From: Peredibacter starrii
Lineage (GTDB): Bacteria > Bdellovibrionota > Bacteriovoracia > Bacteriovoracales > Bacteriovoracaceae
DNA: 64,000 nt
Reading direction: 5' to 3'
NCBI RefSeq assembly: GCF_034259205.1
Contig: NZ_CP139487.1
Span: forward strand, 1,860,001 to 1,924,000
Within the stretch, counting starts at the first letter, position 1. Every line of letters begins with the position of its first letter. The translations under genes and the position numbers were made by a program. Below the pieces are notes generated by a model that was not told the origin of the DNA, did not search any database, and was given only the letters and a program-made list of their open reading frames with translations. Below, piece by piece: positions 1-64,000 of the stretch.

Positions 1-1
1 A

Positions 2-151
2 GTGACCTTTCCAGTTTATGCTTTGACTTTCGTCTGGGGCACTATGATTGGCGTGTTCGTTGATAAGGAACCATTCAATTCCATGCAGGCCCTTGGTGTG
101 GGCCTGGTGTTTGTTGGTGTGGCAATTGTTGGTGGAATGGCAACGCGCTAG
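2..151 (+). CDS. EamA/DMT-family permease, C-terminal fragment
   Basis: Only the last 49 codons are inside the window; the 5' part lies to the left. The translation has two hydrophobic helices separated by a short charged loop (DKEPFNSMQALGVGL). This matches the last two transmembrane helices of EamA/drug-metabolite transporters, where a charged residue-Pro-loop is followed by a Gly-rich final helix. It ends ...GGMATR and its stop overlaps by four bases the stop of the convergent lipoprotein gene. The substrate cannot be told from this fragment. Confidence 0.6.
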   Translation: MTFPVYALTFVWGTMIGVFVDKEPFNSMQALGVGLVFVGVAIVGGMATR

Positions 152-1035
152 ATACTTCCAGTCTCCGGAGGGTCTATCTCGTTATCGTCCTCTCCATAGT
201 TTCCGCCCGTAGAGGTCGTAGTCGTTGATGAAGCAAAGTCAGCTCCGTCGTCCACGCCACTTGATCCCCCAATGCTCTCACCACCTGGAAACTTGATTCC
301 GGTTTGATCGTTATCAATTCTTCCTGGAACTGAAGTGACTTTAGAAATCACTCCACATGCGATGGGAATGGCCTGGAAATTCGTGAGTCTTCCACGAGGG
401 GCGACAGTATCAGGTAGTGGAACGTCTTTTGAAACTCCAGTAATGATGATCACATTTCCTGAAAGTTGCAGCGTCTCATTGGCATTTAACTTAACGAAAT
501 CATCCTGAAGATTAATGTCTTCTTCTTTTAGGTCAGTCATGAGCTTCTCAAAGTTTGCGACCTGAGAGTAGAAGTAATAACCATAATCATCGGCCACTGG
601 AAATGTTCCCCAGCCCATGCGCTGGGAGTTTAGATCCTCATCCAGCGGAACAATAATTTCTTTATAGACTTCAGCGCCTTCAATGGCATCGATATAACCA
701 TCTCGGTTAAGATCGTCATCCATCGTTGGACATCTTTTACCCACGTGAATATTTTGAACGTGAAGTATACCCGCCGGACCACCGGAGAATCTTACGTCGG
801 CGACGAATTCATTTTTATCTTTAACGAGTGTTAAAGATCCATTTACGTCTTTTGAAAGAGTGGGATTAACCGGTCGAAGAAGTGCCTGATAGGTCCCCAT
901 CATCTCTGTTTCAAGTGGATTAGGAACAGGAGGTTGCACAACTGGTTTACTTTCACTTCCTCCGCCGCCACCACCGCCATTACAAGAAACAAGTGAGGTC
1001 AGAAGAATTAAATGTGAGATTGCCTTACGATTCAT
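148..1035 (-). CDS. Lipoprotein with EF-hand-like loop, paralogue 1
   Basis: 295 residues. It has a lipoprotein signal (LILLTSLVSC) followed by a run of seven Gly after the lipidated Cys, so it is anchored to a membrane. The core contains L-H-V-Q-N-I-H-V-G-K-R-C-P followed by the calcium-loop-like DLNRDGYIDAIE, and later a segment ending PIACG. The same order of motifs occurs in the genes at 5774 and 11217, so these are three paralogues. The start is set by GGAGGA seven bases upstream. It lies 8 bp downstream of the protein-glutaminase-like gene at 1044-1886, probably one transcript. Function is unknown; calcium binding is inferred from the loop only. Confidence 0.85.
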   Translation of the reverse strand: MNRKAISHLILLTSLVSCNGGGGGGGSESKPVVQPPVPNPLETEMMGTYQALLRPVNPTLSKDVNGSLTLVKDKNEFVADVRFSGGPAGILHVQNIHVGKRCPTMDDDLNRDGYIDAIEGAEVYKEIIVPLDEDLNSQRMGWGTFPVADDYGYYFYSQVANFEKLMTDLKEEDINLQDDFVKLNANETLQLSGNVIIITGVSKDVPLPDTVAPRGRLTNFQAIPIACGVISKVTSVPGRIDNDQTGIKFPGGESIGGSSGVDDGADFASSTTTTSTGGNYGEDDNEIDPPETGSI

Positions 1036-1043
1036 GGCTCCTC

Positions 1044-1886
1044 CTAAAGGGTAATGTCCATGGCCTCAAGGAAGGCCTGCTTAACTTCCGGTTCCATCCA
1101 GTGAGATTTTTCAATTCCAGTCAGGTCCCTTTGTTCAAGATCAACCGGCTGATAATAGTACATGCTGGATTTCATCACGAAACATGTTCCGCTCTCTGGA
1201 AAGTTAGCGTGATCAGAATATTTCTCAACCACCGGACAATCGGCATAGTCGCGCATGAAGATATCGGTCCAAGTCTTTAACTTAATCGGGCCTCTGGCAT
1301 ACTTAATATCCATTACTCGTTCTTTCATTTCGCCATTGATATTGACGTGGGCCATTGGTGCCACGTGGAACCACCATTGAAATTTAAATTTACGAATGTA
1401 CTTACGCGTGAAGAACAACCACACTTTTGAAGAGTAGAGTTGGTGTTTGATTCTCCAGTCATAGGCCCAGACATGGGCGCGATTAAAACATTGGGATTCT
1501 TTATGATTTGTTCTGGCCTCATAAAACATGGAACGCGCTTGATCCATGGATTTTAAGTAGGAAGGTCTATAAGGCGCGTCTGAGAAATGAAGCATCTTTT
1601 CATGTGAAGTGGGCAAGGGAGCGGCGATCTCTTCCAGTTTTAGGATCTCTCTCTTTTCATTTAAGGTGACGCGAAACCAGGTCTTCTTTTTAATCGCTTC
1701 ACGAAGTTGAAGCAGGACGTTTTTGTCGAAGTTCTTAAATCTCACCACGTCACCACTAGCAAGGAAGATCAAGGGTTCTTCATTGCCCTGAGCACCCATA
1801 TCGATATCATGTATCTGAGTTGATAACTGAGTATTGGCCATGAGGGGCAGCGATATAAGGACGAGAAGGAGAAGCAAGAAGCGCAT
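1044..1886 (-). CDS. Secreted protein-glutaminase-like enzyme, paralogue 1
   Basis: 280 residues from the ATG at 1886, preceded by GGGAGG; a longer reading from 1922 would place this SD inside the gene. The N-terminus is a signal peptide (MRFLLLLLVLISLPLMA), so it is exported. The C-terminal half has the Cys-His-Asp arrangement of protein-glutamine glutaminases: C133 in SQCFNRAHVW, H174 in WWFHVAP and D193 in VMDIKY. That family deamidates protein-bound glutamine and is distantly papain-like. The gene is a clear paralogue of 15859-16692, which shares all three motifs at the same spacing. It probably heads an operon with the lipoprotein at 148-1035. Confidence 0.8.
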   Translation of the reverse strand: MRFLLLLLVLISLPLMANTQLSTQIHDIDMGAQGNEEPLIFLASGDVVRFKNFDKNVLLQLREAIKKKTWFRVTLNEKREILKLEEIAAPLPTSHEKMLHFSDAPYRPSYLKSMDQARSMFYEARTNHKESQCFNRAHVWAYDWRIKHQLYSSKVWLFFTRKYIRKFKFQWWFHVAPMAHVNINGEMKERVMDIKYARGPIKLKTWTDIFMRDYADCPVVEKYSDHANFPESGTCFVMKSSMYYYQPVDLEQRDLTGIEKSHWMEPEVKQAFLEAMDITL

Positions 1887-2112
1887 AAAACCTCCCATGG
1901 TTATGCGAAAAATCAGGAGCAATATTGTCTGAAAAGAAGCATCCCTGTCATCTAAAGCCTAACCAAAGCTAAGACACTTACTGCACCTGCATTAGGTACG
2001 CTGCTTATAAATAAAGTAATAAAGTTATAACAAAGAGTGATGAGCAAGAGCTTTAACTTCTTTGAATTTCAACACTTCATTTCACGACTAAATTTCATTT
2101 TTTCTGTACGGG

Positions 2113-2140
2113 CCAAGCGACAATGGTCCATCATGCTTGG
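2113..2140 (+). promoter_or_regulatory. Inverted repeat upstream of receiver gene
   Basis: CCAAGC (2113-2118) and GCTTGG (2135-2140) are perfect inverted arms around a smaller dyad ATGG-T-CCAT. The element ends 17 bp before the receiver-domain start and just upstream of its SD. It could be an operator or a leader hairpin. The rest of 1923-2157 shows no gene. Confidence 0.4.
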
Positions 2141-2157
2141 ATGGCAAGGAGGACCCA

Positions 2158-2580
2158 ATGTTAGAAAATTATCAATATCAGGATTCGAATAATCATCCTT
2201 CTTTCAGAGATCTTCAATCGGAACTCTTTCCGCAAAGGCGCAGAAAGATCATGGTCATCGATGATGATCAGGATTTCAGATTATCGGTTTGTGAACTTTT
2301 GGTAGATGAGGGGTTCAGCGTTACGACGGCCAAGGACGGTGAGACCGGACTTAATAGTTTGATCCATCAACCTGACCTACCGGATCTAATCCTGGTAGAT
2401 TTGATGATGCCTGTGAAAAGTGGTTTGGAATTTAGACGCGAACAATTACAACTCGATGAGATTTCCAATATCCCCGTAATGTTTATGACGGGTCATGGTT
2501 ATGTCGATGGTGAGAGATGTCTTTTGAAGCCATTTGATGAGAGAGAATTTATTGCTGAGATTAAGAAAAGTATTATCTAA
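2158..2580 (+). CDS. Single-domain response regulator (CheY-like)
   Basis: 140 residues, a lone receiver domain after a 28-residue N-terminal extension. Acidic pocket DDD lies at 35-37, the phospho-acceptor is D81 in ILVDLMMP, and the switch region MTGHG is followed by the conserved K in LLKPF. There is no DNA-binding output domain, so it acts by protein contact or in a phosphorelay. The start at 2158 was chosen because AAGGAGG lies just upstream; a TTG at 2137 would be longer but would cover the SD. No kinase gene is adjacent. It is one of four orphan receivers in the window. Confidence 0.9.
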   Translation: MLENYQYQDSNNHPSFRDLQSELFPQRRRKIMVIDDDQDFRLSVCELLVDEGFSVTTAKDGETGLNSLIHQPDLPDLILVDLMMPVKSGLEFRREQLQLDEISNIPVMFMTGHGYVDGERCLLKPFDEREFIAEIKKSII

Positions 2581-2587
2581 AAAAACA

Positions 2588-2607
2588 GGCCACTCATTCG
2601 AGTGGCC
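2588..2607. terminator. Bidirectional terminator
   Basis: Perfect 8-bp stem GGCCACTC/GAGTGGCC with an ATTC loop. On the plus strand it is followed by TTCTTC. On the minus strand it is followed by TG and then seven T, so it is a much better intrinsic terminator for the minus strand. This supports a real minus-strand transcript ending here (the 23-codon gene at 2638-2709). Confidence 0.8.
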
Positions 2608-2637
2608 TTCTTCAATGTTTATATTAGTCAGAAACGT

Positions 2638-2709
2638 TTAGTGGCCTGGACTGAAGTCTTGACGGTGAAACTTCCAAGCACGAACCTCATAAAGTTTGGA
2701 TAATCTCAT
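2638..2709 (-). CDS. Small protein, 23 residues, not in a known family
   Basis: A 23-codon ORF encoding MRLSKLYEVRAWKFHRQDF plus four further residues (SPGH). It is preceded by AAAGGAGG at good distance. Upstream on the same strand is a perfect TATAAT at 2757-2762, and downstream is a hairpin with a T-run at 2588. A promoter, SD, ORF and terminator in the right order make this a credible small gene, or a small RNA with a coding capacity. The peptide is basic and aromatic with no signal peptide or membrane helix. I do not recognise it. Confidence 0.55.
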   Translation of the reverse strand: MRLSKLYEVRAWKFHRQDFSPGH

Positions 2710-2756
2710 AAAAAACGTTCCTCCTTTATCCAAGTTTGAATGTCCGGGATGAGCTG

Positions 2757-2762
2757 ATTATA
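2757..2762 (-). promoter_or_regulatory. -10 element for the 23-residue gene
   Basis: A consensus TATAAT on the minus strand, 48 bp upstream of the small-protein ATG. No good -35 is seen at 17 bp. The region 2710-2993 contains no other gene apart from the leader of the BON gene. Confidence 0.45.
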
Positions 2763-2865
2763 AGTGAAAAACGTCGTCGCAAAAATTCTTACGAACTTTC
2801 TCATATTTAACTCTTCATGACCTCACTGCAAAAACCACTTTTAGCTCGCTTTGCGTACATTTCTT

Positions 2866-2888
2866 GGCATCGGCCCAAAAACGATGCC
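2866..2888 (+). other. Leader hairpin upstream of BON array
   Basis: Perfect 7-bp arms GGCATCG/CGATGCC around a 9-nt loop, 105 bp upstream of the first BON gene. There is no T-run after it, so it is not a simple terminator. It may be a protein- or RNA-binding element in a long 5' leader. Confidence 0.35.
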
Positions 2889-2993
2889 TGAGGTTTGTCA
2901 CAAATTGCCCCTTTTCCTTCATGGTTCCAAGGAGTTCGACCCGGCAGGAGCCTTGCACTCATTTAAATGGATTAACTTTCTCAAGGAGGAGAT

Positions 2994-3641
2994 ATGGGCC
3001 GCATTCAGTCTGGCAACGATCAACGCGGATTTTCACGCTTTCGGGACTCAGATTATTTTGAAGAGCCTCGCTTTGATACTGACGGCTCCTTTACACATTC
3101 TAATTTTAGCTTTGATGATAAAGAGTTTGGAAGAGACCTCCACGAGAAGCGTGGTCGCTTTGGAGGTGTAAACCGATTTGGAGAACAGCGCATTCATCAC
3201 GACTCTTACCAGGACGACCAATTTAGAAATGACTATGACCCCACATATGAGGATGAATATGGAATGAAACATCCTTATGAACATGGTGGAAGATTAAACC
3301 GCTGGTCAGATGACATACGTTCGGAGGCCTCACGGGAGAACCACTATGGCAAAGGTCCTAAAGGCTATCAGCGATCTGATACACGGATCATGGAAGACGC
3401 CTGTGAAATTCTTCTCGATAGTCCTGAAGTGGATGCCAGTGAAATAGAAGTTAAGGTCAATGATCGTGTGATTACACTTGAAGGTGAGGTCGTAAGTCGA
3501 CGTGATAAACGTATGGCCGAGGAGTTGATTGAAAATATCTCCGGCGTTCTCGATGTGCAAAACCGTTTAAAGGTAAAACACAGTGCCGATGGTTGGATTC
3601 CCGGATTGGGCTATGCGGGCCGTGATCAATACGGATTATGA
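2994..3641 (+). CDS. BON-domain protein 1
   Basis: 215 residues with no signal peptide, so probably cytoplasmic. The first ~115 residues are low-complexity and rich in Arg, Asp, Gly, Phe and Tyr (likely disordered). Then comes the linker GKGPKGYQRSD and a BON domain at about 125-195 containing DASEIEV, LEGEV and ENISGVLDVQNRL. BON domains are small alpha/beta modules found in OsmY and stress or membrane-binding proteins. The start is fixed by AAGGAGGAG. It is the first of a run of related genes (9-bp gaps to 3651 and then 4161), almost certainly one operon. Confidence 0.85.
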   Translation: MGRIQSGNDQRGFSRFRDSDYFEEPRFDTDGSFTHSNFSFDDKEFGRDLHEKRGRFGGVNRFGEQRIHHDSYQDDQFRNDYDPTYEDEYGMKHPYEHGGRLNRWSDDIRSEASRENHYGKGPKGYQRSDTRIMEDACEILLDSPEVDASEIEVKVNDRVITLEGEVVSRRDKRMAEELIENISGVLDVQNRLKVKHSADGWIPGLGYAGRDQYGL

Positions 3642-3650
3642 GGGGGATTT

Positions 3651-4151
3651 ATGGATAAAGAGAAACAAGAAAGGAAAAGAAATTTAAGACTCGTCGATAA
3701 ATTTGATAGCGACGATTATTCTCGATACGCGGCCCCGGACTACGCTGATGTTCATTTGGAAGATAATTTGCATTATCTTAATACCGATCAGGAGCGACTT
3801 GAAAATTCAGGCATCTCAGGAGCAACTGAAGAGGAAATTGCGGATAAGGGATTCAGAGGAGTGGGTCCTAAGGGATATAAGCGCTCGGACGAAAAAATCT
3901 ATGAAGACGTCTGCGAATCTCTTATGCGCCATCGTGCGATCGATGCCAGTCATATCATTGTGAAAGTGACTGACGGGACGGTATATCTCTCAGGAAAGAT
4001 CGAGAGTCGTGGGCTCAAAAAATTGGCCGAATCAGTCGCCGAGAACATTTCCGGTGTTAAAGAAGTCACTAATGAATTGTCGGTCATTCGAGGAGAACTT
4101 CGCATGGATGGGCCCGAAGGTGTCACGCAGAAGGACCTTGGAATTACTTAA
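3651..4151 (+). CDS. BON-domain protein 2
   Basis: 166 residues; the N-terminal ~75 residues are charged and variable and the C-terminal half is a BON domain. The signature is conserved with its neighbours: GVGPKGYKRSDEKIYEDVC, DASHIIVKV, LSGKI and ENISGVKEVTNEL. A GAGGGGG SD sits before the ATG, 9 bp after the previous stop. Like the other copies it lacks an export signal, unlike OsmY. An exact job is unknown; the family context suggests a stress role. Confidence 0.85.
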   Translation: MDKEKQERKRNLRLVDKFDSDDYSRYAAPDYADVHLEDNLHYLNTDQERLENSGISGATEEEIADKGFRGVGPKGYKRSDEKIYEDVCESLMRHRAIDASHIIVKVTDGTVYLSGKIESRGLKKLAESVAENISGVKEVTNELSVIRGELRMDGPEGVTQKDLGIT

Positions 4152-4160
4152 GGAGTAGGT

Positions 4161-4754
4161 ATGAGAAGGAAAATTAATGATGGAGATCTAACAGGAATAA
4201 AAATGGACAGGTTAAGACATTCTCGTTTTGATTTGGATCAGGAACCGCGACGTGAAGAAGGATATTATCGCAGAAGCCCTAATTCATTAAGTGGACCGTA
4301 TAATGAAAATCGTGGTCGGAGATCAGCAGAGGGAACATCAAATAACTGGGAAAGCAGTCCATTTGAAGATGGAAGGATGAGTTCCTGGAACCATCGCAAG
4401 GGTTGGGACAACTATTATGATCGAAGTTATGACCGGGGCTTCAGAAGCCATGGTGGAAGTCAAATCGGTCATGATTTAGGAGACGTCGCAGGTCATCGCG
4501 GAAAAGGGCCCAAAGGTTACAAAAGAAGTGATGAAAGTATTTATCAGGATGTGTGCGATATGCTTTCCAGCAGTGCAGATGTTGATGCCACGGACATTGA
4601 GGTATCGGTCAAGGATGGTTGTGTATATTTAAATGGTAGGGTCCAAGACAGACAGATGAAGAAAATGGCCGAATATGAAGTGGAAAACATTTCTGGCGTA
4701 AGAGATGTGCAAAACCTTCTAAGTCTCTCTGCAAAGGGAGAGGATCTTCATTAA
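4161..4754 (+). CDS. BON-domain protein 3
   Basis: 197 residues. The N-terminus (~110 residues) is rich in Arg, Gly, Ser, Tyr and Asn and looks disordered. GKGPKGYKRSDESIYQDVC opens the BON domain, which ends VENISGVRDVQNLL. It is the last gene of the three-gene run before a terminator at 4762. The SD is AAGGAG. The four BON cores are much more alike than their N-termini, a pattern of duplication followed by tail divergence. Confidence 0.85.
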   Translation: MRRKINDGDLTGIKMDRLRHSRFDLDQEPRREEGYYRRSPNSLSGPYNENRGRRSAEGTSNNWESSPFEDGRMSSWNHRKGWDNYYDRSYDRGFRSHGGSQIGHDLGDVAGHRGKGPKGYKRSDESIYQDVCDMLSSSADVDATDIEVSVKDGCVYLNGRVQDRQMKKMAEYEVENISGVRDVQNLLSLSAKGEDLH

Positions 4755-4761
4755 AAATAAG

Positions 4762-4787
4762 GGCGGGTTTTCTTAATCCGCCTTTTA
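4762..4787. terminator. Bidirectional terminator after BON operon
   Basis: GGCGGG/TCCGCC stem (one G-T pair) around TTTTCTTAA, followed by TTTTAT on plus and TTATTTTT on minus. It separates the BON operon from the convergent small lipoprotein gene. Confidence 0.7.
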
Positions 4788-5015
4788 TCTATCCAGTTCT
4801 AATTCATCTTCGTCAATCACTCTACGATCAATCTGAATCTCGTTATCAGAACCAGTTTCTGCCGGCATATTTCTTCTTTCAAGAATATCGTCCCGGCTGA
4901 ATTCTTCTTCTCGCTGAATGTCCATGTCATCGGTCTTTTTGGTCTCTCCGGCGCGGTTACAGCCGGAAATACCAGTCAGGGTCAGCAATGTAAGAAGGGC
5001 CATGAAAGTTTTCAT
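4785..5015 (-). CDS. Small acidic lipoprotein
   Basis: 76 residues with a lipobox LTGISGC after a hydrophobic stretch, giving a mature lipoprotein of about 57 residues that is very rich in Asp, Glu and Arg. A good SD (AAGGAG) precedes the ATG. It is divergent from the fourth BON gene and shares its 140-bp promoter region. It belongs with the other tiny acidic exported proteins at 6407, 14162, 22580, 23198 and 28771. No known family recognised. Confidence 0.8.
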   Translation of the reverse strand: MKTFMALLTLLTLTGISGCNRAGETKKTDDMDIQREEEFSRDDILERRNMPAETGSDNEIQIDRRVIDEDELELDR

Positions 5016-5155
5016 AACTTACTCCTTGGTTGATTTAATGAGAACTCCAATGAAAGAAATGCTGTACTTAAGAATGACCAAAACTCATTTGACTAAAGAC
5101 GTAGTTGGTATCGCTTTTGCTCTTTTCATGGTGGGCCATTAGCAAAGGAAGGTTT

Positions 5156-5686
5156 ATGGCAAATTCAAATTATTCTCGAGATCGTGACACTCAGGAAAAT
5201 TTTAATACTGATGGAAAGTATGACCTAACAGGAGAGTCAGAATTTTCTCGTGATAGTAGTGTTCCTTTTGATGAGGATGAGGTCCTGACTGAAAGGCATT
5301 ACAACTTCGATTCTCCTCTTATTCGGGGAAGAGAAATCATGCGTTCGCGTGCCAGTGCCCCGGCAATGAATCGCCCAGATTATCGAGGAAGAGGACCTCG
5401 TGGATATCGACGATCCGATGAAAGCATCCGCGAAGACGTCAGCGAAGCACTGTACCGAAATAGTGAAGTTGATGCGTCTGAGATTGAGGTCTTTGTTGCA
5501 GACGGACGAGTCACATTGAAAGGGACTGTTAAAGATCGGAATCAAAAAAGGGAGGCCGAATCTGCGATTGAAAATCTTGTGGGCGTTGATGACGTCTTCA
5601 ATGAACTCAGGATCGCAGTGGCCGACTCATCACCCCCCAGAAAGTCCAAAGGACTAGTTGAGGACAATATTACGGGAATGAACTAG
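5156..5686 (+). CDS. BON-domain protein 4
   Basis: 176 residues from the ATG at 5156, which follows AAGGAAGG; an upstream start at 5105 would add a hydrophobic leader but has no SD. The first ~75 residues are charged and variable, then GRGPRGYRRSDESIREDV and a BON domain with DASEIEVFV, LKGTV and ENLVGVDDVFNEL. It is separated from the other three copies by the small lipoprotein on the opposite strand, so it has its own promoter. Confidence 0.85.
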   Translation: MANSNYSRDRDTQENFNTDGKYDLTGESEFSRDSSVPFDEDEVLTERHYNFDSPLIRGREIMRSRASAPAMNRPDYRGRGPRGYRRSDESIREDVSEALYRNSEVDASEIEVFVADGRVTLKGTVKDRNQKREAESAIENLVGVDDVFNELRIAVADSSPPRKSKGLVEDNITGMN

Positions 5687-5773
5687 AGCGTCCCAAATTG
5701 CCACGGTATCCAGGCGGTAATAACTGTTTAGAGTAGATAATAAGAGGCCCCGAGTTTGCACTCTTCCTCCTAG

Positions 5774-6406
5774 ATGAAGTTCATCATCTTCCTTCTTGTA
5801 GGCCTTGTCGTACTTGGCTCCTGCGGTCGTAATGAATTTCCCAATTACGATGACAAAGAGGTCATAACGCTAGAGGAAGAACAAGGAAACTACAGGGCCG
5901 AATTTAAGACCCTCAATAAGAAGTGGGCCAAGAAGGTTCACGGATATTCTATTTTATGGTTACGCGGTAATCAATTCTACGCGCGGGTGAGTGTTTCCAC
6001 TCGCATGCCTCATGTTCAGCATCTTCAATACATTCATGAAGGAACAAAGTGTCCAGGAAGTGGCGCAGATCTTAATCAGGACGGTGTGATTGATCTCAAT
6101 GAAGTGATCATCGCTTCGGGAAAAGTATTGATCCCCTTAGATGGGAATTTAGTGACCCGTAGAGGTGGTGAAGAGGGCTTTCCGCGAGGAAATGAAGAGG
6201 GGAAATACATTTATTACAGGGCCGCCTCCTTCAGGGAGATGATGATAAATCTCCGTGGAAGACCTGATCGTCAATATGCCACAGTCCCTGCCGGGGCTCC
6301 ACTGCGCTTACAAGAAAGAGTCATCGTTATCTACGGCATCGCGAGCAGTATGACCTTTCCCATTGCCTGCGGAGAAATTTTTGAAGATTACGATCCTTAC
6401 GAATGA
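5774..6406 (+). CDS. Lipoprotein with EF-hand-like loop, paralogue 2
   Basis: 210 residues with lipobox VVLGSC. It shares the family signature: HVQHLQYIHEGTKCP, then the loop DLNQDGVIDLNE, then KVLIPLD and a C-terminal PIACGEI. It is the shortest of the three paralogues and lacks the long C-terminal tail. No clear SD is seen before the ATG; a GATAAT about 30 bp upstream could be the -10. Calcium binding is inferred from the loop. It is convergent with the small acidic protein at 6407; the stops abut. Confidence 0.8.
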   Translation: MKFIIFLLVGLVVLGSCGRNEFPNYDDKEVITLEEEQGNYRAEFKTLNKKWAKKVHGYSILWLRGNQFYARVSVSTRMPHVQHLQYIHEGTKCPGSGADLNQDGVIDLNEVIIASGKVLIPLDGNLVTRRGGEEGFPRGNEEGKYIYYRAASFREMMINLRGRPDRQYATVPAGAPLRLQERVIVIYGIASSMTFPIACGEIFEDYDPYE

Positions 6407-6664
6407 TTAAAAATCAGTCTCCGGAGCGACATCATCCATGTTCCAATCAGTATTGGCCGCATCCGGCGATATGATTTCTTCCTGGCGCTCTAAATCCGCC
6501 TTCTCCATCTCTGATTCGTTCATAGGGAAAGTGTATTCAGAAGGAGTTCCTTCCTCACTTAGCATCTCGTCCTCGTTGATGTAGCCAGAATCCTGGGCAA
6601 ATGAGAGTGAAATAGAAGACGTAAGGGCCGCTAACATAATAAACAATATGAACATCGGCTTCAT
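6407..6664 (-). CDS. Small acidic exported protein
   Basis: 85 residues from the ATG at 6664, which follows an AGGAG SD; the longer reading from 6745 is not supported. It has a signal peptide MKPMFILFIMLAALTSSIS...FA and a mature part of about 60 residues dominated by Glu and Asp. No Cys or known motif. It has the same architecture as the other tiny acidic exported proteins in the window. Confidence 0.75.
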   Translation of the reverse strand: MKPMFILFIMLAALTSSISLSFAQDSGYINEDEMLSEEGTPSEYTFPMNESEMEKADLERQEEIISPDAANTDWNMDDVAPETDF

Positions 6665-6812
6665 GTCGATCTCCTGTTGATTTCCAAGACAGCATACGGG
6701 TCTGCGATTCATCAATGGAAGAGTGGCCGCGTAAGGTGACAACATTCTGAGTCACTAGTCAGGAGGGGGAAAATGCCCTTTCAGGCGGTTATGGACCAAT
6801 GCCTTCTTGCGG

Positions 6813-6824
6813 TAAAATTAAAGA
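6813..6824 (+). promoter_or_regulatory. -10 element for leaderless start at 6825
   Basis: TAAAAT (6813-6818) is followed by six bases and then the ATG. With transcription starting about seven bases after the -10, the mRNA would begin at or near the ATG. No SD is present. Confidence 0.5.
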
Positions 6825-7583
6825 ATGAAAAATAACGAGCGCTTCGATGTCTTGTCCACTAAATCAGAAAAGTCCGGGGTGAGTGGCGTTGTTGAATCTC
6901 TGCTTCGCCGCTTTCGTACGGTGGGCTTCATTCTCCTGCTTTCTCCCATTGCATTGATTTATGTTTTTTGCATGGGACTGGCCTTCTCTCCTGGGGTGAT
7001 GCTTTTTCAATGGGTGCAGGAGTTGACCGCACATTCTCATACAATCCTGAAAGGAATTTCTCTTGGGTTTTCCATGGCCTTGGGGTGGGTGATGTATGGG
7101 CTCTCGATCATCTTCATTGTCCCAACTGTTAATAAACTTCTTCCCCTTAAAGTTGCTCCTCTTCGCGCCAGCTGGTTTAGCTTAAGTGTTATCCCTTGGT
7201 ATTATCACAATGCTCTCACTTATCTTGTGCGATACACTTTTTTGGATTTCATCACTCCAACTCCACTTAACATTCTTTTCTTTAAAATGATGGGAATGAA
7301 AATTGGGAAAGGTAGCATGATCAATACATCCAATGTTTCTGATCCCTGCTTAATTGAGATTGGTGATTATGTGACCATTGGTGGTTCTGCCACCATGATG
7401 GCCCATTATGGAATGAAAGGAATTCTCATCATTGATAAATTAGTGATCAAGGACAAGGCGACCATCGGGCTTAAGGCATCACTATTTGGAGATGTTGTCG
7501 TAGGAGAGGGTGCTACCATTAAACCCAATGATGTACTGTTACCAAAAACCCGAATCCCTGATCGAGAGAAAGACGCCGCTTAA
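6825..7583 (+). CDS. Membrane-anchored hexapeptide-repeat (left-handed beta-helix) protein
   Basis: 252 residues. Two or three membrane segments lie at about 30-60 and 70-105, followed by a C-terminal domain of hexapeptide repeats (KMMGMKIGKGSMINTSN, LIEIGDYVTIGG, LVIKDKATIGLKASLFG, VVVGEGATI). The layout recalls the acyl- or acetyltransferase-like terminal domain of some NRPS-associated membrane proteins. The substrate is unknown; a cell-surface modification role is inference. It overlaps the convergent FMN reductase by four bases. Confidence 0.7.
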   Translation: MKNNERFDVLSTKSEKSGVSGVVESLLRRFRTVGFILLLSPIALIYVFCMGLAFSPGVMLFQWVQELTAHSHTILKGISLGFSMALGWVMYGLSIIFIVPTVNKLLPLKVAPLRASWFSLSVIPWYYHNALTYLVRYTFLDFITPTPLNILFFKMMGMKIGKGSMINTSNVSDPCLIEIGDYVTIGGSATMMAHYGMKGILIIDKLVIKDKATIGLKASLFGDVVVGEGATIKPNDVLLPKTRIPDREKDAA

Positions 7584-8191
7584 TGAGTCATGGGCGAATC
7601 TTCCAGTCCTTCTGAAGGGTAGAGATCTTCACGGTCCTCTGTTCGTTCTCCCACCAGTCTGATCCATTCTTCGAATGCCGCAAAGTACTGAAGAAGTAAT
7701 TCTTTGGTCTTCTCATTGGTCAAGCGGTCCTGCTCATCAAAGGCATGAGAAGCATTGAAATACATTTCAGGTTGTCCCAATACACTCATATTTAAGTAGG
7801 CCATTACCTGACGAAGATGATGTTGGGCGCCGAAAGTACCAATGGCACCGGGAGAAGCACCCAGAAGTGCCGCCGGTTTTCGGTTCCATAAATTTTGTCC
7901 ATAAGGTCTTGAACCCCAATCGATGGCATTTTTTAAAACACCCGGGAAGGAGCGATTATATTCTGGAGAAATGAAGAGCACCGCCTGCGCCTCACGAATA
8001 AGGTCTTTAAACTCAGAGACGATATCAGGTGGATCCATTTCCAGATCCTGAGAGAAGAATGGAAGTTTTGAAATATCGAATGTTTCGAATTCAAAATGAG
8101 GGATAGAAAGTTCCTGAATGGATCTGAAGTACTTCTTGTTCAAAGAATTGCGACTGATGCCACCCACCAGAGTCAGAGTCTTGATCGCCAT
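7580..8191 (-). CDS. NAD(P)H-dependent FMN reductase
   Basis: 203 residues, flavodoxin-like fold. The FMN phosphate loop GGISRNSLNKK lies at the N-terminus, followed by the family motif SPEYNRSFPGVLKNAIDW and GAIGTFGAQHHLRQV. These are typical of the ChrR/YieF-type FMN_red family that reduces flavins, quinones or azo compounds using NAD(P)H. Length is usual for the family. The start follows a GAGGA SD. No operon partner is evident. Confidence 0.88.
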   Translation of the reverse strand: MAIKTLTLVGGISRNSLNKKYFRSIQELSIPHFEFETFDISKLPFFSQDLEMDPPDIVSEFKDLIREAQAVLFISPEYNRSFPGVLKNAIDWGSRPYGQNLWNRKPAALLGASPGAIGTFGAQHHLRQVMAYLNMSVLGQPEMYFNASHAFDEQDRLTNEKTKELLLQYFAAFEEWIRLVGERTEDREDLYPSEGLEDSPMTH

Positions 8192-8394
8192 AAATCCTCC
8201 TCGGTTTACCTCACAAGTGGACCATGAGAAGACGTTGCTGAAAACTAAAAGAGAGCTTAAAAAGTCATTATTCCACTTAAGTCGGTTATGTGGAAAAATT
8301 CCGTCTCATTATTCTTAAACTGCTTCAAATTTATACTTGGGCCTGGTCTATGTCTTGCAGCTAGTCCGTATATAACTTTCACCAAGGAAGGGTT

Positions 8395-8928
8395 ATGGAT
8401 ATTTATGAAGCTTTAAAAAAGGACCATGAAGAATTGAAGATAGTTCTTGAGGAACTTGTTTCGTTGAGGGCCGATGACGATTACCGCTATGTCCTCATCG
8501 AAGAAATTAGAAATGTATTGGTTCCGCACTCGCGAGCTGAGGAATCAATTTTTTATAATACGCTTCGAGCGGTGAACGCTGATAAAAAAATTGTGTTTCA
8601 TGGATATCAAGAGCACCTTGAAACTGAAACGTTACTCCGAACACTACAAGTCATGGATCGCATGAATCTTGATTGGAAGGCCACTGCAAAAAAACTTCAG
8701 GAATCGTTTCTTCATCACATTGAAGACGAGGAAAATGAAATCTTCGCAGAGGCACAAAAAGCTTTCACAGAAGAAGAAGCTGTGAGTATGGCAGATGCCT
8801 TTTTGCAGTTAAAACCGAAGATCGAGAAAGAAGGATTCATGAAAAACACCGTGGATATGGTGATCAATTTGTTGCCCCCTCGTCTGGCCGATAAGCTCAG
8901 AAATATCGGAGAGAATCGGGCGGCTTAA
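8395..8928 (+). CDS. Hemerythrin-like HHE-domain protein 1
   Basis: 177 residues. Metal-ligand pattern of HHE domains: KKDHEEL near the start, LVPHSRAEESIFY, FHGYQEHLETE and FLHHIEDEENEIF. Such proteins carry a diiron site that senses or stores oxygen, NO or iron. The C-terminus (about 150-177) adds a segment with NTVDMVINLLPPRLADKLRN. The SD is AAGGAAGGG. A second, shorter hemerythrin-like gene is at 13686. Confidence 0.88.
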   Translation: MDIYEALKKDHEELKIVLEELVSLRADDDYRYVLIEEIRNVLVPHSRAEESIFYNTLRAVNADKKIVFHGYQEHLETETLLRTLQVMDRMNLDWKATAKKLQESFLHHIEDEENEIFAEAQKAFTEEEAVSMADAFLQLKPKIEKEGFMKNTVDMVINLLPPRLADKLRNIGENRAA

Positions 8929-9021
8929 ACCGTCCAGGAAAAGTTTCACCTGATCCATTGCCGAATTGTTTTATTTATCTCATGAATGGACTCTATTAAT
9001 GTCTTGAATCAACGGGCTTCT

Positions 9022-9711
9022 TTAAATTAAACGCTGGTTAAAACTAATTGTTCTAGTTCTTTGGCGAGAAGTTGATACGTTTGAAGTCTTCATTGTGACA
9101 GTCGTATCTACTTTCGCTGGCGGAAGTGATTTCATCCTTTTCAGAGATTTCATGGCCTCTTTGGCCATAAATTGGACGAGCTCATCCATGCTTAGATTTT
9201 TGCCAAGAAGATCTTTCAGCTTTTCTACGGTGGCCATTGTTTCATCAGATAAAACATAAACTTCTTGGATTTTATCTTTTGAAATCCTTTTTGCCTTACC
9301 CGGCTTTTTCTCTTTTCCTGTGATCTCAAAGAGTCTTTTTTCACATTCAGTTTTAGTGAGACCTTCCACTTCTTTTAAAACTTCTTGCCTTTGAGATTTA
9401 TCTTCAATGAAATCATTCACTAATGAAATATTTGTAAGAGTTAGTTTGCCTGATTCGATTTTCGGTTCTATTTCTGGCATTTCTGCCAAGGCCCTTGCTG
9501 CCACAATTCTTCTTTGAGCGCCACTTTCTGAATATCCAAGTTCACGAACGCAATAAGCGAACAGCGAAGAATAATTTAGTTCGTGATAAAGCTTTCTTCG
9601 CTCTATCTCTTTCAAGTGATGAAGTAGTTTGGTGATGACCACTCTTTCGGAGCTCGCCAATTTTTTTGTATCACTCAGTAAAATTTTATTTGCAAGATGA
9701 TTAAGTCTCAT
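9022..9711 (-). CDS. HNH-family protein lacking the nuclease domain
   Basis: 229 residues. The N-terminal part (KLLHHLKEIERRKLY, SLFAYCVRELGYSESGAQRR, IESGKLTL) matches a DUF222-like region that precedes an HNH nuclease domain in related multicopy proteins of this lineage. Here the protein stops soon after SLPPAK, with a Ser/Thr/Arg tail and no HNH Cys/His motif in any frame. The start at 9711 is preferred because a TTGACA-17-TATTTT promoter ends seven bases before it. It may be a decayed copy or a nuclease-free derivative. Confidence 0.65.
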   Translation of the reverse strand: MRLNHLANKILLSDTKKLASSERVVITKLLHHLKEIERRKLYHELNYSSLFAYCVRELGYSESGAQRRIVAARALAEMPEIEPKIESGKLTLTNISLVNDFIEDKSQRQEVLKEVEGLTKTECEKRLFEITGKEKKPGKAKRISKDKIQEVYVLSDETMATVEKLKDLLGKNLSMDELVQFMAKEAMKSLKRMKSLPPAKVDTTVTMKTSNVSTSRQRTRTISFNQRLI

Positions 9712-9792
9712 GTTAGAAAAAATACGGAAAAGATACGGATATGTCAACTTCAAAAAAAAGGAGATTAAGATTCACTTCCGCTGGCGAAAGTA
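9109..9792. repeat. Pair of 20-bp inverted near-identical elements flanking the HNH remnant
   Basis: The sequence at 9109-9128 and that at 9773-9792 are inverted copies, matching at 18 of 20 positions. Each is itself an imperfect dyad (CACTTCCGC..GCGAAAGTA). One lies inside the 3' end of the truncated gene at the point where homology to full-length relatives stops. The other lies upstream of its promoter. Confidence 0.55.
9719..9747 (-). promoter_or_regulatory. Consensus sigma-70 promoter, leaderless
   Basis: On the minus strand TTGACA (9742-9747) is followed by 17 bp and TATTTT (9719-9724), then seven bases and the ATG at 9711. This predicts transcription starting at the start codon. Confidence 0.7.
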
Positions 9793-9828
9793 AAACAGAG
9801 GCACTTTTCAAGAGATGTTTTATTCTTC

Positions 9829-9840
9829 TATACTTTTAGA
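9829..9840 (+). promoter_or_regulatory. -10 element for leaderless start at 9841
   Basis: TATACT (9829-9834) plus TTTAGA directly precedes ATG. The same TAYAMT-TTTAG arrangement occurs before the genes at 17655 and 49143. Confidence 0.55.
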
Positions 9841-10644
9841 ATGAATAAACTATTTACACTTGGTTTTCTCCTCGTTCTTTCTCAAAATCTTAAAGCTTCT
9901 GACATCTGTTCTAGAAGTTCTCAGGATTTAAGGGTTTTCTTGGATCAGAATAGTTCCAGGATTTCTTTTAAGAACGATGGGGGATTATTCAATCAAGGTG
10001 TATGTTGGTGGCACAATAGAATGCAACGTTCTTCTGCTTACTTAGTAAGCTACGAACCTTCATTACCGCCTCCATCACGTCCTGAATTGTTAAAGATTCT
10101 TCTTTCTCTTCGCAATATGGACTCGGCAGTTGTCATTCCTGGGTATGAGGATTTTTTAACTTTTTCCCAGGATTACAAAAAAGAAATTCAGGAAATCCTG
10201 GATGGTTGGCAAAAGCTTGATGGATTTTTCAACTTTCAATGGATTCGTGGAATTTCTGGACAATCAGAACTACCGAGTGAGCAAATGCTCGCAAGAATGC
10301 GTGATGTGTATACCTATTATAAATATACGCCGGCCCCACTATGGATCATGGCCCAAATCAAAGGACTAACGTCTCATTCATTTTTGATTTTGCGCATGCA
10401 CGAGATCGCAAATGGATATGAGATGGAGTTGATTGATAGTAACCATCCTCAAGAAACTGTGAAACTGACCTATCACGAGGGAGATACTGCTCTCCGTGTG
10501 GAAGGTGGAAAGTATACTTTTGTTCCTTACGTGGGATTTCAAAACGACTATAAAAAAATTGGTGAAGCTCTTAAAAGACGTTGTGGTGAGAAGACATTCC
10601 CAATTGATCTGAGCGATCTTAAAGAAGGTCAGATCGAACTGTAA
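9841..10644 (+). CDS. Secreted protein with papain-like Cys/His/Asp motifs
   Basis: 267 residues with a signal peptide (MNKLFTLGFLLVLSQNLKA). C55 in QGVCWWHNR, H179 in LTSHSFLIL and D199/N201 in LIDSNHP are in the order and context expected for a papain-like thiol enzyme. The remaining sequence is not one I can place in a named family. The start has no SD but a -10 six bases upstream. The stop abuts that of the convergent receiver gene. Confidence 0.6.
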   Translation: MNKLFTLGFLLVLSQNLKASDICSRSSQDLRVFLDQNSSRISFKNDGGLFNQGVCWWHNRMQRSSAYLVSYEPSLPPPSRPELLKILLSLRNMDSAVVIPGYEDFLTFSQDYKKEIQEILDGWQKLDGFFNFQWIRGISGQSELPSEQMLARMRDVYTYYKYTPAPLWIMAQIKGLTSHSFLILRMHEIANGYEMELIDSNHPQETVKLTYHEGDTALRVEGGKYTFVPYVGFQNDYKKIGEALKRRCGEKTFPIDLSDLKEGQIEL

Positions 10645-11013
10645 TTACTTACAGTATTGGGAAACCACGTTGAGAACCACATCGATATCGATGGGTTTTT
10701 TAAGAAATCCAATTGAACCTTCAGTGTTCGTTTTGTCGGCGACAGCAGAAACAATTAAAACTGGAATTGGTGCAAGAAGTGTGTCGGCCATAATTGTGTC
10801 CAGAAACTGACGACCATTCATGATCGGCATCATCATGTCGAGCAATACCAAGCATGGTTTGGCCATGGACCCAAGAACGTCTAAGGCCTCTTTGCCATTG
10901 GTCGCGGCCTTCGTGATGTAGCCTTCTGACTCGAGCAGATCAACCATGACGTTGCGGATATCATCATCATCTTCAACAATCAGGATCGTTTTACATTTTC
11001 CTGGTATGGCCAT
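10645..11013 (-). CDS. Single-domain response regulator
   Basis: 122 residues, receiver domain only. EDDDD at 14-18, phospho-acceptor D59 in VLLDMMMPIMNG, and FLKKPI near the C-terminus for the conserved Lys. GAGGAG SD upstream. No kinase or output domain is adjacent, so it probably works in a phosphorelay or by protein binding. Confidence 0.9.
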   Translation of the reverse strand: MAIPGKCKTILIVEDDDDIRNVMVDLLESEGYITKAATNGKEALDVLGSMAKPCLVLLDMMMPIMNGRQFLDTIMADTLLAPIPVLIVSAVADKTNTEGSIGFLKKPIDIDVVLNVVSQYCK

Positions 11014-11216
11014 GTGTATTCTCCTCGGGCATAGATTAGCAATTCTTCATTCACAAAGTGATGGGACACTGTGCTCAGGAAGTTTGCCACCTGCGATTAG
11101 AAATTTTGCCTCATTTGATCAGGCATAGCTCGGTGGGCCCACTCTGCAATCAACGACTTACCTTTTGGCAAAGCTTTTGCTCTAAGGGCAAAGTTGATTT
11201 TTTCAAGGAGTGAGTC

Positions 11217-11993
11217 ATGAAATTTAAATCGCCGGTTCCATTTCTTTTTGTTGCTTCACTATTTGCCCTCGCTGCATGCGGTGGCGGAAGTGGGAGTAGT
11301 TCATCATCAAAACAAAATGAGAATGCCGAGCTTCAGGAAGATAATGATCAAGGGATTTATCGTGCCGTATTAACGCCAGTGAATAAGAAGCTAGTTGCTA
11401 ATACTACAGGAACAATCGAAGTACGTATTGATGGAGATGAAGTTGTCATTGAATCAACGGTTGCGGGAGCACCATCAGGTGTGAAGCACTTTCAAAATAT
11501 TATGACGAGCTCTGAGTGTCCAACTGAGGCCAGCGATGCCAATGGAGATGGAGTTGTAGATATTATGGAAGGTTCGGCGAGCTTTGGAAAAATCCTGGTG
11601 CCGCTTGATAGCAATATCAGTGATCAATTACTTGGAAATGATTTTGGGCCAATTGCTAATGGTGCAGGTGCGTATGTTTATCGCAAGAGTACTTCATTTG
11701 CTCAACTGATGGCGGATCTCAATGCTGAAGACCCAGATAAGGAAGACTTCTTTGCGAAGCTATCTCCAACTGAAACCTTAAGGCTCTCAAAACGAGTCGT
11801 AGTTGTTCATGGAGTGAGTCGTAATTCAGATCTTCCGGCGACAGTGGCAACTCTTGGAGATGCGGCCGCGGATCAGTTGATTCCGATTGCCTGTGGGAAA
11901 CTTGTTAAAGTGCACAGCGAAGACACGACCACTGCGGATGCTGCGAGAAGTGAAACAAGCAGCGAAACGACAACTGGAGCACGCTTCCTCTAA
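11217..11993 (+). CDS. Lipoprotein with EF-hand-like loop, paralogue 3
   Basis: 258 residues with lipobox ALAACGGGSG. It shares with the genes at 148 and 5774: VKHFQNIMTSSECP, the loop DANGDGVVDIMEG, ILVPLD, RVVVVHGVSRNSDLP and PIACGKLVKV. The Ser/Thr-rich C-terminal tail resembles that of paralogue 1. The start is fixed by AAGGAGTGA. The first His of the H-x-Q-x-x-H pattern is kept, the second is replaced by Met, so metal binding there may differ. Confidence 0.85.
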   Translation: MKFKSPVPFLFVASLFALAACGGGSGSSSSSKQNENAELQEDNDQGIYRAVLTPVNKKLVANTTGTIEVRIDGDEVVIESTVAGAPSGVKHFQNIMTSSECPTEASDANGDGVVDIMEGSASFGKILVPLDSNISDQLLGNDFGPIANGAGAYVYRKSTSFAQLMADLNAEDPDKEDFFAKLSPTETLRLSKRVVVVHGVSRNSDLPATVATLGDAAADQLIPIACGKLVKVHSEDTTTADAARSETSSETTTGARFL

Positions 11994-12028
11994 TCTCTTT
12001 TTAGAAGTTCTTCCAACTGGGGGGCCCT

Positions 12029-12694
12029 ATGAAAGAGGTTTTTTTAGAGGGATTGTTGTTGCAAGCAAGTCTCATCTTTGCCCTGGGGCCCCAGAATCTT
12101 TTTGTGCTGGAGTCGGGTCTTCGCCGACACCATCACATTACGGTGAGCTTTGTGTGCTTTCTCTGTGATCTCTCCCTCATTATGTTGGGAGTGGCAGGGG
12201 CGGCGACCTTCTTTAATCACTATCCACAGATCAAAATCTTTTTCGGAGTGGTAGGAGTAGGGTTTCTTCTGCTCTACGGATTTGGAAAAATCACCACACC
12301 AGAAGAGAGCTTTGTTGTGGGGGCCGCCAAGGCACCCGGCACTTTAAAAAGTGTCATTCTAAAATCCATTACTTTTAGTGTGATCAATCCCCATGCCTAC
12401 CTGGATGGAATTGTCCTGATTGGTGGCTATTCCGCCAAATATAGCGACATCTACCTGAGGCTCACACTAGGAATGGGAGCTGCGACTTTTTCACTCATCT
12501 GGTTTCTGCTCTTGTCTCTTGGAGCAAGTGTTATGATGCCATTTTTCCAATCTCCCAAACGCATGCGTTTAATGATGGGAAGTGCGGGACTCATTCTTTT
12601 ATTCCTCTCGGCGAAACTCACCCTGGATGTATACGGCTGGCTTCTGGAAACTTATCCGGAAACGGCAAGTGTGCTCCATTTCGGTCCAAGATAA
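12029..12694 (+). CDS. LysE/ArgO-family amino-acid exporter
   Basis: 221 residues with about six membrane helices. The family signature GPQNLFVLESGLRRHH is near the N-terminus, and INPHAYLDGIVLIGG is in the middle; both are typical of LysE/ArgO exporters that expel basic amino acids. It follows the lipoprotein gene by 35 bp. Arginine or lysine is the likely substrate, by family only. Confidence 0.85.
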   Translation: MKEVFLEGLLLQASLIFALGPQNLFVLESGLRRHHHITVSFVCFLCDLSLIMLGVAGAATFFNHYPQIKIFFGVVGVGFLLLYGFGKITTPEESFVVGAAKAPGTLKSVILKSITFSVINPHAYLDGIVLIGGYSAKYSDIYLRLTLGMGAATFSLIWFLLLSLGASVMMPFFQSPKRMRLMMGSAGLILLFLSAKLTLDVYGWLLETYPETASVLHFGPR

Positions 12695-12753
12695 GCCTGG
12701 CAAAAATTCCCAATCGTCTTTAAAATATTTATAAATTCAGTCCAAGGAAAAAT

Positions 12754-13311
12754 ATGAAACTATTTTTGTCTGCTCTTTTACTTGTTTCACTAAATGCATT
12801 TGCTGCCAAAGGTCCAGTGGTTGTGATGGAGACCAGCATGGGTACAATTGAAATCGAACTCAATCAGGAAAAGGCCCCAAACACAGTTAAAAACTTCTTA
12901 GGCTACGTAGATGATAAATTCTATGACGGCACAATCTTTCACCGTGTGATCGATGGCTTCATGATCCAGGGTGGTGGCTTTGATGAAAAAATGAATGAGA
13001 AGAAAACCAAGGCGCCAATTAAGAACGAAGCCAATAATGGTCTAAGCAATGACACTGGTACAATTGCCATGGCCCGCACGAATGATCCTCACTCTGCCAC
13101 GGCCCAGTTCTTTATCAACGTAAATGACAACTCACCACTTAACCACACAGGTGAAAATCCAGCGGGTTGGGGTTATGCGGTTTTCGGTAAAGTCACTTCA
13201 GGTATGCACGTTGTGAATAGAATTAAGATGGTTCGCACCGGTAACATGAACGGTCACCAGAACGTACCAATGGACACTGTTGTAATTAAGAGTGTGAAAC
13301 GTAAGAAGTAA
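12754..13311 (+). CDS. ppiA: Periplasmic peptidyl-prolyl isomerase, cyclophilin type
   Basis: 185 residues with signal peptide [18 protein letters not shown]. The cyclophilin core is complete: [33 protein letters not shown] and a C-terminal MDTVVIKSV. It catalyses proline cis-trans isomerisation in exported proteins. The SD is AAGGAA. The stop abuts that of the convergent receiver gene, with no visible terminator between. Confidence 0.92.
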
Positions 13312-13689
13312 TTACTTCATCAAGCGAAAGCAGTTCTGAACCACGAAGATCAAATCATCAACCTCTAAGGGCTTATTGAGAAACTCAAAGGCCTTTAGGG
13401 GTTCTTTATACTCCTGAAAACGATTATTGGCAGTGAGAAGAATCACAGGAATGTGAGAGTAACGAGTGTCTTCCATTTGAAGCTCTCTGAACTCAAATCC
13501 ATTCATCTCCGGCATCATAAGATCCAGGACAATCAAATCCGGTACAAAAGATTTTTCGGTCATGACCCTGAAGGCCTCAAGTCCATTCTTGGACACCTCC
13601 ACGAGGTATCCTTGACCTTCAAGAATTTCTCTCAAAGAGTTTCGAATAGAGGGATCGTCTTCAACAATTAATATTTTTCTTTTCATCAT
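13312..13689 (-). CDS. Single-domain response regulator in hemerythrin operon
   Basis: 125 residues, receiver only: EDD at 10-12, D56 in LIVLDLMMPEMNG, switch LLTANN and FLNKPL. Its ATG overlaps the stop of the upstream hemerythrin gene by four bases, so the two are translationally coupled. The link between a diiron protein and a receiver suggests a redox or oxygen signalling pair, by inference. Confidence 0.9.
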   Translation of the reverse strand: MMKRKILIVEDDPSIRNSLREILEGQGYLVEVSKNGLEAFRVMTEKSFVPDLIVLDLMMPEMNGFEFRELQMEDTRYSHIPVILLTANNRFQEYKEPLKAFEFLNKPLEVDDLIFVVQNCFRLMK

Positions 13690-14138
13690 GAGTTCATGTG
13701 ATGATGCTTGGCCTCTTCAAATTCGTAGGCGAATTGTTCCAGCTCATCGGGGCCAAAATCTTCCTTTGCTTCGGCGAACAGTTTACCTTCTTCATGCTCA
13801 ACATGGATACTACAAAGCTGTTCTAATTCCAAAAAAGTTTTTAACCATTCTTTAGATTCGGTATCCAAAAAGTTTAATTTCTGAATGAGCTCTTTGATCT
13901 GATGGTGCTCGCGGTTGTTTTCTTCAACCAATCTTAAGGTAAATTCACCAGGTGTTTCATTCAGAATTTTAGTATGAAGGGTGACTTCTTCGCCTTCCAT
14001 ATGGGGGATCATCTCTTCTTTCCATCTTGCGAATAGTTCTTTGCGAAGCTTATTCGTTCTTGCGGTTTGAATTTCGTGCAGAAGGGCATGCATCTCTCTG
14101 TGCTCTTTTCGTAGTTTGTTTAAAATTGTCTCTGGCAT
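13686..14138 (-). CDS. Hemerythrin-like HHE-domain protein 2
   Basis: 150 residues with LRKEHREMHALL, MIPHMEGEEVTLH, NNREHHQIKEL and SIHVEHEEGKLFAEA, which supply the His/Glu ligands of an HHE diiron site. A strong AGGAGG precedes the ATG. It lies between the small acidic exported gene (24 bp upstream) and the receiver gene (overlapping), so three genes form one operon. Confidence 0.88.
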   Translation of the reverse strand: MPETILNKLRKEHREMHALLHEIQTARTNKLRKELFARWKEEMIPHMEGEEVTLHTKILNETPGEFTLRLVEENNREHHQIKELIQKLNFLDTESKEWLKTFLELEQLCSIHVEHEEGKLFAEAKEDFGPDELEQFAYEFEEAKHHHMNS

Positions 14139-14161
14139 ACATCCTCCTGATAGCGAGCTGA

Positions 14162-14425
14162 TTACTGATCGGGTACAACGTCGTAACGGTTTTGTTCAAT
14201 CTCCTCTTGCTGGAGCTGTTCATCAGGTGATTGTTTCTGCTCTTCGATCTCTTGCAATTTTAGTTCTTCTTCCTCTGTCAAAGGTTGTTCTTCCTCTTCA
14301 GGAGTGACCTGATTCAGGGTCGCGGCGGATCCACCCATAGCACTTGTGTTGGCCGGATTTGGACTACCCATGGCCCATACTGTTGACATGAAAAAAAATG
14401 AGCAAAAGACTACAAATATTTTCAT
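14162..14425 (-). CDS. Small acidic exported protein, first gene of hemerythrin operon
   Basis: 87 residues from the ATG at 14425 (GAGG SD). The signal peptide MKIFVVFCSFFFMSTVWA is followed by a Glu/Gln-rich mature part (EEEEQPLTEEEEL). It lacks cysteines and known motifs. Being the promoter-proximal gene of the hemerythrin/receiver operon ties this class of tiny acidic proteins to stress genes. Confidence 0.78.
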   Translation of the reverse strand: MKIFVVFCSFFFMSTVWAMGSPNPANTSAMGGSAATLNQVTPEEEEQPLTEEEELKLQEIEEQKQSPDEQLQQEEIEQNRYDVVPDQ

Positions 14426-14479
14426 GATTGCCTCGCATAACATCATTGAATCGGCCCGGAGATGAAGATGAAACTAAAG

Positions 14480-14499
14480 TTCCTCTAAAGGGTAATTGA
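14480..14499 (-). promoter_or_regulatory. Shared 20-nt upstream motif, copy 1
   Basis: The plus-strand 20-mer TTCCTCTAAAGGGTAATTGA begins 55 bp upstream of the ATG at 14425. A 17-of-20 match lies 59 bp upstream of the CBS-operon ATG (23964-23983), in the same orientation relative to the gene. It is a candidate shared operator or alternative-sigma promoter. Confidence 0.5.
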
Positions 14500-14579
14500 C
14501 CAAAGTTTTTTTTCAATGGCCCTGCAGAGAGAGCATTGAGTATGCTCGATGGTTGAGATGTATAACTCTGGAGGAATAT

Positions 14580-14711
14580 ATGATTACTAAATCAGAAGCG
14601 AAAAAGTTCTTTAAACGTTTTAGTAAAGATGCGGGAAAGACATACCGCACTTTCTCAAAAGATCTCTCTAAGAGAATCAGCAAAATCCAGGATCGAATTC
14701 CTAATCGTTAA
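14580..14711 (+). CDS. Small basic protein, 43 residues
   Basis: 43 residues starting MITKSEAKKFFKRF, with 15 Lys or Arg residues and an amphipathic helical look. GGAGGAATAT before the ATG is a textbook SD, and this start is preferred to the upstream one at 14496. It has no signal peptide, so it may bind nucleic acid or membrane. It is divergent from the hemerythrin operon and its end overlaps the convergent phosphoesterase gene by 11 bp. Confidence 0.65.
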   Translation: MITKSEAKKFFKRFSKDAGKTYRTFSKDLSKRISKIQDRIPNR

Positions 14712-15759
14712 TCAGTCTTACTTCTTTAGATCGAACCAACTCCAGCAGAGTAATCTCTGGAGTTGTTCCTAAACGCACAAGTGGTCCCCAACTGCCTGTT
14801 CCTGGATTCACGTACACCCACATATTTCCTACGCGATGAAGACCTTGTGATAACTTGTGAACGAATTTCACCACGATGGTCCAGGGAAAGAATTGGCCCG
14901 CGTGAGTGTGGCCGGAAAGTTGTAAATGAAAGCCGCTCTTCTCGGCATCTGGAGCAATCCCCGGACGATGAGAGAGAAGGATCTTAAAGCTTGCGGAGTC
15001 GGCGTACTTCGTATCAAGATTAGGAGTTAATCGGGAAACCGGATCAGGAATTCCGGCCACCAGGACATCCGCTCCTTGATGCTTAACTATCTTTCCCCGA
15101 TTCACGAGATTGATGGTCCCTAGGTTATTAAGCACAATTAACCATTCGTTGGCGTTCCAGTAGTATTCATGGTTTCCCGGAATGAAGAATGAGCCGTAGG
15201 TCGATTTTAAATTTCCAATGGGGGCAATGTCCTCCCGATACTCACGAACATTTCCATCCCCAATATCACCCGTCAAAACCACAATATGACATTTAAGAGC
15301 ATTTATTTTTTTTACAACTTTTTCCACATAGCGTTTTCGAATGGTGGCACCAACATGCAAGTCACTAATCTGTGCGATCTTAAAACCAATGAGATTTTCA
15401 TTCAGATCATTCACTGGAACTTTAACATGCTTTACCCGAGGTCCACGGGAAGCATTGATCAATCCCACAATGAGACTCACAACAGTGAGAATAAATACAT
15501 AACTGATAGGGGCCAGTTCACCCGTGATTAACCAGGCAATGTCACGCACGATGGTAAAGACCACTAGAAAAGTAAGGAATGCCATGGCCATGTAGGCCAG
15601 ATGTATTTGTAAGCGAAACAATCGTTTGAAGGGAAAACTAGCAATGAGAAGAAAGAGAAGTCCCAGCATGGGCCAGTGTGACCAATGACTTCCTAGGCGA
15701 AATCCCAGGTATAAATAGGCAGGTGCCAGGATGGATGTAATAAAGAATAAGAATCTCAA
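14701..15759 (-). CDS. Membrane-anchored metallophosphoesterase (YkuE/YaeI type)
   Basis: 352 residues. Four N-terminal membrane helices (to about residue 105) precede a calcineurin-like phosphoesterase domain: ISDLHVG, LTGDIGDG, IPGNHEYYW, LSHRP and SGHTHAGQFFP, which together give the dimetal ligands. Relatives hydrolyse phospholipid or UDP-diacylglucosamine-like bonds at the membrane. Length is normal for the four-helix subfamily. Confidence 0.88.
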   Translation of the reverse strand: MRFLFFITSILAPAYLYLGFRLGSHWSHWPMLGLLFLLIASFPFKRLFRLQIHLAYMAMAFLTFLVVFTIVRDIAWLITGELAPISYVFILTVVSLIVGLINASRGPRVKHVKVPVNDLNENLIGFKIAQISDLHVGATIRKRYVEKVVKKINALKCHIVVLTGDIGDGNVREYREDIAPIGNLKSTYGSFFIPGNHEYYWNANEWLIVLNNLGTINLVNRGKIVKHQGADVLVAGIPDPVSRLTPNLDTKYADSASFKILLSHRPGIAPDAEKSGFHLQLSGHTHAGQFFPWTIVVKFVHKLSQGLHRVGNMWVYVNPGTGSWGPLVRLGTTPEITLLELVRSKEVRLIND

Positions 15760-15858
15760 TTTCTGTCCAATTAAAGCACTTCACTTCATTTCATAGGTGC
15801 GCATCTTTTCACCCACAATCATTCCCGTTAAGGTCAATCACGACCAAGGAGGGTCACC

Positions 15859-16692
15859 ATGAAAACTGTCATGCCTCTGATGTTCTTCTTCTTATTTTCA
15901 TTCTCGGCCTTTGCAGATGAATTCACCAGTCGGGTCGAGCTGATTGAAGAAGGTGAAGGAAATTTACCACACTTGATTAAACTTGAGAATGGGCGCGTGG
16001 TCTTTCTGGACGAAGAAGAACGAGAGTTAATAACAGACTTTGAAGACAGTCAAAGAAATGGCGATTACCTGGAAGTCGTGGTGGATAATACTAATAGTTT
16101 TGTAAGTGCTGAAACTGTTGAGAATGAAAATTCGGTCTCCCCTGAAGAGGTAAAAACAGCGCCAAATTTTTCTTACGATCCCACTGTCCTGGGAAGTTAC
16201 TCTGAGGCAAATAGCATTTTCTCACGCATGAGAAGAAACTATCAGAATGAATCTCAGTGCTATAACCGTGCTCATATCTGGGCCTATGAAGAATATAAAC
16301 GTTCGAACTTAAACTCCATGAAGCTCTTTTTGTTCTTCACTAATCGTTACATTCGTAACTATCGATACCAATGGTGGTTTCATGTTTCACCGATGGTTTT
16401 AGTGAATGAAGGAGGAGCATCAGTAGAAAGAGTTTTGGATCGCCGTTATACCACTACACCACGTTTCGTGAATTCGTGGACGAATATCTTTATCTATAGC
16501 GGACGCAAATGTCCTGTTGTACAAAAATACAACGATTACCGGAATAATCAGGAGAAAGAGGATTGTTACCTGATTCCGGTGAGTATGTACTTCTGGCAAC
16601 CGCGAGATATCGTTAGTCGTGACAATAATGGTTACGAGAAAAAATCATTCATTAAGTCTGAAGTCGATTGGGCATATTGGGAGGCCTTTTAA
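15859..16692 (+). CDS. Secreted protein-glutaminase-like enzyme, paralogue 2
   Basis: 277 residues with signal peptide MKTVMPLMFFFLFSFSAFA. The catalytic set matches the paralogue at 1044-1886: C134 in SQCYNRAHIW, H175 in WWFHVSPM and D194 in VLDRRY. The N-terminal ~110 residues are acidic and may be a pro-region, as protein-glutaminases are often made as pro-enzymes. AAGGAGGG SD. Likely acts on host, prey or envelope proteins after export; target unknown. Confidence 0.8.
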   Translation: MKTVMPLMFFFLFSFSAFADEFTSRVELIEEGEGNLPHLIKLENGRVVFLDEEERELITDFEDSQRNGDYLEVVVDNTNSFVSAETVENENSVSPEEVKTAPNFSYDPTVLGSYSEANSIFSRMRRNYQNESQCYNRAHIWAYEEYKRSNLNSMKLFLFFTNRYIRNYRYQWWFHVSPMVLVNEGGASVERVLDRRYTTTPRFVNSWTNIFIYSGRKCPVVQKYNDYRNNQEKEDCYLIPVSMYFWQPRDIVSRDNNGYEKKSFIKSEVDWAYWEAF

Positions 16693-16734
16693 AATTAAGG
16701 TACAGAGAGGTAAAAAGTTTTTTACCATGCCTCC

Positions 16735-17610
16735 ATGGCCTTAATTAAAAAGTCACATCCAAAAAATGTTCCCGGACCTTTGTTCGTCGATACCACTTGT
16801 ATTGATTGTGGGACTTGTTTTCATCTGGGACCAGATCTCTTTCGGGAAAACCACGATGATAAATCGGTGGTGATGAAGCAACCAGAATCAAAGGATGATT
16901 GGCAAAGGGCCAAGCAGGCGATTCTTTCTTGTCCCACCAATTCCATTGGGGTTCAAAACGCTCCTGAAATTTTCAAACAATTAGGTGCTGGTCTTCCGCT
17001 CCACATTGCGGATGCCGTTTACTATCTCGGTTATACGTCTCGAAATTCTTTTGGGGCCTCAAGCTACCTGATTAAACGAGAAGAGGGGAATGTCCTGGTA
17101 GATTCACCTCGCTATCATCCGTGGCTTGTGCAGGAACTGGAAAAGCTTGGTGGAGTTCGTAAAATGTTTCTCTCTCACCAAGATGATGTAGCCGATCATA
17201 AACTCTTCTGCGCTCATTTTAAGTGCGAAAGAATCATTCATGAAGATGAGGTGACCTCGGACACTGCAAATGTCGAAACCATTCTTAAAGGTGAGGACGA
17301 CATCCAGTTAGCAGCAGACCTGTCTGTTATTATGACGCCGGGCCATACTAAAGGCTCCATGTGTCTACTTTATAAAAATAAATTTCTCTTCACCGGAGAT
17401 CACCTCTTTGTTGATACTGCCCATCATATTCTGTTAGCGTCAAAAGGGGTTTGCTGGTACTCCTGGGACGAGCAGATTCGGTCAGTTGAGAAACTTCTTA
17501 AGAAAAATTATGAATGGATTCTTCCAGGGCATGGAGGGTGGGGACAGTTTTCGCAATCTCACGCAGCACTTCAAGCACTCATCAAAGAAATGAAATTCAG
17601 AAATCTTTAG
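16735..17610 (+). CDS. Ferredoxin-MBL fusion hydrolase
   Basis: 291 residues. An N-terminal 4Fe-4S ferredoxin-like domain (CIDCGTCF and later LSCPTNSI) is fused to a metallo-beta-lactamase fold. MBL motifs are SHQDDVADH (a spaced variant of HxHxDH), TPGHTKGS, FTGDHLF and LPGHG. Proteins with this HxDDVADH form are known in cyanobacteria and plants; the substrate is not established. The only SD-like GAGAGG is about 25 bp upstream, before a small hairpin (GGTAAAA/TTTTACC), so initiation may be unusual. Confidence 0.8.
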   Translation: MALIKKSHPKNVPGPLFVDTTCIDCGTCFHLGPDLFRENHDDKSVVMKQPESKDDWQRAKQAILSCPTNSIGVQNAPEIFKQLGAGLPLHIADAVYYLGYTSRNSFGASSYLIKREEGNVLVDSPRYHPWLVQELEKLGGVRKMFLSHQDDVADHKLFCAHFKCERIIHEDEVTSDTANVETILKGEDDIQLAADLSVIMTPGHTKGSMCLLYKNKFLFTGDHLFVDTAHHILLASKGVCWYSWDEQIRSVEKLLKKNYEWILPGHGGWGQFSQSHAALQALIKEMKFRNL

Positions 17611-17642
17611 ATTCCCACCGTTGCTTCTTTTAAGAGTGGCCC

Positions 17643-17654
17643 TACAATTTTAGT
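17643..17654 (+). promoter_or_regulatory. Leaderless promoter for MHYT kinase
   Basis: TTGCTT, 16 bp, TACAAT (17643-17648), then TTTAGT and ATG. No SD is present, so the mRNA probably starts at the ATG. Confidence 0.55.
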
Positions 17655-19112
17655 ATGCACGATCATCACCACAATCATGTTCTGGTCATACTCTCAATTA
17701 TTATTGCGATTGTTTCTTCCTATATTGCTCTCGATCTCGCTAACTCATTTGCCTACGCCAGAAGACGTCATCGGTGGGGATGGCTCCTCGGAGGTTCATT
17801 TGCACTGGGGGTCGGCATCTGGAGTATGCATTTTGTCGGTATGCTGGCCTTTAGTTTACCGGGAATTGAAATTGCCTACGATGTTCCCTTGATGGTGCTC
17901 TCCATTGTGGTGGCCATCGGTGCTTCGGCCTTGGCCCTTTATATTGTGAGTCTCGAAACTTCGAGCCTGATTACAAAGGTCGGAGGAGGTCTGGCCATGG
18001 GTGTGGCGATCGCGGGCATGCACTACATTGGTATTGCGTCTATGCGTATGTCGGCCATCATTCACTGGGACATGTTTTGGGTCATCCTTTCAATTGTTAT
18101 CGCAGTGGTTTCTTCTTTCATTGCACTCTTTCTTGCCTTCAAACTTAAAAACGATTTTAGCCGAAATGGATTTCTTCTTCGTGGATGCGGTGGGATCTTC
18201 ATGGGATTTGGTATCTCTGGTATGCATTACGCAGGCATGTTCGGCATGCATTTTGTGCCCGTGGAAGAGGCGACTGAAAATTCATATCAGTTACTTGCTT
18301 CAGATGGTCTTTTGGTCGCGGTCTTGCTCGCCACGACTTTAGTTCTGGGAATTGCTATATGGGCCTCCGCGATTGATCGCTCAATGAATCAAAAAATTGC
18401 CATGACTGAAGTCCTGGAGGGCGCCATTATTTCTCGTGATAACTTTCTATCAGTTGCTTCTCATGAACTTCGCACTCCCTTGACCTCAATTAAACTTCAG
18501 ACTCAACTTCTCATGCGTTACATCGAGAAGGCAGGTATGAATGGAGACATGTCTCACTACATTCAAAAGATGCTCAATCAAACTGATCACAGCGTTGAAC
18601 GACTATCGCGCTTAGTGGATGACATGCTCGACATCTCTCGCATCCAGACCAATAAGTTAAGCCTTGAAGTGGAGGAGTTTGATCTCTCTCAAATGGTTCA
18701 AGACATCGTGGAAGGTCTGACTCCACATCTTGCAGAAAGAAATTGTTCTGTGACATTTAAAACCACCGGACCAATTGTGGGAAGATGGGATAAATTTCGT
18801 TTAGAGCAAGTGGTAACAAATCTTTTAACCAATGCCGGCCGCTATGGAAGCGGGAAGCCCATTGAAGTCTGGGTCAATCGCAATGGTAACGAGGCCCAGA
18901 TCCATGTTAAGGATTATGGTTCGGGGATTGCCAAGGATGATCAGGAACGTATTTTTCAGCGCTTTGAACGGGCCAATGCGGACATTTCGGGGTTAGGTCT
19001 GGGTCTTTTCATCGCCCGGGAAATCCTCAAAATGCATAACGGACAGATTTTTGTAGAGAGTGAGTTAAATAAAGGGGCCGAGTTTATTGTCAGTCTGCCT
19101 CTGTCCTTGTAG
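17655..19112 (+). CDS. MHYT-domain sensor histidine kinase
   Basis: 485 residues. Seven or so membrane helices at the N-terminus carry three MHYT-type repeats (WSMHFVGMLAF, AGMHYIGIASM, SGMHYAGMFGM); in other proteins this integral domain is proposed to bind copper and sense a diatomic gas. A HisKA domain has H270 in SHELRTPLT and the HATPase has NLLTNAGRYG, DYGSGIA and GLGLGLFIAREI. No receiver gene is adjacent, so it is an orphan kinase. It may feed the stand-alone receivers in the window. Confidence 0.92.
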   Translation: MHDHHHNHVLVILSIIIAIVSSYIALDLANSFAYARRRHRWGWLLGGSFALGVGIWSMHFVGMLAFSLPGIEIAYDVPLMVLSIVVAIGASALALYIVSLETSSLITKVGGGLAMGVAIAGMHYIGIASMRMSAIIHWDMFWVILSIVIAVVSSFIALFLAFKLKNDFSRNGFLLRGCGGIFMGFGISGMHYAGMFGMHFVPVEEATENSYQLLASDGLLVAVLLATTLVLGIAIWASAIDRSMNQKIAMTEVLEGAIISRDNFLSVASHELRTPLTSIKLQTQLLMRYIEKAGMNGDMSHYIQKMLNQTDHSVERLSRLVDDMLDISRIQTNKLSLEVEEFDLSQMVQDIVEGLTPHLAERNCSVTFKTTGPIVGRWDKFRLEQVVTNLLTNAGRYGSGKPIEVWVNRNGNEAQIHVKDYGSGIAKDDQERIFQRFERANADISGLGLGLFIAREILKMHNGQIFVESELNKGAEFIVSLPLSL

Positions 19113-19122
19113 TATCCGCGCC

Positions 19123-19332
19123 ATGAAAGAATTCAATTTAGAAGGTTCAGAGTTTATTCCTCTTTGTGATCTTATGAAGATCACTGATCTAACAGGCTCC
19201 GGAGCAGAGGCGAAACACCTTATTGCTGAAGGTAAAGTTAAAGTCGATGGTCAGGTTGAGCTTCGCAAGCGTTGCAAGATCCGCTCGGGCCAGGTCGTAG
19301 ATTTTCAGGGCGAAAAAGTAAAAGTCATCTGA
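19123..19332 (+). CDS. S4-like RNA-binding protein (YbcJ/YaaA type)
   Basis: 69 residues: a single S4-like fold with DLMKITDLTGSGAEAKHLI, GKVKVDGQVELRKRCKI and a C-terminal beta hairpin. Members bind structured RNA and are related to YbcJ and YaaA. The start at 19123 matches family N-termini; the upstream in-frame codons overlap the kinase stop. It follows the kinase by 10 bp and may be co-transcribed. Confidence 0.82.
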   Translation: MKEFNLEGSEFIPLCDLMKITDLTGSGAEAKHLIAEGKVKVDGQVELRKRCKIRSGQVVDFQGEKVKVI

Positions 19333-19341
19333 AGTCAAAAA

Positions 19342-19356
19342 GACACCGAGAGTGTC
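19342..19356. terminator. Short hairpin after S4 gene
   Basis: GACAC-CGAGA-GTGTC, preceded by five A and followed by ACTGTGACCCTATTTTTA. It is a possible weak terminator on either strand. Confidence 0.3.
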
Positions 19357-19436
19357 ACTGTGACCCTATTTTTACAGCATCTGCATATTAAATTCTGTCA
19401 CCCCTTATAAAAGTAATTTGGTTGTTTTATACCTAA

Positions 19437-19466
19437 GGATACGTCTTCAATTGATAGGGAGTATCC
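19437..19466 (+). promoter_or_regulatory. Hairpin enclosing the SD of the coiled-coil gene
   Basis: GGATAC (19437-19442) and GTATCC (19461-19466) form perfect arms two bases before the ATG, with the SD-like TAGGGAG at the 3' side of the loop. Pairing would cover or crowd the ribosome site, so it may control translation. Confidence 0.45.
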
Positions 19467-19468
19467 AA

Positions 19469-22400
19469 ATGAAGTCCAAAACAATCTTGGTCCTCGCATG
19501 TCTTGTTTCTGCACCAGTCTTCGCTCAAAGTCTTCCGGATGAAATTAACTTTGGACCCTATGAGACTCGTTATAGGACCCTCGAAAAAGAAGTGGCGGCG
19601 GCACAGGCCCAGCTAAATAGTTCTCGTACTTCACTTCAAGAGGCCCAGCGTTTTATCTCTGAGATGACCCAGCACCTTTCTGATCTTCATGATCAGATCC
19701 AGGCGGCAGAGGAAGAGATTGCGGCACTGGAAATCGAAATTCCTCAATTAGAGCGTAGAATTTCAACCCTTCAAAATGAACGCTCCCGCGCAGAAAACGA
19801 AATCCGAAATCTTCAATACCAACAATCACAATTAGAATCTCGATATAACCAGGCCATTCGCGAGATGCGACCGCTTGAAGACGCCATTGCTCGTAAAGAG
19901 CAGCGCTATCGTGAACTTCATTCTGAAAGGACACAACTTCAGCGTCAGGAGAGTGAAGCAGAGTCTCGACTTCGCCGAGCAAATTCTGAGGCCCAACAAA
20001 TTGATAGGGCCGTGAATGAAGAATATCAGAAGAAAAAACAGATGGAGCAAGAACTGGCCGGTGCTCAAACTAGAATCAGCTCTTTAGAATCTGAAATTGC
20101 TCGCTCTGAATCTACAGTTAATTCTCTGAACGCGAGTCTTGGTTCTGAACGTGGAAAACTCGCTTCGCTTGAGAGTCGAGTTCAGGAGTATCAGGCACAA
20201 GTAAATAGTCTTCGTGCGGCGGGTGCACCAGCTGCAGAAATTCAGGACGCGGAAAGAAGATTGGGAGCGGCCACTAATGCCCGCAACAATACCGCTAATG
20301 ACATCAGAAGAATGGAAGGGGAAATCAACCGTGCGCAAGCACAAGTGAGAACGCAGAGATCTCAACTGGATGAAGCAAGACGCAACCAGGCCGCTTTACC
20401 GGGAAGAATTGCCCAGGCACAAGGCCGCATCGATAAATTATCAGTTGAACGTCGACAGGTGAAAGACGAAATGGATCGCAGTGAAAGACAACTGGCCCAA
20501 GTTCGTACTGCTCAGGCGATGAACGCTAATATCATGGCAAGTGTTCAACAAGAGCTGGCCAATCACCAGGCGGATCTTCAGCGTCAACGTCAGTATGCTG
20601 ATAGCATTGCTCGTGATGCTCAAAATGTTCGCTCTCAAATTGAGAGTCTTTCTAATCATAGTAGAAACCTAAGCTCGCAAATTGCCCAGGCCTCAGAGAG
20701 AGTTCGTAGCAACCAGGCGACGATTCCTCGTTTACAGGCGGGTATTCGTGCGGATGAAAAAGAGATTGCTGAAGGTGAGGCGGATCTGGCCCGTGCGCGT
20801 ACAGACGAGAGAACTTTCACTCAGGCAGTGGCAAAAGATGAAATCAAATTGGCCGATCTCACTCGTTCACGTGATTCTGCTCAAAATGAAATGAGCACTC
20901 GTCGAGATCTCTATCAAAGATACTTAACTGAGGCCGAGGCACTTGGTGCCGGACAGGCGGAAACGGGAACAACTCTGGGACGTGCAGAAGGCTCTCGTCT
21001 TTCATCCGCCCTTGCAAAACAAAATGGTATGGCCGTGGGGCAAGAGATGGGTCGCGCTGAGGCCCGTTACTGGGGAAGTGTTCGTGGAGAAATTCAAGGT
21101 TATGATCTTGGTTACTCCGAGGGACTGGCCTCAATCGAAGACCGCACACGCGCAATTGAAGAGGCGAGCCTTAAGGCCGCTCAGGACGCTGAACTATTTG
21201 CTCAAAGAAACTTTAAGCCAGTTTTCTTTGAAGAGTTTGTACAAGCTGAATTTAAAAAACCAATGATGGCCGCTTTAAAGTCCCTTCAAATGATTCGTGG
21301 AAGTGTCGCTCTTGAAGGTGCTCGTGAAAGTGTTGGGCCACTTTCTCCATCGGAACTAGCACGTAGTGAAGAACTAAAAACTCCGCTGGATGCTTCAATT
21401 GTAACGGCCGCAAAAGATGTAAAAGCTGTTGAGGCCCGGGCCCTCCGAATCTCTGAACCGGAAGTGGCATTCCAGGTTCCAACCAAAATACCGTTTGGAA
21501 CAGTTGCTTGTGCCCAAGTCTATAAAGGACTGGCTGTTTTTAAGGCCGCTTGTGAAGGCTCATATAAGGGCACATTCGCAAATAATTATGTGACTGCCGC
21601 TCGTGAAGAGTTTGGCCAGTCCTATCAGCGTCAGTTTCAATCAGAGTTTGATGCAGCAGATGTTTCACAAAGAGAAGCAAGTTTTCCCCAAGAGCTCTCA
21701 GAGGCCTCAAAGATTGGTCGAGCTGAAGGAACTCGTATCGGTAAAATCGAAATCTACCAGCGTACATATGAGTCCACTTACAAATCTTCGTATGAAGTTG
21801 AAATCGTTAAGGCCAAAGAGAAGTCAAAAGGGGACGCCTCTCGAGAACTTCAAGAGTACTTGAGAGTAAAACCACTCCTGACAGTGGACTCAACTGCCTT
21901 AGCAGCTGAAAACTTCCGCGGTGGGGAAGAGATTTCAATCGTTGGTAAAGTTAAAAACGTGGCCGCGGTTCCTTTAAATGGTCCGGTGATGGTGAGAGTT
22001 ACTGAAGTTGTGAATGCTCAAAAAATTGATGGGGAAGTGACTCTTAATTCTGCCCCTGCCTTGTCGCTGGCCGATCTTCCGGCCTTGAAATTGAAAGTAA
22101 ATGACTCTGCTCGCGCCGGTGAAAAAGTAATTGTTCGAGGGGTTGTTGAACTTCCGGGGGATTTATACCGAGCCATCCGTCAGGAGAAGTTTGAGTTAGT
22201 GCAGACCCTTAGTGCAAATCCGGCCCATGATCTTGGAATGAATTACAATAAAACTCCGGACATTAAAGGTGTTTTCCGCCGTAACATTCACTTCATGAGT
22301 GTTAAGGTCTCACCAAAGATAGAAGAGATTAAAGACGGCTATGAAGTGGTTTTAAAGGCCGTGGGTGAGAATGCTACACTGGTTGATCAAAATGAGACCT

Positions 22401-22561
22401 CACTTAAAACAGGTGGCATTCTACAGGGTGCTGCCAAAGAAGTTCGCTTCTCTTACAGCTTTAAAGATGCTGCGAAAGGGAAAACAATCAATCTGGAGCT
22501 GTCGGTTATTTATTCTGGTAAAGTGTTGAAGAAAGAAGCAATTGTTCTTCTCCCTCACTAA
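19469..22561 (+). CDS. Very large exported coiled-coil protein
   Basis: 1,030 residues from the ATG at 19469. A signal peptide (MKSKTILVLACLVSAPVFA) is followed by a long heptad-rich coiled coil from about residue 25 to 490. Next is a Gly/Ala/Glu segment with spaced G-x3-G repeats (GMAVGQEMGRAEA, GYDLGYSEG). The C-terminal third is less helical and includes Ig-like beta stretches (ISIVGKVKNV, VIVRGVVEL). No family recognised; it looks structural, perhaps a periplasm-spanning or cell-shape filament. It is flanked by small genes and stands alone as a transcript. Confidence 0.8.
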   Translation: MKSKTILVLACLVSAPVFAQSLPDEINFGPYETRYRTLEKEVAAAQAQLNSSRTSLQEAQRFISEMTQHLSDLHDQIQAAEEEIAALEIEIPQLERRISTLQNERSRAENEIRNLQYQQSQLESRYNQAIREMRPLEDAIARKEQRYRELHSERTQLQRQESEAESRLRRANSEAQQIDRAVNEEYQKKKQMEQELAGAQTRISSLESEIARSESTVNSLNASLGSERGKLASLESRVQEYQAQVNSLRAAGAPAAEIQDAERRLGAATNARNNTANDIRRMEGEINRAQAQVRTQRSQLDEARRNQAALPGRIAQAQGRIDKLSVERRQVKDEMDRSERQLAQVRTAQAMNANIMASVQQELANHQADLQRQRQYADSIARDAQNVRSQIESLSNHSRNLSSQIAQASERVRSNQATIPRLQAGIRADEKEIAEGEADLARARTDERTFTQAVAKDEIKLADLTRSRDSAQNEMSTRRDLYQRYLTEAEALGAGQAETGTTLGRAEGSRLSSALAKQNGMAVGQEMGRAEARYWGSVRGEIQGYDLGYSEGLASIEDRTRAIEEASLKAAQDAELFAQRNFKPVFFEEFVQAEFKKPMMAALKSLQMIRGSVALEGARESVGPLSPSELARSEELKTPLDASIVTAAKDVKAVEARALRISEPEVAFQVPTKIPFGTVACAQVYKGLAVFKAACEGSYKGTFANNYVTAAREEFGQSYQRQFQSEFDAADVSQREASFPQELSEASKIGRAEGTRIGKIEIYQRTYESTYKSSYEVEIVKAKEKSKGDASRELQEYLRVKPLLTVDSTALAAENFRGGEEISIVGKVKNVAAVPLNGPVMVRVTEVVNAQKIDGEVTLNSAPALSLADLPALKLKVNDSARAGEKVIVRGVVELPGDLYRAIRQEKFELVQTLSANPAHDLGMNYNKTPDIKGVFRRNIHFMSVKVSPKIEEIKDGYEVVLKAVGENATLVDQNETSLKTGGILQGAAKEVRFSYSFKDAAKGKTINLELSVIYSGKVLKKEAIVLLPH

Positions 22562-22579
22562 TGGTTTAGCTGGTCGGGA

Positions 22580-22849
22580 CTACGGTTCCGGCCAGTTAAT
22601 TCTTTGATTGGTGGTTGTCCCGTTGCCAAGATCAAATTCATTTATCTGATCACTCTCTTCCATTTCAACTTGTTCCTGCTTATCTTCCTGATCCAGGATT
22701 TGCCCGCTCGCATCTCTCACAGGTGCCGCTGATTTTGTTTTTACGGTATCTGTTTGATCAGGCGCCTTACTTTCTTGTTTTACCTCTGCTGCTGGAGTGA
22801 GTGCCATTCCGAATAGTGCTGTAACTAATACGGGAAATAAATATTTCAT
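22580..22849 (-). CDS. Small acidic exported protein
   Basis: 89 residues: signal peptide MKYLFPVLVTALFGMALTPA, then a Gln/Glu/Asp-rich mature segment ending RINWPEP. AGGAGG-like SD (TTGGAGG). Divergent from the DUF3606 gene. It shares architecture, not sequence identity, with the other tiny acidic exported proteins. A 9-bp imperfect hairpin lies across its 3' end. Confidence 0.72.
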   Translation of the reverse strand: MKYLFPVLVTALFGMALTPAAEVKQESKAPDQTDTVKTKSAAPVRDASGQILDQEDKQEQVEMEESDQINEFDLGNGTTTNQRINWPEP

Positions 22850-22964
22850 GGTGCCTCCAATACCTATTTTGACACACAGAATTTTAAACGTGCAATTTTA
22901 GCTTGGCTTAAATTTACGACGGCAGAAAGTCACAGATAAAAATAACAGACCTTAGGAGGTATCT

Positions 22965-23162
22965 ATGACTGAACCACAGAAAGTTATTGATGACCGTAAG
23001 ATTAATGTCATGGAGGCCTGGGACGTCATGTATTGGTGTGACGAACTAAACCTTAGGGCCGATGAATTAAAGGATATTGTGAGACAGGTAGGACCAGGAG
23101 TTCATGATGTGAGACTTCATCTCGCAAAAAAGCTTCTCATTAACTGGCCCGTGACTTACTAA
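22965..23162 (+). CDS. DUF3606 family protein
   Basis: 65 residues. AWDVMYWCDELNLRADELK and IVRQVGPGVHDVRLHLAK are the DUF3606 signature (a small helical protein of unknown function often near stress genes). TTAGGAGG before the ATG is a near-perfect SD. Divergent from a small acidic exported protein and convergent with the CBS operon. Confidence 0.85.
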   Translation: MTEPQKVIDDRKINVMEAWDVMYWCDELNLRADELKDIVRQVGPGVHDVRLHLAKKLLINWPVTY

Positions 23163-23164
23163 AA

Positions 23165-23189
23165 GAAGGTCCTGGCAAGCAGGACCTTC
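23165..23189. terminator. Bidirectional terminator
   Basis: Perfect 9-bp stem GAAGGTCCT/AGGACCTTC with a 7-nt loop, followed by TTTT on the minus strand. It separates DUF3606 from the convergent CBS operon. Confidence 0.7.
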
Positions 23190-23197
23190 AACTAAGA

Positions 23198-23479
23198 TTA
23201 CTGATCGTCGCTGGCGTCGCCGGACGTATTAATAGCATGGCGTTCGCGGTTTGTACGAGTACGCTCATTGTAGTTGACTTCGTCTTTAGCGTCATCGTCA
23301 ACAATCACTGAACGCTCTTCCATTCTTTCTTCTACCATTTCATCATCCAGATCATTGCCATATCCTTCTTCATACACGGCCTCTTCTTCTTCAATTACAT
23401 TTGATCTGGCCCCCATGTTCCCTGCATAAGCGGGAATGGCAAGCATTGCCAGGAGAGGGATTGTCATAAACTTCTTCAT
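23198..23479 (-). CDS. Small acidic exported protein in CBS operon
   Basis: 93 residues from the ATG at 23479 (GGAGG SD). Signal peptide MKKFMTIPLLAMLAIPAYA; the mature part is rich in Glu, Asp and Arg (IEEEEAVYEEG, MVEERMEERS). It lies 15 bp downstream of the CBS gene, thus in one operon. No known family. Confidence 0.78.
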   Translation of the reverse strand: MKKFMTIPLLAMLAIPAYAGNMGARSNVIEEEEAVYEEGYGNDLDDEMVEERMEERSVIVDDDAKDEVNYNERTRTNRERHAINTSGDASDDQ

Positions 23480-23494
23480 AAAAACCTCCAAGGT

Positions 23495-23905
23495 TTACCT
23501 TTTGATTTCCGTGATGGTTTCGGCCTTAAGATTTTGGTCATTACTATATTTAGTGAGATCCTGAAGTGTGAGCATTCCCACTGGCTGTTCGCTTTCATTG
23601 ACCACTAACAGACGGGAGATTTGGTTCTCACGCATGATTTTTGTGGCCATTGTTATGTCATCACCTTCACGTACAAAAACAATGTCGCGGGTCATGGCGT
23701 GAGAGATGGGATCGTCAGTGGCGTGCCCATGGGCAACGCAACTCACGACAATATCTCTATCTGTTACGAATCCTACTGGTCGTTCGTTCTTATATACTGG
23801 GACCGCACCGATATCTTCACGTTTCATTAAGGCCGCGACCTTTTTGATGGAGTCATGAATCTGTACGGTACTGACTCCTTTGTGCATAACTTCTGAAACT
23901 TGCAT
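23495..23905 (-). CDS. CBS-pair protein
   Basis: 136 residues made of two CBS motifs and nothing else: MHKGVSTVQIHDSIKKV...GAVPVYKNERPVGFVTDRDI and AMTRDIVFVREGDDI...SRLLVVNESEQPVGMLTLQDL. Such stand-alone pairs bind adenine nucleotides and often belong to redox or stress regulons. AAGGAGG SD. It shares a 20-nt upstream motif with the hemerythrin operon. Confidence 0.9.
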   Translation of the reverse strand: MQVSEVMHKGVSTVQIHDSIKKVAALMKREDIGAVPVYKNERPVGFVTDRDIVVSCVAHGHATDDPISHAMTRDIVFVREGDDITMATKIMRENQISRLLVVNESEQPVGMLTLQDLTKYSNDQNLKAETITEIKR

Positions 23906-23963
23906 CGTGACCTCCTTGTTCTCAGCTTGATTTTGACATCGCTAATTGAGGTGTAGAATATAA

Positions 23964-23983
23964 TTTCTCTAAAGGATGATTGA
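23964..23983 (-). promoter_or_regulatory. Shared 20-nt upstream motif, copy 2
   Basis: TTTCTCTAAAGGATGATTGA begins 59 bp upstream of the CBS ATG and matches 17 of 20 bases with the element at 14480-14499, which begins 55 bp upstream of its gene. Confidence 0.5.
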
Positions 23984-23991
23984 GGTGATGC

Positions 23992-24020
23992 TAAAAAAGA
24001 AAGGGAAGCGATTGCTTCCC
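23992..24020 (-). terminator. Terminator after lipoprotein metalloprotease
   Basis: GGGAAGC-GATT-GCTTCCC; on the minus strand it is followed by TTTCTTTTTT, a strong intrinsic terminator for the gene ending at 24030. Confidence 0.8.
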
Positions 24021-24029
24021 TCGGTTTTA

Positions 24030-24680
24030 TTACTGATATTTTTCGGCCAGCTCTTCCACTAAGTAACCGATAGCATACGGAACAGAGTGGTCGCGGCTTT
24101 GTGACCAGGTCACAGCATGGGTGAAGCCAAGTTTGTGCATCCATTCATGCATAAGATTGTCGGCCACTTTAATGGGAGTGTACTTCGTGAAATATTTCAT
24201 ATTCATCCAAATGCGTACGGTATTTGGATAAGTGTAACCAATGGTGTTTGTCGTTTGATGGTAGAGTTCTAACTCAACATCCATGATGTTATTCTTGCTG
24301 GTATTCCCCATCTTCTCAGCGCCTTCTAGAATTTTTTGGTAGACCTCTTCATTGGTCATACCTTCATTCCCGAAGAAACCTTTTTTACCTTCGTAGGTAT
24401 AGTTTAAAACACGATCTTTAAATTCTTCCGAAGAGATGACCTTTTTAATGATGGCGATGGCCTTCATCACTTTTGCCTCTTGCTCTTCATTGAAGTTCAC
24501 CAAGTAAACGTCTGCGTCCCAGCTTCTTGCTTCTTTCGGAACGTCCTCCTGCATCTGCGGCAGTTGTTCAGATTTTTTCTTGGATAATTTATGGTTCAAA
24601 GATGTCTGGCGTTGCTCCTGATTTTTATTGCAGGAAATAAGCGCCAAAAAAAGAAATAAGACAGAGAAAGTTTTCGTCAT
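24030..24680 (-). CDS. Lipoprotein zinc metalloprotease-like, tandem copy 2
   Basis: 216 residues with lipobox ALISC. The zincin motif HEWMHKLGFTH (HExxHxxGxxH) lies near residue 180, so the three His could bind zinc as in metzincin-like proteases. The core (VYQKILEGAEKMG, MDVELELYHQTTNTIGYTYPNT) closely matches the neighbour at 24792. Exported and membrane-anchored. Substrate unknown. It sits 111 bp downstream of its paralogue. Confidence 0.82.
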   Translation of the reverse strand: MTKTFSVLFLFLALISCNKNQEQRQTSLNHKLSKKKSEQLPQMQEDVPKEARSWDADVYLVNFNEEQEAKVMKAIAIIKKVISSEEFKDRVLNYTYEGKKGFFGNEGMTNEEVYQKILEGAEKMGNTSKNNIMDVELELYHQTTNTIGYTYPNTVRIWMNMKYFTKYTPIKVADNLMHEWMHKLGFTHAVTWSQSRDHSVPYAIGYLVEELAEKYQ

Positions 24681-24791
24681 GGTTTAATCCTTCCTGGATT
24701 AAAAATCACTCCATTCTTGCACATGCACTAAAGTTGGCCATGGGGGCAAAACTTTCTGCCGAATGGAGAGATATTGTTGATAGAAAAACTA

Positions 24792-25463
24792 CTAATCAAT
24801 CGCCTTTGCCATGTCTCGCATAATGTAACCAACACCATACGGAACGGAGTAAGGACGTCTGTCAGTCGCTTCAGAGTCATGTCCGAAACCCAATTTATGG
24901 AGCCACTCGTGAGTCATATTCATGGCCACTTTATATGGAGGAAAATCCGAAGAGCCGAGGTACTTTCGATTCATATAAATGGTCTTGATATTGGCCATAG
25001 TGTAGCCAATGACATTTGCGTCCACATAGTAGGTCTCAAGCTGGACATCCATGGCATTGTTTTTCGCCGGGCTTAGCTTTTCCGCGCCTTCGAGGATCTT
25101 TTGATAGATCTGAGCATTAGTTAGACCGTTGTTTTGAACGAAAGTTTTCTTACCGTTGTATTTGAAATTTAAAATGCGGGACTTAAATTTATCAGAGGCA
25201 ACTACTTGCTTAATGAGTTCAATGGCCTTTTGTACTTTGTCTTCGTTGTTAGCACTAAAGCCAGTCAGTTTTGCATTTACTTCAAAGGTCTGCGCAAGAG
25301 TTGGTGCCGGATCAGTCGCAGAATCCTCATCTGCTACTTGCCCTGCATTGTCTACTTCGCTTGCATCAATTTGTGATGTTTTACCTCCAGCGCTACTACC
25401 GCCGCCGCCTCCGCATGAAGCGAGAAATAAAAACAAGAACAGGAGAGAGAACGTTCGAGTCAT
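24792..25463 (-). CDS. Lipoprotein zinc metalloprotease-like, tandem copy 1
   Basis: 223 residues from the ATG at 25463 (AAGGAAGG SD), with lipobox FLASCGGGGG. Zincin motif HEWLHKLGFGH. QIYQKILEGAEKLS and MDVQLETYYVDANVIGYTMAN align with the next gene, a tandem duplication. Both copies keep all three His and the Glu, so both are probably active. Confidence 0.82.
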   Translation of the reverse strand: MTRTFSLLFLFLFLASCGGGGGSSAGGKTSQIDASEVDNAGQVADEDSATDPAPTLAQTFEVNAKLTGFSANNEDKVQKAIELIKQVVASDKFKSRILNFKYNGKKTFVQNNGLTNAQIYQKILEGAEKLSPAKNNAMDVQLETYYVDANVIGYTMANIKTIYMNRKYLGSSDFPPYKVAMNMTHEWLHKLGFGHDSEATDRRPYSVPYGVGYIMRDMAKAID

Positions 25464-25658
25464 GAATACCTTCCTTAGTTTGTATCGGATCAAATTCTTC
25501 TTCAATCCTTTAGACATTCTTTAGATGTGGACCCATGTTAATCAAAAAAAGAAGGCATCATCAACCCGTTATGGCCGAAAAATTTAATTAAAATGAAGAG
25601 CTGACTGAGTAGATCAGAAAGATATTTTTGTGAAATTATAATGTTGGAAAATATGGAC

Positions 25659-25684
25659 GGTGCATTCTAATCAGAGAATGCACC
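25659..25684 (-). terminator. Hairpin after the flavoprotein operon
   Basis: Perfect 10-bp arms GGTGCATTCT/AGAATGCACC with a 6-nt loop. On the minus strand GTCCATATTTT follows, so it is likely the transcript end of the genes at 25706-26998. The rest of 25464-25705 holds no gene. Confidence 0.6.
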
Positions 25685-25705
25685 AAGCTAGAAATGTGTG
25701 TTGAA

Positions 25706-25906
25706 TTAATGACGGATCAATTCTTCGAGTTCAACTTTCTTTTTATTCACGACTTGCTTCACTCCGAATTTCGCAAGTGCGTATTGGATCTTAGGAGGGC
25801 TTTTCAAATAGGCCTTAACCATTTTCTTCTTAAACCAACCAATGTCCATTTTATCAGTGAGTTTACTGGCACCTTTAGTGATCATCTTCTTCATGTCTTT
25901 TTTCAT
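25706..25906 (-). CDS. Small basic hypothetical protein
   Basis: 66 residues from the ATG at 25906, five bases after AAGGAG. Lys-rich (MKKDMKKMITKGASK, DIGWFKKKMVKAY), no signal peptide. It is 15 bp downstream of the flavoprotein gene, so the two are one operon. Family not recognised. Confidence 0.65.
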   Translation of the reverse strand: MKKDMKKMITKGASKLTDKMDIGWFKKKMVKAYLKSPPKIQYALAKFGVKQVVNKKKVELEELIRH

Positions 25907-25921
25907 GTTCACTCCTTTTTA

Positions 25922-26998
25922 TTATTTTGGTCGTGGGTCGTGTAAGTCAGGTACTTGAGTGTCTAATTTTTTTGCTCTTTCTGCAGTGACGTTCATGGCA
26001 AGTGCCAGCGCTGAGTTTTGGACTTCTTCCATAATCGCGTGATCTCGATCGAGTTCTTCATGACTTTCTGCATAGCTACCGTAATAACCAATGTATCTTC
26101 CAACAGTTCCATAAACACCTGAAGGGATGAGCATGATCTCATCTAACCAGTTAGTGAGGACGTTTTTTAGTTGATCAACTCCCTGTGTGTCTCCGTGAAC
26201 TACGACAGAATAAATTCTTCCTTGAAGGTGTCGGGGATAGTCCCAACCTTTGAGTTCTAACTTCTTTGCCATGAGGGCATCTTTCCCGAGAGTTGATGTT
26301 GGATCTGGATTTCCGCCGTCTGCACAAACCAGACGATCAATCATGAGTTTCAAAGCACTCGGAGCTGAATGCCAGTAAACCGGAGTAATAATCATGATTC
26401 CATGGGCGCGCACCCACATAGGATAAATGTCCATCATCCAATCATGGACTTGTCCCAGATAATGATTGGGATAACAGGAACAGGGCCAGTGACAGAGCGC
26501 CTGAGAAGTGGAAACACAACCTTTACAGGGATAAATAGTTTGGCCGTATTGGGAATTCATCTCTGAGAGATTTAAGAACTCAACCTCCATCCCTTCGTGT
26601 TTCAGAGTTTCAATGGCAATCTTGGACAATCGATAGGATTTTGAGATTTCTCCCGGGCACGTCAGATCATTTCGATCCGAACCACAAATGACTAATACTC
26701 GAGAAGGACCACTTGGATCATCGTGAAGTTTCTGGGCCTCATCCACTGCGGCCTTAGAAGCGATCCAATCAATGCTCAGTTCATAGTCAGAGTTTTTGTA
26801 TTGAGGACCGGCCGGCACGGTATTGGGTGCTTTTTTGCCTTCCTGATAATTCTTCCAGGCCTCATTAGTGATCTCCTCAATGGCATCACGATGTTTATCG
26901 TAGTTAGGATGACGAAACTGTTGTTGATAACGACGACGAAACTCGGTTTCTTCAAGTTTCCAATCAGAGTCTGACTTTCTTACTTTAGGACCAAACAT
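25922..26998 (-). CDS. Cys-rich flavodoxin-like NAD(P)H oxidoreductase
   Basis: 358 residues. An N-terminal ~85-residue extension precedes a flavodoxin-fold FMN reductase: VLVICGSDRNDLTCPG (FMN phosphate loop), then ITPVYWHSAPSALKLMIDR. A Cys cluster CKGCVSTSQALCHWPCSC lies where iron-sulfur flavoproteins carry their cluster ligands, so a bound metal is possible. GGAGG SD. Divergent from the SDR gene at 27144. Confidence 0.8.
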   Translation of the reverse strand: MFGPKVRKSDSDWKLEETEFRRRYQQQFRHPNYDKHRDAIEEITNEAWKNYQEGKKAPNTVPAGPQYKNSDYELSIDWIASKAAVDEAQKLHDDPSGPSRVLVICGSDRNDLTCPGEISKSYRLSKIAIETLKHEGMEVEFLNLSEMNSQYGQTIYPCKGCVSTSQALCHWPCSCYPNHYLGQVHDWMMDIYPMWVRAHGIMIITPVYWHSAPSALKLMIDRLVCADGGNPDPTSTLGKDALMAKKLELKGWDYPRHLQGRIYSVVVHGDTQGVDQLKNVLTNWLDEIMLIPSGVYGTVGRYIGYYGSYAESHEELDRDHAIMEEVQNSALALAMNVTAERAKKLDTQVPDLHDPRPK

Positions 26999-27143
26999 TT
27001 TTATCCTCCTTCCTTAAGGATTTGGTTTTGATCATGGCAGGTTGGCCGAATTTCACCAAGCTCTCTGCGACAAAGTTAATGCTCCTCTCTCTTTACACCT
27101 GCAGACCGCCATCCGGACAATAAGGAAAAGCATAGGAGGCCGT

Positions 27144-28010
27144 ATGGCAGTAAAACTCAAACCTCTTTATAAGCAAGTGATCTTCATGACTGGTGCAACG
27201 AGTTCAATTGGTGTGGCAACACTTCATATGGCGGTTGAACAAGGGGCCAAGGTCTTTATGGTGGATCGAATCGACAAAGAAGAAGAGTTGCAACGCTTGC
27301 AGGATGACATGCGCGCCAAAGGTTATGACACTGCCATAGCAATCTCAGATGAAGAAACGGAACAGATGCAATTTGCTGCCGACCAATGCGTTAAAACATT
27401 TGGCACAATTGATACATGGATCAATAACATCGGGACAACTCCTCAAGCTGATCATTTAAAACTATCCAAGAAAGAAACCAAGGCACTGTTTGAGGAAAAC
27501 TTCTGGGGCTTTGTGAATGGGTGTAAACTTGCGACCACTTATTTAAAAGAGAAGGGCGGGGCACTTATCAATGTAGGAAGTGCGGTAGATGAAGCTGAAT
27601 TAAATACCCTGGGTGTTGCCTCAGCTTCGAGACATGCCATTAAGGGCTTCACTGATACTTATAGAAAAGAACTATCTCAGGAAAAAATTCCTGTCTCAGT
27701 TTCACTTATCATTCCCGCACCCATTCAAACAGATATGGAAAAGCCTGAACCAAGTCCTCTGACTTCGCAGGACGTTGTTGCGGGTGCGATTCTAAAATGT
27801 GCACAAAAACCCATTGCTGAAATCGGGGCCAGTGGCATGAGTGCGCGAACTTTCCCATTAATGGAGAAGTTTCTCCCTCGAATTCAGGGCTACTTCCAAA
27901 AGCATCCGAATAGCCGGGATATTGTGACGTCTAAGAAAAGCTGGATGGCAAGTGGAGCAGTTGCATTGGGTGGGGCCTTCCTCTTTTTGAAAAAGTCTCG
28001 TATCATCTAG
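27144..28010 (+). CDS. SDR-family protein with altered catalytic residues
   Basis: 288 residues from the ATG at 27144 (ATAGGAGG SD). The Rossmann motif TGATSSIG and NNIG are present and the catalytic Ser is kept in INVGSAVDEAE. The usual YxxxK reads A-S-A-S-R (VASASRHAIKGF), so both the Tyr and the Lys are replaced. Close relatives have YCASKHAVKGF here. A C-terminal hydrophobic helix (VALGGAFLFL) may anchor it. It is 3 bp before the HAD gene and co-transcribed. Confidence 0.85.
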   Translation: MAVKLKPLYKQVIFMTGATSSIGVATLHMAVEQGAKVFMVDRIDKEEELQRLQDDMRAKGYDTAIAISDEETEQMQFAADQCVKTFGTIDTWINNIGTTPQADHLKLSKKETKALFEENFWGFVNGCKLATTYLKEKGGALINVGSAVDEAELNTLGVASASRHAIKGFTDTYRKELSQEKIPVSVSLIIPAPIQTDMEKPEPSPLTSQDVVAGAILKCAQKPIAEIGASGMSARTFPLMEKFLPRIQGYFQKHPNSRDIVTSKKSWMASGAVALGGAFLFLKKSRII

Positions 28011-28013
28011 TCT

Positions 28014-28454
28014 ATGAAAGAAAAAGCACTGATTATTGACCTGGATGGAACGCTGGCGGATATTCGTGTGCGATTAAAGCATCTTGAAGGTGGAAAGAAA
28101 GATTGGAAGAGCTTTAATAAAAGCATCGAGACCGATGAACTTCATGAGTGGTGTCGAGAGATCATTAACCGTTTTGCCCAAGACCATAAGATCATTATTG
28201 TTTCTGGTCGCACTGACGAACTTGAAGATCAAACCAGGCAGTGGCTAAAAAAATATAAGGTCACTTTTCATCACTTATTTATGCGCAAGCGAAATGACTT
28301 TCGCTCGGACAACATTATTAAATTAGAGATATTTGAAAAGCATATCCGCGATAAGTTCTCTGTGCTGTTTGTCGTAGATGATCGCCAGAAAGTGGTGGAT
28401 ATGTGGCGGGCCGAGGGGCTAGTCGTGCTTCAATGTGCGCCCGGAGATTTTTAG
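28014..28454 (+). CDS. HAD-family phosphatase (PNKP-like)
   Basis: 146 residues. DLDGTLAD (nucleophile), IVSGRTDE and VVDDRQKVVDMWR give the HAD motifs. Layout and length match the phosphatase domain of T4-type polynucleotide kinase/phosphatase, but no kinase domain is attached. The start is 3 bp after the SDR stop. It overlaps the convergent Cys-rich gene by four bases. Confidence 0.8.
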   Translation: MKEKALIIDLDGTLADIRVRLKHLEGGKKDWKSFNKSIETDELHEWCREIINRFAQDHKIIIVSGRTDELEDQTRQWLKKYKVTFHHLFMRKRNDFRSDNIIKLEIFEKHIRDKFSVLFVVDDRQKVVDMWRAEGLVVLQCAPGDF

Positions 28455-28714
28455 TTGCTCTGAGAGAGATGGCATTTGCTTTTTAAGCATGACGCCTTCC
28501 ATACACCTACGTTTGGAATTTTCTCACAATTCATTTTTTCGTACAGCTCATTTATCTCACGAAGATATACGCTGGCCTTTTGTTTGTTGGCCACATGAGG
28601 GATGTCGCATTTTTGGGAGAAGACAACGACACAGTCATTGTTTTTGGAACACTTTTGATAGTCAGCGTAGGTGGAAAATGAAATCAATAGCAATAGGATA
28701 ATTATCATTTTCAT
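28451..28714 (-). CDS. Small Cys-rich exported protein
   Basis: 87 residues with signal peptide MKMIIILLLLISFSTYA. The mature ~70 residues hold six Cys (KCSKNNDC, KCDIP, NCEK, SCLKSKC), which suggests a disulfide-bonded periplasmic or secreted protein. No family recognised. Weak SD. Confidence 0.65.
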   Translation of the reverse strand: MKMIIILLLLISFSTYADYQKCSKNNDCVVVFSQKCDIPHVANKQKASVYLREINELYEKMNCEKIPNVGVWKASCLKSKCHLSQSN

Positions 28715-28770
28715 AAGCGTCTTTTCGACACTTCAGGAGAGGGATTTAAATGACTCAAGATTTCTTTGGA

Positions 28771-28926
28771 TCACGCCGCCAGCTCCTCATTTTCCTCTTC
28801 TTCCTCAGGCTCCGGCTGCTCATTAGATGAATAATAGCGATGGTGAGAAGTATCATCTTGAGAACGAACACTTGGTATCCAACTAGCAATCATTGCAATT
28901 AATAAAAGTAATTTAAAAAACCACAT
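28771..28926 (-). CDS. Very small acidic exported protein
   Basis: 51 residues from the ATG at 28926 (AAGGAGG SD). A hydrophobic leader MWFFKLLLLIAMIASWIPS precedes a Glu-rich tail (EQPEPEEEEENEEL). It starts 10 bp after the DUF72 stop, so it is the second gene of that operon. Confidence 0.68.
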   Translation of the reverse strand: MWFFKLLLLIAMIASWIPSVRSQDDTSHHRYYSSNEQPEPEEEEENEELAA

Positions 28927-28936
28927 AGTGCCTCCT

Positions 28937-29812
28937 TCACGCCACATAGCGATCATCCAATCGCCGTATAAGACTCTTTGCATCTACCGGAGCCCGAACT
29001 TTAGCATCATTATCAAAATACACATAAACATCTCTCTCAATTTGAGGTGCTTTTTCCTCTGAAATGGTTAAACGGTCTTGGGGTTCCAGGCCTTGCTTCC
29101 AAAGCTTTATTCTTTCTGACCAAAAATCAAGAGCCCGATCATCATAACCACTCACATAAAGTTCTTCATCGCCATGAAGTCTCACATATACAAAGTCCGA
29201 AGTGAGGTCTTCCATATAAGGCCACTTGCCGGCCGTATCTGCAAAGACAATGGCCACCTGATGCTCTCGCAGTAATTCCACAAACCATGGGTTCAAGAAA
29301 CTCACATTTCTGATTTCTACTGCATGTCGAATAGGGTAGTTCACATCAATATCAAAGGCGGTTCGTTCTTCAAAGAGTTCATTCTTCCCTGCAAGAACAT
29401 GGGCCTCTTCAAAATCAGTAGGTAGTAGTTTTAAGAAAGTTTCAAACCGATCCGGATCAAACTGCATGCTGGGTGGAAATTGCCACAAAAAAGGTCCAAG
29501 CTTTTCCCGAAGACATAATGGTCCACTGGCAAAGAAGTTTGCCATGGGAGTTTCAATGTCTTTTAATCTTTTTATATGAGTAATAAATCGATTGGCCTTG
29601 ACCGCGAACTTAAAGTGATCCGGTGTTAATTCATACCAATGCTGATAACTCGTCGGTCGCTGAAGCGAATAAAAAGTGCCGTTAATTTCGATGGTAGGTA
29701 ATTCACGACTCGCGAACTTCAACTCATCTTTATGCGCTAGTTTTTCCGGATAGAAAGTTCCTCTCCATCCATCATAAGTCCAGCCTGAAATTCCTACTTC
29801 AACTTCACTCAT
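28937..29812 (-). CDS. DUF72 (YecE-like) protein
   Basis: 291 residues. GISGWTYDGWRGTFYP, the TIM-barrel core FKFAVKANRFITHIKRL, AVEIRN and YVRLHG are DUF72 hallmarks. The biochemical role of the family is unknown. The start has no SD; TAGAAT lies six bases upstream, another leaderless pattern. Confidence 0.88.
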   Translation of the reverse strand: MSEVEVGISGWTYDGWRGTFYPEKLAHKDELKFASRELPTIEINGTFYSLQRPTSYQHWYELTPDHFKFAVKANRFITHIKRLKDIETPMANFFASGPLCLREKLGPFLWQFPPSMQFDPDRFETFLKLLPTDFEEAHVLAGKNELFEERTAFDIDVNYPIRHAVEIRNVSFLNPWFVELLREHQVAIVFADTAGKWPYMEDLTSDFVYVRLHGDEELYVSGYDDRALDFWSERIKLWKQGLEPQDRLTISEEKAPQIERDVYVYFDNDAKVRAPVDAKSLIRRLDDRYVA

Positions 29813-29913
29813 AAAATCATTCTAGCAGAAACCACAGAGTCAAAAAAAAGAGCAAACTATTTTACTTCAATCTTCTTGCTGTACACTTTAGACGAAGAAA
29901 AAAGTGATCGTGT

Positions 29914-29919
29914 TATAAT
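29914..29919 (+). promoter_or_regulatory. -10 element of candidate small RNA
   Basis: TATAAT, with a weak -35 region. It lies about seven bases before the GGGTCCGGG start of the structured RNA. Confidence 0.5.
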
Positions 29920-29925
29920 GAATGG

Positions 29926-30055
29926 GTCCGGGTTACTTGCCTAGACTTCGTTGATGAATTTACAGGAGTAGATTCTGAAACTAGAAAGGCTCTGTAATAT
30001 TGTTTCATTACATACCGGATTGAATGGGAGTCATTTTCGGATGGCTCCCTTTTTT
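29926..30055 (+). ncRNA. Candidate structured small RNA (about 130 nt)
   Basis: A TATAAT lies upstream and a strong terminator (GGGAGTCA/TGGCTCCC stem, then six T) ends it at 30055. Between them TCCGG (29927) pairs with CCGGA (30015), TGTAAT pairs with ATTACA (29993/30007), and GCCTAG pairs across a bulge with CTAGAAAGGC. No ORF with an SD fits. It does not show SRP RNA, tmRNA or RNase P signatures. The whole 29813-30286 gap has no protein gene. Confidence 0.55.
30026..30055 (+). terminator. Intrinsic terminator of candidate small RNA
   Basis: Eight-base-pair stem GGGAGTCA/TGGCTCCC (one G-T pair), loop TTTTCGGA, then six T. Confidence 0.8.
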
Positions 30056-30148
30056 GAGACCGGCGGGAGACTGTCACTCGGTCACCCTTCACAGACAAGA
30101 CCGGCGTTATCAAAGGTCCAGCAGTGAAAGTTCGGTCTCGATTTTTTT
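30056..30148 (+). promoter_or_regulatory. Attenuator-like element upstream of folE
   Basis: Four short segments can pair in alternative ways: GAGACCG (30056), CGGTC (30079), AGACCG (30098) and CGGTCTC (30133), followed by seven T at 30142-30148. Pairing 3:4 makes a terminator, 1:2 allows it and 2:3 would prevent it. It ends 138 bp before folE on the same strand. No ligand is evident. Confidence 0.4.
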
Positions 30149-30286
30149 AGCAAAATCCTCATAAAACACCCCAAAAACCGCGAATTTTTACAAAAAAACT
30201 AGGTAATAGCTTCATTAACGAGGCAAAAGTCGTTGATTTAGTGTATGGTCGGCCATTCCAAAAAATGTCTTTTATGAGGTTGTTCT

Positions 30287-30997
30287 ATGGCTTTTGAAGC
30301 ATCATTTAATAAAGACCTGGCCCGTAAGCTGGCCTCTTCTAATAACCCAGAAAAAACTCTAGACCTTGAACTTGCTCAGTTTCGTGCGCGCGCTGTTGAA
30401 CTAAATGCTGCTCGTGAAAAGATGGCAGAAGGTTACGATAAAGTTCTTCAAGGACTTAAGATGGCCTTCCCTAATCTTGATCTTGATGACAAGAACCTTG
30501 TTGGTAGCCCGAATCGCATGGCCCGTGCTCTTCTTGAAATCTGTTCTGGTCTTGGCACAAGTCAGAAAGAAATTTTCTCTACAACGTTCCCGGCAGAGAA
30601 CTATAACGAAGTGATTATTTTAAAAGACATCGACTACACATCACTTTGTAGTCACCACTTCTTCCCATTCATTGGGAAGGCCCATGTGGGTTATCTTCCG
30701 GATACAACTCATGGCCAGGATTCTCGAGTAGTGGGTCTTTCGAAACTTGCTCACATCGTTGATATGCACGCTCAGCGTCCGCAGCTTCAAGAGCGCATGT
30801 GTTACGGCATCATGAATTCAATTAAAGAAGAATTGAAACCAGCAGGTGTGATGGTTGTGATTGAAGGTTCTCACGGATGTTTAACTTGTCGTGGGGCCAA
30901 GAAAGCAAATGCTTCAATGATGACTTCTGCACTTGATGGTAAATTTAAAGAAGATCCAAAGCTTCGTGCAGAGTTCTTCAGTCTCTTGAAGCAGTAG
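30287..30997 (+). CDS. folE: GTP cyclohydrolase I
   Basis: 236 residues. Zinc ligands C121 and H124 (LCSHHFFPFIGKAHVGYLP) and C198 (HGCLTCRGAKK), plus GLSKLAHIVDMHAQRPQLQERM. This is the classical type I enzyme that opens GTP to dihydroneopterin triphosphate, the first step of folate and a source of queuosine precursors. About 45 N-terminal residues precede the core. GAGG SD. Preceded by the attenuator-like element and overlapping the convergent protease gene by 20 bp. Confidence 0.93.
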   Translation: MAFEASFNKDLARKLASSNNPEKTLDLELAQFRARAVELNAAREKMAEGYDKVLQGLKMAFPNLDLDDKNLVGSPNRMARALLEICSGLGTSQKEIFSTTFPAENYNEVIILKDIDYTSLCSHHFFPFIGKAHVGYLPDTTHGQDSRVVGLSKLAHIVDMHAQRPQLQERMCYGIMNSIKEELKPAGVMVVIEGSHGCLTCRGAKKANASMMTSALDGKFKEDPKLRAEFFSLLKQ

Positions 30998-31739
30998 TAT
31001 CTTTTAAACGAACCACGGCAGCAGCATTGGCCTTATATAAAAACCAATTATAAGCGCGATTTTCAGTTCTGCTGCCGTTGGAGTCTCTTACGATAAAAGC
31101 TCCTTTCTTGTTACACTCACTTTCTTCGATCTCGTAACAATCTCCCGCTAAAGAATTGTCATAGCCCACGATGAGGATCACGTGCCAGTAATCATTGTCG
31201 TTATAATTAATAATGATGGGAGATTTATAACGGTAAAGGGACTGCTTAATCTTGAGAACATCTTTCGCTTCTAAAACATGGGTGTCCCATTTGCCACCTC
31301 GAGCAAATAAAAATTCGGTCGTGAGTTGTGGCACCTTTATCCGCGGGAGAACGTCAAAATCTGGATTTGGGTCCCAGAGGGACATATCAGGTACGAAGGG
31401 CCAGTCTTCTTCTTTGATCGCAACCCCGTGATTAAAGCGCATTACCATGTCTTCAATAAAATGCTGAGTAGGATCCTTCGGGTCTTTAAAGTTTGATTGC
31501 CAGATGAGAAATGCTTCAGACAAATCATTGGTTCCACCCTGTTCTGGATTTTCAATGTTGTCCCGCTTGTTCAACAAAAGCTCCATCGCCCCCGTTGAGG
31601 CCACAAACCAACAAGACTTGGTGTCTGCCTGATTAGGTGCTGGTTGCACGTATTTAACGAGATCAGTGTATCGAGTAGGCAAAGGGGCAGAAAATGCGTT
31701 AAAACTTAATAGAATCAGAATAGGCCAAGCTAACGTCAT
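30978..31739 (-). CDS. Secreted papain-family cysteine protease-like protein
   Basis: 253 residues with signal peptide MTLAWPILILLSFNAFSA. C43 in KSCWFVASTGAME, His in YWHVILIVGYDN and Asn in IVRDSNGSR follow the C1A papain order, including Gln replaced by Asp-Thr region before the Cys (NQADTKSCW). Short for a full pro-papain, so little or no propeptide. Acts outside the cytoplasm. Confidence 0.78.
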   Translation of the reverse strand: MTLAWPILILLSFNAFSAPLPTRYTDLVKYVQPAPNQADTKSCWFVASTGAMELLLNKRDNIENPEQGGTNDLSEAFLIWQSNFKDPKDPTQHFIEDMVMRFNHGVAIKEEDWPFVPDMSLWDPNPDFDVLPRIKVPQLTTEFLFARGGKWDTHVLEAKDVLKIKQSLYRYKSPIIINYNDNDYWHVILIVGYDNSLAGDCYEIEESECNKKGAFIVRDSNGSRTENRAYNWFLYKANAAAVVRLKDTTASRD

Positions 31740-31838
31740 AAGCGTCCTTGTAAAAACAACAGGCTTTCTCAGTCAAGACCCAAGAAGTATTGAGGCCCGA
31801 GTGAAGTTATGATTAAGTGTGAAAACAGGTGAGGAATA

Positions 31839-32165
31839 ATGCGTACTTTTATTCTCTTTATATTTTGTCTTATGCCATCGCTGGTTTTTGCACGCGACTG
31901 TGAAGTCTACGGCATTAGCGATAGTCCTCAGGCGCTTACTTGTTCCTTCAAACGGACTGAAGTGAAGTTACGTTGCAAGGATGGAACTTACTATTTAAAT
32001 CAATCTAAAGTCGATATGGCCTTCCATATGGAAGTTGAAGATGGTCCTGTGCCACTTGTTTTCAAATCCTCAAATATGCAGCTCACTGTTTTAATGCATT
32101 CCAAAACCAACATTGAGGCCGAACTTGAGCAGAAAGGTAAGGTCATTTTGGGAAGCTGCAACTAA
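31839..32165 (+). CDS. Small exported hypothetical protein
   Basis: 108 residues with signal peptide MRTFILFIFCLMPSLVFA and four mature Cys (RDCEVYG, LTCSFK, LRCKDG, LGSCN), so two disulfides are possible. The body is beta-rich. GAGGA SD. Family not recognised. Confidence 0.68.
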   Translation: MRTFILFIFCLMPSLVFARDCEVYGISDSPQALTCSFKRTEVKLRCKDGTYYLNQSKVDMAFHMEVEDGPVPLVFKSSNMQLTVLMHSKTNIEAELEQKGKVILGSCN

Positions 32166-32214
32166 TTCATAGAGTCGAGAGTGTTTCCGCAACTTATGAG
32201 ATTCTATTAAACTC

Positions 32215-34986
32215 ATGAGTAAGACCAATCGCCCTTGGACCAAGGAAGAGTTACAAGAGATCGTTCATTTGCCCACCCATTTGGTGGCCATCATCTCTGG
32301 CGACGGAAATTTTCTGAATGTAGGGCCCACGGCCGATACTATTCTTGGTTGGGAACCCCAGGACATTCAAAATAAAAACATCAAAGAATTTATTCATCCT
32401 GAAGACATCGGTAAAACTTTTGAAAGTATAGAAAGCCTTTTATCCGGTTCCAAAACAATCATCAACAATTTCACTAATCGCTGTCTGGGAAAAGACGGCG
32501 GTTTTCGTTGGATCAACTGGAGTGGCAAGGCAAGTAATGGAAATATTTTTATTATCGGGAATGATGTCACCGAGAAGGTTTATTTTGAGCAGGAACTAAA
32601 CCTTCAGGCCATGGTTCTTGAGAGTATCTCTGAAGGTGTGGTGATCTGTAATAAGCCAGGAACCATCGCATATACCAATACCGCAGAGGAAGCTCTCTTT
32701 GGATATGCCCCGGAAGAATTAATAGGAAAACCGCTCCAGACCTTGAACGCATGGACCCCGGAAGAAAGTGAGATTCAACTTCGTGATGTGATGGAGACTC
32801 TGAGGAAAAAAGGGGTCTGGAAAGGCGAGTGGCTTAATAAAAAGAAGACGGGTCAAATTGTCACAACAGCTTGTCGAGTGACGATACTCATGCTCAATGG
32901 TGAGAAACATTTTGTTATCGTTCAGCGAGATATCACCCAAGAAAAACAAAAAGAAAAAGAACAAGAAAGAACCCGCAATCGCTTCCAGACATTCTTTGAA
33001 CAGTCTATTCTGCCTATGGAAATTTATGATCTTGAGGGGAAAAGGGTTGCGGTCAATAGTGCCTGGGGAAAGTTATTTAATCTTTCTCCAGATGAGTTCA
33101 GCATCAATATTTTAAATGAATCAAAAGCGAAAGATGTTGGACTGTATCCTTATATCGTTCGTGCCTATGAAGGAGAAGCGGTAAATGCGCCGGCCTTTTA
33201 TGCGGACATGTCAGAGATTTTCCCTCATGCCAGAAGCCGCTGGGTGGAGGCCTGGCTTTCTCCTATTTTTGATGAAAGTAAAAAAGTCATTGAGATAGCG
33301 ATCGTCCTAAAAGATGTGACTGAAAGCCGAGAAACTCAAAAAAAACTTGAACGAAGTGTGGCCGAAAAAGAACTGGCAGAGAACCGTCTTTCCATGGCCG
33401 TTAATGCCGGAAGTATTGGGATTTGGGAGTGGAATCCACTGACAGATGAGCTTCATTGGGACCCCACACTCTGTAAGATTTACGGCTATGAGAAAGGTCA
33501 GAATCCTGGGACCCTAAGTGAATATAGGAGAAGAAAACACGCTGATGATGATGCAGAAGTTCAGAAGATTATAGATGGTGCCAAGGAAACCGGTCGGCCC
33601 TATGGTTTCGAGCACCGTATTTTTCGAGTGGATGGAGAAGTCAGATGGATTCAGGGTTCAGGGACCTCTTTTAAGGACGAGAACGGTAAAATCGTTTTGT
33701 ATATGGGAACTGTGATCGATATCACTGAGAAAAAAGTCGCCGTTGCAGATCAGAGTTTTCTTTCTCAGACTTCTGAAATTCTTTCCAGCTCATTTAATTA
33801 TCTTGAGAACCTGCAGAAAATGGCCGATTTCGCGGCCAGGTATTTCTGTGATGGCTGCTTAATTGATCAGCTACATCCGGATGGTACGATTAAAAGAATT
33901 GTTGTGGGAGGCGAGAGACCAGGAATGAAAGAGAAACTTTTCTCCATTCATGAAAGATATCCTCAGCGCTATACCCAGGAACATCCACTTTTCATTTCCC
34001 TCATAACCGGACGAACCGTTGTAATTGATGATGTGATGGAATTTTCAAAAAGTTACCGAAGTAAATATCCCGACTCATATTTTGAAGAGCTTAATGATGT
34101 GGGATTTCATTCCGCCATTGTGGTTCGCCTGAAAGGCAAAGAGAATCTTCTTGGAACGATCACCTTTTTTACCAGCAAGAACAGTCGTTATAAATTTGAT
34201 GGTCGATCGAAGTGGCTCTCAGAAGAGCTTGCTTATCGAACGTCTATGTCGATTGAGAACTCACTTCTTTATATTCATTCTCAAGATGCCATTAAATCCC
34301 GTGATGAGTTTCTTTCCATCGCTTCCCATGAGCTTAAAACTCCACTCACGAGTTTGACTCTTCAAAATCAGATGAGGAAGCGACAGCTTGAGAAAGATAA
34401 GTCTAAGGTCCTTGATGAAAAGAACATGCTCAAGATGATCGAGGCCGACGATCGACAGCTAAAGAGAATTAACCGACTCATTGATGACATGCTTGATATT
34501 GCCCGCATTCGTGCGGAACGTCTGACTATTCATAAGGAAAAGTTTAAGTTTTGTGCCTTTGTGAAAGACGTGTTGGAACGACTCAGTCCTCAGATGCAGG
34601 CCGCGGGTTGTGAACTATCAGTTCATTTGTGTCCTGAAGTGACCGTGTTCTGTGATTCTTATCGCATTGAACAGGTGGTGATCAATATGATCACCAATGC
34701 CATAAAGTATGGGGCCGGTCGTCCTATCAGAGTAGAAATTAGCTCCAGCAACATGAAGGTAAGTCTCATGGTTCACGATCAGGGACCAGGAATTGAATCC
34801 AAAGACCTGGAGAGAATTTTTCAGCGTTTTGAAAGGGCCGTCACTGGAAGAGAAATCAGTGGACTTGGTCTAGGTCTTTATATTTCTCGTCAAATTGTAG
34901 AGCTGCATGATGGGGCCCTCTTCGTCAAAAGTAAGTTAGGAGATGGCTCGACTTTCATCATGGAACTCCCCCTGGACCATGATTGA
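32215..34986 (+). CDS. Multi-PAS/GAF hybrid-free sensor histidine kinase
   Basis: 923 residues, soluble. Four PAS domains (about 12-125, 126-245, 258-378, 390-510) are followed by a GAF-like region (520-680), HisKA with H705 in SHELKTPLT, and an HATPase with NMITNAIKYG and GLGLGLYISRQI. No membrane helix, so it senses an internal signal. No SD; TCTATT sits six bases before the ATG. Its end overlaps the next gene. Confidence 0.92.
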   Translation: MSKTNRPWTKEELQEIVHLPTHLVAIISGDGNFLNVGPTADTILGWEPQDIQNKNIKEFIHPEDIGKTFESIESLLSGSKTIINNFTNRCLGKDGGFRWINWSGKASNGNIFIIGNDVTEKVYFEQELNLQAMVLESISEGVVICNKPGTIAYTNTAEEALFGYAPEELIGKPLQTLNAWTPEESEIQLRDVMETLRKKGVWKGEWLNKKKTGQIVTTACRVTILMLNGEKHFVIVQRDITQEKQKEKEQERTRNRFQTFFEQSILPMEIYDLEGKRVAVNSAWGKLFNLSPDEFSINILNESKAKDVGLYPYIVRAYEGEAVNAPAFYADMSEIFPHARSRWVEAWLSPIFDESKKVIEIAIVLKDVTESRETQKKLERSVAEKELAENRLSMAVNAGSIGIWEWNPLTDELHWDPTLCKIYGYEKGQNPGTLSEYRRRKHADDDAEVQKIIDGAKETGRPYGFEHRIFRVDGEVRWIQGSGTSFKDENGKIVLYMGTVIDITEKKVAVADQSFLSQTSEILSSSFNYLENLQKMADFAARYFCDGCLIDQLHPDGTIKRIVVGGERPGMKEKLFSIHERYPQRYTQEHPLFISLITGRTVVIDDVMEFSKSYRSKYPDSYFEELNDVGFHSAIVVRLKGKENLLGTITFFTSKNSRYKFDGRSKWLSEELAYRTSMSIENSLLYIHSQDAIKSRDEFLSIASHELKTPLTSLTLQNQMRKRQLEKDKSKVLDEKNMLKMIEADDRQLKRINRLIDDMLDIARIRAERLTIHKEKFKFCAFVKDVLERLSPQMQAAGCELSVHLCPEVTVFCDSYRIEQVVINMITNAIKYGAGRPIRVEISSSNMKVSLMVHDQGPGIESKDLERIFQRFERAVTGREISGLGLGLYISRQIVELHDGALFVKSKLGDGSTFIMELPLDHD

Positions 34987-35560
34987 AGTTCATCCTTATG
35001 GTGAATTCATCCCAAAAAAGCCACGATGGATGATCGTTGGTAGCTTTCCCATCGCTAAGTTCTCAAATCCAAAAAAACGTTCCGAAATTAAACCTCACGA
35101 GTTGGATTTCTTCTTTGGTGGAGAGAAAAATCTTTTATGGAAACTCCTGGGGCTGTGCTTTGATCGAGATCTTAAGTCCAAGAAGGATGTCATTCGGCTC
35201 CTGGAAGATCAGGGAATCGCAGTAGGGGACGTCATTAAGGCCTGTCGTCGTAAAAATGGTGGAGGTTCTGATTCAGATCTCTATCAAATTAAATGGAACA
35301 ACGATCTTATTGATATTATCCGCGATAATGGCATTAAGAAGGTCTTCTTTACTTCACGCAAAGTTGAAGTTTGGTTCAATAAACTCTTTCCTGAGTCTTC
35401 TGATATCGAGAAAGTGACATTGATATCTCCCTCGGGGCAAAGTGTGAGAAGCCTTTCTCATCATCCAGACTACGAGGACTGGGAGAAGCTTCATAGGGGC
35501 GAACCGAAGTTTAATTTTATTTTAACCAATTACCGCTTGAAGTTTAGAACAAGAGGTTAG
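34979..35560 (+). CDS. Uracil-DNA-glycosylase-like fold protein
   Basis: 193 residues from the ATG at 34979, overlapping the kinase stop by eight bases. MIVGSFPIAKFSNPKK at the N-terminus, ELDFFFGGEKNLLW, and VFFTSRKVEVWF then LISPSGQSV resemble a bacterial glycosylase-superfamily protein of mismatch-specific type. The catalytic residue is not confirmed, so the call is tentative. Co-transcription with the kinase is likely. Confidence 0.5.
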   Translation: MIEVHPYGEFIPKKPRWMIVGSFPIAKFSNPKKRSEIKPHELDFFFGGEKNLLWKLLGLCFDRDLKSKKDVIRLLEDQGIAVGDVIKACRRKNGGGSDSDLYQIKWNNDLIDIIRDNGIKKVFFTSRKVEVWFNKLFPESSDIEKVTLISPSGQSVRSLSHHPDYEDWEKLHRGEPKFNFILTNYRLKFRTRG

Positions 35561-35695
35561 CGAAAGTACCTATATTTAATCTTAAGGTTGGAGCTGTTTT
35601 TTGCACTTTTTTGCACCTTTTAATTGTCACCTTTCTTTAAAAAATATGTAATAATTCCGAATGCTCATCAATTTTTGCTGGGCCAATTCCTTAAA

Positions 35696-35724
35696 TTGAC
35701 TTTTTTAAAGGTAAGGGATAATTC
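35696..35724 (+). promoter_or_regulatory. Promoter of receiver gene, leaderless
   Basis: TTGACT (35696-35701), 17 bp, TAATTC (35719-35724), then seven bases to ATG at 35732. Confidence 0.55.
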
Positions 35725-35731
35725 TCCACCA

Positions 35732-36091
35732 ATGACTAAGCGTATTCTTGTAGTTGAAGATGACACCTCTATTCGAGAGCTCCTTGTTGAGCTGCTTGAA
35801 AGCGAGGGCTATTCTGTTTCTTCAGCTATCAATGGTCTTGAAGGATTGAAGTATCTTCAGACTCAAGGTAACCCTGATCTCATCTTGATCGACCTCATGA
35901 TGCCGGTAATGGACGGCTATTCTTTCCGTACAGAACAATTGAAGAACTCTAACTGGGCAAGCATTCCGACAGTTGTTATGTCGGCCGAAGCAAATGCCAA
36001 AGAAAAGATGAAAAACTTCAATATCACCGCTTTTCTTAGTAAGCCGGTGGAGCTCGACACAATTCTTAAGACTGTAGCTCGATTTTCCTAG
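35732..36091 (+). CDS. Single-domain response regulator
   Basis: 119 residues, receiver only: EDD at 9-11, D54 in ILIDLMMPVMDG, VVMSAEA and FLSKPV. The ATG at 35732 matches the family start; the longer reading from 35624 runs through the promoter. It may be a partner for the nearby orphan kinase at 32215, by proximity only. Confidence 0.9.
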   Translation: MTKRILVVEDDTSIRELLVELLESEGYSVSSAINGLEGLKYLQTQGNPDLILIDLMMPVMDGYSFRTEQLKNSNWASIPTVVMSAEANAKEKMKNFNITAFLSKPVELDTILKTVARFS

Positions 36092-36143
36092 TCTCCTTCA
36101 GCTATAATTTCCCCGAAACATTCTTTTTAACAAAGCTGGTCCT

Positions 36144-36485
36144 ATGTACAAACTATTTGGCATTCCTAATTGTGATACCGTGAAAAAGGCGCGCACTTAT
36201 CTTGAGAAGAAGAAAGTGAACGTAGAATTTATCGATTTTAAGAAAGTGAGGCCTGAAGCTTCTGACATTGAAAGATGGAGCGAAGTCTTCGGCGGATTGC
36301 CGGTAAACACAAAAGGTGTGACTTACAAAAAATTCAAAGATGAGTATGAGGCCCTTGCCCCTAAGGCCAAGATCAAATTTTTAACCGAAAATACTTCAAT
36401 GATTAAGAGACCAATTCTGGAAAAAAACGGAAAAGTATTGGCCTTTGGTTTTGATGAAGACAATTACAAGGAAGTTGTAAAATGA
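36144..36485 (+). CDS. ArsC/Spx-family protein (YffB type)
   Basis: 113 residues. GIPNCDTVKKARTYL at the N-terminus and IKRPILEKNGKVLAFGF near the C-terminus are the YffB/ArsC-like signature, with a single Cys at 10. Role of YffB-type proteins is thought to be thiol-dependent reduction, not confirmed. It overlaps the next gene by ATGA. Confidence 0.85.
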   Translation: MYKLFGIPNCDTVKKARTYLEKKKVNVEFIDFKKVRPEASDIERWSEVFGGLPVNTKGVTYKKFKDEYEALAPKAKIKFLTENTSMIKRPILEKNGKVLAFGFDEDNYKEVVK

Positions 36486-37936
36486 GTACTAAGAATGTTC
36501 AGGAATATCTTAAGGAAATCTCTTATCTAAAAAGCATTCAGGCCCTGCTTCACTGGGACATGGAAACCATGATGCCGAGAGGAGCGGTAGAAGACCGCGC
36601 CGAGCATTTAAGCTACATCGGTTCAAAAATCCATTCTCAGATTACTTCAAAGAAGTATGCCTCTCTCTTAAAAGAAATGGAGGGCATGCGTTTAAAGCCC
36701 CGTGAGAAGAAACTCCTAAAAGAGCTTAAGTGGGACTATGACCTATTTCAGGCCCTTCCGGAAAAGCACGTGGTAGAACTTTCTAAGGCCCAAACCATGG
36801 CGACTCATGCCTGGGCGGAAGCGAGAAAGAAGAATGACTGGAGTGCTTTCAAACCACACCTTCAGAAACTTATTGATCTAAAAAAACGTGAGGCAACTTT
36901 TTATAAAACTAAAACTCCTTACGACGCTCTTATTCGCCTGCATGATAAAGAGTTCTCTTCTGCTGAAATCGATTCTCTGTTTGGAGATCTGAAAAAAGGT
37001 CTTCTGAAACTTTCTCACGCAGTTAAGAAAGATGGCTCTTTTGTAAAAGTTAAAAACTTAAAAGGGCCATTTGATATTAATGCTCAGAAAAAGCTGAGTG
37101 CCTATGCTGTAGAACTTTGTGGTCTACCTGCTTCTCACTCACGTTTGGATGAGTCAGTTCACCCTTTCAGTATTAATATTTCTCCTCTTGATCAGCGTAT
37201 CACCACTCGTTATACCACTGAGAACCTTGATTCATTATCTTCAACCATGCATGAAGTTGGTCATGCGCTTTATGAGCACAACCTTCCACGTGAATGGGCC
37301 GGAACTCCGTTTCAGGAAGCGATCTCACTTTCAGTTCATGAGTCTCAATCTCGTTTCTGGGAAAACGTAGTAGGGCGCTCTCGAGCCTTCTGTCACTTCA
37401 TTCATCCGAAAATGAAAGAGCTTTTCCCGGCGGCGATGAAAGGTGTGAACGAAGAAGCGCTTTATCACATCTTCAATAAATCAGTTCCGGGCATGATCCG
37501 TGTCGAAGAGTGTGAGCTTTACTATAACTTCCACATCATCATTCGTTATGAAATTGAAGAGATGATTTTTAATCAAGGTCTTAAAGCGGCCGACATTCCG
37601 GCCATCTGGAATGAGAAATACAAAGAGTACCTGGGTCTAACTCCGAAGACCTATGCTGAAGGACTGATGCAGGATTCTCACTGGGCGGGCGGCGCTTTTG
37701 GTTACTTCCCAACTTATACTTTGGGGAATTTAATCTCAGGCACGATCTATCAGAAAATGAAAAAAGACATGCCGAACTTCAAGAAAGACGTTGGAAACGG
37801 AAAGCTCGGGAAAATCGGAGAGTACTTAAAGGAAAATATTCACTCGAAAGGTCGCTCAGTGGACGCCAAGGACATTGTGGGTAAACTGGACGTGAAAGAT
37901 TATCTGAATTATCTGACTGAAAAGTTTGAGGTGTAA
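36482..37936 (+). CDS. M32-family carboxypeptidase (Taq type)
   Basis: 484 residues. Zinc site STMHEVGHALYEHNL with a downstream Glu in ISLSVHESQSRFWEN, and LLHWDMETMMPRGA near the N-terminus, are typical of carboxypeptidase Taq. It removes C-terminal residues in the cytoplasm. Length matches the family. Coupled to the upstream YffB gene by a four-base overlap. Confidence 0.92.
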   Translation: MSTKNVQEYLKEISYLKSIQALLHWDMETMMPRGAVEDRAEHLSYIGSKIHSQITSKKYASLLKEMEGMRLKPREKKLLKELKWDYDLFQALPEKHVVELSKAQTMATHAWAEARKKNDWSAFKPHLQKLIDLKKREATFYKTKTPYDALIRLHDKEFSSAEIDSLFGDLKKGLLKLSHAVKKDGSFVKVKNLKGPFDINAQKKLSAYAVELCGLPASHSRLDESVHPFSINISPLDQRITTRYTTENLDSLSSTMHEVGHALYEHNLPREWAGTPFQEAISLSVHESQSRFWENVVGRSRAFCHFIHPKMKELFPAAMKGVNEEALYHIFNKSVPGMIRVEECELYYNFHIIIRYEIEEMIFNQGLKAADIPAIWNEKYKEYLGLTPKTYAEGLMQDSHWAGGAFGYFPTYTLGNLISGTIYQKMKKDMPNFKKDVGNGKLGKIGEYLKENIHSKGRSVDAKDIVGKLDVKDYLNYLTEKFEV

Positions 37937-38278
37937 GTGGAAGATCTATTTTTAGGAGTCATGGACCTTCAGGATGCAAAGAACCATCAGTTTCGTTTAA
38001 AAGCGATGGGTGTGGAGTTGCTTCTTAAAACTAACCCGCAAACCTGTACGACTGGCTGTAAAGTGACAGTTGAAGTTTGGGGAAAAGGGGAAGATCAGGA
38101 AGTTCTCCAAAAGCATTTCCAGAATGATTATCTAAAGCACGTAAAAGGGCATGTGCCGAACTTTGAGCATATGAACCAGGTGTTTGACCCCACAGCTTCA
38201 GAAGTTATTTGTCAGGCCTGTGGAGCTAAGTTTGCACCATCAGCGAGCGAATGCCCGGACTGCGGACTCGTTTATTAA
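37937..38278 (+). CDS. Small zinc-ribbon protein, GTG start
   Basis: 113 residues beginning with GTG right after the carboxypeptidase stop, with GAGG five to eight bases upstream. An N-terminal alpha/beta part (GVELLLKTNPQTCTTGCKV) is followed by a C-terminal zinc ribbon CQACGAKF..CPDCGLVY. Probably nucleic-acid or protein binding. Convergent with arfB. Confidence 0.68.
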   Translation: MEDLFLGVMDLQDAKNHQFRLKAMGVELLLKTNPQTCTTGCKVTVEVWGKGEDQEVLQKHFQNDYLKHVKGHVPNFEHMNQVFDPTASEVICQACGAKFAPSASECPDCGLVY

Positions 38279-38676
38279 TAATCGCCTCTTCGGAGGCGTT
38301 TTTTCTCAGAATCTTTCTTCTTCGTATTCAATCTCTTTAAAACAGCACTGCGTTTTGGTTTGGTCGCCTTTCTGATCTTAGGAGGGCGGGCCACATCATT
38401 GATCATGAAGTGTATTCTTTCCACACAGGCGTCGATGTTCATCTTTTGACTTCGGTGTTCCTGACAAACAATCTGCACTTCACCACTGTCTAAAATAAAC
38501 TGACCATACTTGTTTTTAAAACGTTCAATGACCTCAGGACGGCAGGCGGAGGTTTCAAAGATTCTCCAGTAGAGAATGACTTTGGTATTCACTTTATTAA
38601 CGTTTTGTCCGCCGGCACCACTTGAGCGCGCGTAGGAGAAATTGAATTCAGAAAAAGGTATTTTAATCTTATCCAT
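38275..38676 (-). CDS. arfB: Peptidyl-tRNA hydrolase ArfB (ribosome rescue)
   Basis: 133 residues from the ATG at 38676. The GGQ motif is in ARSSGAGGQNVNKVNTKV, and the C-terminus is a long basic tail (RSAVLKRLNTKKKDSEKKR) that in ArfB enters the mRNA tunnel. It frees peptides from stalled ribosomes. TATAAT lies ten bases before the ATG with no SD, so a short or absent leader is likely. Confidence 0.9.
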   Translation of the reverse strand: MDKIKIPFSEFNFSYARSSGAGGQNVNKVNTKVILYWRIFETSACRPEVIERFKNKYGQFILDSGEVQIVCQEHRSQKMNIDACVERIHFMINDVARPPKIRKATKPKRSAVLKRLNTKKKDSEKKRLRRGDY

Positions 38677-38694
38677 ACAGGATATGATTATAGC

Positions 38695-38964
38695 ATGAAA
38701 GCGTCTTCTTGGTTTGTTTACATTATCCAGAATGAGAAAGGTCATTATTACACTGGCATCACCACGGATTTAGAGCGCAGGCTCAAAGAACATACCTCGT
38801 CAAAGAAAGGGGCGAAGTTCTTCCGGACGGGTGCTCCGGTTGATATGGTTTTTACCAAGAAATTTGCCAACAGATCTCTCGCTTCAAAGTTTGAAGCGGC
38901 CGTTAAAAAACTCAGTCGAGCAGAAAAAATAAATCTCGTGACCACCAGGAAGGTGAAACTATGA
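38695..38964 (+). CDS. GIY-YIG domain protein (YhbQ type)
   Basis: 89 residues. FVYIIQNEKGHYYTGITTDLERRL carries the GIY-YIG pair with catalytic Arg, and EAAVKKLSRAEK ends the fold. Homologues in the UPF0213 group are small putative nucleases. It overlaps the PlsC-like gene by four bases and is divergent from arfB with an 18-bp gap. Confidence 0.85.
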   Translation: MKASSWFVYIIQNEKGHYYTGITTDLERRLKEHTSSKKGAKFFRTGAPVDMVFTKKFANRSLASKFEAAVKKLSRAEKINLVTTRKVKL

Positions 38965-39533
38965 TGCGTTCTATTTGTACGTTTCTTTTCAAGGCGTCAG
39001 GTTGGACCTTTAAGAGTGATCTTCCCAAAGATCTTCGCTCTTTTATTTTTCTAGGTGCCCCTCATACTTCTAATCATGACTTTGTTCCGGCCATGGCGGT
39101 AGCAACTCTCATGAATCGCAACACGAGATTCATTATTAAAGACGATTGGGTGAAGTTTCCCATGAGTCTTATCATGAAGCCCGCAGGTGCCATTGGACTT
39201 GACCGTAAGAAGCTCGCAGAGGCCGGGCATGCTAGTAACACAGATGTCATGGCCCAGCTTTTTAAAGACTATAAGGAATTGGTGCTGATGATTGCCCCCG
39301 AGGGGACTCGTAAGGCCACCGACGCCTGGAAAACAGGGTTCTACTATATCGCTCAGAAGGCCAAGGTGCCGATCGTTCTAGGTTACGCCGACTTTCCGAA
39401 GAAGATTGCGGGGACCGGACCGGTGATTTATCCCACGGATTTTGAGAAGGACATGAAGCAAATCATGGACTTCTACCGCAACATCACGGGCAAGGTTCCG
39501 GCGAATTTCAAACTTGATTCGCGCTATCAGTGA
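38961..39533 (+). CDS. 1-acyl-glycerol-3-phosphate acyltransferase-like (PlsC)
   Basis: 190 residues. The acyltransferase HX4D box reads HTSNHD and the phosphate-binding motif PEGTR is present. Compact length suggests a minimal PlsC-like enzyme. It transfers acyl chains to lysophospholipids at the membrane. Coupled to the GIY-YIG gene by an overlap. Confidence 0.82.
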   Translation: MMRSICTFLFKASGWTFKSDLPKDLRSFIFLGAPHTSNHDFVPAMAVATLMNRNTRFIIKDDWVKFPMSLIMKPAGAIGLDRKKLAEAGHASNTDVMAQLFKDYKELVLMIAPEGTRKATDAWKTGFYYIAQKAKVPIVLGYADFPKKIAGTGPVIYPTDFEKDMKQIMDFYRNITGKVPANFKLDSRYQ

Positions 39534-39638
39534 AGTAAAAGCGGGCCTAATAAATTCAAGATGTTTTAACTCAATCTTAAGCTAAACTTTAGGTGTTGAT
39601 CCTCCGAATTGATATTTATCAAAAGTTTGAGGATCATC

Positions 39639-40961
39639 ATGAATACGCAAATATTGGCCTTCACTGAATGTCCCGAGTTTCACGCCCTCTTAGAGGTCGA
39701 ATGTAAAGAGCTGACAGGGCTTCGTCCCATGGTTCATACCGAAGTGGAAGATCTTCGGGGCATGCTCGATCTCCTGCAGACTGTTGATGTGCTCGTGATC
39801 AACGAGCCGGAAAACAAAAAAACTCTCTTTGATCTTCGCGAACTCGTCTCAACTTACCACTCAAACATCAAACACATTTTTATCCTGGGCGAACATTCAA
39901 GTGACCTTAAAGGGGTGAAGTTCTTTCAGCGCATTTTTATCTCAGAGCTCTTTGAGGCCGTGAAAAAATCATTTGCTCCCATTGAAAAAAAGGTGAGTGG
40001 TTGGACCGCCATTCCTCTCATGGCCTTCACACATTTTGAGCGTTTGCCTTTCGATCTTTTTGTAAAACTTTCTGATGATAAGTATATAAAACGAATTCCT
40101 GCTTACGAAGAAATTCAAGAGTCACTCATTCATGATTTTAAGAAGCGTGGGATCACGGATCTGTTTTGTGAAAAAGAACATAACCGGGATTTTTCTGTCA
40201 TGTTGATTAACAACATGATCAATAAGCTTGATAAAGATTATGATTCTATAGATACCAGAATCACGGCCGGGAACGATGTCTTTATCACCACTCGTGAAAT
40301 CATCCAGAACTTAGGCATTGCCTCTAAGGTCATCACGGTTTGTGAGGCGGCCATCGAGAGAATCACGCAGGACATTTATCCCGAAAAAAATAAATTTGGC
40401 GCATACGTGAGAAGCCTCAAAGAACAATCTTCTTTGGAGTTTCAGTACCGCTTGATTGAACTCACGAGTTTTATCGGTGCTCAGTTAATTGAAGATATGA
40501 ACTTCTTCAACAAGCAAGATCAGATGAAGAAGCTCGTTTTTGCTTCTTATTTTTGTGATATGACTCTTTCAAATCCAACTCACATTCATTACCGCCGTCC
40601 TGAGGCCACCGAAAAACTGGGTCTCGAGGAACACAATAAAATCAATTTTCATGCCCTCCGAGCTTCAGAACTGGTGAGTACTTACAAGGACACCCCCAAA
40701 GAGGTGGGCCTCGTGATCAGGCAGCACCACGGAAGTTTCAGCGGAATTGGTTTTCCGGCCCAAAAGTCCAGTGAGCTTCTTCCCCTGTCTAAAATCCTCA
40801 TGATTTCACAGGATCTGGCCTATGCCATTCTGACTGATGAAAGGAATAATGCCTTGGAAGTTCTGAGGGATTATGTCCGTAAACACCACAGTGGTGGATT
40901 CCAGGAACTTTTAGAGCTCGTAGAGCGGACAATGGGGCAAAATCTCAAGGAAAGCGCCTGA
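39639..40961 (+). CDS. Degenerate HD-GYP-like protein
   Basis: 440 residues from the ATG at 39639 (GAGG SD). The N-terminal ~120 residues look like a degenerate receiver. The C-terminal third matches HD-GYP domains: FHALRASELV, VIRQHHGSFSGIGFPAQ and LPLSKILMISQDLAY. The GYP loop reads GFP and the usual metal-binding HD pair near FASYFCDM is replaced by CD. It may bind rather than cleave cyclic di-GMP. Confidence 0.7.
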   Translation: MNTQILAFTECPEFHALLEVECKELTGLRPMVHTEVEDLRGMLDLLQTVDVLVINEPENKKTLFDLRELVSTYHSNIKHIFILGEHSSDLKGVKFFQRIFISELFEAVKKSFAPIEKKVSGWTAIPLMAFTHFERLPFDLFVKLSDDKYIKRIPAYEEIQESLIHDFKKRGITDLFCEKEHNRDFSVMLINNMINKLDKDYDSIDTRITAGNDVFITTREIIQNLGIASKVITVCEAAIERITQDIYPEKNKFGAYVRSLKEQSSLEFQYRLIELTSFIGAQLIEDMNFFNKQDQMKKLVFASYFCDMTLSNPTHIHYRRPEATEKLGLEEHNKINFHALRASELVSTYKDTPKEVGLVIRQHHGSFSGIGFPAQKSSELLPLSKILMISQDLAYAILTDERNNALEVLRDYVRKHHSGGFQELLELVERTMGQNLKESA

Positions 40962-40991
40962 TTTTCTTGGTCTGTAAACTCTTCAAGTTGT

Positions 40992-41020
40992 TTGTCATCA
41001 TGGGGCCCCTCCTGTAAATT
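40992..41020 (+). promoter_or_regulatory. Leaderless promoter of ygiQ
   Basis: TTGTCA (40992-40997), 17 bp, TAAATT (41015-41020), then seven bases to ATG at 41028. The spacer contains the palindrome GGGGCCCC. Confidence 0.6.
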
Positions 41021-41027
41021 GCCCCCC

Positions 41028-42866
41028 ATGGAAAAAATTGATCCGAATGAATTGCCGATTACGGCCTGGTTACCTACGACCGTAAAAGAAGCTAAAAAAC
41101 GTGGCTGGGATGAGCTCGATGTAGTGCTTATCACTGGTGACGCTTACGTGGACCACCCTGCCTTTGGTGCGGCGGTGATGGGACGTATTTTTGAATCTCT
41201 AGGATTAAAAGTGGCGATCATTGCTCAACCAAACTGGCGTGATGATCTTCGTGATTTTAAAAAATTTGGTAAGCCAAAATATTTCTTCGGCGTGACTTCT
41301 GGAAACATGGACTCCATGGTGAATAAGTACACGGCCGGTAAGCGTCTTCGTTCTAACGATGCTTACACTCCAGGTGGTTCACCGGATTTCCGTCCGGATT
41401 ATGCGACTACGACATATACTCAGATTTTAAAAAGTTTATATCCTGATACGCCGGTGATTATCGGTGGTATCGAAGCATCTCTCAGACGCGTGACTCATTA
41501 TGATTTCTGGGAAGATCGTTTGATGCCAAACATCCTTACGACCTCAGGAGCGGATCTTCTGATTTACGGTATGGGTGAGCAGCCGATTCGTGATGTGGTG
41601 AAATACCTTCTTCGTGGAACTCCATTCTCTTCACTTACTACAATTCCTCAAACTGCCTTCTTACAGAGTGCTGATGCGGAACTTCCGAAGAACAAGCAGT
41701 GGGACACTTTTGAGTTAACATCTCACGAAGAGTGCCTGGCGGATAAGAAAGCTTATTCAAAAAACTTCATGCATGTGGAAGTGGAGAGTAATAAGCAATT
41801 CGCAAAACGTTTGATTCAAAGAGTGGATGATAAATTTTTGGTGATTAACCCTCCTTATCAGACCATGACTGAAAAAGAGATCGATGCTTCATTTGATCTT
41901 CCGTATACACGCCTGCCGCATCCAAAATATAAGGACCGTGGCCAGATCGCAGCGTTTGAGATGATTAAGTTCTCAATCAACACTCACCGCGGATGTTTCG
42001 GAGGGTGCAGTTTCTGTACCATCTCTGCCCACCAAGGGAAGATGATCGCCAATCGTTCTAAGAAATCGATCATGAAGGAACTTGATCACGTAGTGAAAAT
42101 GCCTGACTTTAAGGGCTACATCTCTGATATCGGTGGTCCTTCGGCCAATATGTACGGCATGAAGGGGATTGATCAGGACACTTGTGATAAGTGTGCGGCA
42201 CCTTCTTGTATCTTCCCGCAGATTTGTAAGAACCTCGATACGAATCCACAAAAGATGACGGAGCTTTATAAAGAGATTTCGGCCCACAAAGGTGTGAAGA
42301 AAGCTTTTGTGAGTTCTGGTCTACGTTATGACTTAATGTTTGATCCCCGTTCAACTCACCCGAAAGAAGATGAGAGATATGTTGAGCAGTTAATTACTCA
42401 CCATGTGTCTGGTCGCTTGAAGGTCGCTCCTGAGCACACTGAGGATGAAGTTTTAAAGCTTATGAGAAAGCCCAGCTTTGAATTCTTCCACAAGTTCAAG
42501 CAGCGCTTTGAAGAAGTGTCTCGTAAGAAAGGCATTAAACAAGAAATTATCCCTTACTTCATTTCATCTCACCCGGGCTGTACTCCGGAAGATATGGCGA
42601 AGCTTGCTGCTAAGACCAAGGCCCTGGGCTATAAGCTTGAGCAGGTGCAGGACTTCACGCCAACTCCGATGACGGTTGCAACTGAAATCTATTATTCAGG
42701 TTACCATCCTTACACGCTTAAGCCGGTGAAGACTGCCATTAGTCTGGATGATAAGACTAAGCAGCGTACGTTCTTCTTCTGGTACAAGCCGGAGAACAAG
42801 AATTTCATTAAGAACTATCTTTCGAAGGCGAAGATGTTCGATACGATGAAAGATCTGTTTGGTTAA
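41028..42866 (+). CDS. ygiQ: YgiQ-family radical SAM protein
   Basis: 612 residues from the ATG at 41028; a TTG at 40992 would overlap the promoter. N-terminal B12-binding-like fold (DVVLITGDAYVDHPAFG), then the radical SAM cluster CFGGCSFCTISAHQGK, GGPSANMYGM and further Cys (CDKCAAPSCIFPQIC). UPF0313 family; the reaction is not established. Confidence 0.92.
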   Translation: MEKIDPNELPITAWLPTTVKEAKKRGWDELDVVLITGDAYVDHPAFGAAVMGRIFESLGLKVAIIAQPNWRDDLRDFKKFGKPKYFFGVTSGNMDSMVNKYTAGKRLRSNDAYTPGGSPDFRPDYATTTYTQILKSLYPDTPVIIGGIEASLRRVTHYDFWEDRLMPNILTTSGADLLIYGMGEQPIRDVVKYLLRGTPFSSLTTIPQTAFLQSADAELPKNKQWDTFELTSHEECLADKKAYSKNFMHVEVESNKQFAKRLIQRVDDKFLVINPPYQTMTEKEIDASFDLPYTRLPHPKYKDRGQIAAFEMIKFSINTHRGCFGGCSFCTISAHQGKMIANRSKKSIMKELDHVVKMPDFKGYISDIGGPSANMYGMKGIDQDTCDKCAAPSCIFPQICKNLDTNPQKMTELYKEISAHKGVKKAFVSSGLRYDLMFDPRSTHPKEDERYVEQLITHHVSGRLKVAPEHTEDEVLKLMRKPSFEFFHKFKQRFEEVSRKKGIKQEIIPYFISSHPGCTPEDMAKLAAKTKALGYKLEQVQDFTPTPMTVATEIYYSGYHPYTLKPVKTAISLDDKTKQRTFFFWYKPENKNFIKNYLSKAKMFDTMKDLFG

Positions 42867-42957
42867 TTAGTACGGGCCTCAGATCTTAATTATTCTTGAG
42901 TTGATCCTTACATCTCTCCATATAAAATCAATAGGTTGTGTGAAATCAAGATTTTGA

Positions 42958-42983
42958 GGCATATTCCGTTAAGGGAATATGCC
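42958..42983. promoter_or_regulatory. Palindromic operator of toxin-antitoxin operon
   Basis: Perfect 10-bp arms GGCATATTCC/GGAATATGCC around GTTAAG, 29 bp before the toxin ATG. A second palindrome GCATATGC follows at 42991-42998. No T-run, so an operator for the Xre-type antitoxin is more likely than a terminator. Confidence 0.6.
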
Positions 42984-43011
42984 CTTGAGTGCATATGCTG
43001 TTGGGGGTATA

Positions 43012-43464
43012 ATGGTGTCGTGGAATGTAAAACAATCTGAAGAGTTTCAGAAATGGTTCGATGGTGCAGATGCGGTTTTAAGAGCGGACATTCTTAAAAA
43101 TGTCGAGCTGATTAAACAAATGGGTCCTGCTCTTGGTAGACCGAATGTTGATACGATTAAAGGTAGCTCGATAGTAAATTTGAAGGAGCTAAGATTTAAA
43201 AGTGGTCATCAAGGAAATCAAGTCATCAGGATTTTTTTTGTTTTTGACCCGGATCGAAATGCCGTTTTATTAATTGGTGGTGACAAGGCAGGTAGTGGAG
43301 ATAAAACTTTCTATAATACGATGATTGATCAAAGCGAGAAGATTTATCTGCAATATTTAGAAAAACGAAAAAAGCTGATTGAAGAAGAGGAAAAAAAATT
43401 AAAAAAAGAAGCTGAAAAAAAGAAAATATCTTCCAAGAAAGCAGCAAAGGGGAAGAAAAAATGA
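43012..43464 (+). CDS. HigB/RelE-like toxin
   Basis: 150 residues from the ATG at 43012 (GGGGGT SD). LGRPNVDTIKGSSIVNLKELRF and RIFFVFDPDRNAVLLIGGDKAG are the phage-derived Gp49/HigB-like toxin signature. A Lys/Glu-rich tail of ~35 residues extends past the usual end. It overlaps the antitoxin by ATGA. Ribosome-dependent mRNA cleavage is the family activity. Confidence 0.88.
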   Translation: MVSWNVKQSEEFQKWFDGADAVLRADILKNVELIKQMGPALGRPNVDTIKGSSIVNLKELRFKSGHQGNQVIRIFFVFDPDRNAVLLIGGDKAGSGDKTFYNTMIDQSEKIYLQYLEKRKKLIEEEEKKLKKEAEKKKISSKKAAKGKKK

Positions 43465-43805
43465 AAACGAAAGCAAAAGCAAAAACCAAGGTAGGAACAA
43501 CTTATGAACCAGATTTCTTTGCACATGCAAAGAAAGTCATGGGAAGTAGAGCATATACAAAGGCCGTAACTGCGGGCCGCGAAGAGGCCATCAACTTAAA
43601 GCTAAAGATGGCAAGAGAAAAGATCGGCTTAACTCAATCCGGTCTCAAAGGTTTAACCCAACCTGAGGTATCGAAAATCGAAAGTCGCCAAGATGTTAAG
43701 ATCTCTACTTTAGAAAAGTATGCAAAAGGTTTAGGAATGAAGGTTGAAATAAACTTAATTCCAAATGACGAAGACAGTACTAAGGCGATTACAATTTACT
43801 GCTAG
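43461..43805 (+). CDS. Xre-family antitoxin (HigA-like)
   Basis: 114 residues. An N-terminal Lys-rich segment is followed by an HTH: KMAREKIGLTQSGLKGLTQPEVSKIESRQDVKISTLEKYAKGLG. (Only part of the helix set is canonical: the residues between LTQ and the recognition helix are GLKG.) It pairs with the upstream toxin and probably binds the palindrome at 42958. Confidence 0.88.
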   Translation: MKTKAKAKTKVGTTYEPDFFAHAKKVMGSRAYTKAVTAGREEAINLKLKMAREKIGLTQSGLKGLTQPEVSKIESRQDVKISTLEKYAKGLGMKVEINLIPNDEDSTKAITIYC

Positions 43806-43856
43806 AAATTCTTAATATTTAATTACAAATATGTCGTCATGCGATAAGCTTCACGC

Positions 43857-45776
43857 ATGACGACACTACTTACCCTTCAAAACCTTAGTCTTCACTATCC
43901 CCATAAAATCATCTTCAAAGATGTGACCTTTACCCTGAATCAGGGTGATAAAATCGGGGTCTTGGGTCTAAATGGTCACGGGAAGTCATCACTTTTCAAA
44001 GTCATCGCTGGTCTGGTGACTCCAGACACTACAACACCTCCTTTTATTTACGATAAGAGCAAGGACTTTACTTACTTCTATGTACCTCAGGAACTTCCTA
44101 ATCTTTCTGATTGGAACATTGAGAACTACTTTTTTGAGTTTCACCCGGAAATGGGAAAACTCAAAAGACGTCTGGATAAAATCAATGAACAGCTTGGAAT
44201 GGGCGAAGGTAACTTCGATAAACTCATCAACGAGCAGTCACATATCTACGAAGAACTAACAAAACTTGGCGAAGACAAACTTCACGCTCAGTACGTGAGT
44301 TACTTAAAGTTTTTCGGTGTAGAAAATATCGATCGTATGATGAGTTCACTTTCGGGTGGTGAGCAAAGAAAGGTCGCTCTTTCTCTTGGTCTATCAGCTC
44401 CTCAAGAACTGATTCTTTGGGATGAGCCTACCAACCACTTGGACCTTGAAACGATTCAGGACTTTGAAGATGAGCTTCAAGGTTCTAAGAAAACATTCAT
44501 GATCATCTCCCACGATAGATCACTCTTAAACAACGTAGTAGACCGAATCATCCATATCCAACAAGGAAAGCTCAGATCATTCTCTGGAACCTATGAGGCC
44601 TACCTTCAGTTCCTTGTAGATGATCAAAAGCGCCGTGAGAAAGAGCTTGATAAGTTAACCAACGCTCAGAGAAGAGAAACCGCCTGGATCCGGCGAGGGG
44701 TGCAAGCTCGTCGTACGAAATCTAAGAAGCGTATTGAAGACTATGGAACACTTAATAAAACCATCCAGGACCTTAAGTCTCAGGCCCACAAATCAGTCAG
44801 CTTGAACCTTCAGTCTTCTGGTAGAAAAACGAAGATTCTTATGTCGGCGGAAGATCTGACATTGAAGTTCGGTGAACGCACACTCTTTGATAATCTTAAC
44901 TTCTCAATCGCCAAAGGCGATAAGATCGCCCTTCTTGGACGAAACGGTGTAGGTAAGTCATCGCTTCTGAAAATCCTTCTAGGAGAGCTTGAACAAACTT
45001 CGGGCACAGTGACCCGCGCTCATAATCTTGATGTTGGTTACTTCTCACAAAAGCGTGAGGCCCTGAAAGATGATGAGACGCCTTGGAAGATGATCGGTGA
45101 AGGCATCGATTACGTGATCTCAAACACGGGTGAAAAACGTCACGTAGCAAGTTACCTGGAAAACTTTTTATTCAGCTCGGATGAAATTAAGCGTCCGATT
45201 CATACTTTCTCGGGTGGTGAGAAAAACCGTCTGCAGCTTGCTCAGTTCATGAAGCACTCTCGCGATATCTGGATTTTCGATGAGCCGACCAACGACCTTG
45301 ACCTTGAGACCATCGGGATTTTGGAAGAAGAACTTCGTAACTACGAAGGTGCTCTGATTATCGTAGGTCACGATCGCTCATTCATTAATAACACCACTGA
45401 TAAGTGTTGGGTCCTTCATGATGGTAAGATCGAAAATTTCGAGGCCGGTTTCTCTCAAGCGGAACTGTTCCTAGAAGCGATTCACCTGGAAGAGGAACTC
45501 AAGAAGAAAGTTCCGGCCGAAGCTAGGCCTGCTCCAAAAGTGGAAGTAACTTCTTCAAAGATGACCAATAAAGAGCGCAATCGTTACGATCAGCTTGGAA
45601 AAGAAATTGAAAAGCTTGAGGCAAAGATCGGCACTCAGAAATCTGAATTAGAGAACTTTGATTACACAAAGTTCGATAAAAAGAAGGCCGATGAGATGCA
45701 GGCCCAGCTTGCGAAATCAGAGGCCAAGATGGAAGAGCTCTTTAACGAATGGGCCGATCTGGAAGCTAAGCTCTAG
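43857..45776 (+). CDS. uup: ABC-F ATPase Uup
   Basis: 639 residues with two ABC domains: Walker A GLNGHGKSS and GRNGVGKSS, signature LSGGEQRKVAL and FSGGEKNRLQLAQF, Walker B LILWDEPTNHLDLET and IWIFDEPTNDLDLET. A C-terminal coiled coil (EIEKLEAKIGTQKSELEN) is the Uup mark. Soluble, acts on ribosomes or branched DNA. Its end overlaps the convergent kinase by 11 bp. Confidence 0.92.
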   Translation: MTTLLTLQNLSLHYPHKIIFKDVTFTLNQGDKIGVLGLNGHGKSSLFKVIAGLVTPDTTTPPFIYDKSKDFTYFYVPQELPNLSDWNIENYFFEFHPEMGKLKRRLDKINEQLGMGEGNFDKLINEQSHIYEELTKLGEDKLHAQYVSYLKFFGVENIDRMMSSLSGGEQRKVALSLGLSAPQELILWDEPTNHLDLETIQDFEDELQGSKKTFMIISHDRSLLNNVVDRIIHIQQGKLRSFSGTYEAYLQFLVDDQKRREKELDKLTNAQRRETAWIRRGVQARRTKSKKRIEDYGTLNKTIQDLKSQAHKSVSLNLQSSGRKTKILMSAEDLTLKFGERTLFDNLNFSIAKGDKIALLGRNGVGKSSLLKILLGELEQTSGTVTRAHNLDVGYFSQKREALKDDETPWKMIGEGIDYVISNTGEKRHVASYLENFLFSSDEIKRPIHTFSGGEKNRLQLAQFMKHSRDIWIFDEPTNDLDLETIGILEEELRNYEGALIIVGHDRSFINNTTDKCWVLHDGKIENFEAGFSQAELFLEAIHLEEELKKKVPAEARPAPKVEVTSSKMTNKERNRYDQLGKEIEKLEAKIGTQKSELENFDYTKFDKKKADEMQAQLAKSEAKMEELFNEWADLEAKL

Positions 45777-46986
45777 GGATCTCAATTCTAAAGACACAGC
45801 CATCATCTTTCTTTGCGGTTAGGGCGAAGCCGTGCGCTTTAAAGATCGAGTAGGCAAGACTAAGCCCCAGACCAAAACCTTCAGCACTCTTTGATGATGG
45901 AAAAAATGGTTCACCCAGTTTGGCAATATGTTCAATTGGTAGACCCTGTCCGTAATCTTTTACTTCAATCCAGATAAGATTTTGATCGGCCCCCAGAGAG
46001 ATTTCAACTGGTGGCTTACCATGCTTATAAGCATTATCAAGAAGTGTTCCCAGGGCCAGTTCAAAGCGGTTTTGATCCACTGGAATGGATTCATGAATTG
46101 GCATCACCACTTTGGTCTCAGGATACTTCTTCACCACGTTTTGAATAATGTCCGAAACATTGGTCATTTTCTTTTCCAAGATATCAGGTCTTGCACTTAA
46201 TCGTTCACGCTCAAGCAGCATGCCGGTAATACGGTCAAGATGATTGATCTCTTCATTCAGAGATTTCTTCACGTTTTCATCAGCAATAAATTCCGTCGTC
46301 ACACGCATACGGGTAAGCGGGGAGCGAAGCTCATGACTAATGGCCAGGAGGAGATCCTTCATGTTTTTAAAATGAGTCTCAATTTTTTCGGCCATGCTGT
46401 TCATGGTGCTTCCGAGATCAGCGAATTCATCCTGAGACTTCAAAGGAACACGTGCGTCCCATTTACCTTCACCGAATGCTGAGGCAGTCGCCTTCATATC
46501 AATAATGGGCTTCATCACATGTTTTACTAATCGGTAAGAAGCAAAAAGAATGATGGAGAAGATGGCAATGAATGGCAGGAAGATTTCCCAGGCAAACTCT
46601 GGCTGCTTTAAGTTTCTACCGCCAAAAATATAAGTGTAACCACGGTTCTCAACTCGAACCTGGCGTCGGAAGTGTCTCTTCTCTTTGCTTTTCTCACAGT
46701 ATTTTAGGAAATGAGGATTATTGGACCAGGCCACATCTTTACCCAGAATCACTACATCGAGCTTGGTCTTATTTTGAATTTCTTTGGCGCGTTCCAGATC
46801 CGGGGGAGCGCCAATATCATGGGCGAGGTATTGGGCATAGTTTTGGATATTAAAGCGAATCGAGTTCTCAATACTCATGAGACGGGATGACTTAATCGCG
46901 ACTAATACCAATCCAAACAAGAGAAGGAAAGTCACTGAATAGATCGCAAGCAGCTTTAGGTACAAAGAGTTCTTAACGAACTTCAT
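45766..46986 (-). CDS. Cpx-like sensor histidine kinase
   Basis: 406 residues. Two membrane helices (about 12-30 and 133-150) flank a ~100-residue periplasmic domain, then HAMP, HisKA with H218 in AISHELRSPLTRMRV, and an HATPase (GTLLDNAYKHG, GFGLGLSLAYSI). Coupled to its regulator by ATGA. The divergent Spy/CpxP gene points to envelope-stress sensing. Confidence 0.9.
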   Translation of the reverse strand: MKFVKNSLYLKLLAIYSVTFLLLFGLVLVAIKSSRLMSIENSIRFNIQNYAQYLAHDIGAPPDLERAKEIQNKTKLDVVILGKDVAWSNNPHFLKYCEKSKEKRHFRRQVRVENRGYTYIFGGRNLKQPEFAWEIFLPFIAIFSIILFASYRLVKHVMKPIIDMKATASAFGEGKWDARVPLKSQDEFADLGSTMNSMAEKIETHFKNMKDLLLAISHELRSPLTRMRVTTEFIADENVKKSLNEEINHLDRITGMLLERERLSARPDILEKKMTNVSDIIQNVVKKYPETKVVMPIHESIPVDQNRFELALGTLLDNAYKHGKPPVEISLGADQNLIWIEVKDYGQGLPIEHIAKLGEPFFPSSKSAEGFGLGLSLAYSIFKAHGFALTAKKDDGCVFRIEIPRA

Positions 46987-47663
46987 GGAGCTTCTCCCAG
47001 GAAGACATAACCCTCTCCCCAGATGGTTTTAATAAAACGGGGAGACTTTGAATCGTCTCCCAGTTTTTGACGGAGTCGGCTCACCAGAATATCAACTGAG
47101 CGACTATAAAAATTAGCATCGATACCACGAAGGTGATTCATGATTTCATCTCTATCAATCTTTTTGCCAGGATGACCGGCAAAGTAAGAGAGTAGTTCAA
47201 ATTCATTTGAGGTAAGTTGCAGGGACTCACCATTAAGGAGCGCGTCTCTTTCATTCAATTTAATCTCGAGCTCTCCGATCACAAGTGATTTTTTAGGAGT
47301 TCGAGTCTGACTTCGACGAACGATGGTCTGAATTCTAGCCACCAGCTCTCTAGGTTCAAATGGTTTTGCTAAATAGTCGTCAGCTCCGATTTCGAGACCT
47401 ACGATTTTATCTGTAGTGTCTCCACGGGCCGTGAGCATAATAATTGGTATATCGCTTTCTTTTCTAATTTCTTTGCAAACAGAGAAGCCGTCCATGTCCG
47501 GTAACATCACATCTAAAATGATGATGTCTGGGTTCTCAGTGCGCATGAGTTCCATGCCTTTCTTAGGATGAAAGGCCGCCACGACATCGATGCCATACTG
47601 ATGGAAGTATTGCTTCAGAAGTTCAGATAGTTTTTGGTCGTCATCGATTAATAGTGCTTTCAT
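46983..47663 (-). CDS. CpxR-like OmpR-family response regulator
   Basis: 226 residues: receiver with D51 in IIILDVMLPDMDG and LAKPF, then a winged-helix DNA-binding domain (NEFELLSYFAGHPGKKIDRDE, RSVDILVSRLRQKL). First gene of the kinase operon. A GTTAC-N5-GTTAC repeat in the divergent promoter is its likely target. Confidence 0.92.
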   Translation of the reverse strand: MKALLIDDDQKLSELLKQYFHQYGIDVVAAFHPKKGMELMRTENPDIIILDVMLPDMDGFSVCKEIRKESDIPIIMLTARGDTTDKIVGLEIGADDYLAKPFEPRELVARIQTIVRRSQTRTPKKSLVIGELEIKLNERDALLNGESLQLTSNEFELLSYFAGHPGKKIDRDEIMNHLRGIDANFYSRSVDILVSRLRQKLGDDSKSPRFIKTIWGEGYVFLGEAP

Positions 47664-47705
47664 GCTGGGTCATTGTATCAAGAATTTCACCGACTTCGGG
47701 AGGGT

Positions 47706-47720
47706 GTTACAAATTGTTAC
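47706..47720. promoter_or_regulatory. CpxR-box-like direct repeat
   Basis: GTTACAAATTGTTAC; on the other strand it reads GTAAC-N5-GTAAC, the spacing of the E. coli CpxR box (GTAAA-N5-GTAAA). It lies between the divergent regulator and Spy/CpxP genes. Confidence 0.55.
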
Positions 47721-47790
47721 AATTTTATACCTTCGTGAAAAGATTTGAAGTGGGCCCTCCTTTAAGCTTTCATCAACGGAGGGTATCAAC

Positions 47791-48222
47791 ATGAAGAAGT
47801 ACCAAATATTTTCGATTATTACGGCAACTTTGTTGGTCATGGGAGTGGCAGCAGGTTGTAAGCCCGGTGGTAAAGGACCGGATGGTAAGATGAACTGGAT
47901 AACAGAAAAGATCACGGACAAGTTGGATCTGGATAAAGATCAGGAAAATAAACTGCGTGATCTCGTGCAAACCGTTCAAGAGCAACGTACGGCACATCGT
48001 GAACAAAGCAAATCACAAAGAGTTGAACTCAAGGCCATGGTCTTATCAGAGAAACTTGATAAAGATGCGGCCCGAAAACTTATGGATAATCGTCAGGCCG
48101 CGATGAGAGAGAGCTTTGATCCGGTTTTTGAAAAACTGCAAGTTTTCCATGCGTCACTTAGGCCAGAACAAAAGAAAGAAGCTGTGGAGTTGATGGAAAA
48201 ATTTGGAAAACGTTTCCATTAA
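47791..48222 (+). CDS. Spy/CpxP-family lipoprotein
   Basis: 143 residues with lipobox MGVAAGC. The body is helical with two LTxxQ-like motifs (LDKDQENKLRDL, LRPEQKKEAVEL). CpxP and Spy are periplasmic chaperones that damp Cpx signalling; here it would be membrane-attached. GGAGGG SD. Followed by a terminator at 48229. Confidence 0.85.
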   Translation: MKKYQIFSIITATLLVMGVAAGCKPGGKGPDGKMNWITEKITDKLDLDKDQENKLRDLVQTVQEQRTAHREQSKSQRVELKAMVLSEKLDKDAARKLMDNRQAAMRESFDPVFEKLQVFHASLRPEQKKEAVELMEKFGKRFH

Positions 48223-48228
48223 CTCTTT

Positions 48229-48263
48229 GGCAGAGGGACGAGGGGGTTCCTCTGCCTTTTTTT
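48229..48263 (+). terminator. Intrinsic terminator of spy/cpxP-like gene
   Basis: GGCAGAGG/CCTCTGCC stem with a 12-nt loop, then seven T. Confidence 0.88.
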
Positions 48264-48314
48264 CGTGCTTAAGTACTTTTCCTTCATTAAAATTTAGGAA
48301 AAGCGAGGTCTCAA

Positions 48315-49031
48315 ATGGAACCAACATTCAGTCGTGATGTTTATTCAAGCCCAACCCGTCAGTTGGCCGTTAGTCAGTACATGTCTAAGGTCTACTTATG
48401 GATGACAATGGGTATTTTACTTACGGGCTTTGTTGCCTACGGTGTGAGTACTAGTGAAGAGATTCTAACGATGATTCTGACCAATAAGATTTTATTTTAC
48501 GGTCTGATCATTGCAGAGTTTGCTCTCGTGATTTTTTTATCGGCCGGTATCAATAAGATGAATTCTCTTACTGCTACTGCCATGTTTCTTCTATATGCTG
48601 CCATCAATGGTGCCACTCTATCGATTTTCTCCTTGATCTATACGAGTGAGAGCATTCAAAGCGCTTTTTTCACCACGACAGTGGCCTTTGCTGGTTTGAG
48701 TGCTTTTGGTTTTGTGACTAAACGTGATCTGGGTCCTGTTGGTTCATTCTGCACCATGGGTCTTTTTGGTCTTGTTGGATTTGGTCTCCTGAGCATTTTC
48801 TTTCCATCAATGATGGGTACGACCGCCAGTAAAATTTATGGTCTAGTAGGGATCATCGTTTTTGCTGGATTAACGGCCTATGATACTCAAGCAATCAAGA
48901 ACATGGCCCCATCCGCGAGAGATTCTGAACAATTTCAGAAAGGTGCTGTCCTTGGCGCCCTTAAATTGTATCTCGATTTCATCAACCTCTTCCTCTTCAT
49001 TCTTCGAATGAGCGGGGACCGTAGAAGATAA
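48315..49031 (+). CDS. Bax inhibitor-1 / YccA-family membrane protein
   Basis: 238 residues with seven membrane helices. N-terminal cytoplasmic tail (SRDVYSSPTRQLAVSQYMSK), then helices and the family end AYDTQAIK...GALKLYLDFINLFLFILR. BI-1/YccA proteins modulate calcium flux or FtsH in bacteria. SD is AGCGAGG. Next to the Cpx-like module, which is consistent with an envelope role. Confidence 0.92.
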   Translation: MEPTFSRDVYSSPTRQLAVSQYMSKVYLWMTMGILLTGFVAYGVSTSEEILTMILTNKILFYGLIIAEFALVIFLSAGINKMNSLTATAMFLLYAAINGATLSIFSLIYTSESIQSAFFTTTVAFAGLSAFGFVTKRDLGPVGSFCTMGLFGLVGFGLLSIFFPSMMGTTASKIYGLVGIIVFAGLTAYDTQAIKNMAPSARDSEQFQKGAVLGALKLYLDFINLFLFILRMSGDRRR

Positions 49032-49129
49032 TTCCCGAACTTAGCATATTTACCTTTTCTGACCGGTTTACTCTAATGGAGTACAACCGGCAGGAAATGG
49101 CCTGCCATTGTTTCAAAACTAAGAGTGTT

Positions 49130-49142
49130 TATACTTTTAGTT
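49130..49142 (+). promoter_or_regulatory. Leaderless promoter at 49143
   Basis: TTGTTT, 16 bp, TATACT (49130-49135), TTTAGTT, then ATG. No SD. Confidence 0.55.
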
Positions 49143-49766
49143 ATGAGAATTCTAATTCTAGCTGTTCTAACTTTCTCTTCCTTTTACTACTTCTGGCCGA
49201 AGGAAAAGACAGTCTTTAAACCTCGTCTGACAAAAGTCGATTCAATTGACGTGATCATGAGTGGTACCGCCAAAAGAGTTTTAACTGCGGAACCTAAAAA
49301 GCAAATTGTGGCCGAACCGGTTGCCGCAGAAACAGAAAGCCAGGCAATCGTAGAAACAGAACGCTCTCCCGCTTTAGATGTAAGTCTGGCCGAAGAGGAT
49401 GCCTTAGAACAAGTAGAAGAGATCACTTGGAGTGAAACGGAGGCCGCCTGGAACAACGAACTCAAAGATATTCTTTATCGCCTGGAGCCTCAAGAAAGCG
49501 AAAACATGCATAAGGCCTATGTGAGTGAGCGTGAAACTTTCCTGGGTGAAATTGAAAATCTGTTGAATGAAAAGCAGCAAAAAACTTCTCCTGATGCCAT
49601 TCAGGAAATTGAGCAAATGATTTCTGGTATTGAGCAGAAACACGAAGAGAAAATCAAAGAGATTTTCGGATCTCATTATGAAGTGGTTAAAGAGCAATAT
49701 GACTCTTATATGGAGAGCAGCACTCCAGCTCCTGAGGAAGAAGTGTCTGCCCAAGAGTCCCTGTAA
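49143..49766 (+). CDS. Anchored acidic coiled-coil protein
   Basis: 207 residues from the ATG at 49143. One N-terminal membrane helix (LILAVLTFSSFYYFW), then an acidic linker and a helical segment rich in Glu and Lys (EIEQMISGIEQKHEEKIKEI). Its 3' end overlaps the convergent DUF924 gene by ~60 bp. Family not recognised. Confidence 0.68.
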   Translation: MRILILAVLTFSSFYYFWPKEKTVFKPRLTKVDSIDVIMSGTAKRVLTAEPKKQIVAEPVAAETESQAIVETERSPALDVSLAEEDALEQVEEITWSETEAAWNNELKDILYRLEPQESENMHKAYVSERETFLGEIENLLNEKQQKTSPDAIQEIEQMISGIEQKHEEKIKEIFGSHYEVVKEQYDSYMESSTPAPEEEVSAQESL

Positions 49767-50302
49767 GTAAATCTTCCAAATTGTTTAATCATTTTCTGAT
49801 GCTCTAGAGCATAATCAAGACAATCCCATGTCCAGCTTTGAAGGTCCTTAGGTGCCTCTTTGTGTAGTTCAAAAAACTTCTCCACACTTAATTCCTGAAG
49901 TTTTAAATTCTCTGAATGCTCTAATGGCAGATACAGAAACATCCTCTCCGGCAAAGTGAGGCTTGTTTCAAGTTCCGTTCCCAGTGCTTTTAGGGTCAGC
50001 TTCTGGGCCAGCTGATCATACCTCACAGCACGTTTATCATTTCGAAAGGTATTGCGGGGTATTTGATCAAAAAGCAAGATGAGAGCGAGATAATCGCGAG
50101 GGAAGAGATTCTCCGGCATGGACTTCAATTCATGTAGCCAAGGGGCAAATTGATGCTCACAGACCCAATCAAACTTAGGATATGTCTGCATAAACCATCG
50201 GCCTATCTGTCGCTCGTAATACTCTGGTGTAAGACTTATGTCCCCAAACCAGAAACGATGGAGATCTTGCCAGTTCATAGACTCATGAAAACTCCGTTCC
50301 AT
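49706..50302 (-). CDS. DUF924 family protein with shifted C-terminus
   Basis: 198 residues. FWFGDI, LILLFDQIPRNTFRND, FLYLPLEHSE and KQFGRFTYRD are DUF924 hallmarks. After YRDS the reading frame gives WADTSSSGAG, whereas the next frame reads LGQTLLPQELE, close to the family end LGR-x-ST-x-EE. A small frameshift near 49755 is likely. It follows the LysR gene by 22 bp. Exact start (50302 or 50278) is not certain. Confidence 0.72.
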   Translation of the reverse strand: MERSFHESMNWQDLHRFWFGDISLTPEYYERQIGRWFMQTYPKFDWVCEHQFAPWLHELKSMPENLFPRDYLALILLFDQIPRNTFRNDKRAVRYDQLAQKLTLKALGTELETSLTLPERMFLYLPLEHSENLKLQELSVEKFFELHKEAPKDLQSWTWDCLDYALEHQKMIKQFGRFTYRDSWADTSSSGAGVLLSI

Positions 50303-50324
50303 GAGTCTGTAAATAAGCAGACAG

Positions 50325-51140
50325 TTAAGCTTTAAATGACTTTTTTAGTTCTTCAAAAATGAGTTTCCCTTCCATTGACTTAATAATCTCAGGAAAACAA
50401 ACCACCGCTAAGCGGTCCTTATAAGTGGGAGTATTGGGAACTTTTTTAAGATTGAGTCTCTGTGCTTTCACCACTTGTGAAGGGATGATCCCATAACCCG
50501 CACCTGAATCAACCAAATGAGAGATGAGTTCGAGGTTAGGAACTTCGACCCGAGTTCCTGGAGCGTCTTTCCAACGAGACAAAATACTGTTGGATTGAAT
50601 CATCTCCGGGTTCAAAATGAGGCTATCTTGATAACGATCTTTTGATTCCCAAACGTGAACCATGTCTTCACCAATGAAGCGAGTGACAAGTCCCGGGACA
50701 GGCAGAGGATTCATCACGATACCAAAATCAACTTCACCTTGAGCGACCTTTTTGTTGATCTCGTGAGAAGGGCCGTTCACGATTTCAAGATTGAGCTTTG
50801 GAGCAAGTCTATGCATAGAGCGAAGGAATTCTCCTAATACAAACATTCCTACCGAAGGGTGACAGCCAATCTTAAACGACAGATTTGTCGGCGCCCCTTT
50901 GATCTGAAACATGAGTCTCAAGGCCTCTTCCGCTTTTGGAAGAATCATTTTTCCTTGTGGAGTGAGTTTGATCCCTGAGCGACCACGTGTAAATAACGGA
51001 AGTCCGAGTTCTTTTTCCATCTTCTTAATTCCCAAGGACAAAGAAGGCTGGGCCATATCGAGCTTCTCTGAAGCTTCGGATAAAGTCCGTGATTTTGCTA
51101 CGGTGATGAAGTTTTCCAGGTCTTTAAAGGTCAAGCTCAT
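50325..51140 (-). CDS. LysR-family regulator next to isonitrile genes
   Basis: 271 residues. N-terminal HTH (FITVAKSRTLSEASEKLDMAQPSLSLGIKKMEKELG) and a substrate-binding domain (FKIGCHPSVGMFVLG, VDFGIVMNPLPVPG). Divergent from pvcA-like with a 96-bp gap, the usual LysR-target layout; in Pseudomonas the LysR protein PtxR controls pvc genes. The intergenic TAA-N9-TTA around 51147 is a weak candidate binding site. Confidence 0.85.
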   Translation of the reverse strand: MSLTFKDLENFITVAKSRTLSEASEKLDMAQPSLSLGIKKMEKELGLPLFTRGRSGIKLTPQGKMILPKAEEALRLMFQIKGAPTNLSFKIGCHPSVGMFVLGEFLRSMHRLAPKLNLEIVNGPSHEINKKVAQGEVDFGIVMNPLPVPGLVTRFIGEDMVHVWESKDRYQDSLILNPEMIQSNSILSRWKDAPGTRVEVPNLELISHLVDSGAGYGIIPSQVVKAQRLNLKKVPNTPTYKDRLAVVCFPEIIKSMEGKLIFEELKKSFKA

Positions 51141-51236
51141 ATAGATAATTACCTATGTTAGATATTTGTCTCATTTAATTTTTAAATCTATTCCATCGGG
51201 ATATCAAGTCTAAATAAGAAAGAACCGGAGGAAATT

Positions 51237-52166
51237 ATGATTGCCCAAGAAATCAAGAACACAAACTTAACTCAGTCTATTGTAGAGGCGATGGAAGCGG
51301 TTTCAAAGCTTTCTTCCAATGAGTTAACTTTCGATCAGTTCCTTGAGGTTCCTCTCATGCAAAACATGGCCTCTCAGATGGCCACGGGACGCTCACTGAA
51401 ATTTCTTTTACCGGCCTTTCCCGCTAAGAGTCCAAGCCCAGTTAAGACGTCCGGAGCACTTCCTGATTTCGGTGAAGTCATCGCCCTTCAAGCTCTAAAT
51501 GAAATGTGTGCAAAAATCACCGCTAACTACAAACCAGGTGCTCAGGTGGTGATCTGTTCTGATGGACGAGTATTTAGTGATGTGGTGAATGTTTCGGATA
51601 AAACAATCGACGCTTACTCGGAAGGAATTCAAAGCATTATCAATGAGTTTAATCTCACTCATCTTTCAACTTTTTCACTCGAAGATTTATACCCTAATCT
51701 TTCGGGACCTGAACTTCGTAATCGTCTGCTTTGGCAATTTGCTAAATCGATAGAAGAAGTTCGTCATCAGGTGATTGAAGACCGGCACTACCAGGGACTT
51801 TTCAATGGGATGCATAAGTTCATGGTGGAAGATCGCATGGGGATTCCAACTGTAAAAAGTAAAAACCAGATTAACAAAGAAACAAAGAGCGCCACATACG
51901 AATTAATGAGACGCTCAGACGCCTGGTCAGCACTTCTTAATCATTACTTCAAAGGTGCACTCAGACTTTCAATTCACCCATACCCTCATACTCATGAGAA
52001 GTTTGGTGTGAAGCTGGTTTCATCTTCAAGCAAGTGGGCGACTCCCTGGCATAACGTGACCGTAAAAGTGAAAGATAAATATGAGCTGATGCATTTAGCG
52101 GAAGCAGAGAGATTGGGTGCAGAGAAAAAAGTATTCGGAGGAAAGTATGTCTTCTTCGAAGCTTAA
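51237..52166 (+). CDS. pvcA: PvcA/DIT1-type isonitrile synthase
   Basis: 309 residues. VVICSDGRVFSDVVNVSD, RHYQGLFNGMHKFMVEDRMG, GALRLSIHPYPHTHEKFGVKLV and WATPWHNVTV are the Pyoverdine/dityrosine (DIT1_PvcA) signature. The enzyme turns the amino group of Tyr or Trp into an isonitrile using ribulose-5-phosphate. CGGAGG SD. The end overlaps the pvcB-like start by 20 bp. Which amino acid is used is unknown. Confidence 0.88.
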   Translation: MIAQEIKNTNLTQSIVEAMEAVSKLSSNELTFDQFLEVPLMQNMASQMATGRSLKFLLPAFPAKSPSPVKTSGALPDFGEVIALQALNEMCAKITANYKPGAQVVICSDGRVFSDVVNVSDKTIDAYSEGIQSIINEFNLTHLSTFSLEDLYPNLSGPELRNRLLWQFAKSIEEVRHQVIEDRHYQGLFNGMHKFMVEDRMGIPTVKSKNQINKETKSATYELMRRSDAWSALLNHYFKGALRLSIHPYPHTHEKFGVKLVSSSSKWATPWHNVTVKVKDKYELMHLAEAERLGAEKKVFGGKYVFFEA

Positions 52167-52839
52167 TGGAATCATGATTCTCAAAGACCAGAAGTTTTCT
52201 AAAGAAGAACTTTTGACTTATGCTCAGACTCTCTCTGATAAATCAGGCGAGATTCAGGATAAACTTCTTCATTGGGATTTTGGTCCAATGATGGAAATGA
52301 GGTTTGATCGAAATGCGCAGAACTATCTCTTCTCAGATGAAGTGGTGCCTTTCCATTGGGACGGGGCCTTTTATCGTGAACCTAGTAAACTTCTTTTTTT
52401 CTGTGAAGAGAGTGTAGGAAATGGTGGGGAAACTTTATTTGTGAACACCGAACTTCTATGGAGTTCACTCACCGAAGAAGAGAAGGTCAAATGTGAGAAA
52501 GTCACTCTCACGTACCGAACTGAAAAAAAGGCCCATTACGGTGGCGAAATTAAGGTCCCACTGGTTCAGAAGCATCCCAGAACTGGGTCGATTATTCTTC
52601 GTCTGGCCGAAGAAGTTGAAACGCATCTGAATCCCGTGACCTTGAACATCATTGGAATTGAAAACGCTGATGCCTTTTATCAAGAACTTCGAAATAAACT
52701 CTATGATCCGGCGTTCATGTATGAGCATGCATGGGAGAAGGGAGACCTCTTGGTTTGCGATAATTTTACCTTCCTCCATGGCCGTAGGGCCCTCGGTGGA
52801 AACTTAAAGCGCTCATTTAAGCGAATTCAGATTCTTTAG
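52147..52839 (+). CDS. pvcB: PvcB-type Fe(II)/2-oxoglutarate oxygenase
   Basis: 230 residues. TauD-like fold: HxD in FHWDGAFYREP, distal His in FLHGRRALGG and Arg in LKRSFKRIQIL. Next to PvcA this matches the desaturase/decarboxylase that turns the isonitrile acid into a vinyl isonitrile or an unsaturated acid. GGAGG SD inside the end of pvcA, so the two are coupled. Confidence 0.88.
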   Translation: MSSSKLNGIMILKDQKFSKEELLTYAQTLSDKSGEIQDKLLHWDFGPMMEMRFDRNAQNYLFSDEVVPFHWDGAFYREPSKLLFFCEESVGNGGETLFVNTELLWSSLTEEEKVKCEKVTLTYRTEKKAHYGGEIKVPLVQKHPRTGSIILRLAEEVETHLNPVTLNIIGIENADAFYQELRNKLYDPAFMYEHAWEKGDLLVCDNFTFLHGRRALGGNLKRSFKRIQIL

Positions 52840-52939
52840 GGGAGCGTCATTGTCGGCCCAAAGGTCTAATTTGAGAGTGAAATTGGCCCTAAATTGTGCT
52901 ATTTTGGCCATTCATTTTAAACCTTAAGGACCTTTGTTT

Positions 52940-54526
52940 ATGTTGGCCGCCCACGATGTCCGCCTCCAGTTTGGTGGAAGAACTCTCTTTGATGACGTTA
53001 ATCTTAAATTCACACCAGGAAACTGTTACGGAATTATTGGTGCCAATGGCGCCGGAAAATCGACCTTTCTAAAAATCCTGAGCGGAGAAATTTCGCCGAC
53101 TTCAGGAAAAATTGAAATCTCTCCCGGTGAGCGTCTGGCAGTTTTGAAGCAGAACCACTTTGCTTATGAAGAAGAAGAAGTTCTTCGCACAGTAATTCTG
53201 GGTCATGCCAAGCTCGTTGAGATCATGAAAGAGAAAGACGCTCTATACGCAAAAGAAGATTTCTCTGATGCTGATGGAGAGCGCACGGCCGAATTAGAAG
53301 GTCTATTCGCGGAAATGAATGGTTGGGAAGCGGAAGCAAACGCTGCTTCACTTCTAGCGGGTCTGGGAATTAAAGAAGATCTTCACTCGAAAAAAATGAA
53401 AGAGCTTACCGGTGGCGAGAAAGTTAAAGTTCTCCTTGCCCAGGCACTTTTCGGTAAACCTGAAATTCTTCTTCTGGATGAGCCTACCAACGATCTTGAT
53501 CTTAAGGCGATTCAGTGGCTTGAGAACTTCATTATGGATCAACAAGATACAACAGTTCTGGTTGTTTCCCATGACCGTCACTTCCTGAATAAAGTTTGTA
53601 CTCACATCTGTGATATCGATTTCTCAAAGATTAAACTTTACGTTGGTAACTATGACTTCTGGTACAAGTCATCTCAGCTTGCTCAGCGAATGATGTCGGA
53701 TCAGAACAAAAAAGTAGAAGAGAAAATGAAAGAACTTAAAGAGTTCATTCAGCGATTCTCTGCCAACGCTTCTAAATCAAGTCAGGCGACTTCTCGTAAG
53801 AAGATGCTCGACAAACTAACTCTTGAAGACATTCAACCTTCATCTCGTAAATACCCTTACGTGGGCTTCCGTGCTGATCGTGAGGCCGGCGACCAACTTC
53901 TTCGTGTTGAAGGTCTGACAGTGAGCCTTGAAGGTGAAAAGATCATTAACAATGTTTCTTTCACAATCAAGAAAGGTCAGAAGGTTGTCTTCCTTGCGAA
54001 GTCAGAAGTAGTGACTTCTGCTCTTTTCAAGGTCCTTATGGGAGAACTCACTCCGGATGCTGGTAAGGTTGAATGGGGTATCACAACAACTCGTGCTTAT
54101 CTGCCTAACGATAACTCAGAATTCTTTAAAGACTCCTCTTTGGATCTTATCAACTGGCTTCGCCAGTACTCTAAGGACCAAACAGAAACGTTCCTACGTG
54201 GCTTTCTGGGCCGTATGCTCTTCTCTGGAGAAGAGGCGCTTAAGAAATGTAACGTGCTTTCAGGGGGCGAGAAAGTCCGCTGTATGCTTTCTAAAATGAT
54301 GCTTTCAGGCTCAAACGTATTGGTTATGGACAATCCAACCAACCACCTTGACCTCGAGACCATTACGGCGGTTAACGAAGGGCTCATTGATTTTAAGGGA
54401 ACTCTGTTGTTTACTTCTCATGACCACGAATTCATCCAGACAATTGCTAACCGAGTGATCTCGATTGAAGGCAAGGGAGTCAGAGATGAGGAGTGTACAT
54501 ACGACCATTTCCTAGGATTAGAATGA
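52940..54526 (+). CDS. ybiT: ABC-F ATPase YbiT
   Basis: 528 residues. Walker A GANGAGKST in the first domain; the second domain reads FLAKSEVVTSA where Walker A should be, so it is degraded. Signature LTGGEKVKVLL and LSGGEKVRCM; Walker B LLLDEPTNDLDLKAI and VMDNPTNHLDLET (Glu replaced by Asn). PSSRKYPYVGFRADREAG is typical of YbiT. The ATG at 52940 is chosen over a TTG. Confidence 0.9.
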   Translation: MLAAHDVRLQFGGRTLFDDVNLKFTPGNCYGIIGANGAGKSTFLKILSGEISPTSGKIEISPGERLAVLKQNHFAYEEEEVLRTVILGHAKLVEIMKEKDALYAKEDFSDADGERTAELEGLFAEMNGWEAEANAASLLAGLGIKEDLHSKKMKELTGGEKVKVLLAQALFGKPEILLLDEPTNDLDLKAIQWLENFIMDQQDTTVLVVSHDRHFLNKVCTHICDIDFSKIKLYVGNYDFWYKSSQLAQRMMSDQNKKVEEKMKELKEFIQRFSANASKSSQATSRKKMLDKLTLEDIQPSSRKYPYVGFRADREAGDQLLRVEGLTVSLEGEKIINNVSFTIKKGQKVVFLAKSEVVTSALFKVLMGELTPDAGKVEWGITTTRAYLPNDNSEFFKDSSLDLINWLRQYSKDQTETFLRGFLGRMLFSGEEALKKCNVLSGGEKVRCMLSKMMLSGSNVLVMDNPTNHLDLETITAVNEGLIDFKGTLLFTSHDHEFIQTIANRVISIEGKGVRDEECTYDHFLGLE

Positions 54527-54870
54527 TGATTTCAAATGCTCTTGTTCTTCTAGTGGCCCTACTTCACGTTTGGTTCATGATACTGGAAATGTATTTTTGG
54601 ACAAGGCCACTAGGACGCAAGGCATTTGGTCTGACCAAAGAATCCGCGGAGGCGACTAAAGTCATGGCCCAGAATCAAGGGATCTATAATGGCTTTCTGG
54701 CCGCAGGTCTTATCTGGGGAGTGGTTTCGGGTCTCCATGATGTAAAAATCTTTTTTCTCGCATGTGTGATTGTCGCCGGCATTGTCGGCGCCTTCACGGC
54801 CAATAAAAAAATCCTCTACATTCAAGCTTTCCCTGCATTAGCAGCACTTATGGCGGTTGTATGTCTATAA
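54523..54870 (+). CDS. DUF1304 membrane protein
   Basis: 115 residues, four membrane helices. LHVWFMILEMYFWTRPLGRKAFGL and AQNQGIYNGFLAAGLIWG are the DUF1304 signature. Overlaps the YbiT stop (ATGA) and the GDPD start by ten bases, so one operon. Function of the family is unknown. Confidence 0.85.
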   Translation: MMISNALVLLVALLHVWFMILEMYFWTRPLGRKAFGLTKESAEATKVMAQNQGIYNGFLAAGLIWGVVSGLHDVKIFFLACVIVAGIVGAFTANKKILYIQAFPALAALMAVVCL

Positions 54871-55964
54871 TCCCTTTCTCGTTGGTCGCATTGATATTTA
54901 TCAATTCAGCTTTTGCTTTTGATTGGCAAGGTCACCGAGGAGCAAGAGGCTTATATCCGGAAAACACCATTGGTGCTATGGAAGAGGCCTTGAAGTATCC
55001 AGTCACAACTTTGGAATTGGATGTAGTGGTTTCAAAGGACATGAAGGTCGTGGTGAGCCACGAGCCTTGGATGAGCGAAGAGTTTTGTCAGAATCCGGAA
55101 GGGAAGCGAGTTAAAGGTCGTGATTACAATCTTTATAAGCTTACCTATGAAGAGATTCAGCGTTTTGATTGCGGAAGTATCCCTCATCCGCGTTTCCCTC
55201 AACAGAAGAAGATCAGAGAAGGAAAACCTCTTTTAGAAAAGCTCTTATCAGAATCTGAACAAATGCTTAAAAAGCTGAACCGCGAAAAGGTCCAATACAA
55301 CATCGAAATCAAGTCCACGGCCCCGGATGAGAGAGATGGTTTTCAGCCGGACTATAAAACCTTCACAGACTTAGTGGTGAAGACCATACAGGCCCAACTT
55401 AAGAACGAAAAGTTCGTGCTTCAAAGTTTTGATTGGAGAGTGTTGCGGTACCTCCATGAGAAATATCCAGAGATTCAGCTTTCAGCCTTGATTGAAACTG
55501 AAGTGAACCCTCAAGAAAATTTAAAAAAACTGGGCTTTAATCCACAGATTTTCTCTCCAGACTTTACACTCCTTAAGAAAGAACATGTGATGGCCTTTCA
55601 TGCATTGAATATTAAGGTTATTCCATGGACCGTGAACACTGTACCTGAGATGGAAAAATTAATGGCCATGAATGTTGATGGGATCATCACGGATTATCCA
55701 AATTTAATTTCTTCAGTCGCAGTTAAGAAATGCGGACCAAAGTCTCATCTCTTTGAAGGAAGATGTGTGAAAATGCCCACACACTCAGTCCCTTCGGAAT
55801 TAAATCCTGGTTGGAAATGCAAAGATGGATTTGTTCAGAAACGCTCCAAATGTGTGAGGATCAAGCTTCCTCCTCATTCAGTTTTATTAGAGGATGGAAA
55901 GACATGGGCATGCAAAACTGGTTACGAACGTTATCGCGGAACTTGTAAAAAAATCTCTCACTAA
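54861..55964 (+). CDS. Secreted glycerophosphodiester phosphodiesterase with Cys-rich tail
   Basis: 367 residues. Signal peptide MSIIPFSLVALIFINSAFA. GDPD core: GHRGARGLYPENTIGAMEEAL, TLELDVVVSKD and VVSHEP supply the metal and His residues; the end reads VDGIITDYPNL. From about residue 290 two Cys-rich repeats follow (PTHSV..GWKCKDGF, PPHSV..TWACKTGY). It cleaves glycerophosphodiesters outside the cytoplasm; the tail may bind a surface. Confidence 0.88.
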   Translation: MSIIPFSLVALIFINSAFAFDWQGHRGARGLYPENTIGAMEEALKYPVTTLELDVVVSKDMKVVVSHEPWMSEEFCQNPEGKRVKGRDYNLYKLTYEEIQRFDCGSIPHPRFPQQKKIREGKPLLEKLLSESEQMLKKLNREKVQYNIEIKSTAPDERDGFQPDYKTFTDLVVKTIQAQLKNEKFVLQSFDWRVLRYLHEKYPEIQLSALIETEVNPQENLKKLGFNPQIFSPDFTLLKKEHVMAFHALNIKVIPWTVNTVPEMEKLMAMNVDGIITDYPNLISSVAVKKCGPKSHLFEGRCVKMPTHSVPSELNPGWKCKDGFVQKRSKCVRIKLPPHSVLLEDGKTWACKTGYERYRGTCKKISH

Positions 55965-56050
55965 AAATTAGATTCGCTAAAGCTTGAATAACTTGCCTTG
56001 AAAAGAGAATGTGACTATTCTCCGGCCACTTTTTTAGGGGCCAAGTAAAA

Positions 56051-56329
56051 ATGCTTAGCAAGATTTATTTTTTCTTTTTTGTGATCGGATTTATCGGGAG
56101 TGTACTCTCGATTGTTCGTTCATTATCAGAAGAGAAAAGTCTTGAAGATAGTTGGCTCGATTACCTTGGACCATTTTTCTTTTTCACTTCTTTTGTCGGC
56201 ATCACTCTCGTTCAATTTAATGCTTGTAGAGACTCAATCACTGTTCCGGTTTCAATCTGTATTGGCCTCTTCTTTTCTTATTGTTCACAGGTCCCCTTTA
56301 AAACAGATCGTAAAGGGCCGGCAGTATGA
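56051..56329 (+). CDS. Small membrane protein, hypothetical
   Basis: 92 residues with three hydrophobic segments (FFFVIGFIGSVLSIV, LGPFFFFTSFVGITLV, VPVSICIGLFFSYC). It overlaps the VOC gene by ATGA. Family not recognised. Confidence 0.6.
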   Translation: MLSKIYFFFFVIGFIGSVLSIVRSLSEEKSLEDSWLDYLGPFFFFTSFVGITLVQFNACRDSITVPVSICIGLFFSYCSQVPFKTDRKGPAV

Positions 56330-56730
56330 ACACTATTCGTCGTGGGCGTTTATTTGATCATGTTGAACTTAAAGTTAAAGATATTGATGTCAGTAAGAAA
56401 TTCTATCGTCCTGTGATTGAAAGCCTGGGTCTGTCTATTAGCTTTGAAAATGGAAAGAGTTTCAGCGTTGATGAGTTCTTTGTGATTGAATCTGATTCAC
56501 CTTCAAATACTGTTCACCTTGCTTTCCAGGCCCCACATCCGGCGGCAGTGAAGATGTTCTATGATACGGCCCTTCAAAACGGGGGAATGTGTAATGGCGC
56601 TCCAGGAGCGAGAAACTTTCATACCAATTATTATTCTGCTTATGTTTTAGATCCGGATGGGAACAATATTGAGGCCGTTTTTCACGACCCAAATAGCACC
56701 CTTCCTACAATTCTGAGTTCACACATCTAA
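56326..56730 (+). CDS. VOC (glyoxalase-fold) protein 1
   Basis: 134 residues. LFDHVELKVKDIDVSKKFY and YSAYVLDPDGNNIEAVFHD fit a VOC metalloenzyme of glyoxalase/bleomycin type. Metal ligands His and Glu are in place. Coupled to the upstream membrane protein. Overlaps the convergent GNAT gene by 12 bp. Confidence 0.85.
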   Translation: MNTIRRGRLFDHVELKVKDIDVSKKFYRPVIESLGLSISFENGKSFSVDEFFVIESDSPSNTVHLAFQAPHPAAVKMFYDTALQNGGMCNGAPGARNFHTNYYSAYVLDPDGNNIEAVFHDPNSTLPTILSSHI

Positions 56731-57540
56731 TTTCTTTTCCATCTCAAACTGAGACACAAAATTATCAAGCCCCTTATTCATCCAGAAATGAATCATGGGT
56801 TTTGAGCGATCATCAATGTTCATAACTCGGATTCGTTGATCACCTAACTTCATGTGAAGGAGTAGTTGATCTAAGTGACGATCAACCGGATCAAGGGCGC
56901 CCATTTCACGAAGGGCACCGTTGTAGGGAGTATAGACCGCATAGGCAACGAGAGTATTTTGATAACGAAGCTCATGGGTCTCGTGATTTTCTTTTGCCTT
57001 CATCAGAACTTCTGAACTGGCCTCAGAGGCAGGTTCGAAGAGACGGATGTTCTTCATCTCTTGTGAGTAGGCGAGTGGTTTCACGGCATAGTGAAATTCG
57101 TTTGAAGGGCCACAACAAATGTTAAGTTCACCCTGGAAGGAAAGAAGTTCTCTTGTGGTTTTAAATCCCATCCTTTCATAAAGGGCAATCGCGCGATCAT
57201 TACCTTTAATAACTTCTAAGCTCACGGTCTTAAATAGTTTCAGCTCAGGAAGCGCTTTTTCGTATATTTTTTCAATGAGGTGCTGACCTCTATGACTGGG
57301 AATTACTCCAGTTCCAAAATTAAAGATCACATCCTTCATTGGAACATGCAGGACGAAGGCCACGAGCTTATTTTGATCAAAGACCCCGTAAGATAGAGAA
57401 AAGTCCACTCCGGCCGTTTTCCAGCGCTTCAAATGTAGGTCCCGATTGAAATCCAAGGGGATAACATAGTTTTTGAAGGCCTCACAAAAGGCCTCAAAAA
57501 TGGTGTCGATGGAAGTGTGTTCCAGGCTTTTAATTTCCAT
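56719..57540 (-). CDS. GNAT-family N-acetyltransferase
   Basis: 273 residues, two GNAT-like halves. GTGVIPSHRGQHLIEKIYE is the acetyl-CoA motif, and EVIKGNDRAIALYERMGFKTTREL the next part of the fold. The C-terminal half (YAVYTPYNGALREMGALDP) is a second, degenerate GNAT domain. Substrate unknown. Confidence 0.85.
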   Translation of the reverse strand: MEIKSLEHTSIDTIFEAFCEAFKNYVIPLDFNRDLHLKRWKTAGVDFSLSYGVFDQNKLVAFVLHVPMKDVIFNFGTGVIPSHRGQHLIEKIYEKALPELKLFKTVSLEVIKGNDRAIALYERMGFKTTRELLSFQGELNICCGPSNEFHYAVKPLAYSQEMKNIRLFEPASEASSEVLMKAKENHETHELRYQNTLVAYAVYTPYNGALREMGALDPVDRHLDQLLLHMKLGDQRIRVMNIDDRSKPMIHFWMNKGLDNFVSQFEMEKKLDV

Positions 57541-57644
57541 GGCTTATCTTATCACTTTTAAGTGTAAAAAATACCTCAAAACTTGAGGAAGCGTGATCAA
57601 TGTCCTATAAGACGCGGCATCTATTCCTTCAAAAGGACGTAAAC

Positions 57645-58820
57645 ATGAATAAGCTTTTAGTACTGGCCACCGTGGCCTTGATCGGTTCTGCACACGCTGC
57701 GAAGTGGGACAGAAACAACAACCCTAAATTGTTTGATGCTGTTGCTGCGACAAAAATCAATATGACTTTCCATGATCTTCCGCTGTCTGCTCGTCTTCTT
57801 GATGACAGTATGGCGTGGTCGGAAACTTTCTGGCCTTCACGTTTTGGTGGAATTGCGTACCGTTGGAATCACCCAAACCCTCAGCCTTTCAAATACACTC
57901 TTCATACAAAAGAAGAGCTTTTGAAAATGTCTGAGAAAGAACTTTCTCAACTTTCTCCTTCTGAGCTCTATGACATTGCAATGGGGGACTATGGCTATAC
58001 TCTTACGAAGAAGACTCTTAAGAGCTACAAGCCAGATGATCTTTGGTGGGAAGGAATCTGTGATGGATGGGCCTTGGCCGCTTCTCATTACTCTGAACCA
58101 GATAAAACTGTTGTGACAAATAAAGATGGTATCAAAGTTCCGTTTGGAGCTTCTGATGTTAAGGGCCTTCTTTCTATGCATGAAGCCTACAACGCAAACG
58201 GTATGTACGCTCGTGTAGGAGCTCGTTGTAAAGTTAACGGTAAAGTGACTGGTGAATCATTTCCTGATGATAAATTCCCTAATCCACCAGCACCGAAAGA
58301 CGCTAACAGACCAGAATGTGCAGATGTAAACGCTGGTGCTTTCCACGTTGTTATCGCCAACATGATTGGTATTAACTCTCAAGGCTTCATCGCTGAAGTT
58401 GATCGTTACAATGATGTATGGAACCAGCCTGTTTATTCATACGATTCAAAAATCGTAGGTGAGCTTCCTCTAACTGAGAAAGACATCAAAGCAGGAATTG
58501 ATAAGAAGATTCAAATTAAGACTGATATGACCTACGCTGAAGAGCTGGTTTTCTGGAAACAAAAATACGCTGACGAAGGTTACCTTGGTTTCGTATCAAA
58601 AGAACCAGTAACTGGAACTTTGGCACAGACTTATTCAGTGAGAAACTACGAGTATGTTATCGAGCTTGATAATGCGGGCCAGGTCATTGGTGGAGAGTGG
58701 ATCTCTGAAACTCGTCCGGACATGATTTGGGCAAAAGCAAAAGTTCCTAAGTTCATTAACGGCAAGTATCCACTTGCAGGTCTATCGATCATCTATAAAC
58801 CAGTTGTTCATTCAAAATAA
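57645..58820 (+). CDS. Secreted transglutaminase-elicitor-like protein
   Basis: 391 residues from the ATG at 57645 with signal peptide MNKLLVLATVALIGSAHAA. Catalytic Cys C139 in WWEGICDGWALA, His H234 in NAGAFHVVIANMIG and Asp near 253-257 in EVDRYNDVWNQPV follow the TGase_elicitor family, best known in oomycetes. It would cross-link or modify Gln side chains outside the cytoplasm. Strong bidirectional terminator downstream. Confidence 0.85.
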   Translation: MNKLLVLATVALIGSAHAAKWDRNNNPKLFDAVAATKINMTFHDLPLSARLLDDSMAWSETFWPSRFGGIAYRWNHPNPQPFKYTLHTKEELLKMSEKELSQLSPSELYDIAMGDYGYTLTKKTLKSYKPDDLWWEGICDGWALAASHYSEPDKTVVTNKDGIKVPFGASDVKGLLSMHEAYNANGMYARVGARCKVNGKVTGESFPDDKFPNPPAPKDANRPECADVNAGAFHVVIANMIGINSQGFIAEVDRYNDVWNQPVYSYDSKIVGELPLTEKDIKAGIDKKIQIKTDMTYAEELVFWKQKYADEGYLGFVSKEPVTGTLAQTYSVRNYEYVIELDNAGQVIGGEWISETRPDMIWAKAKVPKFINGKYPLAGLSIIYKPVVHSK

Positions 58821-58824
58821 AAAA

Positions 58825-58845
58825 AAGGCCCCTAAACGGGGCCTT
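58825..58845. terminator. Strong bidirectional terminator
   Basis: AAGGCCCC-TAAAC-GGGGCCTT stem; TTATTTTATT follows on plus and TTTTTT on minus. It serves the transglutaminase gene and the convergent kinase. Confidence 0.88.
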
Positions 58846-58851
58846 ATTTTA

Positions 58852-60177
58852 TTATGTCCACTCACCTTTAAGAATTAGTTTGACCGTGGTTCCCGAAGGG
58901 GCGTCCCCTTGGGCCTCAATTGATTCAACCACCACCTGACCGCCATACATTTCAACAAATGACTTCATGATATGCATACCGAAACCAGTTCCGATTTCGC
59001 CCATGGTTCCAGGTCGGGACGTCTTTTTATTGATATCGAAAAGTCCTTTAATCAATTGTGTGGGAATTCCAATCCCTGAATCCTTGATCTCAATGGCATA
59101 GCTGCCTTGGTTAACAGGATAGGCGTTAATGACGATTTTGCTTCCGATAGGAGAGAACTTGATGGCGTTGGAAATAATATTACCCAGTACTTGATTATTG
59201 AAGCTGATGGGCTCTACTAAGACATTAAGACCCGCGTTCTTGTCCCAATGGTACTCAATCGCCAGATGTTTTCGTTCAAGCTCATTGCTAAAAACTCGCG
59301 TGACATACTCCACGGCACTATTGAGTGAAACCATCGTTAGATCCACGTTGGCCTTGCCCTTACTGACGGCATACATCTTACGAATGTTCTGAGTAATTTC
59401 GAGCATGGCCTCAGAGGCCTGGGTCGCGATCTCAAGACCTCGGCTATTTTCACCTTCAGGGATTTGCTTTTTAGCGAGCGAGAGCCCGATGGCAATTCTT
59501 CCCAGTGGGTTGGCCAAATCGTGAAAGAGTACGCGGAAGAGATCATCGATTTTTTGACTTTGTTTCTGAAGAAGTTCTTCTGTGTGTTGTCGTAGTCCTG
59601 CGTAAACCACCACAAGAGTTGTACTGATAAACACCCAACCAAAAACAAGAAGAGCGTGAGACCAGACAAATCCCGTCTCTGAGATGAGATTGGGGCATTC
59701 ATAACCAATAAGATGAAGGATAAAAAATCCGAAGGCCACCAGCGAAGAAGTCACACTCCAGGTAATAGCACCTTTCTGCGCGCAGATAACGCCACCAATG
59801 AGTGGCAAAACTCCGAACCAGATTAAAATGTTACTCGTGAAACCGCCGGTATAATAAGTGAAGGTAGATTGATGAATGATACCCGCACCTAAAAGTACGT
59901 TAGAGATGAAGTAAGTGTTGTTAGTCACACGGAATAAAAGTGGTGAAAACAAATGCACCAACGAACAGATAAGACCGATGATACCAGGAACAGGTGAAGA
60001 GATCGTAAAGCTCGCTAGAATAGCGTACGACCACATCAAGACACCCGTACATAGAACCGTCACAATTTGCGAGTGAATCTGACGTCGATCGATGTCGTTC
60101 AGGCGCACCCTGTGATAAGACACAAAGTTATAAATGGTGAAGTACCAGCCAAGGGCCGGTATCTTTTTTAATTGCAT
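58852..60177 (-). CDS. Six-helix membrane histidine kinase
   Basis: 441 residues. Five or six N-terminal membrane helices (to about 205) precede a HisKA-like domain with His in VLFHDLANPLGRIAIG and an HATPase (NIISNAIKFSP, DSGIGIP, GTGFGMHIMKSF). The H-box HDLANPL is of the type found in HPK subfamilies without a separate dimer helix. No regulator adjacent. Confidence 0.88.
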   Translation of the reverse strand: MQLKKIPALGWYFTIYNFVSYHRVRLNDIDRRQIHSQIVTVLCTGVLMWSYAILASFTISSPVPGIIGLICSLVHLFSPLLFRVTNNTYFISNVLLGAGIIHQSTFTYYTGGFTSNILIWFGVLPLIGGVICAQKGAITWSVTSSLVAFGFFILHLIGYECPNLISETGFVWSHALLVFGWVFISTTLVVVYAGLRQHTEELLQKQSQKIDDLFRVLFHDLANPLGRIAIGLSLAKKQIPEGENSRGLEIATQASEAMLEITQNIRKMYAVSKGKANVDLTMVSLNSAVEYVTRVFSNELERKHLAIEYHWDKNAGLNVLVEPISFNNQVLGNIISNAIKFSPIGSKIVINAYPVNQGSYAIEIKDSGIGIPTQLIKGLFDINKKTSRPGTMGEIGTGFGMHIMKSFVEMYGGQVVVESIEAQGDAPSGTTVKLILKGEWT

Positions 60178-60247
60178 AAAGAGCTTATCGGGTTTTTTAG
60201 GCCTGTATTAACAATTGGACTAAAGGTTTTTATATCCTGAAGTTTCC

Positions 60248-60994
60248 TTAGTATACGTTCTTAAGCTTAACTTCCGACAAAACTGCTTCGACTGATTTAA
60301 GGAGCGTATCCTGGTTAATCATGTCCTTCCCAAGGGAGTATTCTTTAGGGGCGAGGAGCTTTTCAATGGAATGGCTCTCTTTATTGATCTTAGTCGTAAC
60401 CGAAGACGTATCAAGCTTTTTCACCTGGAAATCGTACTTCATCACCAATTTATCTTCATCCATTGAGAACGTAAGATTCAGTGATTCAATGTTGGCCATG
60501 TCACGTGATGTTGGTGGCAAAAGTTTAAATTCGACACCTTTCTTAGAGGCCTTGAATTCTTTTTGCTTAAAGCGGTGAAACGTATCCAAAAGACCCACGA
60601 TTTTTGTGTAGAGTGCCTTAGGCTCAATCTTAGATTGTAAATGGTTTTCGTTAAACTGACGGCCATAGGCGAGGTAGTAGCTGGCCTTTTTATCTGTCAC
60701 TGGAGAATTTGGTCCCACGTTAAATGAGAAAGAAAGCTCTGCTTCTTCTCCGGCCTTAAGTTCTTTTTGCTCAAATGTCGTTGTGGCATCAAGCTTCAAC
60801 GCACCTTCAGCACGAGCATGGATTTTTTTTATTTCAGCATAGGCAAGACCCACTCCTGCGTCAGCAAGACTGATGGTTTCTGTGCCGTGGTTTTTAACTT
60901 TAAGCGTTCCATTTATGCTGGAGCCCTGCTGCCAGGATTCACCAACGGTTTCAATGTTCCACTCTAGAGGCTTATTAAAAAATGTTCCTTTCAT
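60248..60994 (-). CDS. Hypothetical beta-rich cytoplasmic protein
   Basis: 248 residues, no signal peptide. Repeated beta-strand pattern (GTLKVKNHGTETISLADAG, EAELSFSFNVGP) in the N-terminal two thirds recalls an arrestin or Ig-like fold such as Spo0M, but this is a guess. Divergent from the VOC gene at 61055. Confidence 0.55.
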   Translation of the reverse strand: MKGTFFNKPLEWNIETVGESWQQGSSINGTLKVKNHGTETISLADAGVGLAYAEIKKIHARAEGALKLDATTTFEQKELKAGEEAELSFSFNVGPNSPVTDKKASYYLAYGRQFNENHLQSKIEPKALYTKIVGLLDTFHRFKQKEFKASKKGVEFKLLPPTSRDMANIESLNLTFSMDEDKLVMKYDFQVKKLDTSSVTTKINKESHSIEKLLAPKEYSLGKDMINQDTLLKSVEAVLSEVKLKNVY

Positions 60995-61054
60995 GGCCCA
61001 AACTTTATCCCGTCCTTTTGGCTTTTTAAAGGAAAAAGCTTAAGCTTCTGAGTT

Positions 61055-61429
61055 ATGAAACTTCATCATGTTGCTTTGATCGTGAGTTCTCTTGAAAAGT
61101 CCCTGAGCTTCTATCAGGAGGCGTTGGGATTTAGTGTTCTACGAAAAGAATTTCGTGAAGAGCGGAATTCCTGGAAAGTGGATTTGGTGAGAGATGAGAT
61201 TCAGCTTGAGATATTTACCTTTCCGGGTGCGCCTGCCAGACCTTCTTATCCCGAGGCAATGGGACTAAGACACCTTGCTTTCTCAGTGGAAAACATCGAA
61301 GCATTTCATCAGGAATTAAAAGGGAAGAAGATTCAGGTGGAAGAAATAAGGGTCGATCATCAGACCGGGAAAAAGTTTTTCTTCTTCGCCGATCCGGATA
61401 ATCAACCCTTAGAAATTTACGAAAATTAA
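61055..61429 (+). CDS. VOC protein of YaeR type
   Basis: 124 residues closely matching the E. coli YaeR layout: LHHVALIVSSLEKSLSFYQ, EERNSWKVDLV, LEIFTFPGAPARPSYPEAMG, LRHLAFSVENIEAF, VDHQTGKKFFFFADPDNQPL. Metal ligands H, E, H, E are kept. Likely lactoylglutathione-lyase-like; the true substrate is unknown. Confidence 0.88.
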   Translation: MKLHHVALIVSSLEKSLSFYQEALGFSVLRKEFREERNSWKVDLVRDEIQLEIFTFPGAPARPSYPEAMGLRHLAFSVENIEAFHQELKGKKIQVEEIRVDHQTGKKFFFFADPDNQPLEIYEN

Positions 61430-62280
61430 CGAGGCAGAGTACAACCGCGACGAGATAGGTCGAAGTTGAAGTCTGGAGTTAGACAAGTGTAAACGTTGTA
61501 AGTCTGTTGACCGTAACGAACACCTTTTCTCACTTCAACCTGGCCGGCCTGATCAACTTCACATGGGTTGTTCATTGTACAACGACGACCGCTTTCGTTT
61601 GAAGTGTTATTGATACCGATTACACGTCTCTCACCGCGAGCGATGATTGGTGAACCAGAAGTACCGCCGATAGTGTCACAGCCTTCTGTGTAACGGATTG
61701 AATCAGTAAATGTCCAATCAGCTTCTCTGATCTGGTAAACGAAACCATCGATGTCACAGCTGTAACCACGGTCCCAGTAACCAGAAATGATATCAATGCT
61801 CACACCAGCTTGTGGACGAACAGAATCAAGTAGGAAAGGACGAACTTTCGTACGAGCGATGATCTCGTTGTACGATTCAGTTAGCTCATAGAAAGCAACA
61901 TCTGTGTTTGTCATTGTAGCGAAAAGAATCTTTGTCGCTTGGATGTTGTGAAGTTTGAAATTCACATCATAAAGCTTAAGTGAGCGAGGAGCTGAACGGT
62001 TTACCCATACTTCACCTGGCTTAAGGAATCCGCCTGGAGCAGATACACAGTGACCGTTAGTCATCATGATTGCTTTAGCTGTAAGAGGCATACCGTTGAA
62101 AGCAACGAGTGAGCCTGAACAGTTAGATAATTTCACAATACCTTCGAAGTCATAGTTACGAGCTTCGAAAGATTGAACTGATTTAAGATTTGAACGCTCA
62201 AGAGCGTTGTGTGGGGCAACTGGGAAAGCGAAAGCGGCCGTGCTAACCAGTGCGAATGCAAGAGCGAAAAGAGTTTTCAA
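61426..62280 (-). CDS. Secreted trypsin-like serine protease, TTG start
   Basis: 284 residues. Signal peptide (KTLFALAFALVSTAAFAF). Catalytic H77 in MTNGHCVS, D127 in NTDVAFYE and S208 in GGTSGSPI complete the chymotrypsin-fold triad. The start is TTG, five bases after AGGAGG; no ATG fits. A hairpin pairs that SD with an upstream CCTCC (62285-62307), so translation is probably held back. Exported. Convergent with the YaeR-type gene. Confidence 0.88.
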   Translation of the reverse strand: MKTLFALAFALVSTAAFAFPVAPHNALERSNLKSVQSFEARNYDFEGIVKLSNCSGSLVAFNGMPLTAKAIMMTNGHCVSAPGGFLKPGEVWVNRSAPRSLKLYDVNFKLHNIQATKILFATMTNTDVAFYELTESYNEIIARTKVRPFLLDSVRPQAGVSIDIISGYWDRGYSCDIDGFVYQIREADWTFTDSIRYTEGCDTIGGTSGSPIIARGERRVIGINNTSNESGRRCTMNNPCEVDQAGQVEVRKGVRYGQQTYNVYTCLTPDFNFDLSRRGCTLPR

Positions 62281-62284
62281 AATT

Positions 62285-62307
62285 TCCTCCTAAGATTTTT
62301 TGGAGGA
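62285..62307 (-). promoter_or_regulatory. SD-sequestering hairpin before the serine protease
   Basis: On the minus strand TCCTCC (from 62307) pairs with GGAGGA (62290-62285), the latter being the SD of the TTG start at 62280. The loop is 11 nt. Pairing would block the ribosome, suggesting translational control of the protease. Confidence 0.5.
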
Positions 62308-62318
62308 TTTTTATATCA

Positions 62319-62356
62319 AGGGAAGGAACTGACCGTCCTTCCCTGTAAGTTTTTTT
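62319..62356. terminator. Hairpin between diiron-protein and protease genes
   Basis: AGGGAAGGA/TCCTTCCCT arms (9 bp) with an 8-nt loop, then GTAAG and seven T on plus. On minus it lies after the diiron gene, where the trailing sequence is weaker. It likely ends the upstream operon. Confidence 0.5.
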
Positions 62357-62379
62357 GAGTAATTAAGTGTACACAGAGG

Positions 62380-63000
62380 TTAGGCCGCTTTGACCTTCTT
62401 ATGTTGCTCGAGAATACAGTGCATCATTTGCTGATAAAGCTCTTCTGAGTAATGAAGATTGCGGAGAATACACTCTTGTTCATTCTGAGAAAGGGATGAA
62501 ATGGTCTTAATGGCTTCTTCCAGATGATGAGGATCCTCCTCTGCATGGACCTTTAGAAACAGTACAGATCCTTTATGAAGATCTTTGATCTCCATGTAGC
62601 TATCTTTGGCCCAGTTTACGGCGAGACCTTCTAGAAACAGGATGTAGCCCAAGAGGCTGGTCCCGCCTTCAAAAGAAATTCGATAATACTGTGAGTGGTA
62701 GAAGGCCTGAGTGGGAATCATTTCCTGATACTGCGAAATGTTTTTTCCCAGACGTTCGATGTCCTTTAGCGCCAGAAGATCGTGACGTTCTTCTTCGCCC
62801 AAGTGATGCTCGAAATGATGTCGCAGTTCCTCGTTTTTCAGGTGGGGCAGAGAATAACCCAGAAGAGAAGTGGAGTGGCGAACAAAAAAATATGTCTGGG
62901 CGAGCCATTCGCCATAGACCTCTTTGTCTTTAAACAAAGTCGAAGGATTGTTTTTGGAAAACTTTTTCATCGAATCCTGATAGGCCTTTTTGATATTCAT
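62380..63000 (-). CDS. Haem-oxygenase-like diiron oxidase (HDO type)
   Basis: 206 residues, all-helical. E70/E71 and H73 (LGEEERHDLL), E124 (LFLEGLAVNW) and H152-x3-D156-x2-H159 (VHAEEDPHH) match the ligand set of haem-oxygenase-like diiron oxidases and oxygenases such as UndA. It starts two bases after the GNAT-like gene stop, so the two are translationally linked. The reaction is not known. Confidence 0.75.
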   Translation of the reverse strand: MNIKKAYQDSMKKFSKNNPSTLFKDKEVYGEWLAQTYFFVRHSTSLLGYSLPHLKNEELRHHFEHHLGEEERHDLLALKDIERLGKNISQYQEMIPTQAFYHSQYYRISFEGGTSLLGYILFLEGLAVNWAKDSYMEIKDLHKGSVLFLKVHAEEDPHHLEEAIKTISSLSQNEQECILRNLHYSEELYQQMMHCILEQHKKVKAA

Positions 63001-63002
63001 AA

Positions 63003-63719
63003 CTATGCCACCTTTTTGAAAGGAACAATGTTCGAAGTTACTTCAAATTCACTGACGTGATCGAGACGAGTCCATAAATCTGAAAAGAGGGAAGAAAGAT
63101 TTTTCCTCTGAATCATCGCCTCAATTCCTGATCGTTCATAGGCCACGAGTTGTGCCGCCAGAGGAACCCCATAGTAGTTGAAAGGGTGATTTTGATTCAG
63201 AACCGTGGCGCCAAATTCCTCACCACCCGCGTTCTGCATACCGCGAGTGAGATTCAAGTGACCGGCCATGACACCACTCATGGAATTCAGAAAACGCAGA
63301 TGGTTGTAGTAGAAAAGAATTTCTTTCCATCTCACCACGTGTCCTTTACCGGTAAATTCAGGACTCACAGTGAACTGTGAGCAGATAATACAGTCGGGAG
63401 AAATTTGTCGAAGTTCATTGAAGGCCTCCTGAGTCCATGGTTTAAACCAGGAGTGATCAGGCATTGGACCTTTTGATAAAGTGCCATGAGTGAAGGAGGC
63501 CAGACCCACACAACGGTCTTGATAAAACAAAACTCCCATCTCATCCGGAATGATAAACCCATCTGAACTTAAGGGTTCTTTCACACCAATTTCAGAGCGA
63601 AACTTTTCCCATGCGGTCCTCCAAACCTGGTAAGCGGCATAGTACTCTTTCTCGTAGCCCTCTAATGGATGTCGAGATGGCATTAACACGTACTTCAGAT
63701 CTTTAACCCAGCTTTCCAT
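63003..63719 (-). CDS. GNAT-like N-acyltransferase
   Basis: 238 residues. GVLFYQDRCVGLASF, then SQFTVSPEFTGKGHVVRWKEI fits the acyl-CoA or acyl-carrier binding core of a GNAT, similar in layout to N-acyl amino acid synthases. The rest of the fold is FYGVPLAAQLVAYERSG at the C-terminus. Directly before the diiron gene in one operon. Substrate unknown. The upstream 63720-63889 holds no gene. Confidence 0.6.
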   Translation of the reverse strand: MESWVKDLKYVLMPSRHPLEGYEKEYYAAYQVWRTAWEKFRSEIGVKEPLSSDGFIIPDEMGVLFYQDRCVGLASFTHGTLSKGPMPDHSWFKPWTQEAFNELRQISPDCIICSQFTVSPEFTGKGHVVRWKEILFYYNHLRFLNSMSGVMAGHLNLTRGMQNAGGEEFGATVLNQNHPFNYYGVPLAAQLVAYERSGIEAMIQRKNLSSLFSDLWTRLDHVSEFEVTSNIVPFKKVA

Positions 63720-63889
63720 ATGTCTCCCTTGTGTTCAGCGCAAGAAAGCATAAGGGGATTCTTAATGTATTGAGTCTTAGACGGAAATTAGACAAATATA
63801 AGTAGCGGAACCCAAAAGGATTTAAAAGGCAGTCTTAAGAAAAATTATAAAATCTATTAAGAGACTTCCTATGGAAGTTGGCAGCAGGT

Positions 63890-64000
63890 TCAGGTAATCA
63901 GGTCACTTTTCTGTTTAGTTTCCTTGAAGCTTTTGGCCGTGCTCTTCTTGAGGCTCACGGTAACGGTGGTTCCCTTGTCCATGCCGTCTGAGTGGATGTG
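63890..64000 (-). CDS. Histidine kinase, C-terminal fragment
   Basis: Last 36 codons of a gene running off the right edge. IHSDGMDKGTTVTVSLKK is the end of a HATPase domain (G/S-D-G..GTTVTVSL), followed by a Lys/Ser-rich tail. Confidence 0.65.
   Translation of the reverse strand, partial: HIHSDGMDKGTTVTVSLKKSTAKSFKETKQKSDLIT

Follow-up and report, generated by a model that had tools for sequence, protein, structure and literature searches.

The window, by which we mean the whole 64-kb stretch of Peredibacter starrii DNA that was analyzed, carries a gene for a LysR-family regulator that is transcribed divergently from a gene for a PvcA-type synthase, and the 3′ end of the latter overlaps a gene for a TauD-type PvcB oxygenase (Table 1). 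All three open reading frames and their families, which had been proposed in a preliminary description of the same DNA, are borne out. Enzymes of these types make and oxidize isonitriles, which are metal-binding small molecules.

Table 1. Genes and candidate regulatory elements at the P. starrii locus (window positions).
Feature	Positions	Strand	Basis
DUF924 protein, 198 aa	49706-50302	minus	PF06041, 127 bits
LysR-family regulator, 271 aa	50325-51140	minus	HTH_1 and LysR_substrate matches
Candidate LysR operator, ATAGATAATTACCTAT	51141-51156		directly 5′ of the LysR start codon
Shine-Dalgarno-like GGAGGA for pvcA	51227-51232	plus	read off the sequence
pvcA/isnA-type isonitrile synthase, 309 aa	51237-52166	plus	PF05141 DIT1_PvcA, 234 bits
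Shine-Dalgarno-like GGAGGA for pvcB, within the 3′ end of pvcA	52137-52142	plus	read off the sequence
pvcB/isnB-type Fe(II)/2-oxoglutarate oxygenase, 230 aa	52147-52839	plus	TauD, PF02668

The pvcB gene had been listed with a GTG start codon at position 52117, but the ATG at position 52147 is the better candidate, and we moved the start there because of the GGAGGA sequence at positions 52137-52142. With this start codon, pvcA and pvcB overlap by 20 bases. The neighbors of the cassette in the window are the LysR gene, a DUF924 gene that was absent from the earlier gene list and that lies 22 bases 3′ of the LysR gene on the same strand, and an ABC-F gene that begins 94 bases 3′ of pvcB. The earlier statement that no glycosyltransferase or exporter gene adjoins the cassette holds for the window.

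The synthase is the sole PF05141 match in the 4.15-Mb P. starrii genome, and its score far exceeds the family cut-off of 26.4 bits (E 2e-69). An AlphaFold model of the protein (mean pLDDT 89.8) matches the structures of PIsnA (9dhm) and PvcA (3e59) with TM scores of 0.86-0.89. In an alignment of 34 sequences, the synthase keeps every residue that the family holds invariant (34 of 34 positions). Its score against the NCBIfam PvcA equivalog NF045653, for which the substrate is tyrosine, is 197 bits versus a cut-off of 600, and therefore the window synthase does not qualify as a PvcA sensu stricto. In a tree of PvcA proteins it falls within a P450-linked clade with support of 100/95, whose ten members are eight P450 loci, the window and one locus cut by a contig end.

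The oxygenase matches the TauD family with 102 bits (E 7e-29), and its closest relatives of known structure by sequence are PIsnB (7tcl, E 7e-37) and PvcB (3eat, E 7e-26). The same two structures are the first and second matches to its predicted model (pLDDT 94.1). An identity as a trimethyllysine or butyrobetaine dioxygenase was considered and rejected, with NCBIfam matches far under the cut-off. The iron triad H70/D72/H211 and the binding arginines R222 and R226 are kept, and these align to H101, D103, H250, R261 and R265 of PIsnB (reference residues from PMC9467999). Likewise, W43 corresponds to a PIsnB tryptophan that packs against the arginine that binds the substrate. The window oxygenase and its closest relatives are short at the N terminus, with 230 amino acids in the window protein versus 281 in the PIsnB chain. 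Judging from their sequences, the two genes encode a PvcA/IsnA-type isonitrile synthase and a PvcB/IsnB-type oxygenase, and the pair is real and apparently intact.

Two positions of the oxygenase bear on the class of product that might be made. By a published rule for PvcB relatives, Lys or Arg at position 107 together with Asn or His at position 188 (PIsnB numbering) indicates a vinyl isonitrile, and Leu together with Cys indicates an isocyanoacrylate (PMC9467999). The window oxygenase carries Tyr (Y76) at the position of PIsnB K107 and Ala (A154) at that of N188, and thus fits neither the PIsnB-type nor the PvcB-type subgroup. Ala is present at position 188 in 35 of 35 P450-linked PvcB rows, in which some loci are counted twice, and position 107 is mostly Tyr or His in these proteins. 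FAD-linked rows mostly carry Arg at 107 and Asn at 188. In the published work, no single substitution at either position switched the product (PMC9467999), and Ala188 is therefore a subgroup marker from which no product can be forecast. For the P450-linked Ala188 oxygenases, the published selectivity rule offers no forecast.

Genes matching PF05141 are present in 43 of 369 Bdellovibrionota genomes, including eight of the 26 genomes of the window's genus. Two types of cassette are evident in the phylum, in which pvcA-pvcB is followed either by a FAD_binding_3 monooxygenase gene (23 genomes) or by a cytochrome P450 gene. A P450 is the next gene after pvcB in 13 of 13 P450-type loci of the phylum that run past pvcB, and three contigs that start inside pvcB (G102, G027 and G049; L171-L173) also run into a P450. 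Overall, a P450 directly follows pvcB in all 16 other Bdellovibrionota genomes with the window's cassette type. The P450 subfamily itself occurs in 17 of the 369 genomes, 16 of which have a PF05141 gene of the window's type; in the 17th (G049), the contig begins in pvcB and the P450 is next. An 18th P450 match, which is 27% identical, was taken as a distant paralogue. By sequence comparison, the window proteins group with the P450-type cassette and not with the FAD type. The genome G084 (L063:4652-6525), which is from the window's genus, has a FAD-monooxygenase cassette and not the P450 type, and thus the two cassette types replace each other within the genus.

The missing P450 is present elsewhere in the P. 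starrii genome. Among its six P450 genes, one is of the cassette type and resides on the minus strand at G000:C1:2501317-2502570, which is 588 kb from pvcAB. This P450 shares 62-69% identity with its counterparts in the cassettes of the nearest relatives, about as much as those share with one another. Its stop codon overlaps a GNAT-like gene, and such a gene also follows the cassette P450 in G088 and G089, with a weaker form in G054, G058 and G238. P. starrii is the only genome of this cassette type in the phylum with the P450 away from pvcB. The apparent split is known from one assembly of one genome. As this assembly is a single 4.15-Mb contig, the distance cannot be put down to a contig break.

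These findings alter how the locus should be read. The preliminary description had proposed a minimal isonitrile cassette, and the class of chemistry stands on the basis of family, predicted fold and residues, but its completeness does not, since the third gene, encoding the P450, lies elsewhere. Relatives carry this third gene and often the GNAT-like fourth, and P. starrii has both at a distance. The corollary that the product may be simple is likewise not borne out, given that the cassette P450 and the GNAT-like gene are present in the same genome.

Other candidates were sought among the distant genes. A relocated FAD monooxygenase was rejected as the third gene, as the P. starrii copies are just 26-29% identical to the cassette type. 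A search of the P. starrii genome, made without a positive control, yielded no glycosyltransferase like that beside the G004 and G102 cassettes. The genes flanking the relocated P450 did not serve to date the move, as the adjoining 352-amino-acid gene has just two distant matches among 58 genomes of the family. Window positions 48315-49031 hold a gene that was named YccA/Bax-inhibitor-like from a comparison of loci, and its homologue sits directly after the cassette P450 in G024 and G102. The cassette therefore probably had its ancestral site close to the window locus.

Additional evidence for a link between the two places comes from the DNA near the regulator gene. The window LysR is 62-79% identical to the LysR proteins beside the same cassette in eight relatives, one of which is the betaproteobacterium Parachitinimonas caeni, and in these eight a 16-mer like ATAGATAATTACCTAT, usually ending in TTACCTAT, is found 0-2 bases from the LysR start codon. 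A matrix built from the eight relatives only, with no P. starrii site included, gives the window copy a score of 19.0, and the runner-up in the 64-kb window scores 13.0. With the same matrix, a second site (G000:C1:2502621-2502636), whose distance 5′ of the relocated P450 is 50-74 bases according to which start codon is chosen, scores 15.2. This score is reached at three of 399,985 background positions, or approximately 0.0015 expected per 200 bases, where the background consisted of a 400-kb genome sample supplemented by whole-genome pattern counts. In leave-one-out tests of the matrix, eight of nine loci have the operator-like site as their top-ranked match, the exception being the weak G102 site (8.6, rank 2).

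The pattern ATAGATNNTNACCTAT occurs twice in the 4.15-Mb genome, once at the LysR/pvcA site and once at the P450 site, although this pattern was picked after both sites were seen and the matrix test alone is independent of the P450 site. A looser pattern, ATAGN6ACCTAT, has seven matches genome-wide versus 18 for its reversed control, and thus is not enriched as such. From these comparisons, the relocated P450 appears to carry a copy of the regulatory DNA site of the cassette.

The DUF924 gene is also of interest. DUF924 in general was rejected as a marker of the cassette, as 120 of the 369 genomes have such a gene and most are located elsewhere; the association applies only to a divergent subfamily. 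The copies of P. starrii (G000) and G102 score 127-130 bits, whereas most full-length copies of the common kind in the phylum reach 175-230. The divergent subfamily adjoins the cassettes of the window, G102 (L037) and P. caeni (L094), near the LysR gene, and in a Kangiellaceae MAG (L163) it forms one protein with PvcA. Because of these three adjoining cassettes and the fusion, the DUF924 gene probably belongs to the cassette. The only PDB relative of DUF924 is the uncharacterized protein 2i6h.

The Kangiellaceae MAG encodes a natural PvcB-P450 fusion of 697 amino acids, beside which lies the 862-amino-acid protein that joins cyclic-nucleotide-binding, PvcA and DUF924 domains. The same region (L163:537-7260) holds a second PF05141 gene, of 326 amino acids. 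In P. caeni (L094:4129-8857), the gene order is DUF924-LysR-pvcA-pvcB-P450, the PvcA protein is 53% identical to that of the window, and the operator-like site is present. These similarities likely reflect horizontal transfer between phyla.

Similar gene arrangements are known from other bacteria. The isnAB genes of Legionella are reported to occur invariably with a P450 gene and a helix-turn-helix gene (PMC5126622). In the Legionella loci L102-L104, L109 and L127, a LysR-type gene is divergent from isnA, and isnA is followed by isnB and then by a member of the same P450 subfamily, as in the cassette of the relatives. The cassette type was therefore already known, although in P. starrii the P450 is 588 kb off and most of the Legionella LysR proteins match the window LysR weakly (approximately 20-34 bits). 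No report of the product of Legionella isnAB was found in the literature searched. In Pseudomonas aeruginosa, the pvc genes are activated by the neighboring LysR regulator PtxR (PMC3639982), and this system shares PvcA and PvcB homologues and an adjacent LysR gene with the window. However, the window locus lacks pvcC and pvcD, and its oxygenase carries Tyr/Ala where PvcB carries Leu/Cys at the selectivity positions. The rhabduscin isnA-isnB genes of Photorhabdus and Xenorhabdus represent the closest solved structures for both window proteins, but the window has no adjacent glycosyltransferase gene, and PIsnB carries Lys107/Asn188 in place of Tyr/Ala. Many FAD-monooxygenase cassettes of the phylum have the same LysR, pvcA, pvcB order as the window. 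They differ by their FAD_binding_3 third gene and by a PvcB of approximately 278 amino acids that has Arg at 107 and in most cases Asn at 188, residues for which the rule forecasts a vinyl isonitrile.

Isocyanide synthases are paired with P450s in fungi as well. XanB is an isocyanide synthase that also carries a dioxygenase, and the P450 XanG is proposed to dimerize a tyrosine-derived vinyl isonitrile to xanthocillin; in yeast, the P450 Dit2 acts after Dit1 (PMC5974471). In contrast, the window enzymes are encoded by separate bacterial genes. The relocated P450 resembles bacterial P450s, including CYP125 and YjiB, among proteins in the PDB, and therefore any reaction shared with the fungal P450s would be an analogy. 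By such analogy, coupling is a plausible reaction for this enzyme.

Because of the distant P450 and the presence of an operator-like site at both places, we favor as the probable interpretation that the window holds one half of a three-enzyme isonitrile pathway that is split into two LysR-linked units. Like PIsnA and PvcA, the synthase would use ribulose-5-phosphate as the carbon donor in converting the amino group of an aromatic substrate, with L-tyrosine as the probable amino acid, to an isonitrile. Desaturation of the side chain by the oxygenase would follow, and the relocated P450 may carry out a further oxidation, for which hydroxylation or oxidative coupling is the most plausible reaction. 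We infer that the divergent LysR protein would bind the T-N11-A-type palindrome before its own gene and pvcA, along with the second copy before the P450 gene, and would switch both units together. Only tentatively do we extend this proposal to a specific outcome, which seems a possible but rather doubtful one, in which the P450-linked PvcB subgroup and the P450 yield a coupled bis-isonitrile resembling xanthocillin or dityrosine, or another class beyond vinyl isonitriles and isocyanoacrylates, with DUF924 as a new accessory.

Alternatively, the locus might be a minimal two-enzyme cassette that makes a bare vinyl isonitrile or isocyanoacrylate, with the distant P450 having been recruited elsewhere. 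Two-gene isnAB units do exist, pvcA-pvcB occurs in some relatives without either third gene, and in P. starrii the nearby ABC-F gene follows pvcB with no third biosynthetic gene in between. This explanation is unlikely, however, because the distant P450 is as near to the cassette P450s as those are to each other, retains its GNAT partner, carries the operator-like site, and belongs to a subfamily that is confined to genomes with this cassette. The patchy occurrence of PF05141 within the genus might also suggest a decaying locus, from which the third gene is gone and in which the remaining pair is heading for loss. We give this very little credence, since both reading frames are open, putative catalytic residues and ribosome-binding sites are intact, and the operator is kept at both places.

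A different, Dit1-like outcome can be envisioned in which hydration of the isonitrile gives an N-formyl amino acid and the P450 then couples this product, in the manner of dityrosine synthesis in yeast. The synthase belongs to the same Pfam family as Dit1, which in yeast works with the P450 Dit2 (PMC5974471), and N-formyl tyrosine is also accepted by PvcB and PIsnB (PMC9467999). Against this stand the PvcB-type oxygenase that is always part of this cassette, the predicted synthase fold, which matches PIsnA and PvcA, and the report that a fungal Dit1 product is a stable isonitrile (PMC13005658). We consider this outcome quite improbable, and continue to favor the split three-enzyme pathway.

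A literature search that combined Bdellovibrio with isocyanide found no paper linking isonitriles with Bdellovibrio relatives. As far as the literature searched shows, four things are new, namely the spread of the cassette in Bdellovibrionota, its division into two units that share an operator-like site, the Ala188 subgroup and the link to DUF924. A single locus does not give the full set of isonitrile genes in this lineage, as the P450 would be missed without searching the genome for the third gene of the relatives and for the shared operator. A three-enzyme pathway thus becomes testable at once, the operator-like site provides a handle for finding further regulon members, and DUF924 gains its first functional context.

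Several additional gene arrangements were observed. Approximately 5-9 kb from the relocated P450 of P. starrii (L090:14204-19034) is a series of genes, all in one direction, that includes another P450, an unassigned 277-amino-acid gene, a squalene-epoxidase-like flavoprotein, a GST-like gene and a Rieske oxygenase, and these look like a separate biosynthetic cluster. In Hymenobacter (L114:5209-8685), PvcA has a TetR-type N terminus and PvcB is fused to a UbiA prenyltransferase domain; similarly long forms occur in related Bacteroidota.
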